From: Candidatus Bathyarchaeota archaeon
Lineage (GTDB): Archaea; Thermoproteota; Bathyarchaeia; 40CM-2-53-6
Direction: 5' to 3'
NCBI GenBank assembly: GCA_005888745.1
Contig: VBBS01000036.1
Location: forward strand, 1-38,055
DNA: 38,055 nt
Positions 1 through 38,055 of this stretch are shown here, one piece after another. The notes beneath the pieces were generated by a model. It ran no database searches. It was not told the origin of the DNA and saw nothing but the letters and a program-made list of their open reading frames with translations. A program made the position numbers and the translations under genes. Numbering within the stretch: the stretch's first letter is position 1; every line of letters starts with the position of its first letter.

Positions 1-1
1 C

Positions 2-82
2 AACACAACCAAGGGCTGGATCGAGGGAACAGCCACCCAGGCCGACCAAACGTTCACAGCGAAAGTTTACGCCAAGAAGTAA
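2..82 (+). CDS. C-terminal end of an unidentified protein (partial)
   Basis: The frame is open from the window edge and ends at TAA 80-82, giving 26 residues that end in KVYAKK. It is rich in Thr, Ala and Lys, like the tails of the secreted proteins further right, and a T-rich tract follows it. The rest of the gene lies outside the window, so no function can be assigned. It could also be a chance open frame. Confidence 0.45.
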   Translation, partial: NTTKGWIEGTATQADQTFTAKVYAKK

Positions 83-104
83 TTACGCGCCCCCTTAACA
101 TCCA

Positions 105-120
105 ATTTTCTCCTTTTTTC
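105..120 (+). terminator. T-rich terminator tract after the partial gene
   Basis: TTTTC followed by CCTTTTTTC lies about 25 nt after the stop at 82. Archaeal RNA polymerase terminates at T-runs without needing a strong hairpin, so this fits the end of the first transcript. Confidence 0.45.
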
Positions 121-347
121 GCGCCTCCGAAGGCCTGTGGTCACGTTGAACCAATTGATACTATCGAAGACGTCCCCCTATCGATCTAGCCGACAGGCTA
201 ACCACACTCTCTATACCAATAGAAGGGAGAAAAGATATTCCTTCGAAGCGACACCTCCTTCCAAGCTCCATCCAGCCAAGAAATCGTACGCCCCACGTTT
301 TCTACAACCATTTTTTCGTTACCTTTTCTTTCCGGTAACTAATCTAT
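121..347. other. Gene-free stretch, nothing recognised
   Basis: A 70-codon open frame (137-349, plus) exists but has no ribosome-binding site, no recognisable motif and unconvincing composition. Together with the flanking T-runs the stretch could hide a short transcript, but nothing in it can be named. Confidence 0.3.
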
Positions 348-369
348 GACCTCCCGGGGGTCGGTTTTT
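348..369 (+). terminator. Hairpin followed by T5
   Basis: GACC-TCCCGGG-GGTC (348-362) folds into a short GC-rich hairpin, and TTTTT follows at 365-369. It resembles an intrinsic terminator on the plus strand. The minus-strand gene ending at 402 would read it as an A-run, so it is more likely to serve a plus-strand transcript. Confidence 0.35.
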
Positions 370-401
370 CCGTGTCCCGCCCTTCGTGAAAGCCTTGATT
401 T

Positions 402-728
402 CTAGGATTTTAGTCGCTGTGCATTCGTTACCATAACCGCCATCTCCCGTCTCTTCGCCTTCTCGCGATTCGCAGGTGTTACGGGCGGGCTGAGATACAT
501 CACTATCAGTGTTCCCCCGTAGATCGTGGCAAGAGTGCCGCCTAGCAGGAACCCGAACATTCCTAGGGTTCCGGTTGCCAAGCTCTGGAAGGCCGCGTTG
601 TAGTTGTATTCTGCAGCCAGCCAGACCATCAGGAGGAGCGTCATTATGGACTGGGCACGCACCATCATGCCCGCACGCCAGGCAACCTGCTCCGCCCTAA
701 AGCTCTGCGATGCTGACCTCCTCCCCAT
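402..728 (-). CDS. Two-helix membrane protein, paralogue A
   Basis: A 108-residue protein with two hydrophobic segments (about residues 26-44 and 52-79), a basic N-terminus and a basic C-terminal tail. The N-terminal half aligns with its upstream neighbour (752-1084). Both share the pattern EQVA-RAG, a first helix ending in W, an NYN/NNN turn and a GFLL segment, so the pair arose by tandem duplication. The gap to the upstream gene is 23 bp, which suggests one transcript. ATG 728 is the start; a GGAGG that aligns with the neighbour's ribosome-binding site now lies inside the coding sequence, so the start seems to have moved upstream after the duplication. Function is unknown; the size would suit a small membrane accessory subunit. 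Confidence 0.65.
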   Translation of the reverse strand: MGRRSASQSFRAEQVAWRAGMMVRAQSIMTLLLMVWLAAEYNYNAAFQSLATGTLGMFGFLLGGTLATIYGGTLIVMYLSPPVTPANREKAKRREMAVMVTNAQRLKS

Positions 729-751
729 ACCCAGTCCAACTCCCTCGATAG

Positions 752-1084
752 TTACCGGGTTTCCTGGCCGACAAGAATTGGTTCCTCTCGTCTCGGCCTC
801 TGCCGTACCGCTCTCTGCCCTCTTCGCCGCGCCCTCTCCGCTAGAGCATTAGGCAAGGTCCTGAAGACGAAGATCGAGACCAGAATACCGGCGTAGAACG
901 CTGCACCGCTCCCGTTCAACAAGAACCCGAAACCTCCCAGGTACCGCGCAGCCCAGCCCTGAAAATACTGATTGTTATTGTAATCCCCGGACATCCAGAT
1001 CAACAGTAGAAGGATTACAACGGACTGGAGCCAGGCCAGAATCCCCGCACGGCGAGCCACCTGCTCCTCCCTCAGACTCGCCAT
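752..1084 (-). CDS. Two-helix membrane protein, paralogue B
   Basis: A 110-residue protein beginning MASLREEQVARRAG, with two hydrophobic segments separated by a short loop containing DYNNN, and an Arg-rich cytosolic tail. The open frame extends upstream to 1306, but the ATG at 1084 is preferred because GGGAGG lies 5 nt before it and because this start aligns with paralogue A. The upstream extension runs through the intergenic repeat at 1149-1236, which also argues against it. First gene of a likely two-gene operon. No known family recognised. Confidence 0.65.
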   Translation of the reverse strand: MASLREEQVARRAGILAWLQSVVILLLLIWMSGDYNNNQYFQGWAARYLGGFGFLLNGSGAAFYAGILVSIFVFRTLPNALAERARRRGQRAVRQRPRREEPILVGQETR

Positions 1085-1148
1085 ACTAACCTCCCTAGCC
1101 ATGGCCACTAACATACGACAAACCAGGCTATATCCGTAGAGGAAGAAA

Positions 1149-1236
1149 AAAAATCGCCCATTATCAGCCCTGATCCCGGTTCTAGGAGCCCCTTCCCTAC
1201 AATTCCTAGCAAACCGTTCTTGACGCCTCGACAAAA
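1149..1236. repeat. Intergenic repeat, copy A
   Basis: About 88 bp that align with 5713-5798 at roughly two thirds identity by eye. Shared blocks are TCGCCCATT, TCAGCCCTG, AGCC, CTTGACG and CAAAAC. Both copies are in the same orientation and lie in gene-free DNA. On the minus strand copy A ends in GGGCGA followed by T8, so it could end a short transcript. No conserved reading frame is shared by the two copies, so it is probably not coding. Confidence 0.5.
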
Positions 1237-1327
1237 CACCATGCCATGCAAGCCTGGACTGTATCCTGAACCGCTCGACAAGCCCATTCTTGCTTCCAGA
1301 CGGCAAATTTTCTCTGGAGGAGGTGGT

Positions 1328-1702
1328 CTAAGCGACTCGACCCTGCGACGCAAGACTGGACAGTTCGGAATGGCCATCGAATGTGGTGTTTCCAGAGTCT
1401 CCATCTTTCGAATTCTTCCGATCTCCGGGTCGTGTGTTAGAACCTAACACAATGTAGACGTGCCGCCCAAATAGTTCCAGTCGCCTATTCTGTACCTGGC
1501 GCAACACGGCGTTGAAAGGGAAATTGTGCTCGCCTGGAACATCGCTCCAATTTTCTTTCGGGCGCGCGCACAACCTGTTGACCCCCTCCTCAACCGCCGT
1601 GTCCCACCTAGTCCCGAGAACGGAAAAACCAGCCGAGACAGGAGGCGAATAACCAAGAAAAGCTAGAGAACTCTCCAGCGCCGGATTCTTTGTTCCGGAC
1701 AC
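1328..1702 (-). CDS. Hypothetical protein (uncertain)
   Basis: A 124-codon open frame starting at GTG 1702. The middle part (about residues 30-95) reads like a real protein, with the segment FPFNAVLRQVQNRRLELFG followed by a hydrophobic HVYIVLG strand; the ends look less convincing. No signal peptide, helix bundle or known motif is seen, and there is no clear ribosome-binding site. It may be a fast-evolving or decaying gene, or non-coding DNA. Confidence 0.3.
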   Translation of the reverse strand: MSGTKNPALESSLAFLGYSPPVSAGFSVLGTRWDTAVEEGVNRLCARPKENWSDVPGEHNFPFNAVLRQVQNRRLELFGRHVYIVLGSNTRPGDRKNSKDGDSGNTTFDGHSELSSLASQGRVA

Positions 1703-1746
1703 CTAGCAAGTCCTTTTTTTTCGGAAGACTAGCTAGGTCCGGAAAG

Positions 1747-1908
1747 CTACTTGCCCCATTTCTTACGGTTTTCCGTGAGCCATTCTGGAATGATCACGGC
1801 GCGCAAAAGCTCCTGTACAGTCGCGCCTCTCTGTAAGGCCTCCTTCGCAATCGTACGATAAGTCTCGGTTTCGAGAGTCTGCATGAACTTCTTGTTATTC
1901 CGCGGCAT
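1747..1908 (-). CDS. Small ribbon-helix-helix-like protein
   Basis: A 53-residue protein MPRNNKKFMQTLETETYR followed by IAKEALQRG-TVQELLRAVI. This is the pattern of the short DNA-binding ribbon-helix-helix-type proteins common in Thermoproteota: a basic N-terminal strand, two helices and a Trp near the end. ATG 1908 was chosen over the longer frame to 2055 because GGGGAG lies just before it and the extra residues are unlike protein. Likely a transcriptional regulator of nearby genes, but the target is unknown. Confidence 0.55.
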   Translation of the reverse strand: MPRNNKKFMQTLETETYRTIAKEALQRGATVQELLRAVIIPEWLTENRKKWGK

Positions 1909-2239
1909 CTCTCCCCAACTACTCCGAACACAACTGTCTGCATGAAGGTTCTTGTAAGAGTTTGGGCCCCGACGCCCCATATTCCGAGGGAGCCCTCTGT
2001 CTCGGACAGGATCTAAGGCATCGCAAATTCGAAATGACAGGCGACCGTCTCCCATTTAGGAAAAACGCGTAACGTTCAGAACGTAGCTTCACCCAGACCA
2101 GGGAAAAACCTCCCACGGCTCAGTGGAACGATTCCGATTAACATGTTTCCAGCAACCAATGGACGTATCGATATTCGCTATATGGTCTGAACTTGCCGTA
2201 ATTTTGTGACCTTCTCGTAATATTCTAGGTTTCAGCGCA

Positions 2240-2248
2240 TTCTTTATC
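2240..2248 (+). promoter_or_regulatory. TATA box of the 2272 gene
   Basis: TTCTTTATC lies about 25-30 nt before the ATG at 2272. This places transcription start within a few bases of the start codon, so the mRNA would be leaderless or nearly so, as is common in these archaea. No ribosome-binding site precedes the ATG. Confidence 0.45.
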
Positions 2249-2271
2249 TGGGGTATCCGGAAGCGCGGCTT

Positions 2272-3180
2272 ATGCAACGAAGAAAAATCCTAATCGCATG
2301 TCTCAGCCTACTACTAGTAGGACTAGCACTACCCACCACCAACATCAAGGCACACGCCTTCACAAGCGGGAACAATTCGGTCGCAATCAGCAACGTACTT
2401 ACCGGCTTTGTATCTCCAAGCGGCGTGGGATCCGGAACCGTCGCTCAGGCTGGCACAAGCATTTCCGCAACCGTGGTTGTGCAAGGCAGCAACCCGCAGC
2501 CTGTCTCACCTACCACCACATACACACGGAACGTCACTATCGGCTTCAAGGGCGACTGGATGACTGCCTACCAAAACGCGAGTATCATCCAACTGACATC
2601 CGGCCAGATCGGTTCCACGACTCTATCCATCGCTCTCCCGTCGGCAGGGTCGGTTAGCCAAGGGCACTCCTGGACTGTGGAAATATGGGATGGTCCGGCC
2701 ACTGGCACCGTCGCGGGTTGTACTGTGGGCGATGCGGAAAACTATGCCACATCAAACACTCTCAAGTCTTGCTTCCCCCTTGCAAGCGGGACACTCAGCA
2801 TTTTAACCGGCGACCAATACTCTGCGGCGCAAGCTCGAAACGCAGCCAGTAAGATACTGAGCACCCTCGTTGTGGGCGGCTTCCCCATCCTATCAAACTC
2901 AGCCGCGCAAGCTCAGGTGGCTCAGGCAAACTCTGAGCTCGCTCTAGGGGACCAGAGCTGGACGAGTGCTGATTTCGCGGGCGCCAAAACGCACTATCAG
3001 AGTGCTCAGAACGACGCGAACGCGGCAGTAGCTACCCAGTACAACCTAGGCGGTAGCCAAACCAACGCAAGCATTGTCGGCACAATCCTTGGTGGGACCG
3101 GAACCTTGCTGTTCGGACTTGGAGGCATGCTAGCAGGAATCGGCGGGTTCTTCTACCTAAGACGAAGACCAAAAGCCTAA
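2272..3180 (+). CDS. Secreted surface protein with C-terminal membrane anchor
   Basis: 302 residues. A signal peptide is clear: basic MQRRK, a hydrophobic core to about residue 20, then a cleavage region around KAHA. The extracellular part is rich in Ser, Thr, Gly and Ala and probably beta-structured to about residue 180. A helical Ala/Gln-rich segment (AQAQVAQANSELALGDQ) follows at about 212-255. The protein ends in a glycine-rich transmembrane helix (about 270-294) and the basic tail RRRPKA. This layout is that of an archaeal cell-surface protein anchored with its tail inside. No enzymatic motif is seen. A T10 terminator follows. Confidence 0.75.
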   Translation: MQRRKILIACLSLLLVGLALPTTNIKAHAFTSGNNSVAISNVLTGFVSPSGVGSGTVAQAGTSISATVVVQGSNPQPVSPTTTYTRNVTIGFKGDWMTAYQNASIIQLTSGQIGSTTLSIALPSAGSVSQGHSWTVEIWDGPATGTVAGCTVGDAENYATSNTLKSCFPLASGTLSILTGDQYSAAQARNAASKILSTLVVGGFPILSNSAAQAQVAQANSELALGDQSWTSADFAGAKTHYQSAQNDANAAVATQYNLGGSQTNASIVGTILGGTGTLLFGLGGMLAGIGGFFYLRRRPKA

Positions 3181-3194
3181 AACTCCCAAATTGC

Positions 3195-3219
3195 CCCGTC
3201 TTTTTTTTTTCGCGGGGAC
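3195..3219 (+). terminator. Strong T10 terminator
   Basis: T10 at 3201-3210, flanked by CCCCG and CGGGG, lies 20 nt after the stop codon of the surface protein. Confidence 0.65.
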
Positions 3220-3284
3220 CCATTTTCTATCTTGACAGATTCCCTATTCCAATGATCAACGCATAGGTCATCTTTCCTTGACTT

Positions 3285-3371
3285 CCTTGCCTCTGTGTCT
3301 CATGAGGCAAGGTCCAGGCTGAATCCTATTGTGTATCCTCCACGTTATAGAGGGCCAAGACTAGCGTGGAG
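3285..3371. promoter_or_regulatory. Two adjacent inverted repeats upstream of the membrane protein
   Basis: CCTTGCCTC (3285-3293) pairs perfectly with GAGGCAAGG (3304-3312) across a 10-nt loop. CTCCACG (3338-3344) pairs with CGTGGAG (3365-3371) across 20 nt. The second arm runs on into CGTGGAGCGTCTACA, a near copy of the palindrome at 4995-5009. The segment may be a structured leader RNA or a set of operators; the rest of 3211-3574 has no clear gene. Confidence 0.4.
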
Positions 3372-3574
3372 CGTCTACAGTTCAAAGGACCTCGCCGAAA
3401 CCAAAACAGTTACGGGAAACCTATCCCATCCAAGGCCGCAGTACAGCCAACAGGACCCCGAGTTGGATTGATGTCCTGAACTCGCGAGACCAGGGAAATG
3501 CGCTGGAGACTATAGCTCAGAACTCGAACCCGAACCTCCTTCAGAGAATTGATCTACCGACTTTCATCGCCGGA

Positions 3575-4957
3575 TTGGTCGCCGGTTTTCTAGGCCTCAG
3601 CAGCCAGCCTTGGTGGACTCTAACTAGCCCGACAAACAGCCACGTGTTATCAATCCAGGTCTCTCCGTTTTATCTTCAGATTGCCGCTACAGGTGTTCCT
3701 GCAACTAATCTGCTCGCCTCCGTCCTGGGCGCGTTCACTAGGATCTTGCTCCTCCTATGCTCTCTTGCCTTGCTCGTCTCGTCTCTTCGCCCCACCGTGT
3801 GGTGGCGTCCTCTCGCTGTTTGGCTTAGTCTCGCGAGTCTAACAGAACTCTTTTTCAGCCTCCTGCTCTTCGTCCACGCCGGGCAGACCGCACTACTCAC
3901 CATTTATGGGACAAATCCACCCACCAGCGGAACAATCTCTTACCCTGCAAGGATTGTGGGAACCGATCTCAACACCTACCAGAATCCGTCCATCGCCGCA
4001 GCGTTCAACCTCGATTTCTATCTTGGACTCTTAAGCCTGACAATCGTTGGAACGGGAACAATACTCAAGATGCTCCAAGAGAGAGGGCTGCTAGCTGCTG
4101 CGATCCCTGGCGTCAAAGAATTCTTCTTAACACCACCGTACCGGCAAGTCTGGCTTTCCACCAACGACAGAACTCTAAACCCGCTGAGCCGGGACCCGGA
4201 AAACGCAAGCGACGACCAGTTGCTAGCATCGTTCGGGAAGATCTACCAGACGGTCCAACCCGGGGCAATCATCAGCATAATCCTTCCCACATGGGCCTCA
4301 AGCATATCCGACCGTTTCCAGAAACTTCTCAAATGGTCAGGATTTTCGATCGAGGACACTGGAACTATCTTTCGAGCTCCCGGCCAGCCTGAAACGCAGC
4401 TTCGGTTCAGAAAGCCAGCGGTCGCTCAGGAATCGGCTTTAGAAGAACCCGATCCGTCCTCCGCGCTCGCCCAAGCCATCGAGACTGAATCCTCCCTCCC
4501 GGACATTCCCCTCCAGCTGACGGTCCCTAGTCAGCCCAAGTGGACTCAGCCAGTAATGACGAGACAAGAGAGGGCGATGCTGAAAGCAGCCCTGTCCATC
4601 CTTTCGCAACGTAAGGAGCCGGTGCCTTATCGAGAGCTTCTCAACCAGGTCTACATGGAACTTGTCGAGAAGAAAGTCGAGTTCGATTCGGCAAAGCAGA
4701 TCGAGACAGCACTCCTCAAACACGCGGGCGGTGAACTAGTCCTGACTGAGGAACAGAACGAACAAGGCCAGATAATTTCTAAGAAATGGAGTCTTGGAGA
4801 AGAAGATCTATCTCCCGAGCCGTATGGAAGACTCTCCGTTTTCAACAGGCTCTCCGGTCGCCGAGCTCACTCTCTCACCGTGATGCATTTCTTGAGAAAG
4901 TGGCAGCGGAAGCCAAGGCAGAAGTACAAGCGTAGAGCGCAGCGAGAAGAAGAATAG
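3575..4957 (+). CDS. Membrane protein with soluble C-terminal half and winged-helix-like domain
   Basis: 460 residues from TTG 3575. The N-terminal ~170 residues hold four hydrophobic segments. After these comes a soluble alpha/beta domain (about 185-275, with repeated strand-helix pattern and SIILPTW), an acidic linker, and a basic helical C-terminal region (about 330-410, TRQERAMLKAALSIL and YRELLNQVYMEL) that resembles a winged-helix fold, followed by a very basic tail. The frame stays open upstream to 3365, and the upstream residues (SWIDVLNSRDQGNALETIA and following) look protein-like but offer no ATG, GTG or TTG, so the true start is uncertain. A membrane-bound regulator of the neighbouring surface-protein genes is possible; this is inference. 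Family not recognised. Confidence 0.6.
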   Translation: MVAGFLGLSSQPWWTLTSPTNSHVLSIQVSPFYLQIAATGVPATNLLASVLGAFTRILLLLCSLALLVSSLRPTVWWRPLAVWLSLASLTELFFSLLLFVHAGQTALLTIYGTNPPTSGTISYPARIVGTDLNTYQNPSIAAAFNLDFYLGLLSLTIVGTGTILKMLQERGLLAAAIPGVKEFFLTPPYRQVWLSTNDRTLNPLSRDPENASDDQLLASFGKIYQTVQPGAIISIILPTWASSISDRFQKLLKWSGFSIEDTGTIFRAPGQPETQLRFRKPAVAQESALEEPDPSSALAQAIETESSLPDIPLQLTVPSQPKWTQPVMTRQERAMLKAALSILSQRKEPVPYRELLNQVYMELVEKKVEFDSAKQIETALLKHAGGELVLTEEQNEQGQIISKKWSLGEEDLSPEPYGRLSVFNRLSGRRAHSLTVMHFLRKWQRKPRQKYKRRAQREEE

Positions 4958-4994
4958 TTTCTCTCACGCACTTCCCAGCTACACAGTACGTTAC

Positions 4995-5009
4995 CGTGGA
5001 GCGTCCACG
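4995..5009. promoter_or_regulatory. Perfect palindrome CGTGGA-GCG-TCCACG
   Basis: A 6-3-6 inverted repeat 59 bp before the ATG of the secreted protein at 5068. A near copy lies at 3365-3379, before the membrane protein gene. This fits a dimeric regulator's operator shared by the two genes; which protein binds is unknown. Confidence 0.4.
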
Positions 5010-5067
5010 CTAGGAACGTGTGGCTTATCGTATCCGTCTCTCTTAGCGCGAACCAAGGAATTGGAAG

Positions 5068-5586
5068 ATGAGCAGTCTAAGAGCCAAGATAAGTCAGGTA
5101 ACAAGCAAGAAGGTTCCGGTTCTCGCACTAGTTGTCGTGGCCATGTTTGGAATGGTCGCTGGCGTTCTAGCGGCAAACCTGGCAGTAACAACGACCTCGA
5201 ACACAGGTGAGATCGGCACTTACCACACCAGTTCAGGCACAATGACGGTGGTTGACAATGGCTTGGGCGTGGTGGCTAACACCGCCGCTGCTTCTACCGC
5301 AGCAACATTTCCGACGTCCGGCAACAATAACAGTGTTAACAACGCACTCACAGCTGGACACTGGTTTGACGAAATCACATTCACTGATACAGCGACAGAT
5401 AGCACCGCCCACACGGCAACGGTAGTCATTCGGCAAGGGACTGGCCCAGCGGGGACTCTTGTCGTCTCCACGAGCTTCACCCTTACCGGGCCGAGCGCTT
5501 CGAGCACCGGCACGATCACAGCGTACGTTGATACAGGCCTGACATCGCTAACATCCCCAGTCACAGTCTACGTCACCATATCCTAA
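5068..5586 (+). CDS. Small secreted beta-rich protein
   Basis: 172 residues. The basic N-terminus (MSSLRAKISQVTSKK) is followed by one hydrophobic helix (about 17-36) ending VLAANL, which can be a signal peptide or an N-terminal anchor. The remainder is Thr/Ser/Ala/Gly-rich with alternating hydrophobic residues typical of beta-strands (HTATVVI, GTLVVSTSFTL, VTVYVTIS). There are no cysteines or enzymatic motifs. Size and layout resemble those of beta-sandwich fibre subunits such as TasA-like or archaeal thread/bundling pilins, but no diagnostic motif is visible, so this is only a suggestion. It is followed by T8 and a GC-rich hairpin, and preceded by a palindrome. Confidence 0.7.
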   Translation: MSSLRAKISQVTSKKVPVLALVVVAMFGMVAGVLAANLAVTTTSNTGEIGTYHTSSGTMTVVDNGLGVVANTAAASTAATFPTSGNNNSVNNALTAGHWFDEITFTDTATDSTAHTATVVIRQGTGPAGTLVVSTSFTLTGPSASSTGTITAYVDTGLTSLTSPVTVYVTIS

Positions 5587-5590
5587 ACCA

Positions 5591-5645
5591 TTTTTTTTCA
5601 TCCAAGTTGGATTTCCGGGGGAAACCCCGGAGGCCCACTATTTTT
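5591..5645 (+). terminator. T8 run plus GAAA-loop hairpin and T5
   Basis: T8 at 5591-5598 just after the stop codon, then a perfect hairpin TCCGGGG-GAAA-CCCCGGA (5614-5631), then TTTTT at 5641-5645. Either T-run would end transcription of the 5068 gene. The hairpin with its GAAA tetraloop is unusually stable and may protect the RNA 3' end. Confidence 0.6.
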
Positions 5646-5712
5646 CTACGAGTGCGTCCGCAATCAGGCCAGGAATTCGTTTTCAAAGTCTAGTAGTATT
5701 TCATGAAGGTCA

Positions 5713-5798
5713 AAATTCGCCCATTTTCAGCCCTGTTCTCGAATCTGGGAGCCTTCTCTAGAGTGCTTAAGAATCGTGCTTGACGGCGCGGCAAAACC
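5713..5798. repeat. Intergenic repeat, copy B
   Basis: Partner of the copy at 1149-1236 (see there); the best-conserved part is the first 25 bp, TTCGCCCATT and TCAGCCCTG. It sits 260-345 bp before the secreted protein gene at 6058. The remaining sequence up to 6057 shows an open frame from 5893 but no clear gene. Confidence 0.5.
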
Positions 5799-6057
5799 GG
5801 AAGATCCCCCCGTCTAAGCTCGGACCAAGGCCTGAATTGCGAGACTCGTCCTGGAATCCCTTGCTAGAGGGCGAGACCTCTCTAGGGGGGTCTTGCACAG
5901 AGCGTCTCTCGACCCGAGAGGGGAGGACCGCGTACGCTTTTCCCGGCTAGGGTGCTTGTTTCAACGCTTCCGTTCACCGGATCTGTTACTCGCGTGTGAT
6001 GGTCGCAGGGACTCAAGTCTCAAACGCGCATCAAGAGATAGCCACGGACGTTCAAAC

Positions 6058-6606
6058 ATGCACCTCGCTTCCCGTTTTCAGCGTCGGGTTCGGCGCACAT
6101 TCACATTGTATCTCGCTGCCAAGATCGCGCTCGCGGTTTTGGTTCTAGCCGTCTCCGCTGCCACTATCACTGTTACCCCAACGAACTACCAAGCGGAGCT
6201 CGGTGGAGCGGTGAACGTGAACAACAAGCTAACCGGCATGGACAAAGGATTTGCTAAGGCAGCAGCCCCAGCCGCAGCCACAGGAGGAAGTTGTGCAACA
6301 AATGTCACATTTACCGACACTTCCGGAGGGATTGTTACCACCGACGTAGCGTCAAACGATTATGTCTACGACATACAGATAGCTAATACCACTCAGACTC
6401 CGACAAGCACATGCTACAAGGTCTTGCTAACCTTGACCCTTAGCAGCGGACTAGAGACAGCATACGGCCCCCTGTACATTGCCACGTCATCGACCCCCTT
6501 GGCATGGCAGCCTCTCGATGCCAGGTTTGACGTAGGAACGACCTTGCCTGCTTCTCCTTTCTCGTTTCTAATTGCCGTCACGTGTCAATCGGGAACTTGC
6601 CCATGA
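6058..6606 (+). CDS. Secreted beta-rich protein with cysteines
   Basis: 182 residues from ATG 6058. The very basic start MHLASRFQRRVRR is followed by one hydrophobic helix (about 14-36, ALAVLVLAVSA), then a mature part rich in Thr, Ala and Asn with beta-strand pattern. Four cysteines (in GGSCAT, TSTCYK, VTCQSGTC) could form two disulfides outside the cell. The segment NVTFTDTSGG resembles EITFTDTATD in the 5068 protein, so the two may be distant paralogues. The frame is open back to 5893, but that extension is Arg-rich and lacks features. No strong ribosome-binding site. Function unknown; probably a surface structural protein. Confidence 0.65.
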   Translation: MHLASRFQRRVRRTFTLYLAAKIALAVLVLAVSAATITVTPTNYQAELGGAVNVNNKLTGMDKGFAKAAAPAAATGGSCATNVTFTDTSGGIVTTDVASNDYVYDIQIANTTQTPTSTCYKVLLTLTLSSGLETAYGPLYIATSSTPLAWQPLDARFDVGTTLPASPFSFLIAVTCQSGTCP

Positions 6607-6653
6607 TTGCTGGTGCCCTCGTCCGTCTTCTCACAGGTTCCTAGCGGGCTCTC

Positions 6654-7889
6654 TTAGCGGTGCGGCGAGTCGACGTAGCCTGTTTTCTCAGTTTTCAGCC
6701 AGAGTCTTCTTCCTAGAACTAGAACAGAGATGAGGCCGACGAAGTTTGCGACCGACAGCAGGGTCGCATATGGATAAGTGGCTAGAATCAGAGTGAGATA
6801 AGACACAATACCAGTTTTTGCCTGGGCGACGACGACTGTTAGGAGCGTTCCGAAATAGAAGATATTCAATGCACCCATTACAATGAAGAGAGGCACGAGC
6901 TCGGCGACCGGTATTCCGACATGGCCTACGCCGAGCGCCAGTAGCGCCCAGCCTACGAAAGCTAGAATCGCCATTATGGGACTCATCATCAGCACCTCCA
7001 TATCGAACGCTTTCGCGGGCGACATGGACCTCCATGCGTCCCAGTGCTTCAAGCCAGTCTGAATGTTCCCTCCGCTCCACCTGATCCGCTGTTTCAGCAG
7101 GCTCTTGACCTTCGCCGGCATCTCCTGCCAGCTCTCAATCGGAGCCAGCTTCGTTGGAATACCAGCTCTCGCAAATCTGACCGCCAGCTCGGCATCCTCC
7201 ACGATAGAGTTCGCGTCCCAGAGTCCTACCCGCTCCAACGCGGTACGTCGGAAGAAAGTGTTGGAGCCGGAGAAGGCCACGAACAGTTTCAGCGCATATT
7301 TTCCATCATTCGCCAACCTATACAGAAACGTCTCGTAAGCGGCCAGCCTCGCAACAATACTCTCCTGCAGGTTGAGGGTTCGGTGGTAGCCGTGTACTGC
7401 CCCGACCTCCGGGTCGTTGAAGTAGCGTAGAGCCTTTGTGATCGCCAACGGTTCGGGAATATCGTCCGCGTCGAACGTGGCAATGACTTCCCCGGTCGAC
7501 TTGTTGAATCCAAAGTTTAGCGCGTCGCCCTTTCCGATACTTGCGTCTCTGTGGAACACTTTGATCCAAGGATGTTGTCGGGAGAAATTGTTGCAGATCT
7601 CCAGGGTCCGGTCTCTTGATCCGTCTTCGACAACAACCACCTCAAGATTCTCCTTGGGATAGTCCAGTTTAGTAATCGCGTCCAGTAGTCTGCCAACCAC
7701 TCTCTCTTCGTTCTTCACCGGAACGAGGATCGAGACGTTGGGTGGATCCCAGTCTTCGCCAGGTTCTTCAGCGGCAAATCCGTGCTTCCTATATCGCCAG
7801 ATACCTACCATGATTATTGGAGTAGCGTAGGCGAAGTAGGCGAGGAAGATTATTGTTAGTGAGAGAACGAATACGTCAGCAAAATTCAT
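6654..7889 (-). CDS. Membrane family 2 glycosyltransferase
   Basis: 411 residues. One transmembrane helix near the N-terminus (about 5-30) precedes a GT-A fold catalytic domain. The family-2 signature is complete: VSILVPVKNE (52-61), VVEDGS (86-91), the metal-binding DADD (140-143), the catalytic-base ED (231-232) and QRIRW (267-271), which in processive enzymes holds the growing chain. Three or four C-terminal helices follow (about 295-400). This is the architecture of BcsA-, NodC- or hyaluronan-synthase-like enzymes that transfer sugars from a nucleotide donor and may extrude the product. It faces a GT-C type gene across a short divergent promoter region, suggesting a shared role in surface glycan or glycolipid synthesis. 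Substrate not predictable. Confidence 0.88.
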   Translation of the reverse strand: MNFADVFVLSLTIIFLAYFAYATPIIMVGIWRYRKHGFAAEEPGEDWDPPNVSILVPVKNEERVVGRLLDAITKLDYPKENLEVVVVEDGSRDRTLEICNNFSRQHPWIKVFHRDASIGKGDALNFGFNKSTGEVIATFDADDIPEPLAITKALRYFNDPEVGAVHGYHRTLNLQESIVARLAAYETFLYRLANDGKYALKLFVAFSGSNTFFRRTALERVGLWDANSIVEDAELAVRFARAGIPTKLAPIESWQEMPAKVKSLLKQRIRWSGGNIQTGLKHWDAWRSMSPAKAFDMEVLMMSPIMAILAFVGWALLALGVGHVGIPVAELVPLFIVMGALNIFYFGTLLTVVVAQAKTGIVSYLTLILATYPYATLLSVANFVGLISVLVLGRRLWLKTEKTGYVDSPHR

Positions 7890-7965
7890 TGTGCGTGCCC
7901 TAGATTCATCTTTAGGTTCTAGATTGAAAGCCTATTTAGCATCTTAGGGCGCGCTCGACTGGACG

Positions 7966-9309
7966 ATGCTTGCGTCCGTGAAACTACGTTTGCACCGATG
8001 CTACGCTGAACTCGACTCTCTCGCCACCAAGTATGCTCCAGTTATCCTCGGCGGTCTACTGGGGATAACCTCTTTTCAGAAGCTATCATTAATTCTTCAC
8101 ACGGACGGCGGCGGAGACCTCTTAGGCGCGGACATTCCGAAAAGCATGATGCTTATCGCGGGACAGAATCCCTACTCCTCTAACCCGTGGGCCTCTCCAT
8201 ACCCTCCGTTTCTACTTGCGATGGTGGGGAGCATTATCAGAGTGACATCAGGCAGCACTCTGCTCACACCGGAGACTCTCGGTTTGATTTCCAGAAACGT
8301 TCGGATGGCTGGGGTTCTCGCGGATGCCATCGTGGCGCTCTTGGTTTTCCTCACCTTACGAGTGAGAGGCTTTTCTGGGCTATCAGCTCTAGTGCCATCG
8401 GCTGTTTTTCTTGCTCTTCCTTCGATCGGTATCTCTCCCTACTACTGGTTCAACAGCGATGTTCTCGGTTATCCGATTCTCGCCGGATCGGTTCTAGCCC
8501 TAGTCCAGGGCCGTTACTTTGTGGGTTCCGTGTTGCTTGCCATAGGAACGATTTTCAAGATTCATCCGATTCTTGCGATTCCTTTGCTCTTCGTCTGGCT
8601 GGTCAGGAAGCGAGGAACCCTGAAATCGCTTCCTATCTTGGTCACGACCGGATCGATTCTCCTGCTCGGCCTAGTCGTACCGGCCGTCCTGCCGGGGTAT
8701 CTTGGTTCAGTCCTTGGCTTCAACCTATCTTCCGGGTTTGGAGGAGGAACGTCTAGTTTCACGATGATGAACTTGCTCTATGCAATCGTTCCCGCTGTGT
8801 TCCATTTTTCCCTGTCTACAGTTGTGGAGAATCAGGTGTGGTTGGCTGCAACAGCCGCTCTCTTCACGGCCGCGCTGGGTATTGTATGGTCAAAGGCAAA
8901 GGAGCTGAATCCGGTTGACGTTGTAGCCATTGGATTACTGGCGTGGCTGATTCCCCTCCGTCAGATCTACACTCACTATCTGGTCTGGGCTGTCGTTCCA
9001 TTTCTGATGCGAGGTCGGTTGCGTCAAACCCTCGTCGTTGGCTCGCTTCTAGAATTTGCGAACGTTATGTCCTCCTGGTCGTGGGATCTCCCGCCGGACC
9101 CCTTTCCGGCTATGGCGACAGTATACGGTTTCTTCGCGACAAGTATCGTCTATCTTTCCGTCAGCCTTACTGCTCTCGTTTTCATATTGAGAGAGGTAGG
9201 TGTTAGGCGAAGTCATGCTTCGATGGATGCCGATAGCGCTGTGCTTCTTGAGCGGTATCCGCTGTTAATGATCCGGTCAGGCTCAACGCGGAACAGCTAC
9301 TCAGAATGA
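7966..9309 (+). CDS. Multi-helix GT-C glycosyltransferase (GT87/mannosyltransferase-like)
   Basis: 447 residues with about ten hydrophobic helices. Near the N-terminus an outward-facing loop carries two acidic residues (HTDGGGDLLGAD, 46-57), and residues 67-82 read QNPYSSNPWASPYPPF. The NPY...YPP pattern is typical of polyprenyl-phosphate-sugar-dependent GT-C enzymes of the GT87/DUF2029 type. The enzyme would transfer a sugar from a lipid carrier outside the membrane. It is divergent from the family-2 glycosyltransferase (76 bp apart), and the two may act in one pathway for decorating surface proteins or lipids. A T6 run follows at 9396. Confidence 0.78.
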   Translation: MLASVKLRLHRCYAELDSLATKYAPVILGGLLGITSFQKLSLILHTDGGGDLLGADIPKSMMLIAGQNPYSSNPWASPYPPFLLAMVGSIIRVTSGSTLLTPETLGLISRNVRMAGVLADAIVALLVFLTLRVRGFSGLSALVPSAVFLALPSIGISPYYWFNSDVLGYPILAGSVLALVQGRYFVGSVLLAIGTIFKIHPILAIPLLFVWLVRKRGTLKSLPILVTTGSILLLGLVVPAVLPGYLGSVLGFNLSSGFGGGTSSFTMMNLLYAIVPAVFHFSLSTVVENQVWLAATAALFTAALGIVWSKAKELNPVDVVAIGLLAWLIPLRQIYTHYLVWAVVPFLMRGRLRQTLVVGSLLEFANVMSSWSWDLPPDPFPAMATVYGFFATSIVYLSVSLTALVFILREVGVRRSHASMDADSAVLLERYPLLMIRSGSTRNSYSE

Positions 9310-9395
9310 CCCACATTACGGAGGTTTGAGGCAAGAGGTTCGGGGTTTTCTCTAATTAGTAGCGATCCAAGCGTGAGTGAGTGATTGGGTGACTC

Positions 9396-9417
9396 TTTTT
9401 TCTTGACTATTTATATG
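9396..9417 (+). promoter_or_regulatory. T6 terminator followed by TATA box
   Basis: T6 at 9396-9401 would end the glycosyltransferase transcript. Immediately after it, TTTATATG (9410-9417) is a strong TATA-like element on the plus strand, and a second weaker TGTATAGG lies near 9509. Transcription from the first would leave a leader of about 140 nt before the small gene at 9580. No open frame or clear structure was found in that leader. Confidence 0.45.
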
Positions 9418-9579
9418 CAATTTACACGTTTTCGCGTTGAAAAATTGAGCCGGACGAGATAAACCCGGTGGTTAGCCCCAAGTTGCTGTAGATATCCGTA
9501 GTCTCCCCTGTATAGGATTTAGTGGTTTTCGTCAAGAATTGTCAATCTGGGACTTGTCTCTGAGATATTCTAACCGAAA

Positions 9580-9762
9580 ATGGGCAAAATGATGATCTCC
9601 CTGAGCGATCAGGCAGAGAATCTAGTGCGTCACGAAGTCGAAAAAGTCTACCATGGACGCGTAGGAGGCCTCTCGATATTCTTCGAGCAGGTTCTCCGAG
9701 ACTACTTCCAAGGTAATGGAAAGCCTTCGAAGGCCGTCCGGATGAAGAACGGTAGATCCTAA
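9580..9762 (+). CDS. Small ribbon-helix-helix-like DNA-binding protein
   Basis: 60 residues: MGKMMISLSDQAENLVRHEV, a short loop with GRVGGLSIFFEQVLRDYF, and a basic tail. A beta strand with alternating residues followed by two amphipathic helices is the pattern of MetJ/Arc-type ribbon-helix-helix repressors. It is alone on its transcript, with TATA-like elements about 70 and 165 bp upstream. Its target is unknown; autoregulation is typical for such proteins. It is a different protein from the one at 1747. Confidence 0.6.
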   Translation: MGKMMISLSDQAENLVRHEVEKVYHGRVGGLSIFFEQVLRDYFQGNGKPSKAVRMKNGRS

Positions 9763-9872
9763 GACACCGCTCGCACGTTCAATGAGTCCGAGACGGACGA
9801 TAATTGGCGCCTGCGCTATTGTAAATTCACTACTTCCAATTCGATCCGTGCCCGATCTTCATGATCATCGAT

Positions 9873-10265
9873 CTAAGGTCTCAGTCCCTTGGATCGTATC
9901 TCGAGCGCTCTCACGAAACTTGGAAGCTCCTCTACGCTACGGACTTCGGTTCTGGCGAGGCCGCGGATCTTCCTCCATACTTGATCGTCTGCAATAATTC
10001 CACGGTGAGATAGCTCCTGGTATAGCCATGTTCCCAGCTCTCCTCCTTCCCTGTCGAAATCGGTTAGTACAATTGCGCGCTTGGACCCATCGAGCCGTTC
10101 TATGAACCTGAATCTCGGCTCACCTGTAGCTTTGAGGCAGAGGATTGTTCCCTTGATCCCCAGTTTTCTTAGTGCTGCCTCGTCTCTTCTTCCTTCGACA
10201 ATGATCGGTACCCCGCCGTTTGATTGTTCTTGCAGATCTTCGAAGATCCGGGTCGCTCTCTCCAT
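9873..10265 (-). CDS. Small Toprim-domain protein
   Basis: 130 residues from ATG 10265. The Toprim signature is plain: VEGRRDEAALRKLG (the conserved acidic glutamate) and LTDFDREGGEL (the DxD pair). It is a stand-alone archaeal Toprim protein of the kind related to DnaG and RNase M5 catalytic cores, which probably acts on nucleic acid with Mg2+. A TTG at 10337, 11 nt after the tyrS stop, would add 24 residues, but family members start near the ATG chosen. It is co-directional with and just downstream of tyrS, so the two are probably co-transcribed. Confidence 0.78.
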   Translation of the reverse strand: MERATRIFEDLQEQSNGGVPIIVEGRRDEAALRKLGIKGTILCLKATGEPRFRFIERLDGSKRAIVLTDFDREGGELGTWLYQELSHRGIIADDQVWRKIRGLARTEVRSVEELPSFVRALEIRSKGLRP

Positions 10266-10347
10266 TTTTCGGGTGTAGAGGTCGATTCGCGGGTTTCGAA
10301 CGTGTGCGGGATATCGTCGTCGGTTTGGAGCTACCAAGCTTGAGGGA

Positions 10348-11462
10348 TTACCTCGCTTCCAACTTCTGCATCTGTTCTAATGGCTCGGGATGCTTGTCGA
10401 AGTATTCTCGCACTCCTTTGAGGATGTCGGCTAGTATTCTTGCCATGTTTGATTTGAGGTCTTGTGGGTGGATCTTTCCGGTCTTGTATGCTTCCTCGAG
10501 TTCTTTGTGTGTGGAGAATTTCATGTCTCCTCCGTATTTCTGGTCCCTGTTCAACGTGACGGTTTTGTTTGCGGGGAAGGCGAGGAGTCGGTAGTATTCG
10601 ATTACCGGGTTTCCCTCGACTATCTTTGGTGGGCAGTATGCTTTGCGCAGTTTCTCCTCGATTAGTTCAGGCGAGTCGTGGAGCAGTATCGTGTTTTCCG
10701 GTTTACTCTTCGACATCTTTGCCGCAATCACACTGCTTAGCTTAGGATCCTCGTCGTAGCTTCCTTTCTCGGATCCTTGGATGCCGGCAAGGCCCATTAG
10801 CATGGGTGTGTGGAGTGCGACGGGCTTTCCCCATCGCAATTTCTCGCCCGCTTCGCGTGCTAGGACGTGGGCCTTTCTCTGATCTATTCCCGCGCAGGCC
10901 ACGTCGAGGCTCATCTCGAAAATGTCTGCTGCTTGCATGCATGGATAGAATAGGCTGGCGGTTTCCACCTCTTGGGCTTTCAAGTCGCGGCCCATGATTG
11001 GCAGCGCTCGCATTACACGTTGTGCTGTTGTGGTTTTGGCCACTCTAATGACTCGTTCCCAGTAGTTGGGTTTGCTGGCGAGTTCTGAGGCCCAGATGTA
11101 TTCGACTTTGTCCTCGGTCAGTCCTAGGGCTGTGAAGCAGTGTTTGAAGTATTCGCCGGCTGCCTCGATCTTTTCCATATCGCCCCCGAACTTGTTATTG
11201 ATCATGCTGTGCCAGTCTGCGAGGAATATGATGAAGTGGAATCCCGCTTGGACCATGTCCTTGATTTTTGTGCCGCAGACGAGTCCTGTGCCGATATGCA
11301 TCATTCCAGGCAGCCGTGTTAGGCTGGCTGCTTTCCGGAGCATTCGAAGCCCCAGTATGCTCGAGGCTTCGTTTTCTCTTCTAGGACACGCTGTAGTTCT
11401 ATGGGCTGGATGATCTCCACAGTTCCCTTTGTGACTAGTTCGAGGCGTTGCCCCTGGTTCAT
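10348..11462 (-). CDS. tyrS: Tyrosyl-tRNA synthetase, archaeal type, interrupted by a 29-nt intron
   Basis: Class I enzyme that charges tRNA-Tyr. Exon 1 (11462-11333) starts at ATG with GGAGG 5 nt before it and encodes residues 1-43, ending AYWGFECSG. Exon 2 (11303-10348) continues MMHIGTGLV, LADWHSMINNK, the GIDQRKAHVLARE segment, KMSKSK and KAYCPPKIVEGNP. The family requires CSG-x-x-HIG, which is met only if 29 nt (11332-11304) are removed: 130 + 956 nt then give exactly 361 codons plus stop. Read unspliced, exon 1 ends after 47 residues at TAA. The insert folds as a bulge-helix-bulge intron (separate entry). The C-terminal part could start at ATG 11343, but it would lack the first part of the nucleotide-binding site. 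Cys replaces the usual Pro in FEPSG. The Toprim gene follows closely. Confidence 0.9.
11304..11332 (-). other. Predicted bulge-helix-bulge intron in tyrS mRNA (29 nt)
   Basis: Reading the minus strand: CCGG (11338-11335), bulge AAA (cut after the second A), GCAGCC, a 10-nt loop, GGCTGC, CTGG (11309-11306), bulge AAT (cut after the second A). CCGG pairs with CTGG (one G-U) as the central 4-bp helix, and GCAGCC with GGCTGC as the 6-bp intron helix. An outer ATGC/GCAT pairing in the exons adds support. The cut sites expected of the archaeal splicing endonuclease, after the second base of each 3-nt bulge, release exactly 29 nt and join CSG to MMHIG in frame. Confidence 0.82.
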
Positions 11463-11525
11463 CCTTTCCTCCAGGTTTCTTTGTGCGCTTGGACGATACT
11501 AAAAAGGCTCTACCGGCTGAAAGCT

Positions 11526-11661
11526 TTGGAGCGGGTTTTTGCCTGCAGCCCTGTTAGGGGTGTCTGTCGCCCGCGTCACTAACACCCAAGCCTCACAGTG
11601 AAGATCTTTGTCTTCCCTCAGCCCGGCTCTCTCGAGGCAGGCGTCTAGCAACCCGCTCCAA
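11526..11661. ncRNA. Strongly structured element, unknown RNA
   Basis: A 12-bp perfect outer helix, TTGGAGCGGGTT (11526-11537) with AACCCGCTCCAA (11650-11661), encloses GCCTGC/GCAGGC (11541-11546 with 11637-11642), GGGTGT/ACACCC (11558-11563 with 11582-11587) and a GAAGA/TCTTC hairpin (11600-11615). No open frame of note. It may be an RNA gene on either strand or a leader of tyrS (minus strand, about 65 nt from its ATG). On the minus strand a T5 follows at 11504-11500. It does not show the conserved bases of 5S rRNA, SRP RNA or RNase P RNA. Confidence 0.55.
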
Positions 11662-12160
11662 CGTACGATCTGCCCCGGTTCAGTTCTTAATCATTGTAAC
11701 CGGCAAACTGCCTGATCTAAGGAGACTACCGCTTGGATCGTTTTACCCAACCTCTTGAAGAGTCGTTTGGCGGCGTTGGAGCTGGAAAGTATCCTTATGG
11801 AGGCGAGAAATTCGCCCATGTTTCATCCCTGGTTCATGATCTGGGGAACATGCCCCTATCTCCTCCCGTGAATCGTTTGGAGTTCGCTGTAGGTTTCTTG
11901 TATCTTTGCCCCTCCCGTCACGGCCCGGATTCGGCCTTTGGATCGCCTGTCTCGCATATTGTCAGTGCTAGACAGGAAATGGTTTCTAGAAAATAGGGGG
12001 TCTTAGCGACCAACCGTCGCGTCGCATACGGTGGGCAGTCCCGACCGGTGGCCGAAACTAGGCAAAGCTTCTGCCGAATCTCGCGGTCTCTCATTTGAGA
12101 TTGAACATGAGACTCTTTTCCCACTCAGATCTGGCAAGAGTGGCGAAGTTGCGAGCGGAG
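11662..12160. other. Gene-free stretch between tyrS leader and ribosomal operon
   Basis: About 500 bp with no convincing protein. The open frames at 11733-11996 (plus) and 11918-12124 (minus) have no motif and poor composition. A minor hairpin GGCGA-GAAAT-TCGCC is seen near 11804. The next ribosomal genes of the operon (uL22, uS3) would be expected here on the minus strand and are absent. Confidence 0.5.
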
Positions 12161-12571
12161 TTACTTCAGTGGTACGTACATGCTTGAACGAGATGCGCCG
12201 ATACCTGGCGTTCCATGGACGACCTTCTGGTTTGTGATCGCGAACTCGCCGAGAAAGTGCCCGATCATTTCGGGTTTGATCTCGATGGCTACAAACTCTT
12301 TACCAGAGTGCAAATGCAGCGTCAGCCCCAGCATCTCAGGAATGATGATCATATCTCTGGCGTGGGTCCTAACAGGTTCGGCCTTTCCGCCGCCATTGCC
12401 GTTCTCACGTCGTGATTGGCGAATATGTTCCAGCAGTGTTCGCTGGTCGTTCGTCAAGCCCTTAAGCAGAGACCTTCGCTGGCGAGAAGGGAGAAGTTTG
12501 ATAAATTCATCCATCGACATCTGTTTTACCTCCTCCAAGTTGTGACCGCGATAGGTGAACTGTCTAGGCAT
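12161..12571 (-). CDS. rps19: Ribosomal protein uS19
   Basis: 136 residues. The archaeal N-terminal part MPRQFTYRGHNLEE is followed by the universal core: RTHARDMIIIPEMLG, the segment around VAIEIKPEMIGHFLGEF and the C-terminal GIGASRSSMYVPLK. It binds 16S rRNA in the head of the small subunit near the A and P sites. It is the last gene of this ribosomal cluster, 58 nt after uL2. The protein ends at the expected place, so it is complete. Confidence 0.96.
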   Translation of the reverse strand: MPRQFTYRGHNLEEVKQMSMDEFIKLLPSRQRRSLLKGLTNDQRTLLEHIRQSRRENGNGGGKAEPVRTHARDMIIIPEMLGLTLHLHSGKEFVAIEIKPEMIGHFLGEFAITNQKVVHGTPGIGASRSSMYVPLK

Positions 12572-12629
12572 CGAACATCCTCCAGACTGCTCTGCGGGTT
12601 CTCGTAATTAACATTCGGCTGTACAATGT

Positions 12630-13355
12630 TTATCGTGCACTTCTTCTCTTTGCTCGTCCGGTCTGTCGCGCAGCAATGTTCCCAACCTTACGCCCAGGCG
12701 AGGTCCAACGTCCTACTGTCGTAGGTTTGCCAGCATGCTTGTGCCTGCCTCCACCGTGAGGATGAGACGCCGCGATCATCGCCTGCCCCTTGACAACCGG
12801 CCATTTTCGTCCCCTGGCCCGTTGCAAGAACCATCTTGGGCCGGCCTTCATGAACGGTTTCTCAGTACGCCCTGCGCCGGCCACGACACCTATCATCGCT
12901 CTGCAATTATCGTTCACGTGAATTGTCTTACCTGAGGGCATTCGTAGCTCCGTGCCGATCGGAGTGTGCGAGACCACCGTTGCAAATGAACCGGACGAAC
13001 GAGCCATGGTTCCCCCATCGCCGTGGCGAAGTTCAATATTGCAGATCATGGTTCCTTCAGGCATTTTCCCAAGGGTTTTGATGTTGCCGATCTCGGCGGG
13101 AACTTCCGATCCGAAGAGGAGCTTCTGTCCAACCGCGATTCCTTCCGGGGCTGGGACGTATATTTCTCCTGCTCCCTCCACATGCAGTAGTGCGAGGGGT
13201 GCACCGCGCGCCATCTCGTGCAAGAGGTCCTTGACGTAGCCGGACGAGTGCCCGTCCACGCTGTTGTATCCTACCGAGTGGATTCTCCGATGGGTTGGTG
13301 CCTTGAATATGAAATAGCCACGGCCTCGTCTCTGAACAAGAATGTTCTTACCCAT
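12630..13355 (-). CDS. rpl2: Ribosomal protein uL2
   Basis: 241 residues, the normal archaeal length. It begins MGKNILVQRRGRG and ends with the basic GNIAARQTGRAKRRSAR. The conserved C-terminal PHGGGRHKHAGKP segment includes the histidine close to the peptidyl transferase centre. It binds 23S rRNA and is needed for subunit joining. The start is 12 nt after uL23. Confidence 0.97.
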   Translation of the reverse strand: MGKNILVQRRGRGYFIFKAPTHRRIHSVGYNSVDGHSSGYVKDLLHEMARGAPLALLHVEGAGEIYVPAPEGIAVGQKLLFGSEVPAEIGNIKTLGKMPEGTMICNIELRHGDGGTMARSSGSFATVVSHTPIGTELRMPSGKTIHVNDNCRAMIGVVAGAGRTEKPFMKAGPRWFLQRARGRKWPVVKGQAMIAASHPHGGGRHKHAGKPTTVGRWTSPGRKVGNIAARQTGRAKRRSAR

Positions 13356-13367
13356 TCATTCTCACGC

Positions 13368-13637
13368 CTACAATATTCCCAGTTTCACGGCTAGTTCTGA
13401 AGCCTTTGATTCCGGGTTGAGTCTAACATATGCCTTCTTCTTACCTTCAGGTGTAATCAGTGTGTGGACCTGGTTTACCTTGACTTCGTAAAGTTCCTCG
13501 ACGGCCTTCCAAATATCTCGTTTTGACGCGTTGCCATGAACCATGAAGACAATCTTGTTTTCGGTCTCAATCAGTTTGACGGTATCCTCGGACATCATGG
13601 GATAGTTGATGACTAGTTCGGTAGAGATTCGGGTCAT
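13368..13637 (-). CDS. rpl23: Ribosomal protein uL23
   Basis: 89 residues, archaeal form. The segment ENKIVFMVHGNASKRDIWKA and the later VHTLITPEGKKKAYVRL match the two halves of the fold. It sits at the exit of the peptide tunnel, where signal recognition particle docks. The start directly follows the uL4 stop, which indicates translational coupling. Confidence 0.96.
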   Translation of the reverse strand: MTRISTELVINYPMMSEDTVKLIETENKIVFMVHGNASKRDIWKAVEELYEVKVNQVHTLITPEGKKKAYVRLNPESKASELAVKLGIL

Positions 13638-14408
13638 CTATCGTAGCCAGCTCCTGTCGGAGAGAGTCTTTACCGCGGACTCTGTCCAGATCGTCAATCG
13701 TCCGGGGTGAGTTCCAGGAGCCAACGCCTCAACGCTCAAGTCCTTGACCCGGACAACGTCTACGCCTTCAAAGTTCTCAAAAGCTCTCTGGGCCCCCTGG
13801 TATTCGCTAACTACGAGAAGGGGCCCTACAGAGTGGGTTCGGTTCTTTCCTCTTATTCTCTTACTCTTCTTTACCCTGTCGATGTCCTCGGACACTCCGA
13901 TCGCGGTGAGAAAGGTTTTCGCCGCCGAGGATTTCGAGAGCTTCTCCACATCGTCAGTTACGACGAGTGGTAATTCAATATCTTCATCGAACCTGTGCCC
14001 TCTGCCTCGGACCAGGCTTTTCGAGCCGGTGGCAGCAATGGCCGAGTCGAGCGCAACACGTCGCTCCTTCCGGTTCATTGATTTGGCAGTGCGTTTTGAG
14101 GTGACGGGTGGAAAAGCCATGCGTCCTCCCATAGTTCCAGGGGCGAAGGCGGCTGTGCCGGAGAGCGGTCCGTGTCCGCCGACTCGCGGGACTCTTGAGA
14201 TTCCCCTTCCCACACCGAAAGATTCCGCGGTGGTTCGCTTTCCGGCCATAGGGTTGCGTCCTTGGGGTTGGAACCGGTGGGATTGCTGAGCAACCACGGC
14301 CTTCGTTATGATGTCCCTTCTCAGAACGGAGGTGAACACTGGTGGGAGTGAGAGCTCGCTGACGGGCTTTCCGTCTGCTGCGAAAATCTTGACATTGCGC
14401 TGGCTCAA
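13638..14408 (-). CDS. rpl4: Ribosomal protein uL4
   Basis: 256 residues from TTG 14408 (family-typical start NVKIFAADGKPVSEL). The long basic loop that reaches the peptide tunnel is recognisable (PQGRNPMAGKRTTAESFGVG, then SRVPRVGG). The C-terminal half has the globular SRSVEAL-type end with a LTIWTESAVKTL tail. The TTG start lies 4 nt after the uL3 stop. Complete. Confidence 0.95.
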   Translation of the reverse strand: MSQRNVKIFAADGKPVSELSLPPVFTSVLRRDIITKAVVAQQSHRFQPQGRNPMAGKRTTAESFGVGRGISRVPRVGGHGPLSGTAAFAPGTMGGRMAFPPVTSKRTAKSMNRKERRVALDSAIAATGSKSLVRGRGHRFDEDIELPLVVTDDVEKLSKSSAAKTFLTAIGVSEDIDRVKKSKRIRGKNRTHSVGPLLVVSEYQGAQRAFENFEGVDVVRVKDLSVEALAPGTHPGRLTIWTESAVKTLSDRSWLR

Positions 14409-14412
14409 GGCT

Positions 14413-15417
14413 CTATGCTCCCTGTTTTGATGCCAGGCTGATCATTTCCATCTTTGGAGGCTCGCCGGACGCTCGTCCTCTTGCTGGCGTTCTGAGGGCG
14501 ACTAGCCTGTTTGCTGGTCCCGGTATTGTTCCTCTCAAAAGCGTGAATTCGGTCTTGATGGGTCCATAGTGTAGGAATCCTCCCTTCGGTGTGACGTCTG
14601 CTCCGTTGTCTCCAATCTTTAGAATCTGTTTGTTATACTCTGTGCGCTGGGCGAAACCCATCTGGCCTGCTCTAGGTACTGAGTACATGACGTAGTGAGG
14701 GTGCCAGGGGCCGATGGAGCCGACTCCTCGCACAGTCTTTCTCGATTTGTGTTTGAGCTTCTTTATTCCCCATCGCTTAACAGGGCCCTGAATGCCCTTT
14801 CCCTTTGTGATCCCAATAACGTCAACGTCCATTCCTTCTTTGAATACATCGGCAACTTTCACTTCTTTGCCGAGCAGTTTCTTCGCGAACTCTAATTGAT
14901 CCTTAACGGTTCCTCCGTCGATCTTCACTTCCATAAGGTCGGGCTTCTTCTTTCCTATCTTAGCCAGTCGTGGTTGGCTTGCCGCGATTGCTCGCACCTC
15001 CACAACTCTCTCTTTTGTGGACTCGAGTTTTTCCCAGCCTTTGTTGTCGTCGAATTTCTCAGGAACCTTAATTTTGCGTCCAAGGTCTTTTGATGGTTCT
15101 GGGGCCCAGACTTCTCCCGATGTCCTTAGCCCACCGTTGAATCTCTCGTAGAACCTTAACCCAGTCACCAATAATGGAGGGGTCTCCACCACAGTGACCG
15201 GTAGAGTGACTTCCTTCCCGTAGTTTAGCGATCCTTGTCGATTATCAACTATGGTAACGTGGCTTGTTCCGGCTTTGAAGCCTGCGAACGCCAGGAGTTT
15301 TGGCGCTCCCTCGTATTCGGGCCAGAAACGGATTCGAGGAGCCCAGTGAGAAGATCTCCCGCGAGGTAGGTAGGCGAGTGATCCTCTTCTCGGTGCGCTA
15401 TACTTTCTATGACCCAT
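14413..15417 (-). CDS. rpl3: Ribosomal protein uL3
   Basis: 334 residues, the usual archaeal length. It starts MGHRKYSAPRRGSLAYLPRG and contains the conserved VIGITKGKGIQGPVKRWG and SIGPWHPHYVMYSVPRAGQ segments that contact the peptidyl transferase region of 23S rRNA. The start abuts the stop of the upstream methyltransferase with no gap, so the genes are coupled. Confidence 0.97.
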   Translation of the reverse strand: MGHRKYSAPRRGSLAYLPRGRSSHWAPRIRFWPEYEGAPKLLAFAGFKAGTSHVTIVDNRQGSLNYGKEVTLPVTVVETPPLLVTGLRFYERFNGGLRTSGEVWAPEPSKDLGRKIKVPEKFDDNKGWEKLESTKERVVEVRAIAASQPRLAKIGKKKPDLMEVKIDGGTVKDQLEFAKKLLGKEVKVADVFKEGMDVDVIGITKGKGIQGPVKRWGIKKLKHKSRKTVRGVGSIGPWHPHYVMYSVPRAGQMGFAQRTEYNKQILKIGDNGADVTPKGGFLHYGPIKTEFTLLRGTIPGPANRLVALRTPARGRASGEPPKMEMISLASKQGA

Positions 15418-16278
15418 CTAGTTATCCTCCAGAACGTTAAGGACTGCCAGGGTGCTCCACAATGCCTCCTCGGTTCTGACAGTCTCAACCCCTTGATCAG
15501 GAATGGTGTTGACGTTGAAGTCCATCGCGTCCGAGACACTCATGCCCGACCGGGCAAGAATCTCAGGGACCCCCTCGTTCGGCGAGCCGAATACTATCAA
15601 TGGGCTACTAGCTGACTTCCACCTCTTTGCTAGATTTGGCGTGATCTCGCGTACATCCATGCCCTTCCGGGATGTGGAAATGGTCAAGTCGAACTTCTTA
15701 CTCCTTACGATTTCTGATAGTGTAACGTTCCCACGAGCCACCTTGAACCCCCAATATATGGTTAACCTGTTCGGCTCGACGATTTCACCCTCGAGCTCAG
15801 GCGAGACCTTCGTCAGTCGAACAGTCAATCTCTCCGACAATGGCATCTTTGACCTGACTCGAACCAAATTGCGGAAACCGGCCTCGACCATCGAGGATGG
15901 TCCCGGTTGAACCACTACTCCCTCCCGCAATAGTCCGGGGCTTGGGTTCTGCTTGTCAGGATGATTAGGCGTACGTAGTGGAGGTAGAGTGCCGGCGTAC
16001 TCTAGATCAGGGTCGATCCTGAAGACATGCCTTCTTAGGTACTGGGGCGTCTCAATGTAAGTCAGCATCTTCTCGATCAGGGATGCTTCTCGATCTAGCT
16101 CTTTCCCAGCTCTGTCGCGGTAGATGATGGCCTCATGCACGCGGAAGGTCGCTAGTGCCCGCGAGACAAATCCCAGTCGGGCTGTCTTTTCTCTTAGATG
16201 AGGTATGTCAAGTGTCAAACTGGCCGGCAGGGCAACAGAGACGGTTTGGGATCGCCTTACGGGTTGACTCATGATCAA
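15418..16278 (-). CDS. SPOUT-class RNA methyltransferase-like protein (COG2106 family)
   Basis: 286 residues. Position at the head of the ribosomal operon directly before uL3 is the standard place of the archaeal COG2106 family, relatives of eukaryotic SPOUT1/C9orf114. The C-terminal part shows the knotted SPOUT SAM-binding pattern: PLIVFGSPNEGVPEIL (about 223-238) and a final helix after FNVNTIPDQGVETVRTEEAL. An OB-like insertion (LTVRLTKVS to FKVARGNVT) lies in the middle. It is expected to methylate rRNA or another RNA; the target is not known. A TATA-like AACTTATC lies just upstream, so the mRNA is nearly leaderless. Confidence 0.87.
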   Translation of the reverse strand: MIMSQPVRRSQTVSVALPASLTLDIPHLREKTARLGFVSRALATFRVHEAIIYRDRAGKELDREASLIEKMLTYIETPQYLRRHVFRIDPDLEYAGTLPPLRTPNHPDKQNPSPGLLREGVVVQPGPSSMVEAGFRNLVRVRSKMPLSERLTVRLTKVSPELEGEIVEPNRLTIYWGFKVARGNVTLSEIVRSKKFDLTISTSRKGMDVREITPNLAKRWKSASSPLIVFGSPNEGVPEILARSGMSVSDAMDFNVNTIPDQGVETVRTEEALWSTLAVLNVLEDN

Positions 16279-16362
16279 GCGTGGAACACGCGAAAGATAA
16301 GTTGGTTGGACATTTTTGCCAAGACTGCGAACGTTTAGAAACGTATCATCTAATCATCGAGC

Positions 16363-17409
16363 ATGCCCACAATCCTCGACAATCAGAAAGCAATTTCCAG
16401 TCTCGATCGGAAGGACATGCTCGGAGCGGTCGAGCGATTCCCAGAATTTATCGCCAACCAATTAGATGCAAGGCCTCTCATTCGAAAGATCTCCCGACGC
16501 TCAGTCTTCCACAACATCGTGTTCATGGGTATGGGCGGGTCTGCGTCAGCTGGAGATCTGGTTCTGGACTGGCTTGACAACAAGATCTCCGTACCCGCGA
16601 TTGTCCACCGGGACCCCGCTCTTCCCAGGTTCGTTAGATCCGATACCCTCTTTGTTACTCTTAGCTATTCAGGAGACACACGTGAGACCCTTGCTGCCTT
16701 CCGAGAAGCTAGAAAACGCGGCTCGACTCTAGTAGCAATCGGAACTGGGGGCAAGTTGCAAAAATTCTCGGCCGAGCAAGGCGTCCCGTTTGTAGGGGTG
16801 CAGCAGGCTCCAGCCCCCCGAGCTGCTCTCGGTCAAATGGTCGTCGCATCTGCCGTAGCCCTTTACGAGTATGGAATCATTCAGGACCCGAGGCCTGAGA
16901 TTAGGAGGGCAGCCGGCGAGCTCAGTCGTCTTAGGAACCGGATCCTGAGACATGTTCCGTCCTCGCAGAACCCGGCGAAACATCTTGCCGTTTCACTGAA
17001 GGGCCATCTTCCAGTGATCTACGCGTTTCGAAGAATGGGTAGCGTGGCGAGACGATTCAAGAATCAGCTTGCCGAGAATAGTAAGATGGCGGCAAAATTT
17101 GCCCTTCTGCCCGAGGCTGGGCATAACGAAGTGGAAGCTTGGTCCAATCAACGCCTTCCATTAGCACCTATATTCATCCGAGACTATTCGGAGTCTGAGT
17201 TCGAACGAAGCGTGCTAGAGTCGTTTAGGTCGACGATAACTAGAGCGAGTCGAGTGACGCCAGCACAAGTTCGTTTGAAAGCGAGCTCTCGTCTAGGCGG
17301 GCTATTGTTACCGGTTCTTTACACAGACTTTGTCTCAGTGTACCTCGCGTTTCTAAGAGGCCTTAATCCAACCGATACTCCCTGGATTCGATATTACAAG
17401 AAAGAATAG
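16363..17409 (+). CDS. Bifunctional phosphoglucose/phosphomannose isomerase
   Basis: 348 residues with two SIS sugar-isomerase domains, matching the archaeal PGI/PMI family (about 300-340 residues) rather than classical phosphoglucose isomerase. Visible motifs are GMGGSASAGDL (56-66), SYSGDTRET (101-109), NQLAENSKM near the middle and PEAGHNEVEAW, where the Glu and His are the conserved catalytic pair of the family. It interconverts fructose-6-phosphate with glucose- and mannose-6-phosphate, supplying sugars for the glycan enzymes and gluconeogenesis. A TATA-like GTTTAGAAA lies about 30 nt before the ATG, so the message is short-leadered. It is divergent from the ribosomal operon. Confidence 0.92.
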   Translation: MPTILDNQKAISSLDRKDMLGAVERFPEFIANQLDARPLIRKISRRSVFHNIVFMGMGGSASAGDLVLDWLDNKISVPAIVHRDPALPRFVRSDTLFVTLSYSGDTRETLAAFREARKRGSTLVAIGTGGKLQKFSAEQGVPFVGVQQAPAPRAALGQMVVASAVALYEYGIIQDPRPEIRRAAGELSRLRNRILRHVPSSQNPAKHLAVSLKGHLPVIYAFRRMGSVARRFKNQLAENSKMAAKFALLPEAGHNEVEAWSNQRLPLAPIFIRDYSESEFERSVLESFRSTITRASRVTPAQVRLKASSRLGGLLLPVLYTDFVSVYLAFLRGLNPTDTPWIRYYKKE

Positions 17410-17451
17410 CCATTCAGGTTCCATTCAGGAAGGATAGTCAACCGAGCTTTG

Positions 17452-20439
17452 CTAGCCTTTCGCTACTCCAATCGGAGTCATTCGGACGACCTTCTGGCCG
17501 ATCCCTAGCTGATGGCTGACCTCGACCACACGGTCTACATCCTTGTATGCGCCTGGAGCTTCTTCGGCCAACACCTCCATACTGGCGGCCCGAACTACGA
17601 TGCCTTGACTTTCCAGACTCTTCTTGAGGTCTCCTCCAATCCATTTGCGCTTTGCGCCGGATCGGCTCATGAATCGGCCTGCTCCGTGTGCTGTTGTTCC
17701 GAAGCTAAGTTCCATTGCCCTTGGGGTTCCGATTAGGACCCAGCTGCTTGTGCCCATACTTCCTGGGATCAGAACTGGCTGTCCCACGTCTCGGTACTCA
17801 GCCGGTACGTCCTTGTGGCCTGGCGGAAATGAGCGGGTCGCGCCCTTCCTGTGAACAGTCACCTTCCTTGTCTCCCCGTCTATCATGTGAGATTCGAATT
17901 TTGCCACATTGTGGGCGACGTCGTAGACGATCTTCATATCGAGAGAATCAGCTGGGCGTTGGAAAACCTTAGAGAACGCTTCCCTCGCCCAGTGAGTTAT
18001 CATCTGCCGGTTGACAAAGGCGAAGTTGCAAGCGGACGACATGGCACGGATGTAGTCCTCAGCCTCCGGACTCTTACTAGGACATGCTGCCAGTTCCCGA
18101 TCGGGAAGCTTAACGTTGTACTTGTTGATGGCTCTCTCCATCACCCGTAGGTAGTCACTGCAGATCTGGTGACCATACCCTCTACTACCAGTGTGAATCA
18201 GAACAAGAATCTGACCCTCATTATGGATCCCGAGACGCTCCGCAACACGCTTGTCAAAGATCCTATCCGCCCGCTCGATCTCAATGAAATGATTCCCACT
18301 ACCCAAGCTACCCAGCTGCGGAGCCCCACGCGACTTCGCACTGCTCGACACCTTGGCAGGATCAGCAGCCTCCATACAACCCTCTTCCTCAATCGTCTTC
18401 GGATCCTCCGGCCAAGCATAGCCATGATCCACGGCCCAATCAAGCCCATCCGTAACAGCACGATCCAGCTCCGTCAGGCTGAGCTTGACCTGGCCACGAC
18501 TTCCCAGACCGGAAGGTATGAAATTGAAAATTGTATCCACGAGCTTCGGAAGGACCGGGCGAACCTCAGCCTCCGTCAGATTCGTTCTGATAAGCCGAAC
18601 GCCACAGTTGGAGACGACGAAACCATTCGCAATGAAGTTGTGTGCATCAGATGCCGTCGTGAAGTCATACACATCCTCATCAAAGTCAGCCACTTCTTCA
18701 ACGCTCACAACTTCGTCCCAGACGGCACCGGAGGAACCTAGTCCCTTAGTGGCAAGTCTCAGGAATTCATCGAAGGTCGAAAACCCACTCGGAACTCTCG
18801 GAACGGTCTTGATCTGTCCTCTCATCGAGCGTCTGAGGAAGTGGCTACTGACGTTTCGCGACTCCAGATCATCGATCACTTCACTCTCTGATCTTCCCGA
18901 GTTTCTCATGGAGACGGCCATCTTTGCGGCTTCCGTTTTTTCCTTGAAGATTCTTGATTTGAGCTTGAGATAATGAACGGCGACGTTTGCTAAGTAAGAC
19001 TTGTTGAGATTGTACTCATACCCTACAGTCGACCAGAACCTGATCAAGTTCGAGGGTTCGCTGAAAACCATTAGACGAATTCTAGTCGAGGGACCGTTGA
19101 CACCTGCATAGACGTTCTCCTCGGCCGAAAGGACTCTAGCCCTCACGCCGAAATCCTGCAAAAGAGCAGCAATACTCGTCAGCAACTTCACGCCGGAACC
19201 AGCAACAGCAGCCTTCTTGTTCTGGCCTAGCATAGGCGCGTAGAAATTGTATCCATGCCCGGTTACTGTCTTCGGCTTGGAAAGATCCGCTCCAAACAGA
19301 GACGCCAGAAAAAGCCTCTTAAGCCATTTAGGCAAAGCAAATAGCCAATCAGGGAGGCCGAAATCCTTTGCGGCTTTCTTTCCAAGAGGCGTGCCCATAG
19401 CCGCAAGTAGAGAGATGAGACTTCTCGAGCGAGCTTTGAAAGCGCTTTCCGAAAAGCTGAACTTGTAATCGGAATATTTCGTCGTTATTCTTGATTCACG
19501 AGTTCTGGAGTAGATTCTTGAAGGCTTGAAGCCTAGTCGCTGAACGTCTCGACGAATCTCTTCGAGATCTTCGGGCTTGCCGTAAAACCATGCGACATGA
19601 GTCTTTGGAGTAAAGCTCAGGGTTCCGTCGCCGATGATGAATCCCATTATCTTGAGAAGGAGCGGTAGCTTTGCATTTTTCGAATTCAGCGGTAGGAGTC
19701 CTCTCTTTTCCAACTCTGTGCAAAGCAGTTCGTGACTACCGGGTATTGGGAGGGCCTGGATATCCTCCCTAGCCACAATGGAAAGCTCGGTAGGTTCTTC
19801 GTACTCGACTCCTGTGAAGGGAAAGACCGCGACCTTGGTTGTTCTCGGAATCTTTCCAAGCGGAACCATCCCTTTAGGCGTCAGAAACGGATGGTCTTCG
19901 GTAGCCAGAGCCTCATTTCCAAGAAGTGTCCGAACTTTCAAGATTTTTTTGGCCGGTCTACTGAGAAAACCCACGATGTCAGTCTCTCCAGCTCGAGTCC
20001 TCTCCTCAATGCAACGTACGCGCTGGCTCTTCCAATCCAAAGATAAGCTCGAAATAGGCTTTCCATAACCAAAATCGGTTAGAACAAGGCTGGAACCGCA
20101 AAAGCAGTTGATATCGTAGCCAACGCCTCCGGGGCTGATGAGTCCTTCGTCGTAGTCTGTTGCTGCTACGCCGCCTATTGGGAAGCCGTATCCTTCGTGG
20201 CCGTCGGGCATGGTGATTGCGTATTTGAGGATGCCGTGTAGGTGTGCGACGTTTGTGCATTGTTGGATTGTGCGGTCGGTTTTCATTTTGGAGAGGAGGT
20301 CTTGGTCGGCGTAGATTCTTGCTGGGACTTTCATTCCTGGTTGGTAGTCTTTGGGGACTTCCCAGATGTTGGGTTCGATTTGTGTGAGTGGGATTTGTGT
20401 GCTTGTGCGGTTGGCGAGTCCGGATCCTTGGTGGCTCAT
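17452..20439 (-). CDS. rtcB: RNA-splicing ligase RtcB containing an intein
   Basis: 995 residues as translated. The N-extein (1-111) ends GGVGYDIN and the C-extein (612-995) begins CGVRLIRTNL; joined they make an RtcB of 495 residues, the normal size. RtcB joins a 2',3'-cyclic or 3'-phosphate to a 5'-OH using GTP and Mn2+. The metal-binding Cys at the junction, HTGSRGYGHQ and the guanylylated His in TTAHGAGRFMSR are all present. In archaea it ligates tRNA exons after endonuclease cutting, which fits the intron-bearing tRNA-Ser and tyrS here. A TATA box at 20476 gives a short leader. Archease is upstream on the same strand. Confidence 0.96.
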   Translation of the reverse strand: MSHQGSGLANRTSTQIPLTQIEPNIWEVPKDYQPGMKVPARIYADQDLLSKMKTDRTIQQCTNVAHLHGILKYAITMPDGHEGYGFPIGGVAATDYDEGLISPGGVGYDINCFCGSSLVLTDFGYGKPISSLSLDWKSQRVRCIEERTRAGETDIVGFLSRPAKKILKVRTLLGNEALATEDHPFLTPKGMVPLGKIPRTTKVAVFPFTGVEYEEPTELSIVAREDIQALPIPGSHELLCTELEKRGLLPLNSKNAKLPLLLKIMGFIIGDGTLSFTPKTHVAWFYGKPEDLEEIRRDVQRLGFKPSRIYSRTRESRITTKYSDYKFSFSESAFKARSRSLISLLAAMGTPLGKKAAKDFGLPDWLFALPKWLKRLFLASLFGADLSKPKTVTGHGYNFYAPMLGQNKKAAVAGSGVKLLTSIAALLQDFGVRARVLSAEENVYAGVNGPSTRIRLMVFSEPSNLIRFWSTVGYEYNLNKSYLANVAVHYLKLKSRIFKEKTEAAKMAVSMRNSGRSESEVIDDLESRNVSSHFLRRSMRGQIKTVPRVPSGFSTFDEFLRLATKGLGSSGAVWDEVVSVEEVADFDEDVYDFTTASDAHNFIANGFVVSNCGVRLIRTNLTEAEVRPVLPKLVDTIFNFIPSGLGSRGQVKLSLTELDRAVTDGLDWAVDHGYAWPEDPKTIEEEGCMEAADPAKVSSSAKSRGAPQLGSLGSGNHFIEIERADRIFDKRVAERLGIHNEGQILVLIHTGSRGYGHQICSDYLRVMERAINKYNVKLPDRELAACPSKSPEAEDYIRAMSSACNFAFVNRQMITHWAREAFSKVFQRPADSLDMKIVYDVAHNVAKFESHMIDGETRKVTVHRKGATRSFPPGHKDVPAEYRDVGQPVLIPGSMGTSSWVLIGTPRAMELSFGTTAHGAGRFMSRSGAKRKWIGGDLKKSLESQGIVVRAASMEVLAEEAPGAYKDVDRVVEVSHQLGIGQKVVRMTPIGVAKG
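18607..20106 (-). mobile_element. Intein with LAGLIDADG homing endonuclease in rtcB
   Basis: 500 residues (Cys112 to Asn611 of the precursor). Splicing blocks are clear: N-terminal Cys, ATEDHPFLT (block B with the TxxH-like His), and the C-terminal block VYDFTTASDAHNFIANGF ending VVSN before extein Cys. Two LAGLIDADG-type helices are seen (IMGFIIGDGTLSF near 264-276 and LFLASLFGADLSK near 376-388), so the endonuclease is of the dodecapeptide type. The insertion is directly before the metal-ligand Cys of RtcB, the same conserved site used by RtcB (Hyp2) inteins of other archaea. Both acidic residues are kept, so it may still be active. Confidence 0.93.
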
Positions 20440-20475
20440 TGTTTGTCTTCGCTCGGGTTGTTTCTTGGGTGGCTA

Positions 20476-20483
20476 CCTATAAG
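20476..20483 (-). promoter_or_regulatory. TATA box of rtcB
   Basis: On the minus strand CTTATAGG lies about 40 nt before the rtcB ATG (20439), giving a leader of roughly 10-15 nt. rtcB can therefore be transcribed independently of the upstream archease gene. Confidence 0.5.
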
Positions 20484-20559
20484 CATGGCTGGCATGGAAG
20501 GAGAACGGACGGTGTGACGCTGGGGAGAGTCATGTGTAGCTCAGATTCGACATGTCAGT

Positions 20560-21000
20560 CTAGAGGTCGAGTAGGAATCTGACCGTCGCTTTGCCCGGGT
20601 GTTTTTCTATCTCCATCAAGTGGTATGTTATTCCTTTGACCTCAACCTTTCCGTTGTGTCTGGCGCGGTCGTAGGATTCTCCGGCCACCTTGCCTTTGAG
20701 CCTCATTTCGACTTGAGTTGGAGTGATCGAGTTCACAGTAAAGCTTCCGAGGGCGAGCTGTTTGACTTCAAAGAGGAGCAAGAGCTCCTCAAGATAATTG
20801 TAGAGGAGTTCTTTCTCGTCATGGCCGTTGGTCCGGATTTCTACACCGGTCTTTGTCTGCACGCTCTTCACGTCGAGCATCGTGTCAAAGAGGGCTAGAC
20901 CGGCCTGAGAGAAGGCTTCTTCGAGGGTTTCCCCCCAAGCTTCTACGAACGCATCGGTTACATGTTCGAGAAACCTGTATCCTCCGGATGCTCCCAACAA
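20560..21000 (-). CDS. Archease, activator of RtcB
   Basis: 146 residues, normal size. The family N-terminus GYRFLEHVTDAFVEAWG carries the conserved acidic residue used to bind metal. SQAGLALFDTM, the central LLYNYLEELLLLFE helix and the final VKGITYHLMEIEK with RFLLDL are all typical. Archease speeds GTP-dependent guanylylation of RtcB and widens its nucleotide use. It lies upstream of rtcB on the same strand, 120 bp away, an arrangement well known in archaea, so the pair forms a tRNA-exon ligation module. Confidence 0.94.
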   Translation of the reverse strand: MLGASGGYRFLEHVTDAFVEAWGETLEEAFSQAGLALFDTMLDVKSVQTKTGVEIRTNGHDEKELLYNYLEELLLLFEVKQLALGSFTVNSITPTQVEMRLKGKVAGESYDRARHNGKVEVKGITYHLMEIEKHPGKATVRFLLDL

Positions 21001-21140
21001 CTTTCCAGCTCAATCGTTTCGCTAATGTGTTACGGTCTGTTAACTCTTCGTTGGATGCGAGGGATTGCTGACTCTCGTGCGGAATAATATTGGCTCTGGT
21101 TGCTGAGTTATGTTCGCCATCCTCTATTTCCTATCTGGGA

Positions 21141-21509
21141 ATGACAAAATCTCTTGTTTTGGCGTCGCTTGTGCCCGTGGTGAAGTGGGTTAGACAGAAA
21201 CATCAAGCCATACTTGAACTCCTGTGGCTTTTGGACGAGTTCAGACGCATGGTGAACGTCTGCATCGCCGCGGGAATAGAAGAAAACGTTTCCAGTCTCA
21301 AGACTCTCTCATCGAGATCGTATCATCGTCTCAGCCGTGACATGCTCGCATACTATAGGCTTGGAGCGATCGGCACAGCCACCGTAATACTTCACAACTA
21401 TCGAAAGGCCAAGAAGGAGAACCCTCGTACAAGGATCCCACACGCTAGGAAACTCATGTTGAGTACATGTTACGGACCAAGACTTAACAGAACCAGAACT
21501 GCTTATTAG
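21141..21509 (+). pseudogene. tnpB: N-terminal remnant of a TnpB-type transposon protein
   Basis: 122 codons from ATG 21141. The segment RQKHQAILELLWLLDEFRRM, the following YHRLSRDMLAYYRL and the RKAKKENPRTRIPHARKLML stretch match the N-terminal domain of IS200/IS605 TnpB proteins of Thermoproteota, which are usually near 400 residues. The RuvC-like core with its D-E-D residues and the zinc finger are absent: the frame breaks after CYG, and no later part is found before the tRNA begins 44 bp on. It is a deletion remnant of an insertion sequence. No tnpA is seen. The remaining ends of the element could not be located. Confidence 0.75.
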
Positions 21510-21561
21510 GTGACTTCCTTCTGGGTTTCTCTGACCTGAAGGCGGGTTGACGCGCCGGGAT

Positions 21562-21596
21562 AGTGCAAGTGTCCGGTTGGTTTCTTGCATCCCGTT
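21562..21596 (+). other. tRNA-Ser intron 1 (35 nt, position 8/9)
   Basis: A canonical bulge-helix-bulge: CGGG (21556-21559) pairs with CCCG (21591-21594); bulges are ATA and TTG, cut after the second base; the intron helix is GTGCAAG/CTTGCAT (one G-U). The cuts join T8 to G9 exactly. Confidence 0.85.
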
Positions 21597-21610
21597 GGCC
21601 GAGTGGATTA

Positions 21611-21630
21611 ACCTGCTGATGTGGGTCTAA
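21611..21630 (+). other. tRNA-Ser intron 2 (20 nt, position 21/22)
   Basis: Relaxed motif: GGAT (21605-21608) pairs with GTCT (21625-21628) with two G-U pairs; bulges are TAA and AAA; the inner helix is only CC/GG. Cutting after the second bulge base yields the normal D loop GGATTA-AGGC. It is the weakest of the three folds; its existence is required by the D arm. Confidence 0.7.
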
Positions 21631-21638
21631 AGGCGCAG

Positions 21639-21663
21639 ATCTTCCAGCGATGTGAGAGCGTAG
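21639..21663 (+). other. tRNA-Ser intron 3 (25 nt, position 29/30)
   Basis: GCGC (21633-21636) pairs with GCGT (21658-21661); bulges are AGA and AGG; the intron helix is TCTT/GAGA. Cuts after the second bulge base give a perfect anticodon stem CAGGC/GCCTG. Position 29/30 is a known non-canonical site in Thermoproteota tRNAs. Confidence 0.82.
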
Positions 21664-21732
21664 GCCTTGAGAGCCTGTGGCCCGTTAGGGCCGCGTGGGT
21701 TCGAATCCCACTCCCGGCGCCAAATAATACCG

Positions 21733-21840
21733 CTACGCGGTCGTACTAGCAACGGCCGGTTGGGGACAAGAGGCGATATGAACAGTGTACTTGTCCAATC
21801 GCACGTGGTCGTGACATCTAGGGCATTCTAAGGTCTTCAT
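21733..21840 (-). CDS. Tiny zinc-finger protein (35 residues)
   Basis: MKTLECPRCHDHVRLDKY followed by TVHIASCP, ending QPAVASTTA. Two Cys in CPRC and a His/Cys pair in HIASC make a C2HC-type zinc finger. GGAGGAAA lies about 35 nt upstream and GGGCAGG nearer, so the ribosome-binding site is not decisive. It overlaps no other gene and lies 10 nt after the tRNA on the opposite strand. Such short zinc fingers are frequent in Thermoproteota but their role is unknown; some may bind nucleic acid or partner proteins. Confidence 0.5.
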   Translation of the reverse strand: MKTLECPRCHDHVRLDKYTVHIASCPQPAVASTTA

Positions 21841-22065
21841 TTCGGTTCGGACATTCCTGCCCTTCCAATTTCCTCCTCGCATTTGTTATTCTTACACCTC
21901 TATTTTGCCATTGTACTGGCTTGCCAGCTCTTACCAGAGCCTGCATTGTCCAGCCTACATGAACAGATCGATGGACCCGATATAAGGACTCTTTCACCGC
22001 GGGTCTGATCTAGCAGTGATTATTGAATCTCGCTGTCGGAACATTGAGGGCCAGGAGGAATCGTG

Positions 22066-22836
22066 TCATCGATAGTATTCGGGGGGTCGCTTCGCTACGA
22101 AAGCACTGGATCCCTCTCGAAAATCTTTGCTGGTTATCGTCCTGAGGAGTTCCCTGTACGCTGTCTCCATTCTTGTCTTTGACAGGTCTGTTTTTCTGAG
22201 TCGTTTGAAGCTGGAGTTGGAAACGGGAGATACGTGCATAATCTCTCGAATAATCTTCTCTAGTTTGGGAGACACTTCCTCTCTCGGAACTGAATAGTTG
22301 ACAAGCCCATAGTTCGCGGCTTCAGTTGCGTTGAGAGGAGTCCCGGTTAGGTTCATCTCTACAAGTTTTCTTCCATTCATTAGAGATGGTCCGATTATTC
22401 CGGACATGCAGCAGAGCGCCCCGACCCGTCCACCGGAGAACGCGAACGTTGATTCCGTTGATGCAATGACTATGTCGGAAGCAAGTGCAATTTCCGCACC
22501 TGCACCGTAGGCCGGCCCGTCGACTAGCGATATGACCGGTTTCTCACATTTGAAGAGTTGGTCCCAGAACGGCTTAACGAGTCCATAAACGAATTCCTTT
22601 GCTTCGGCTCTAGACTTGAATTCTCCGACCTCTCTCACGTCGAGACCGGCAGAGAATGCTTTTCCTGCACCGGTTATCTCTACAATTCGTGCATCCTCAC
22701 TTTCACTGGCTAGCTCCAACGCCTTCCTTAGGTCGCGAAACATTCCCCTGGAGAGTGCATTGAGGACTTGCGGACGGTTCATTTCAATACGAGCGACGTT
22801 GTTCGTGACCGCGTATTCGACGTTATCGAGCTTCAT
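22066..22836 (-). CDS. Enoyl-CoA hydratase/isomerase family protein (crotonase fold)
   Basis: 256 residues from ATG 22836; a GTG two codons upstream is possible. The fold signature is clear: ARIEMNRPQVLNALS, the first oxyanion-hole region GKAFSAGLDVREV, and the second oxyanion segment VDGPAYGAGAEIALASDIVIA. The Glu of the KLVEMNLTG helix matches one catalytic Glu, but the other (usually in a PE motif) is replaced: TFAFSGGRVGALCCMSG has Gly-Gly. This suggests an isomerase or another crotonase activity rather than a standard hydratase. The substrate is an unknown acyl-CoA. It is divergently transcribed from the HD-domain gene. Confidence 0.85.
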   Translation of the reverse strand: MKLDNVEYAVTNNVARIEMNRPQVLNALSRGMFRDLRKALELASESEDARIVEITGAGKAFSAGLDVREVGEFKSRAEAKEFVYGLVKPFWDQLFKCEKPVISLVDGPAYGAGAEIALASDIVIASTESTFAFSGGRVGALCCMSGIIGPSLMNGRKLVEMNLTGTPLNATEAANYGLVNYSVPREEVSPKLEKIIREIMHVSPVSNSSFKRLRKTDLSKTRMETAYRELLRTITSKDFREGSSAFVAKRPPEYYR

Positions 22837-22944
22837 GCCCACAACTCACAACACGCGACTATGTCGACCATTGGAAAGTAATTTGGCTTTGTGTCGCTGG
22901 TTCGAGAACCTTTTTGAGGCGCTACGGGAAGAAGTCGATCGTCG

Positions 22945-23766
22945 GTGCATATTATTACGATTAATCTGCCTTACAATTCGAACCAGAAACTCAAGACGGT
23001 TCTTGACCGGGTCAACAGCGACGAGTATCTTCAGAGTCTCTGGGATTGCATAAACACTAACGCGGTCCGGAGGCTTGGACTTTCAGATCACGGGAGAGTT
23101 CATTTCGCCATAGTCTCGAACATTGGATTGAAGATTCTCCGAAACCTGATCGAAGCGGGCGTGGAACCTAGTATCGTCACGGATCACAAGCTCACGAATA
23201 ATGATGCTGAGGTCGTTGTCTTTCTTGGGTCGGTGTTGCACGATTTGGGGATGGTCGCCCATAGGGAGAACCATCAGATCTTCAGTGTCTCTCTCGCGGC
23301 TCAGATCATACCAGGGCTGTTGACTGGCATCTACGGGGAGAAGGAGAGGGCTGTCGTAACAGCAGAAGCTCTTCACACAATTTACGCTCACGAATCTGAG
23401 ATTCCGCAGTTCACAATCGAAGCTGGAGTTGTGAGAGTCGCGGACGCTTTGGATATGAAAGAGGGCCGGGCCAGGATTCCGTTTACAGCCGGGAAGAAGG
23501 ACATCCATGCTCTATCGGCAATGTCGATCAGGGATGTGAAAATCCGGAAGAGCAAACAGAAACCCATCATTGTGGAGATAAGCATGTACAATGAGTCGGG
23601 GATCTTCCAGGTCGATCAATTACTAAAGAAGAAAATACTCGGAACGAAGATCGAGGGTTTCATCGAAGTCGTGGCTCAGGTCGAAAACCAGCAAAGAAAG
23701 ACTGTGCTCACAAGATACACGCTCGGGGCACCGGATACATCGTCTCCAAAAGTCAGTATCGAATAA
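22945..23766 (+). CDS. HD-domain phosphohydrolase
   Basis: 273 residues from GTG 22945. Metal-binding residues of the HD superfamily are seen: His53 in GRVHFAIVSN, the HD pair at 99-100 in SVLHDLGMVAHRENH and an Asp in VRVADALDM. The helical domain covers about 35-200, followed by a beta-rich C-terminal part (VKIRKSKQKPIIVEISMYN onward). Proteins of this layout act as phosphohydrolases on nucleotides or cyclic nucleotides, but the substrate is not determined. No clear ribosome-binding site; it is divergent from the crotonase gene. Confidence 0.82.
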   Translation: MHIITINLPYNSNQKLKTVLDRVNSDEYLQSLWDCINTNAVRRLGLSDHGRVHFAIVSNIGLKILRNLIEAGVEPSIVTDHKLTNNDAEVVVFLGSVLHDLGMVAHRENHQIFSVSLAAQIIPGLLTGIYGEKERAVVTAEALHTIYAHESEIPQFTIEAGVVRVADALDMKEGRARIPFTAGKKDIHALSAMSIRDVKIRKSKQKPIIVEISMYNESGIFQVDQLLKKKILGTKIEGFIEVVAQVENQQRKTVLTRYTLGAPDTSSPKVSIE

Positions 23767-23824
23767 TCAGAACGTTCTACGGGAGCTGTTGATCCGGGAA
23801 ATTCTATTGTCCCGGAATTCGTGT

Positions 23825-24118
23825 TTAGGCTGATTCTACTTTTGCTAGCTTCCCGTATCTTCCGACGTTAAGTTGGAGTTCGCCTCTAAACGAGTCAACA
23901 TACCCGTTTTCGATCTGCACAGTGTCGTTGACTGCAACTTTCGTAATGTTCTCGTTCCACAAGGTGACCTTGACTGTTCCAGACTCGTCTTGAAGCGTTG
24001 CGCTGGCAACCTGTCCGGGTCCGAATTTTGTCTGGACGTCTCTCGGAGTTTCCATGTCGACGATCTTTCCCGCTACATCTACCCTTCTCATTCCAGGCTT
24101 GAGTTCCGCGATTTTCAC
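23825..24118 (-). CDS. OB-fold single-strand nucleic-acid-binding protein (RPA/SOSS-B-like)
   Basis: 97 residues. The OB-fold pattern is complete: VAGKIVDMETPRDVQTKFG, ASATLQDESGTVKVTLW, then VQIENGYVDSFRGELQLNVG. Small single-OB proteins of this sort bind single-stranded DNA or RNA in Thermoproteota. The GTG start overlaps the stop of the upstream TRAM gene in the string TAGTG, so translation is coupled and the two probably act together or in fixed ratio. Confidence 0.87.
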   Translation of the reverse strand: MKIAELKPGMRRVDVAGKIVDMETPRDVQTKFGPGQVASATLQDESGTVKVTLWNENITKVAVNDTVQIENGYVDSFRGELQLNVGRYGKLAKVESA

Positions 24119-24504
24119 TATTGTTCTCCTGTCACGACTTCTCCGGTCGCGAAGTTTCCTCTTACCGATGTTATTCTAACTTTTACCTGGTCGCCTTGGT
24201 TCGTGCCGGGGACGAAGACGACAAAGTTGTTGATTCTTGCTATTCCGTCTCCCCGTTTGCCCACCGAGTCGATCGTGACATCCACTTCCTGACCTTCTTC
24301 GACGGGTGCAGGTCCGCGGTTTCTGTCCTGTCCACGGTCGCGGTCGTAACCTCGATCATTCCCTCGGCCTCCACCGCCTCCCCCTCCGCGGCCATAACTT
24401 CCCCCTCCTCCGCCTCTACCATAACCTCCTCCACTGCTTCCTCCCCCGCTTCTAGAGTAGCCGCCTTTTCTGCCATAACTTCTTCTAGGTCTCTCTTCTC
24501 CCAT
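24118..24504 (-). CDS. TRAM-domain RNA-binding protein with glycine/arginine-rich N-terminus
   Basis: 128 residues. Residues 1-66 are a low-complexity Gly/Arg/Tyr/Ser stretch with repeated YGRGGGGG and later NDRGYDRDRGQ, resembling eukaryotic RGG regions. Residues 70-126 form a TRAM domain (GQEVDVTIDSVGKRGDGIAR, then FVVFVPGTNQGDQVKVRIT), the small beta-barrel that binds tRNA or rRNA. Stand-alone TRAM proteins act as RNA chaperones in some archaea. It forms a two-gene operon with the OB-fold gene. The disordered tail is unusual. Confidence 0.88.
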   Translation of the reverse strand: MGEERPRRSYGRKGGYSRSGGGSSGGGYGRGGGGGSYGRGGGGGGGRGNDRGYDRDRGQDRNRGPAPVEEGQEVDVTIDSVGKRGDGIARINNFVVFVPGTNQGDQVKVRITSVRGNFATGEVVTGEQ

Positions 24505-24898
24505 TTTCTCGCAATCCTTTGTGTTTGCTAAGGGGTCTGAACCGTCTTGCGGTCAACATGAAAAAGATTGCTACAAGCGAGGACTTGCAAGGAAACCATT
24601 CTCATTCTGGCCGGATGGTCCAAAGGACGCCTTCTGGGGGATTTTGCTCCTGTTATGATATAAGACTTGACCCCTGTCTGAAACCATTGACTAAACGACC
24701 AAGACAAGAGGCTTAGGCTCCACAGAAACCTTCAGGCCGATACTTATCCTTCGGCAACGCTTCTCGACGATTCGACAACCCTCCGGTTTCTATCGTTTCC
24801 TGCACTAGGCAAAGGACCGCGTAGTCTATCCCTGGTAAAGGCAGGAGGCCGAGCAAAGTTTAAGCTTCTAGTTTGATAAAGTCAGAGAGCGATAGAAA
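24505..24898. other. Gene-free stretch, little recognised
   Basis: Contains an open frame (24519-24716, plus) without motif or ribosome-binding site; another frame through the same bases reads KPFSFWPDGPKDAFWG, equally unconvincing. A TATA-like GATATAAG near 24655 and a TTTGATAAA near 24870 could drive the zinc-ribbon gene. No RNA gene was recognised. Confidence 0.35.
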
Positions 24899-25141
24899 TT
24901 GTCCGAATCTGCAAATCAAACCAGCTATCTTGTAAAATGTTCCTCTTGCAACACCGCAATGACAGATTTGGGAGACATTCCCTTCAGGACTGGAGGAACG
25001 AGTGGAGCCGCGCACCTTCTATTTGGGAACTGGGCCGAGCTGGGAGAGGGGGTCCTGCACCTCGATGCATTCGTCTGCCAGAGCTGTGGAAGGGTTCAAC
25101 TCTTCGCAGACCAGCAGGCCAGAGACTCAAAAGGGCGTTGA
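24899..25141 (+). CDS. Zinc-ribbon protein
   Basis: 80 residues from TTG 24899. Two CxxC knuckles (Cys14/Cys17 in VKCSSCNTAM and Cys60/Cys63 in FVCQSCGRVQ) are separated by 42 residues, giving a zinc ribbon with a long insertion containing RTGGTSGAAHLLFGNWAELG. The RTGG...LFGNW pattern is found in small archaeal and bacterial zinc-ribbon proteins of unknown function. Convergent with valS; a hairpin lies between. Confidence 0.65.
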   Translation: MSESANQTSYLVKCSSCNTAMTDLGDIPFRTGGTSGAAHLLFGNWAELGEGVLHLDAFVCQSCGRVQLFADQQARDSKGR

Positions 25142-25213
25142 TCCCGCGTCTACTCCAAGAAACCCGCTGCACCAAATCAATGACTAGTCACGCTTTCGTC
25201 TATAGGGACAACT

Positions 25214-25232
25214 AACCGGAAAGAGGCCGGTT
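25214..25232. terminator. Hairpin between convergent genes
   Basis: AACCGG-AAAGAGG-CCGGTT forms a 6-bp stem between the end of the zinc-ribbon gene and the end of valS. It may help separate the two transcripts, but there is no T-run beyond short ones. Confidence 0.35.
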
Positions 25233-25285
25233 CTTAACAGGAGATGTTGTATCGCCTTTGATCCTTCAATAGGAAGGAGACTCGA

Positions 25286-27790
25286 CTATACGATGATTTT
25301 GACCTCGAATGCAGAGGTTTGCTCCTTTCCCTGGATGGAGTTTGCTGGAAAGCGTTCGAGTTCTATTGAATCCGCTTTCAGCGTTTTTAGAATCGTTTCC
25401 TCGTTCTCCTTCAGAATGTGGAGGTGTTCAGCCTCGGTACTGACTATGATGCGTTTGATATTCGAGCCTAGCGAGAGACCCTTCGAGGATTTTTCGCGTC
25501 GAGCGTGAGCGATCAGGTCTAGGAGGAGCTTGCCGTTGCGGATCGAAGTATCGTCGAGTGCTTTTTCGGGCTCCGGCCAGCTTTCTCTGTGGATGCTCTC
25601 ACTGGCTCGTGATGGGAATCGATGGTAGACTGCTTCTGAAATATGGGGGCAAATTGGTGCGAGGAGTTTGCAAACGGTCAGAAGGGCCTCCCGCAGACAA
25701 TATTGGGTTGCCTTGAGGTCAGACAACTCCCTTCCAGGTTGGAGCCTATGCTTGACTGCTTCTAGGTAATCATCGGCAAGCGCGTGCCAGGTGAAGTTCC
25801 TTATCGCTTCCAACGCCGTGTTGAACTGGAACGCCTCGAAGGCCTCTGATACCTCCGTTGTCAACTTCTGAAGAGAAGCTAGAAGCCAACGATCAATGAG
25901 GGAGAGATTACTAGGTTTTTTCGAAGACAAGGGTTCGGTCGTGTTGGCAAGGACGAACCTGGTTACGTTCCAGAGCTTGGTCAGGAACTTCTTCCCGTAT
26001 TCAAGCTCGTTCCAGCGGAACGGTATGTCGTAACCCGTGGATCCGCCCGATGCTGCCCATTGGCGAACCGCGTCGGCACCGACCTTCTTGATTGCCTCGT
26101 CTGCCACCACATAATTTCCGTAGGACTTGTGCATCATTCGGCCGTCGATCCCTTTCACCATGCCGTTGATGAGGAGGGTCTTGTAGGGTGCCATGCCGAA
26201 TAACGCGAGGCTTCTAACTAGTAGATAATAGTCCCATGTTCGGACTATGTCGAGCCCGTTTGGCTGAAGGTCTGCTGGAAATAGTTGGTTGAACCGGTCT
26301 GATTTGTTAGGCCATCCTGCATGAACGGCGGCGGTTATGGACGAGTCCATCCATGTGTCGAGCACATCTGTTTCGCCTCGAATCTCACGGCTGCCGCATT
26401 TGGGGCATTTTTCCTGTGGTGGATTATCTTTGCGAGGGTCCACCGGTAGATTCCTTTCATCGGGGATGATTGTCGACTCGCATTTCGTGCAGTACCAGAC
26501 GGGTATAGGAGTGGCAAAGATTCTCTGTCTGGAGATCACCCAATCCCAATCAAGAGACTCGGCCCAGTCGATGAGTCGCTGTTTAGAGAAGGGTGGGATC
26601 CAGCTTAGCTTCTCCGTCCACTCTACGACTTTTTGAGTCATGTCGCGGGTCTTCATGAACCATTGCGGTCTTGAGATGATCTCGACAGGGGTTTGACATC
26701 GCCAACATGTTCCAATGCTCTGTGTTATCGGTTCTGTCTTGCTGAGCAATCCTTTAGCCTGAAGTTCAGCAACTATTTTCTTTCTCGCTTCCTCGGCTTT
26801 GAGTCCCTTGAACCGTGGGTCGTCAACGGATAGTCTGCCATTTTCTGTTAACGCCTTGATGATTGGGAGATGGTATTTCTTTTGCCATCTTACGTCAGTC
26901 TTGTCCCCGAACGTGCAAATCATTACCGCTCCTGTACCGTAGCGAGGATCCACCTCGTCGTCCAAAATTACGCGTGCTTGCTGGCCGAATATGGGCACCG
27001 TAACGGCCTTTCCCACTATTGCCTTGTATTTTTCATCCTTAGGATGCACTGCGATTCCGACGCAGGCTGCGAGAAGCTCAGGGCGCGTAGATGCGATCTC
27101 GATGCCTTCGTCAGCATCTCCGAATCGCATGTAGTGTAGCATCCCTTTGCGCTCTTGGTATACTACCTCGGCTTCTGCTATCGCCGTCTCGTCACGAGGA
27201 CACCAATTCACGGGGTGCTCGCCGCGGTATAGATGCCCTGATTTGAGAAGTTCAAGGAAGGAGAGTTGAGTAAGCTTGTAGTAGGAAGGGTCCATTGTCT
27301 TGTATTCGAGTGCCCAGTCGGAGGATATTCCCAGCAGATCCATGGACTGTTTCATCTTGGTGATGTATTCGGCGGTAAGCTTGCGGCACATCTCGACGAA
27401 CTGGTCCGGAGGTAGATCGTTCTTGCGGATCTTGTACGTCTGTTCAACTCTGACCTCTGTCGGTAGCCCGTGGCAGTCCCAGCCCTGTGGAAAGTGAACG
27501 TTGAACCCTTTCATCCGTTTGTAACGTGCTACGAAATCGATGTAACACCAGTTCAGAGCGTTCCCGACATGAAAATCACCGCTAGGATACGGCGGAGGTG
27601 TGTCTATACTGAACGTTCTACGCGCCTTGTCACGAGGGTCGAACCGGTAGACGTTGTGCTCTCGCCAATACTCCCGCCACTTGGATTCTTCGGCCACTGG
27701 ATCAAAGTTCTTGCCTAGGGCGTATTCGTGGCTAGACGTCGATCCAGCATGAGAAGAATTCTTAGGTTCCTCAGTGAGTGAACTGCTCAA
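25286..27790 (-). CDS. valS: Valyl-tRNA synthetase, archaeal type
   Basis: 834 residues. Class I signature: PYPSGDFHVGNAL with the HIGH-equivalent HVGN at 74-77, the editing domain (residues about 180-340, with EIASTRPELL), and a zinc-binding insertion with CWRC, CTKC and CPKC pairs. The KMSKS-equivalent at 552-556 reads MMHKS, keeping the second Lys but not the first. DIVRTWDYYLL and the helical anticodon domain follow. The TTG at 27790 gives a Ser-rich, weakly conserved N-terminus of about 25 residues; the conserved part begins near NFDPVAEESKWREYW, so the true start may be later. Last gene of the SAM synthetase - CPBP - ValRS cluster. Confidence 0.95.
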   Translation of the reverse strand: MSSSLTEEPKNSSHAGSTSSHEYALGKNFDPVAEESKWREYWREHNVYRFDPRDKARRTFSIDTPPPYPSGDFHVGNALNWCYIDFVARYKRMKGFNVHFPQGWDCHGLPTEVRVEQTYKIRKNDLPPDQFVEMCRKLTAEYITKMKQSMDLLGISSDWALEYKTMDPSYYKLTQLSFLELLKSGHLYRGEHPVNWCPRDETAIAEAEVVYQERKGMLHYMRFGDADEGIEIASTRPELLAACVGIAVHPKDEKYKAIVGKAVTVPIFGQQARVILDDEVDPRYGTGAVMICTFGDKTDVRWQKKYHLPIIKALTENGRLSVDDPRFKGLKAEEARKKIVAELQAKGLLSKTEPITQSIGTCWRCQTPVEIISRPQWFMKTRDMTQKVVEWTEKLSWIPPFSKQRLIDWAESLDWDWVISRQRIFATPIPVWYCTKCESTIIPDERNLPVDPRKDNPPQEKCPKCGSREIRGETDVLDTWMDSSITAAVHAGWPNKSDRFNQLFPADLQPNGLDIVRTWDYYLLVRSLALFGMAPYKTLLINGMVKGIDGRMMHKSYGNYVVADEAIKKVGADAVRQWAASGGSTGYDIPFRWNELEYGKKFLTKLWNVTRFVLANTTEPLSSKKPSNLSLIDRWLLASLQKLTTEVSEAFEAFQFNTALEAIRNFTWHALADDYLEAVKHRLQPGRELSDLKATQYCLREALLTVCKLLAPICPHISEAVYHRFPSRASESIHRESWPEPEKALDDTSIRNGKLLLDLIAHARREKSSKGLSLGSNIKRIIVSTEAEHLHILKENEETILKTLKADSIELERFPANSIQGKEQTSAFEVKIIV

Positions 27791-27832
27791 ATTCGGTTCT
27801 GTCGGACTTGGCGGTGATGCAAGCTCCTCACT

Positions 27833-28930
27833 TTAAACAGAGTGGGGACCAGCTTCAGGTGGCTTATAAGTCGTTGGGATTTCGTTCTTTGATATTCTTC
27901 TGATTAGCCAAGCCAAAGCTACAAGGATCGACACGGTTCCGACTATCAACGTGGCTAGGGAGACGAGGCCAGGAAGGGTGGCAACTGCGCCCCCGAACAC
28001 AGTTGCTCCTACGCCGAATGTTTCAAAGTAGAAATCAAAGAACCAATGTAACAAGATCGCGGCATAAGCTCCGTAGCTCAGGTAGACCAGACCCAACGCG
28101 AATCCCGAGACTGCAGCAGTGACCGCTTTGCCGACTCCCCAATCTGTTCCTCCCGAAATAACATGGGCAATCCCAAAGAAAGTGGACGTCAGGAATAGCA
28201 ATATCCATTCGCTCCAGTGAATCCCACGCCGTCCATTAGTCGTGATCGTGGGAAGCCCCACCTTGGCCTTCGCTGATTCTGGAGACAAAAGTGAGGCGAC
28301 AATGAGCGAAGGGGTTTTTGGCCTTGATCCAGGCTCGATTGAACGGCTCTTCCAAATCGTCGTGATCAAAACTAAAAGTCCCAGAGTCGTAATCCTAAAG
28401 GCGATTTCTTCGCTGATAGGTGCGTAGGTTAGAGATGCGTAGAGTTCTGCCTGAGAAGGGCATGGATTCGGGAGATGCATGCCTGGCGGGGTACAGAGTT
28501 GTCCCGACGATATGCCCGCCTGGCTTAGGACAATATTAGTCACCAAAACTACCAGCAAAAGAGCGCTCGAAACCAAAGGCATTGCGACGAGCCAGCTAGA
28601 TTTGAAATTGACATGGCCCAATTGCCGAAGGCGTTGTATCCCCGTCAGAAAACCGTCTCTGGATCTGAACGAGACGATAAAGCACGCTACGTAGATGACT
28701 ATGCAAGTGTCGGTGAGAAGAAGCAGGTCGACAGGAATTGGTGTAATTATTGGGTAGATGAAGAAGGCACCCGTGAAGAAATGTACTCTAATGCTCTCTA
28801 GTTGTCCAGCGAATTGGCGAGAAGTGACTAAACCGAACGATATGCCAATAGCCAGGATGTACGTTAGGACGGTGAAAGAAACTGCTCCGGCAGCAATCCT
28901 TCCGAGGAGTCCCCGAGGGGCCTGACTCAT
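27833..28930 (-). CDS. CPBP-family intramembrane protease
   Basis: 365 residues with about eight hydrophobic helices. The CPBP (Abi/Rce1) motifs are present: EE at 174-175 with Arg179 (APISEEIAFR), a second motif FFGIAHVISG, and HWFFDF near the C-terminus. These place the catalytic Glu and His of an intramembrane metalloprotease-type enzyme. Between motifs 1 and 2 lies a long soluble insertion (about 195-245). The gene starts 13 nt after the SAM synthetase stop and ends 43 nt before valS, so it is co-transcribed with housekeeping genes; its substrate is unknown. Confidence 0.88.
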   Translation of the reverse strand: MSQAPRGLLGRIAAGAVSFTVLTYILAIGISFGLVTSRQFAGQLESIRVHFFTGAFFIYPIITPIPVDLLLLTDTCIVIYVACFIVSFRSRDGFLTGIQRLRQLGHVNFKSSWLVAMPLVSSALLLVVLVTNIVLSQAGISSGQLCTPPGMHLPNPCPSQAELYASLTYAPISEEIAFRITTLGLLVLITTIWKSRSIEPGSRPKTPSLIVASLLSPESAKAKVGLPTITTNGRRGIHWSEWILLFLTSTFFGIAHVISGGTDWGVGKAVTAAVSGFALGLVYLSYGAYAAILLHWFFDFYFETFGVGATVFGGAVATLPGLVSLATLIVGTVSILVALAWLIRRISKNEIPTTYKPPEAGPHSV

Positions 28931-28943
28931 GCGCTTTGTTAGC

Positions 28944-30149
28944 CTAGCAGACCGGTATCTTCCCTTCGGTCAAGCGTTTTGTGAAGTCGTTAATATTGTT
29001 CAGGTCAGATTTTGCAATTTCTGAGGCAGCTTTGGAAACATGTTTGAGCTCCACTCCCTTGTCGAGGATGAGTTCTACCCCAGCTACCTTGGGTTCGTTG
29101 ATGGGCCTCCCTATCTGGCTGAGGAGCCACACGTAAACTTCCCTTACGCCTGAGATCTTCTGATGGACGTGTTGGGCGATCTCGTAGGTGAGAAGGTTGT
29201 AGATCTTTCCGACATGACTGACAGGGTTCTTGCCCGCGGCTGCTTCAGAGCAGGTTGGACGGTTGAGCGGTATTACTCCGTTGACTCGGTTTCCTCGGCC
29301 CACTTGGCCGCCGTCGCCGTCGTCTGCAGAGGTTCCGAGGACAGTCAGGTATATGCCTCCCATTCCTCGTCCCCTTTTGTCCAGAGTGTTGATGTCAACA
29401 TTCACCCCGTCAAATTTCACTCTCGATTTCACGAAGCGCGTTACGTCTTCGACGACCTCGGCCTTGCGCTGGAAGTACTGATTCTCGTTTTCGATAAGTC
29501 GGTCAACAAAGGCCATGGCGATTGTAAGGTTCAGATCTCTACCCTCCCTTGAACCCATAATCTTGACGTCCTCGCCAGTTTCAGGGAATTCTTTCTTGAA
29601 ACTGGGAGAGTTGATGTATCGTTCTGTGTGGAGGACGATTCTCTCTGTATCGGTGAGTGGTGCGTAGCCGACTGCTGCTGATGTGTCGTTTGCTCCGTAG
29701 AATTTTCCTTTGCGGCTGAATATGTCTCGGAGGGCCTCTGAGCCTCGCGCTAGCTCGACTTGGTATCGAACGTGTCTCTCAGGGTCGACGAATCGGAGGT
29801 TTTTCTTGAACCATTTTTTCGCCGTCGAGACAGCAATCTCGTCTATAGGGACTGGGTCGCCGTCAACCTCGTATGTGGCTCGATCCCCGAAGACCATGAG
29901 CATCGGGCGTTTGACTTCACCGCCTCCGAAGTTTCTTCTGACTGCTCCTGCTGCTAGGAGTGCTTTGTCGATGTTGTGGTGCATGACTATGCCGTATCGT
30001 TTGATGTATTCTCTACTCAGGGAGACAGACACCTCGTTCATAACGGCGTCGCATATGTGGTCTGGATGTCCGAGCCCTTTGCGCTCGACGATTTCGAGTT
30101 CTTGTTCTGATACAGGAGTCTGCCTTAGTTCGCTGACAACAACGCCCAT
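28944..30149 (-). CDS. mat: S-adenosylmethionine synthetase, archaeal type
   Basis: 401 residues, the length of the archaeal family (COG1812), which differs from bacterial MetK. It begins with an N-terminal strand followed by VERKGLGHPDHICDAV, where the His and Asp bind ATP. Later motifs include GIVMHHNIDKALLAAG, MGGIYLTVLGTSADDGDGGQVGRGN and NPVSHVGKIYN. It makes SAM from methionine and ATP, the cofactor also used by the SPOUT enzyme here. A perfect 7-2-7 palindrome lies 6 nt upstream of the start (separate entry). Confidence 0.95.
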   Translation of the reverse strand: MGVVVSELRQTPVSEQELEIVERKGLGHPDHICDAVMNEVSVSLSREYIKRYGIVMHHNIDKALLAAGAVRRNFGGGEVKRPMLMVFGDRATYEVDGDPVPIDEIAVSTAKKWFKKNLRFVDPERHVRYQVELARGSEALRDIFSRKGKFYGANDTSAAVGYAPLTDTERIVLHTERYINSPSFKKEFPETGEDVKIMGSREGRDLNLTIAMAFVDRLIENENQYFQRKAEVVEDVTRFVKSRVKFDGVNVDINTLDKRGRGMGGIYLTVLGTSADDGDGGQVGRGNRVNGVIPLNRPTCSEAAAGKNPVSHVGKIYNLLTYEIAQHVHQKISGVREVYVWLLSQIGRPINEPKVAGVELILDKGVELKHVSKAASEIAKSDLNNINDFTKRLTEGKIPVC

Positions 30150-30154
30150 TTTCT

Positions 30155-30170
30155 CAAACTCAAGAGTTTG
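30155..30170 (-). promoter_or_regulatory. Palindrome at the SAM synthetase promoter
   Basis: CAAACTC-AA-GAGTTTG is a perfect inverted repeat 6 nt upstream of the ATG. A TATA-like GTTAATAAC near 30197 would put transcription start inside it. It could be a repressor operator or a small mRNA hairpin near the start codon. Confidence 0.45.
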
Positions 30171-30241
30171 AATGTGTCCGCGGCGAACTTCTGTTATTAA
30201 CGTTTGTTAGCCTATTCTCAAAGGAATATTTTCAGAGAAAA

Positions 30242-31453
30242 TTACTTCTTGCGGATAGTCGTGACGATCGAGATCACGTCCCGATCTCGCAAAAGATAGT
30301 CGCTGGGCAATCTCAGACCATCGCGGGTGTCAATCGCATACAGCATTTTCTCGGCTAATTCTGAGTGTATCTCCTTGGCCAAGTCTTTCGGAGTATATTC
30401 GCGGGGAACTAAGAAAGTATCAGGTAGGACGTTTCCTTTCTTGTCAGAGAAGGCCTTTGGATCTTCTACTGGATATACAGCGTTCATTCCTAGAAGTTTG
30501 AAGACTGCAGAGTTAAGGGCGAACTCTACTCCGGTCCTCATGAGTTTGGTCATTACCTTCTGTTGTACGTATGCAAGGGCCCAGGCTTGGTCCTTGGATA
30601 TTCGTGATTCGTCTAGGACCTTGAAGGTCTCCTCACCCGGAACGTATTCTATCAAGCCTTTCTCTTGGGCTCGTTTCAGTGCGAGTTCTGCTTCGCTGGA
30701 AGCGGGTATGACGAGTTGGGAGTTGAACTCCTCACGGAGTTTCTCGAAGTTCTTCTCAGAATAGGCGAGGTCCATCTTGTTGGCGATGATCAAAGTTGGC
30801 TTTGACACGACTCGTATGTTTTCAGAGAATTTTCTCGAATCTTCGTCCTTCCAGTCCTTCGGGTGTTTTGCGGATAGGTTTGCGGCCTCAAGAGCCCTGG
30901 TTACATGTTCTAGTCTGACTCCTATTCCAGCGAGTTCCTTAGCGAAAGCTTTGTCGTAGGCTCCTGTCTTGAGAGGTCGTTTGCGTAACCGTTGCAATGA
31001 TCTGTCCACGGATACCTTGAACCATAGGACCAGCTCCTCTTCGATGTCGTAGACGTCCAGTATTGGGTTGCCCATTCCAGCGTGAGCTATTTTGCCGTCC
31101 AGGTCGATACTGCCAGAGGCGTCCACGACGTGGAGGAGAGCGTCAGCCTGTGCGACTACGTTTAGGAACTGGGTCCCTAACCCCTTACCCTTCCAAGCAC
31201 CCTTGATCAGCCCCGGGAGATCGAGGACCTCGACAGGTATGAATCGCCAGCCACCTACGCACTTCGAGTTGCGGGGTCGATCTTTTAGACCAAGTTCCCT
31301 GCAGACACACAGAGTCTGAACCTGACCTAGAGCGGTGTTCGGCTTCTTCGTCGTAAACGGATAGGTTGAGACCTCTGCCGTGCTGGACGTGGCCGCATTG
31401 AAGAACGTAGTCTTGCCGGTATTTGTCTTGCCAATGATACCAATCCGGATCAA
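30242..31453 (-). CDS. YchF/Obg-like GTP/ATPase (OLA1 family)
   Basis: 403 residues from TTG 31453 (IRIGIIGKTNTGKTTFFN), the usual family start; the open frame extends to 31747, but that portion is Arg-rich, variable and unlike the family. P-loop GKTNTGKTT, G3-like EVLDLPGLIKGA, and NKMD in LIIANKMDLA show an intact G domain. A coiled-coil insertion (about 110-190) and a C-terminal TGS domain (MLYAIDTRDGLRLP to DRDVISIVTTI) complete the YchF architecture. These proteins bind ribosomes and may prefer ATP. There is no upstream ribosome-binding site, which fits leaderless translation. Confidence 0.88.
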   Translation of the reverse strand: MIRIGIIGKTNTGKTTFFNAATSSTAEVSTYPFTTKKPNTALGQVQTLCVCRELGLKDRPRNSKCVGGWRFIPVEVLDLPGLIKGAWKGKGLGTQFLNVVAQADALLHVVDASGSIDLDGKIAHAGMGNPILDVYDIEEELVLWFKVSVDRSLQRLRKRPLKTGAYDKAFAKELAGIGVRLEHVTRALEAANLSAKHPKDWKDEDSRKFSENIRVVSKPTLIIANKMDLAYSEKNFEKLREEFNSQLVIPASSEAELALKRAQEKGLIEYVPGEETFKVLDESRISKDQAWALAYVQQKVMTKLMRTGVEFALNSAVFKLLGMNAVYPVEDPKAFSDKKGNVLPDTFLVPREYTPKDLAKEIHSELAEKMLYAIDTRDGLRLPSDYLLRDRDVISIVTTIRKK

Positions 31454-32121
31454 CCAAGGATCACGGAAAGTTAGATAGGATGATGATGTGGTATTAGGTT
31501 CTGCGATTCTTCTGAGTCTAGGGTTTCGCGAAGACTTCTCATCGACTCGGGGGCTCTCCGTCGTCAATGGGTTCCTCTTCCCTGCTTGACCAGAGCCCTT
31601 GCGCCTCAGAGACGAGCATTCTCTTTTGGCAGTGAACGGTCGAACCTCAACCACCCCCTCACGCCTATAGCGCGGTAGCTTGGCCCGTTGCCAAGCAAGG
31701 ATTTTACCATTGGCCAACCAACCTATCAATACGTTATGATTCGTCACACGGTACGAGTGACTTCCCTCATCCCCTCGTCAGGAGTTCGCCCGACGACCGC
31801 CCCTACAAGCATACTCCATTAGTAACAGATCTCCAACAGAGATAGCGAAAACTACTAGCAACCCTTCAATCGCGGACCTTCACAGTGCTTGAATTCTCAA
31901 TGGGGCCTGTTTGACAGTGCCTGTAGTGGAGGGGTGGAGCGCGTGGAAACCAATCTTGGCCTCACCGCTAGAAGGAATTGTCTCGGAAAAATGGCCGACG
32001 TAACCTGCTTCCGGATAACGTGCGCGTCTTCCGCGGCGTTTTATTGTTTTGGAGAAGAAACGCCGAAACTGGGGCTTCGACCACACGTTGCTCCTTCGAA
32101 CATCAGTTGGAAGGGCGAACC
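31454..32121. other. Gene-free stretch between the GTPase and eL38
   Basis: The N-terminal extension of the GTPase frame (31454-31747) is probably non-coding. Open frames at 31889-32161 (plus) and 31880-32086 (minus) show no motif. A box C-like ATGATGA near 31480 with a CTGA 25 nt downstream was noted, but the rest of a C/D RNA is not convincing. Confidence 0.35.
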
Positions 32122-32129
32122 GTTTATAG
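32122..32129 (+). promoter_or_regulatory. TATA box of eL38
   Basis: GTTTATAG lies about 36-43 nt before the ATG at 32165, giving a leader of about 10-15 nt. Confidence 0.55.
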
Positions 32130-32164
32130 CGAGAGGTCGAGTCGCCACTGTCAAGGTCTGAGAT

Positions 32165-32359
32165 ATGCCGTCGGAAGTCACAAGCACGGATCAGTTCGTT
32201 AGTCTGTCTGAGGGAGCCTTGGAATGCCGGGTAAAGCGAGCGAAAGACTTGGTCAAGCTGAAGCTTCGGACACCCCGTCAGCTATACACGCACAAGGTGA
32301 AGTTGGAAAGGGCCGATGACGTCATCAAGCGGCTAAAATGTGAGATAGTCGAAGTCTAG
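32165..32359 (+). CDS. rpl38e: Ribosomal protein eL38
   Basis: 64 residues. The C-terminal core VKLKLRTPRQLYTHKVKLER, with basic helix KRAKDLVKLKL, matches the eL38 pattern of a beta strand with R-x-x-R/K-x-LYT. eL38 is an archaeal/eukaryotic large-subunit protein found in many Thermoproteota but missing in most Euryarchaeota, which is informative for placing the organism. A TATA box lies just upstream. The stop overlaps by 4 nt the stop of the convergent ubiquitin-like gene. Confidence 0.8.
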   Translation: MPSEVTSTDQFVSLSEGALECRVKRAKDLVKLKLRTPRQLYTHKVKLERADDVIKRLKCEIVEV

Positions 32360-32661
32360 CCCCCGTGTGCTACTGGAATAATCGTAACCCTCGTGCCGGG
32401 CTCGATCTGGGTCTTTAGACCGTCGAAAATATTGCAGTCCTGATCATTCAACAATATGATCACGTTCGGTCTAGGATCCTCTGTTCCAGCGTCGACTAAG
32501 AGTTCCCTGAAAAACTTGTTGTCTACGGTCTTCAATAGCGCAGAGACTAGTTCTTGGACGGTTAGAATATTCGGCGCCGAAAGCATGATTTCTCTGTTTC
32601 CCGCCGCAGAGCCAAGGACTCCAACGAGTTTCACCGGAATGACATCGGGCGGCACCACCAT
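32356..32661 (-). CDS. Ubiquitin-like/MoaD-ThiS-type protein ending in Gly-Gly
   Basis: 101 residues from ATG 32661 (a TTG 12 nt earlier overlaps the upstream gene). The beta-grasp pattern is clear: VIPVKLVGVLG at the start, LTVQELVSALL, VIILLNDQDC and IEPGTRVTIIPVAHGG at the C-terminus. The terminal GG is the site activated by an E1-like enzyme for sulfur transfer (MoaD, ThiS) or for protein conjugation (SAMP). No E1 gene is in the window. It forms an operon with the ParB/SerK-like gene and eS17. Confidence 0.82.
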   Translation of the reverse strand: MVVPPDVIPVKLVGVLGSAAGNREIMLSAPNILTVQELVSALLKTVDNKFFRELLVDAGTEDPRPNVIILLNDQDCNIFDGLKTQIEPGTRVTIIPVAHGG

Positions 32662-32665
32662 CGTT

Positions 32666-33520
32666 TCATTCAAACAAGAAAACCTCTTCTAAGTAGCGTC
32701 TACTGCCGACCCAGGATCCCTCAGGTAGCCGTTTAACCTTCCTAGACTGGATATGTTCTTGATATCGGGATTGTGCTTCTGAAAAATCGGAGCCTTGTAG
32801 CCAATCGATGGGGACGCCTCCCCCTAGTGGCCTTGACGGAACTAGATGGCGGGTGGATTTTGGCGGGAACAACTTTCCTTTCTTGACGGTCTCCACGACT
32901 TCTTTTTTCTCAATCTTGATTGTTGACATGATAAGGCTCTCGGCGTCTCCGGGTCTCGCATCCTTGCTATCCTGATAGGCGATGTTGACGCCATGCTTTC
33001 GAGCAGCCACCTCAATGCTGTGAGAGTCTCGCGCCATTTCGTAGGGCTTCTGACTACGGACCGCGAACGCCAAGCAGGACCTAGGGCTCTCGACGGTCGC
33101 GTACCATCGCCTCTTCGAAAGTCCGTCCTCGCATTCGTCACGGCTGATTTCCTTGGGACTCAGTCGTCTGAGGTCGTTCTCAAGATTTCGAAGGTTTGAT
33201 CCCGAAAATTGCCTGAACCATCTTTCTATTGTGATTTGAGGGTCGTCGTAGTCTACGAGGGCGGAGGGGATGAATTTGCACTTCAGCTGTTTGATTGCGG
33301 CCAATCGGTGCGTTCCATCTAGAACTATTCCCGTTCTTTGGTCTGCGATGATTGGGTGTCGCAAAACCGGGTTCTCTCTCAGAGCGTCAACAAGTTTTCT
33401 CAGGTCTTCAGCAACTGTCTCTTCATGTGGCTTCAGATCTGAAGCCTTTCTTAGCGTAATGAGAATAGGTATCCTGCCGCCGGCGATCGAATAGCCTTTC
33501 AGGGAAGAGTGGCCTTCCAA
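32666..33520 (-). CDS. ParB/sulfiredoxin-fold protein, SerK-like (putative serine kinase)
   Basis: 284 residues from TTG 33520. The N-terminal ParB/Srx-type domain reads PILITLRKASDLKPHEE, then RTGIVLDGTHRLAAIKQL and FIPSALVDYDDPQI, the pattern of the ADP-dependent serine kinase SerK and SbnI. The DGTHR segment is where SerK-type enzymes hold the phosphate. The C-terminal half (about 150-284, Ser/Arg/Lys-rich) is less clear, so kinase activity on free serine is only suggested by the family. It lies between eS17 and the ubiquitin-like gene on one strand. Confidence 0.72.
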   Translation of the reverse strand: MEGHSSLKGYSIAGGRIPILITLRKASDLKPHEETVAEDLRKLVDALRENPVLRHPIIADQRTGIVLDGTHRLAAIKQLKCKFIPSALVDYDDPQITIERWFRQFSGSNLRNLENDLRRLSPKEISRDECEDGLSKRRWYATVESPRSCLAFAVRSQKPYEMARDSHSIEVAARKHGVNIAYQDSKDARPGDAESLIMSTIKIEKKEVVETVKKGKLFPPKSTRHLVPSRPLGGGVPIDWLQGSDFSEAQSRYQEHIQSRKVKRLPEGSWVGSRRYLEEVFLFE

Positions 33521-33540
33521 GAGGCTGCTAGGCCAGCGTG

Positions 33541-33783
33541 CTATGCTTGGTCGTCGGGTCCTTCAGTTCCAATTTCGCCGGGTGCTGCGGCACGTTTCGC
33601 TTCAACTATTTTTAGGCGGGTGACGTAGCCGACGATCCTGTTTCTGAGTCGTTTAGTTCTTGCATCAACAAGTACAGCTAGGGCTACCTTGTTTTCTTCA
33701 TAATTCTTACTGAACTTGTCCGGATACCGGGCAACGAGCTCTCTTGACACTTTCTTGACCGCTGCTATCCGAACTTTTCCCAC
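33541..33783 (-). CDS. rps17e: Ribosomal protein eS17
   Basis: 80 residues from GTG 33783. The family pattern MGKVR, ELVARYPDKFSKNYEENK and KRLRNRIVGYVTRLK matches archaeal eS17. It binds the head of the small subunit. On the minus strand an ATATTTAAAAG upstream (about 33822-33832) is a strong TATA box. It is divergent from the histone gene. The acidic Gly/Glu-rich tail (PGEIGTEGPDDQA) extends beyond the usual end. Confidence 0.92.
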   Translation of the reverse strand: MGKVRIAAVKKVSRELVARYPDKFSKNYEENKVALAVLVDARTKRLRNRIVGYVTRLKIVEAKRAAAPGEIGTEGPDDQA

Positions 33784-33821
33784 GCTAGCACATCCGAGAG
33801 AGCCGCAGACCCTTTGCTGGA

Positions 33822-33872
33822 CTTTTAAATATTGGCGCCAAAGTGCCGGTGCGTTCGACTAACGCTTTTATA
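33822..33872. promoter_or_regulatory. Divergent TATA boxes of eS17 and histone
   Basis: ATATTTAAAAG (minus, about 33822-33832) for eS17 and CTTTTATAG (plus, about 33863-33871) for histone lie within 50 bp of each other. Both give short leaders. The spacing suggests the two divergent promoters might compete or be co-regulated. Confidence 0.55.
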
Positions 33873-33904
33873 GTCTGGTTTGGGAACCGAAATCGGTCCC
33901 ATCC

Positions 33905-34126
33905 TTGGGAGAGAGCGAGATATCAACCGCTGCAGTCCATCGGCTCATAAAACGGGGCGGGGCCGGGCGAATAGGGGACGATGCGGCGGAAGAACTGAGA
34001 AAAGTGGTTGAAGAGTTTGCCATACGGGTGGGAAAGGAAGCTCTGGAACTAGCAACGCACGCAGGGCGAAAAACAGTCAGATCAGAGGATATACGTCTCG
34101 CTGTCAAGCGCATACAGAAGGAATAG
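33905..34126 (+). CDS. Archaeal histone
   Basis: 73 residues from TTG 33905. The histone fold covers nearly all of it: STAAVHRLIKRGGAGRIG, AAEELRKVVEEFAIRVGKEA, then ATHAGRKTVRSEDIRLAVKRI. The RKTVRSEDI loop carries the T-x-x-x-D type pattern that pairs DNA-contacting L2 loops, and the final helix is intact. It forms dimers that wrap DNA. The TTG start was chosen because transcription starts about 10 nt before it and no other start is in frame. Confidence 0.92.
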   Translation: MGESEISTAAVHRLIKRGGAGRIGDDAAEELRKVVEEFAIRVGKEALELATHAGRKTVRSEDIRLAVKRIQKE

Positions 34127-34151
34127 CCCTAAAACTAGCCTACACTTGAGA

Positions 34152-34166
34152 TAAGGTTTTTATTCG
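34152..34166 (+). promoter_or_regulatory. TATA box of the thermosome gene
   Basis: GGTTTTTATTCG lies about 40-50 nt before the ATG at 34203. Confidence 0.45.
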
Positions 34167-34202
34167 CAACTCCGCCGGTCCGTCTTTCCGAGTGCTGAGC
34201 AA

Positions 34203-35819
34203 ATGTCGTATCTCGCTAACCAACAAATCCTAATTCTAAAAGAGGGCTCTAACCGTAACCGTGGGAAGGACGCCCAGAGGAGCAATATTAGTGCCGCAAG
34301 GATAGTCTCTGAAGTCGTCAAAACAACCCTTGGACCACGAGGTATGGACAAGATGCTTGTCGACAGCCTCGGCGATGTTACCGTGACAAGCGATGGAGCC
34401 ACCGTACTTGACGAGTTAGATGTTCAGCATCCTGCCGCGAAGATGCTTGTTGAGATAGCAAAGACCCAAGACGATGAGGTGGGCGACGGAACCACATCTG
34501 TCGTCGTCCTCGCCGGTGAACTACTGAAACGCGCCGAGCTTTTGCTAGACAAGGGGTTGCATCCGACCGTGATTAACGCTGGGTTCAAAAAGGCCGCTGA
34601 GAAAGCGCGTGAGATTCTCAACGAGCTCGGAAAACCCGTTGAACTAAAAGACACTGAGACGCTTCGGAAGATTGCCGTCACCGCGATGCGCGGAAAGTCC
34701 CTCGGAGGGGCGACAGAACACTTTGCGAATATTGCAGTCGATGCAGTTAACCATGTCATTGAGAAGAGGGGTGATGCCTTCTCTGCGGACATCGAGAATA
34801 TTCAGTTGGTGAAGAAGGAAGGTAAGAGCCTCCTAGACACCGAGCTGATCAAGGGCGTCATCGTGGACAAGGAAGTCGTGCATCCGGGAATGCCGAAGAG
34901 GATTGAAAAAGCGAAGATCGCGCTCTTGGATACGCCGCTTGAGATTGAGAAGACCGAGTTTAGTGCTGAGATCAAGATCAGCAACCCGCAACAAATGCAG
35001 TCCTTCCTCGACGAGGAGACGAAGCTGATGAAGGATATGGTCGAGAAGATCAAAAAGTCCGGCGCAAACGTTGTCCTCTGTCAGAAGGGGATCGACGAAG
35101 TAGCGCAGTCATTCATGGCCAAGAATGGAATATTGGCTGCTAGAAGAATCAAGACGTCAGACATCGAGAAACTGTCGCGAGCAACGGGTGCTCGAATAAT
35201 CACCAACCTGGAAGACATCCGCAGCGCGGACCTCGGATTCGCGGGTCTTGTTGAAGAGCGAAAAGTAGGGGACGATAAGATGGTCTTCATCGAAGACTCG
35301 AAGGACCCCAAGTCCGTCAGCATCCTGATAAGAGCTGGCCTGGAAAGGCTTGTTGACGAAGCGGAGAGAGCCCTCAAAGACGCCCTCTCAGTCATCATCG
35401 ATGTGGTCAAGAAGAACAAAATAGTTGCAGGTGGCGGTGCAATTGAGATCGAACTGGCAAAGAGAATCCGCGATCTAGCCCCCAAGATCGGGGGAAGAGA
35501 ACAGCTAGCAGTTGAGGCGTTCGCCGATTCGCTAGAGTCAATTCCGCGAACCCTATCCGACAACGCAGGCCTCGAACAAATCGAGATCCTCGTAGCTCTA
35601 CGAGCGGCCCACGAAAACAAGGGCCTATGGAGTGGAATCAACGTTCACACGGGCCAAGTCTCCGATATGTGGAAAGAAGGAGTACTGGAACCCGTTAAGG
35701 TCAAGGAACATGCCATCGGATCCGCAGTTGAAGTTGCATCGATGATCCTGAGGATTGACGATGTTATCGCCGCAGCTAAACCCCCTGCTCCCCCCAAGGG
35801 CGGTCCGCCTCCAGACTAA
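34203..35819 (+). CDS. thsA: Thermosome subunit (group II chaperonin)
   Basis: 538 residues. It begins NQQILILKEGSNRNRGKDAQ and has the ATP site motifs TLGPRGMDKMLVDSLGD, VGDGTTSVVVLAGELL and, near the end, NIVAGGGAIEIELAKRI-type and RIDDVIAA segments. The helical lid region spans about 200-330. It forms double-ring folding chambers. Instead of the usual Gly-Met-rich tail it ends PPAPPKGGPPPD, a proline-rich tail. A single copy is seen here; a second paralogue may exist elsewhere. Confidence 0.96.
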   Translation: MSYLANQQILILKEGSNRNRGKDAQRSNISAARIVSEVVKTTLGPRGMDKMLVDSLGDVTVTSDGATVLDELDVQHPAAKMLVEIAKTQDDEVGDGTTSVVVLAGELLKRAELLLDKGLHPTVINAGFKKAAEKAREILNELGKPVELKDTETLRKIAVTAMRGKSLGGATEHFANIAVDAVNHVIEKRGDAFSADIENIQLVKKEGKSLLDTELIKGVIVDKEVVHPGMPKRIEKAKIALLDTPLEIEKTEFSAEIKISNPQQMQSFLDEETKLMKDMVEKIKKSGANVVLCQKGIDEVAQSFMAKNGILAARRIKTSDIEKLSRATGARIITNLEDIRSADLGFAGLVEERKVGDDKMVFIEDSKDPKSVSILIRAGLERLVDEAERALKDALSVIIDVVKKNKIVAGGGAIEIELAKRIRDLAPKIGGREQLAVEAFADSLESIPRTLSDNAGLEQIEILVALRAAHENKGLWSGINVHTGQVSDMWKEGVLEPVKVKEHAIGSAVEVASMILRIDDVIAAAKPPAPPKGGPPPD

Positions 35820-35935
35820 CTCTAGATAAGAAAAGGAATGAATCGGGCTCTAAGGTGTCCCTAGATTTTGGGCCCGGGGCTAACTCGAGACCCTGCCGTT
35901 CTTATCGCGACGGAGTCGCATCGTAGCAAGTTGCG

Positions 35936-36145
35936 TTGAGCAGTTCGACCCATCAGAAACCATCGCAGGAGGGAACCAGGTATGCGTTTCTCAACTCGAT
36001 TCCTCCTACCTACGCCCCTCCGCGACCCCCAACGAGTGGGAAGCCACTATCAAACCGGCAGAAGATTGCATTAGCAGCGACGATCGTGTCTGTGTTATTG
36101 TTGTTCATTGTCGCTGCTCTATTGCGTCGCTATCTAGGATGGTGA
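35936..36145 (+). CDS. Small tail-anchored membrane protein
   Basis: 69 residues from TTG 35936. A Ser/Pro/Thr-rich N-terminal part (YAPPRPPTSGKPLSNRQK) is followed by one hydrophobic helix (about 44-63, IALAATIVSVLLLFIVAALL) and RRYLGW. A single C-terminal helix suits a tail-anchored protein. No ribosome-binding site; a GCGAC-GGA-GTCGC hairpin lies just upstream. Function unknown. Confidence 0.45.
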   Translation: MSSSTHQKPSQEGTRYAFLNSIPPTYAPPRPPTSGKPLSNRQKIALAATIVSVLLLFIVAALLRRYLGW

Positions 36146-36360
36146 TCGACAAAGGCATCCCCAAGCGTCGAGGATGGGATCACGTTCGAGAAAACGACAA
36201 TCCTTAACTGAAAGGCCGGTCCTAAGAGATGGATTCCTGACGGCTTGAATTCGTCGCAACTGTCAAAAGCCATCATCGCGTAGTTAGGCCGAAAGTCCAC
36301 TCCTCGGCTTAACTATCCCTCACCCAACGCGGTCAGTAGGATCTTCTATCTCTTAGATAG

Positions 36361-37233
36361 TCACTCCACACTCTCAAGTAACGAGGGGTCAAACGCAATT
36401 GCTTTTTCAGGTTCCGAGGCATAAATTACCTGGTGGTGATTCTTCAAGAGTGTCTCAACAAAATCCGTGCGCACTGATTTTTCTATCTCACTGAGATCAT
36501 GTCTGCACATAAGCGAAAGATCAAGGCTCTTGAAGTTATCATGAAGTAACTGTTCGTAGCTCAACTCTAGCTTCATGCCCTTAACCGACTTCTCGATTGG
36601 CACAAAATTGCGATAAAAGCGGTATGGAGGTCTCATACCAATGGTAGAGTCTCGGATCACCTTGTTGAGATTATCGTACGGGTTGCCTTCACTGACATCA
36701 GAACGTTTGATCGTGTATACACGTAGGAGGTTTCTTTGCTTGAAAGATTCTACATCTAATCCACTTTTAGATAATCTTCGCTCAATTTTTCTTGGATCCT
36801 CGAACGTGAGATAGACACACGATTCTCCTCTTTCGAGTCCCTTCGATATGTAGTAAGAAGTTACCAATTCCGCATATTTCTTATCGTCATAAAGAAGCAC
36901 CGAATGACTCTTGGGCGGCAGGTCGTCAAGAAATTTTATTGGTCCATAATCTTCTCTTTCAGAAAACCTTGATTCCTTGTAATCCAAATACTTCATGCCA
37001 ATTGCGTGCACAAATCTGCTGATTCGTTTGTGGTCTTGCAGAAAGTCCAAACCCTTTGCAGTAATTGAAATTGGTTCTCGAACAATCAGGTCCTTGGCTG
37101 CCATTTCTCCCAGATATCGTGAAAATTTATCGTAAGCAAGATTGCACCGTTGCTGTACTCGCGTAGGCTTTACCTCACCACTACTCCTCAATTCTTGCTC
37201 TATCCCTTTGAGAATATCGTTGTAAATTTCCAT
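36361..37233 (-). CDS. Winged-helix protein with MEDS sensory domain
   Basis: 290 residues. An N-terminal winged helix (about 1-75, MEIYNDILKGIEQEL to ITAKGLDFL) is followed by a MEDS domain (about 108-280: HSVLLYDDKKYAELVTSYYI, GESCVYLTFEDPRKIERRL, LLRVYTIKRS). MEDS domains are named after the DcmR sensor of methylotrophs and are related to the KaiC/RecA-like fold; they probably bind a small ligand. The wHTH-MEDS combination is frequent in Thermoproteota regulators. The gene looks more A/T-rich than its neighbours, which may indicate transfer. No operon partner. Confidence 0.8.
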   Translation of the reverse strand: MEIYNDILKGIEQELRSSGEVKPTRVQQRCNLAYDKFSRYLGEMAAKDLIVREPISITAKGLDFLQDHKRISRFVHAIGMKYLDYKESRFSEREDYGPIKFLDDLPPKSHSVLLYDDKKYAELVTSYYISKGLERGESCVYLTFEDPRKIERRLSKSGLDVESFKQRNLLRVYTIKRSDVSEGNPYDNLNKVIRDSTIGMRPPYRFYRNFVPIEKSVKGMKLELSYEQLLHDNFKSLDLSLMCRHDLSEIEKSVRTDFVETLLKNHHQVIYASEPEKAIAFDPSLLESVE

Positions 37234-37527
37234 TCTAGTCCGTTTAGGTTTTGGTAGCTGGGATGAGTTGCTCGTGGCTATGGGCCTGCCTTTTTGTTGC
37301 GCGACGGGTTATTCACCTTTTAGCAAACACTCCCCAAGGGGCGTAACTGGTTTTAACCTAAAAAACAACTCCGCGTCGTGAGGGCTTTGAGACCAAGGAG
37401 ATCTTCCTCATCTTACAGCGGACTCAATCTGATGCTCCTTGGCAGACTTCAACCCTCGTGGTCTACGATGAGAGTATCAGTCGAATTGAAACTCACCCAT
37501 TGCGTTTGCGGGAGGGGAGGGTGAGAA
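37234..37527. other. Intergenic region with short palindromes
   Basis: Contains CCCC-AA-GGGG near 37331 and GGTTTTAACC near 37350 between the divergent MEDS regulator and the secreted protein gene. The latter is followed by A6. GGGAGGGGAGGG upstream of 37528 is a strong ribosome-binding site. Confidence 0.4.
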
Positions 37528-38034
37528 TTGGAAGAGAAACAAAAATCGAAGTTAAGATTCAGTCGGACAGGAAAAATCATACTGGGCGTAATCGCTGTTG
37601 CCGCAGTCGCGGGCGTCGCGGCCTTCGTAACCTTCACGCAGTACTTCCCATCTGTGCCGACGGGAGCAGTCGCTGCAAACCTAGTGGCGAACTGTGGTGT
37701 ATCCACCACGACTGCATTGACCGTTACGCCAGCTACCGTAACAGCAGGGTCACCCTTCGCGTTGGTCTATAGTTGTTCATCAGGAACAGCCGCAATAACA
37801 GTGACAAACGGTCCTACCACCAAGATTCCAACAGAAGCACCAGCAATCGGTGCAGGTGGCATGCCTACCACCCTTAGTCTCATTGCTCCCGGCACCACGT
37901 GTACAGCCACTGCAGGAATAGCTCTTGCGCAAAGCACTGCTGTCAGCATTCCAACAGGCGACTACAACTATTGCGCGACTGGAACAACCGCTCCGGTAAC
38001 CGGAGTCGTTAGCTTCACCGTAACTTGGGCTTAG
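37528..38034 (+). CDS. Secreted beta-rich protein with N-terminal anchor
   Basis: 168 residues from TTG 37528, preceded by GGAGGGGAGGG. Basic cytosolic start (MEEKQKSKLRFSRTGK), one hydrophobic helix (about 16-36), then a Thr/Ala/Pro-rich extracellular domain with Cys pairs (ANCGVS, YSCSSG, GTTCTA, YNYCATG) and repeated beta-strand pattern (TALTVTPATVTAGSPFALVY). Layout resembles the proteins at 5068 and 6058, so it probably belongs to the same broad class of surface proteins. Its divergent MEDS regulator may control it. The stop is inside the window. Confidence 0.68.
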   Translation: MEEKQKSKLRFSRTGKIILGVIAVAAVAGVAAFVTFTQYFPSVPTGAVAANLVANCGVSTTTALTVTPATVTAGSPFALVYSCSSGTAAITVTNGPTTKIPTEAPAIGAGGMPTTLSLIAPGTTCTATAGIALAQSTAVSIPTGDYNYCATGTTAPVTGVVSFTVTWA

Positions 38035-38055
38035 ACCATATCCCAAGCCGCCTCG

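Follow-up and report, generated by a model that had tools for sequence, protein, structure and literature searches.

Archaeal tRNA introns, which occur with the hBHBh' form of the bulge-helix-bulge (BHB) motif or with its relaxed hBH and HBh' forms, follow motif rules in common with the element described here, an insert in the tyrosyl-tRNA synthetase gene (tyrS) of a soil archaeon; they differ from it in that the tyrS substrate would be an mRNA without a tRNA body. According to one report, tRNA introns range from 11 to 175 nt (PMC2738675), and the tyrS inserts lie within this range. Another counterpart is the intron of cbf5 in Desulfurococcales and Sulfolobales, like the tyrS insert a short BHB intron within a coding sequence, in phase 1 and at a catalytic-site codon. 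According to the same report, the cbf5 introns of Crenarchaeota interrupt the Asp codon between its first and second base, mostly show an 'unconventional' BHB, are cut between bulge bases 2 and 3 and are associated with hetero-oligomeric EndA, a form of the enzyme that is linked there to BHBs outside tRNA (PMC2738675). The initial annotation of our sequence had likewise mentioned cbf5 introns as known from Crenarchaeota. The report also describes the splicing of genes other than cbf5 as unconfirmed and refers to putative introns predicted in other protein genes, including ones of 12 bp in an archaeal virus (PMC2738675). The 46-nt BHB intron in the 5' UTR of HVO_1309 in Haloferax volcanii represents, as tyrS would, an mRNA substrate of EndA; in contrast to tyrS, this intron is untranslated and no reading frame depends on it (PMC7714728). 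In that paper, published in 2020, cbf5 is named as the only further archaeal BHB intron besides those of tRNA, rRNA and the 5' UTR case itself. Compared to cbf5, tyrS is another gene in another archaeal class, and its splicing is predicted from sequence.

The window, i.e. the whole stretch of 38,055 nucleotides analysed in this study, carries tyrS on the minus strand in two halves (exon 1, 11462-11333; exon 2, 11303-10348). Exon 1 starts with the ATG at 11462 and encodes MNQGQRLELVTKGTVEIIQPIELQRVLEEKTKPRAYWGFECSG; its protein ends in ...KPRAYWGFECSG, after which KQPA and a TAA stop follow in the same frame. The protein encoded by exon 2 begins with MMHIGTGLVCG, ends at 10348 and matches NCBIfam NF006330 (tyrosine--tRNA ligase) with 370.6 bits at a cut-off of 220. 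Exactly 29 nt separate the CSG and MMHIG halves (29 mod 3 = 2), and joining the exons yields a spliced ORF of 1086 nt for a tyrosyl-tRNA synthetase of 361 aa. Direct reading thereby bore out what the initial annotation had claimed, namely a tyrS frame broken between CSG and MMHIG with a TAA four codons on, an insert of exactly 29 nt with a frame offset of 2 and, in agreement with the exon lengths, a spliced product of 1086 nt. Its position for the insert, 11303-11333, was correct as to the place in tyrS and included one exon base too many on each side, because the BHB rule places the exact span at 11332-11304. The features of the locus are as follows.

11333..11462, minus strand: tyrS exon 1, 130 nt (43 codons plus base 1 of codon 44); ORF 11319-11462; dN/dS 0.086
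11304..11332, minus strand: predicted 29-nt BHB intron, phase 1, after base 1 of the codon following CSG
10348..11303, minus strand: tyrS exon 2, MMHIG onward, 956 nt including the stop; NF006330 370.6 bits; dN/dS 0.068
11335..11338, minus strand: 5' side of the central helix, CCGG, exonic, 4 bp (pairs counted in the alignment)
11332..11334, minus strand: bulge 1, AA^A, predicted 5' splice site after base 2
11326..11331, minus strand: 5' arm of the intron helix, GCAGCC, 6 bp (BHB plan, pair count)
11310..11315, minus strand: 3' arm of the intron helix, GGCTGC (BHB plan, pair count)
11306..11309, minus strand: 3' side of the central helix, CTGG, intronic (BHB plan, pair count)
11303..11305, minus strand: bulge 2, AA^T, predicted 3' splice site after base 2

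Directly downstream of tyrS lies a small ORF with a Toprim domain (window 9873-10337, minus strand; 24.7 bits, cut-off 23.1).

The element itself shows an intron helix of 6 bp (GCAGCC/GGCTGC), a central helix of 4 bp (CCGG/CTGG) with one G-U pair, and the two 3-nt bulges AAA and AAT, all as initially described. From CCGG to the second bulge it folds exactly as a BHB at -14.0 kcal/mol, and the pairing probability of the central helix is 0.87 with 14-nt flanks; with 16-nt flanks, the BHB is not the minimum and a different fold is better by 7.5 kcal/mol. The z-score of the fold is -0.76, i.e. fold energy alone gives no support. Scanning both strands of the window, as had been proposed at the outset, for sites that combine a 4-bp helix, 3-nt bulges and a stem of 4 bp or more and would join two open frames did retrieve the tyrS element, along with enough others (49 candidates in total) that the scan alone does not discriminate. 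The canonical hBHBh' motif is defined, in the Haloferax study, by an outer helix h on the exon side that contains two or more Watson-Crick pairs (PMC7714728), and no such pair was found among the six outer positions here. Because a Watson-Crick outer exon helix is lacking, the predicted tyrS element is filed under the relaxed HBh' type and not as canonical.

It is by comparison, not from this sequence alone, that the BHB reading of tyrS stands beyond chance, because 31 distinct inserts at the same codon follow one plan. We anchored these inserts on the NNGG of the Ser-Gly codons, followed by three bulge bases, a stem-loop, four intron bases and three further bulge bases, and this layout, with its two 3-nt bulges, fits the 31 inserts. 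All four pairs of the central helix form in 25/30 inserts and three of four in the other five; the 31st (L059) again shows four. The intron-side helix h' extends over 3-9 pairs before the first mismatch (30 inserts), and its basal 4-bp stem is fully paired in 29/30, compared to a mean of 12.9 and a maximum of 20 when the 3' arms were redealt. The central helix occurs as CCGG/CTGG (the type of our archaeon), as CCGG/ACGG with one mismatch and as CTGG/CCAG, and more pair changes are found in the stem. The structure is both conserved and covarying: when 17 of the 31 inserts are aligned, 96.1% of 153 cells are paired, sliding the partners by 1-3 columns leaves at most 46.4% pairing, and changes on both sides of a pair affect 33 cells versus 11.0 in shuffles (0/500). 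Double-change pairs (5 versus 3.7) and extra pair types (11 versus 10.4) were not above the shuffles for these 17 inserts. A U-A pair could lengthen the central helix into bulge 2 in 30/31 inserts, and two adjacent Watson-Crick pairs stand beside the bulge in the outer helix of 8/31. In the fold models, the central helix pairs weakly in L026 (0.13) and not at all in L181. In a second clade of the same genus (L011, L013-L016), all five distinct inserts carry the G-A mismatch of the CCGG/ACGG type at the pair beside the 5' bulge, perhaps a variant tolerated by EndA.

The position of the cut was compared in silico across 81 proteins, 33 of them with the insert, after dropping loci whose protein was already included and proteins below 250 aa. 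A truncated tyrS fragment (G046:C4) was likewise dropped here and is included in the tallies of insert layout, folding, frame and outer helix. With both cuts behind bulge base 2, the residue following CSG becomes Leu (17) or Met (16); the corresponding residue of the 48 proteins without an intron is Leu (34), Met (7), Phe (5) or Pro (2). The cut initially proposed is therefore the one that restores a family residue in 33/33 proteins. Moving the cut one base earlier yields Met 17, Ile 9, Val 4 and Leu 3; moving it one base later yields 11 stops as well as Lys 10, Gln 6, Met 4 and Thr 2. For the clade of our archaeon, cuts after bulge base 1 or 2 mostly lead to the same product, and it is the CTGG/CCAG types that distinguish between them.

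A search of related genomes for tyrS with or without the insert, also recommended initially, located an insert at the CSG-MMHIG codon in 33/256 class genomes, all of them read as DNA and differing in insert sequence and length. These genomes spread over seven family groups (f1, f2, f4, f5, f9, f12, f18), originate from different project accessions and include three one-contig genomes (G056, G060, G061). As a rough denominator, the spliced protein matched in 230/256 class genomes at E <= 0.001, some of these matches being weak (e.g. 3.6e-5 in G011) and perhaps due to another synthetase. Of 30 loci read in relatives, 22 are interrupted at this codon by 21-29 nt and eight are uninterrupted; the insert is also absent from two relatives of the same family, G019 and G020. 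Within a set of named records (80 of 193 confirmed loci), 18/80 carry the insert, 43/80 do not and 19/80 did not match the motif pattern, 17 of these 19 (L124-L140) not being titled Bathyarchaeota. One of the patterns for reading inserts from DNA could detect inserts up to 28 nt only. The 31 distinct inserts measure 19-53 nt, and none of them can be read through, because 24 shift the frame and seven stay in frame and hold a stop. Hence, the tyrS insert recurs patchily across the class and is no singleton. A covariance model of the element matched 44/256 class genomes, comprising the 33 insert carriers (at least 46 bits over 51-85 nt) and 11 genomes without the insert (30-34 bits over 32 nt). 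Model R1, applied to 398 genomes of the phylum, gave 12 matches, 12/12 inside the class, and its indication of absence outside the class is weak because it was trained on class sequences and used with stricter filters.

Both tyrS exons are under purifying selection. Across 36 pairs from nine close relatives with 29-nt introns, median dN/dS values were 0.086 (exon 1) and 0.068 (exon 2); exon 1 is therefore still selected as protein. Mean identity was lowest in the intron loop (0.61), the fastest-changing part, and amounted to 0.82 for the whole intron and 0.86 and 0.85 for the exons. As a control we used trpS, the nearest paralogous synthetase, whose model is matched weakly by the tyrS exons. 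It is unbroken in the genome of our archaeon (profile 4-316, no stops) and full-length and free of stops in 16/18 genomes with a match above the cut-off, the two others being G007 (only 89-317) and G002 (two pieces). The two trpS pieces of G002 (C142:6090-7000; profile 2-201 and 206-317) lie in different frames, reflecting either a frameshift or another insert.

Two genes of the EndA family (PF01974; 95.4 and 47.9 bits) were identified in the genome. The Tyr/His/Lys triad is expected in the alpha subunit of EndA, and one gene, alpha-like, holds all three residues, with 3p1z_B as its best PDB match (1.6e-42). The other, beta-like, lacks them by reading and gives weaker matches to EndA chains (best 3.5e-16). 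With one alpha-like gene carrying the catalytic residues and one beta-like gene without them, an (alpha-beta)2 heterotetramer is therefore expected from the sequences. Such a composition corresponds to the hetero-oligomeric form linked to BHBs outside tRNA (PMC2738675). Candidates for exon joining lie in the window itself:

17452..20439, minus strand: rtcB, ligase of RNA splicing and candidate for joining the exons; PF01139 556.2 bits, split over two stretches
20560..21000, minus strand: archease, adjoining rtcB; PF01951 136.7 bits

Archease is the helper family of RtcB. A separate PF01139 search yielded 484.7 and 69.6 bits at window 17455-20262. The RtcB profile falls into two stretches of one 995-aa ORF, with PF14890 (Intein_splicing) between them at 35.6 bits (cut-off 35.8), and rtcB thus probably carries an intein.

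Taken from sequence and comparison, the insert very probably must leave the tyrS mRNA, both here and in many relatives. We consider it very likely that the 29 nt represent an archaeal BHB intron in this mRNA, which EndA would cut and RtcB, together with archease, would join; cleavage, ligation and the enzymes that act are what we infer. In the transcript, the exonic CCGG would pair with the intronic CTGG while the intron closes its stem-loop. EndA would then cut both 3-nt bulges after their second base, and RtcB, aided by archease, would ligate the exons into the 1086-nt ORF for the full enzyme.

A gap of this kind could also be crossed by the ribosome. Bacteriophage T4 gene 60 is such a translational bypass system, and the clade of our archaeon resembles it in having a frame-breaking gap, GGA on both sides, a stop and a hairpin. 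The ribosome would leave at the GGA before the gap, skip the hairpin and land on the matching GGA before ATG ATG. This landing codon occurs in 14/31 inserts; in the other 17, however, and unlike in gene 60, it is AGA or AGT without a match to the take-off codon. Moreover, resuming at the codon beside ATG would give Ile or Val in 13/33 proteins, whereas the BHB cut gives Leu or Met throughout, and a helix that stays paired while both of its sides change is consistent with an EndA site, making programmed bypass very improbable. We judge it highly unlikely as well that the enzyme is split, a short peptide supplying the N-terminus and assembling in trans with a C-terminal protein translated from its own start. 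Exon 2 does begin with ATGs in frame and remains open over a long stretch, and a stop inside the insert ends the exon 1 frame in 22/31 cases. In 9/31, however, exon 1 continues out of frame beyond the insert, the break falls within the HIGH-motif region, the inserts keep the BHB pairing and, among the matches listed, those of intronless relatives mostly extend over a single open frame, beginning at residue 1-6 and reaching about 359.

An assembly error or a decayed pseudogene appears extremely unlikely, even though the relatives are mostly metagenome assemblies by record title and a second tyrS piece in G046:C4 has decayed past its insert. The initial annotation had named an assembly error as a possible refutation, and despite G019, G020 and other relatives without the insert we find it not credible, because 33 class genomes carry differing inserts at one codon; their seven family groups, different projects and three one-contig assemblies, as well as the selection on both exons, point the same way. 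A second intact tyrS, another refutation it had put forward, was looked for: across the assembly of 2.2 Mb on 75 contigs, which is 93% complete, the tyrS protein gave a single match at E <= 0.001, to this gene itself, and no other tyrS was found. In addition to splicing, and not as an alternative to it, the insert might be retained for regulation, if splicing were incomplete and unspliced mRNA tuned the synthetase to splicing capacity. The other BHB insert of the genome also resides in an RNA-maturation gene, cbf5, which would suit this idea; the intron loop, in turn, is the fastest-changing part with no extra conserved signal and the intron is missing in many relatives, so we regard such a role as speculative and rather unlikely.

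The cbf5 gene of our archaeon (G000:C18:82955-83934; 1286-2265 in L143) is split at the catalytic Asp by 23 nt, and the BHB plan with the canonical cut yields T-L-D-P. Of 30 cbf5 loci (including L190-L218), 29 are interrupted by 17-23 nt at this codon, in the same phase throughout, and one is uninterrupted. Asp is restored with each of the 25 distinct inserts, 22 of which form all four pairs of the central helix and the other 3 three of them. The position is the one known from Crenarchaeota; a report of a cbf5 intron in Bathyarchaeia was not found in the open-licence literature searched.

To our knowledge, cbf5 is the one other conserved case of a BHB in a coding sequence, and on the present sequence comparisons tyrS would be the second conserved archaeal protein gene spliced in this manner. 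In line with the initial annotation, which knew of no established case in tyrS, our search of the open-licence literature found no BHB intron in this gene. A study from 2026 has mapped transcripts to genomes of Bathyarchaeia (PMC12918454). If the reading is correct, tyrS, an essential gene in a large uncultured class, would show that mRNA splicing by the tRNA machinery is more than a one-gene oddity, and gene callers would annotate tyrS, and also cbf5, in these archaea as broken or truncated genes. The tyrS intron would also allow a direct test of the substrates of hetero-oligomeric EndA outside tRNA. More tentatively, and in our view less likely than not, Bathyarchaeia may possess an mRNA-splicing programme based on tRNA-splicing enzymes, in which tyrS and cbf5 would be the first members of a wider set of genes interrupted by tiny BHB introns at active-site codons; such introns might be remnants of mobile elements favouring the most conserved codons, and might couple the output of genes for tRNA and RNA maturation to EndA/RtcB capacity.

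The presence/absence series at one codon provides natural material on the origin of such introns. On a quick tree of the 81 proteins, the insert requires at least 10 changes of state versus a shuffled mean of 25.7, and well-supported branches force three; this tree contains long branches that meet, and the 10 changes do not separate gain from loss. Either a single old gain followed by many losses or repeated gains may account for the pattern. The longest inserts, 53 nt in L180 (G211:C4) and 37 nt in L179 (G210:C59), have a longer, interrupted stem. The second, truncated tyrS piece mentioned above (L183, G046:C4:16000-17700) consists of exon 1, a 19-nt insert and a few codons of exon 2 before it decays, and the full tyrS of that assembly is found on contig C19. 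A tyrS with a 24-nt insert close to this archaeal genus also occurs in a public record titled 'bacterium isolate Centralia_MAG_577' (L069), which is probably a mislabelled archaeon.
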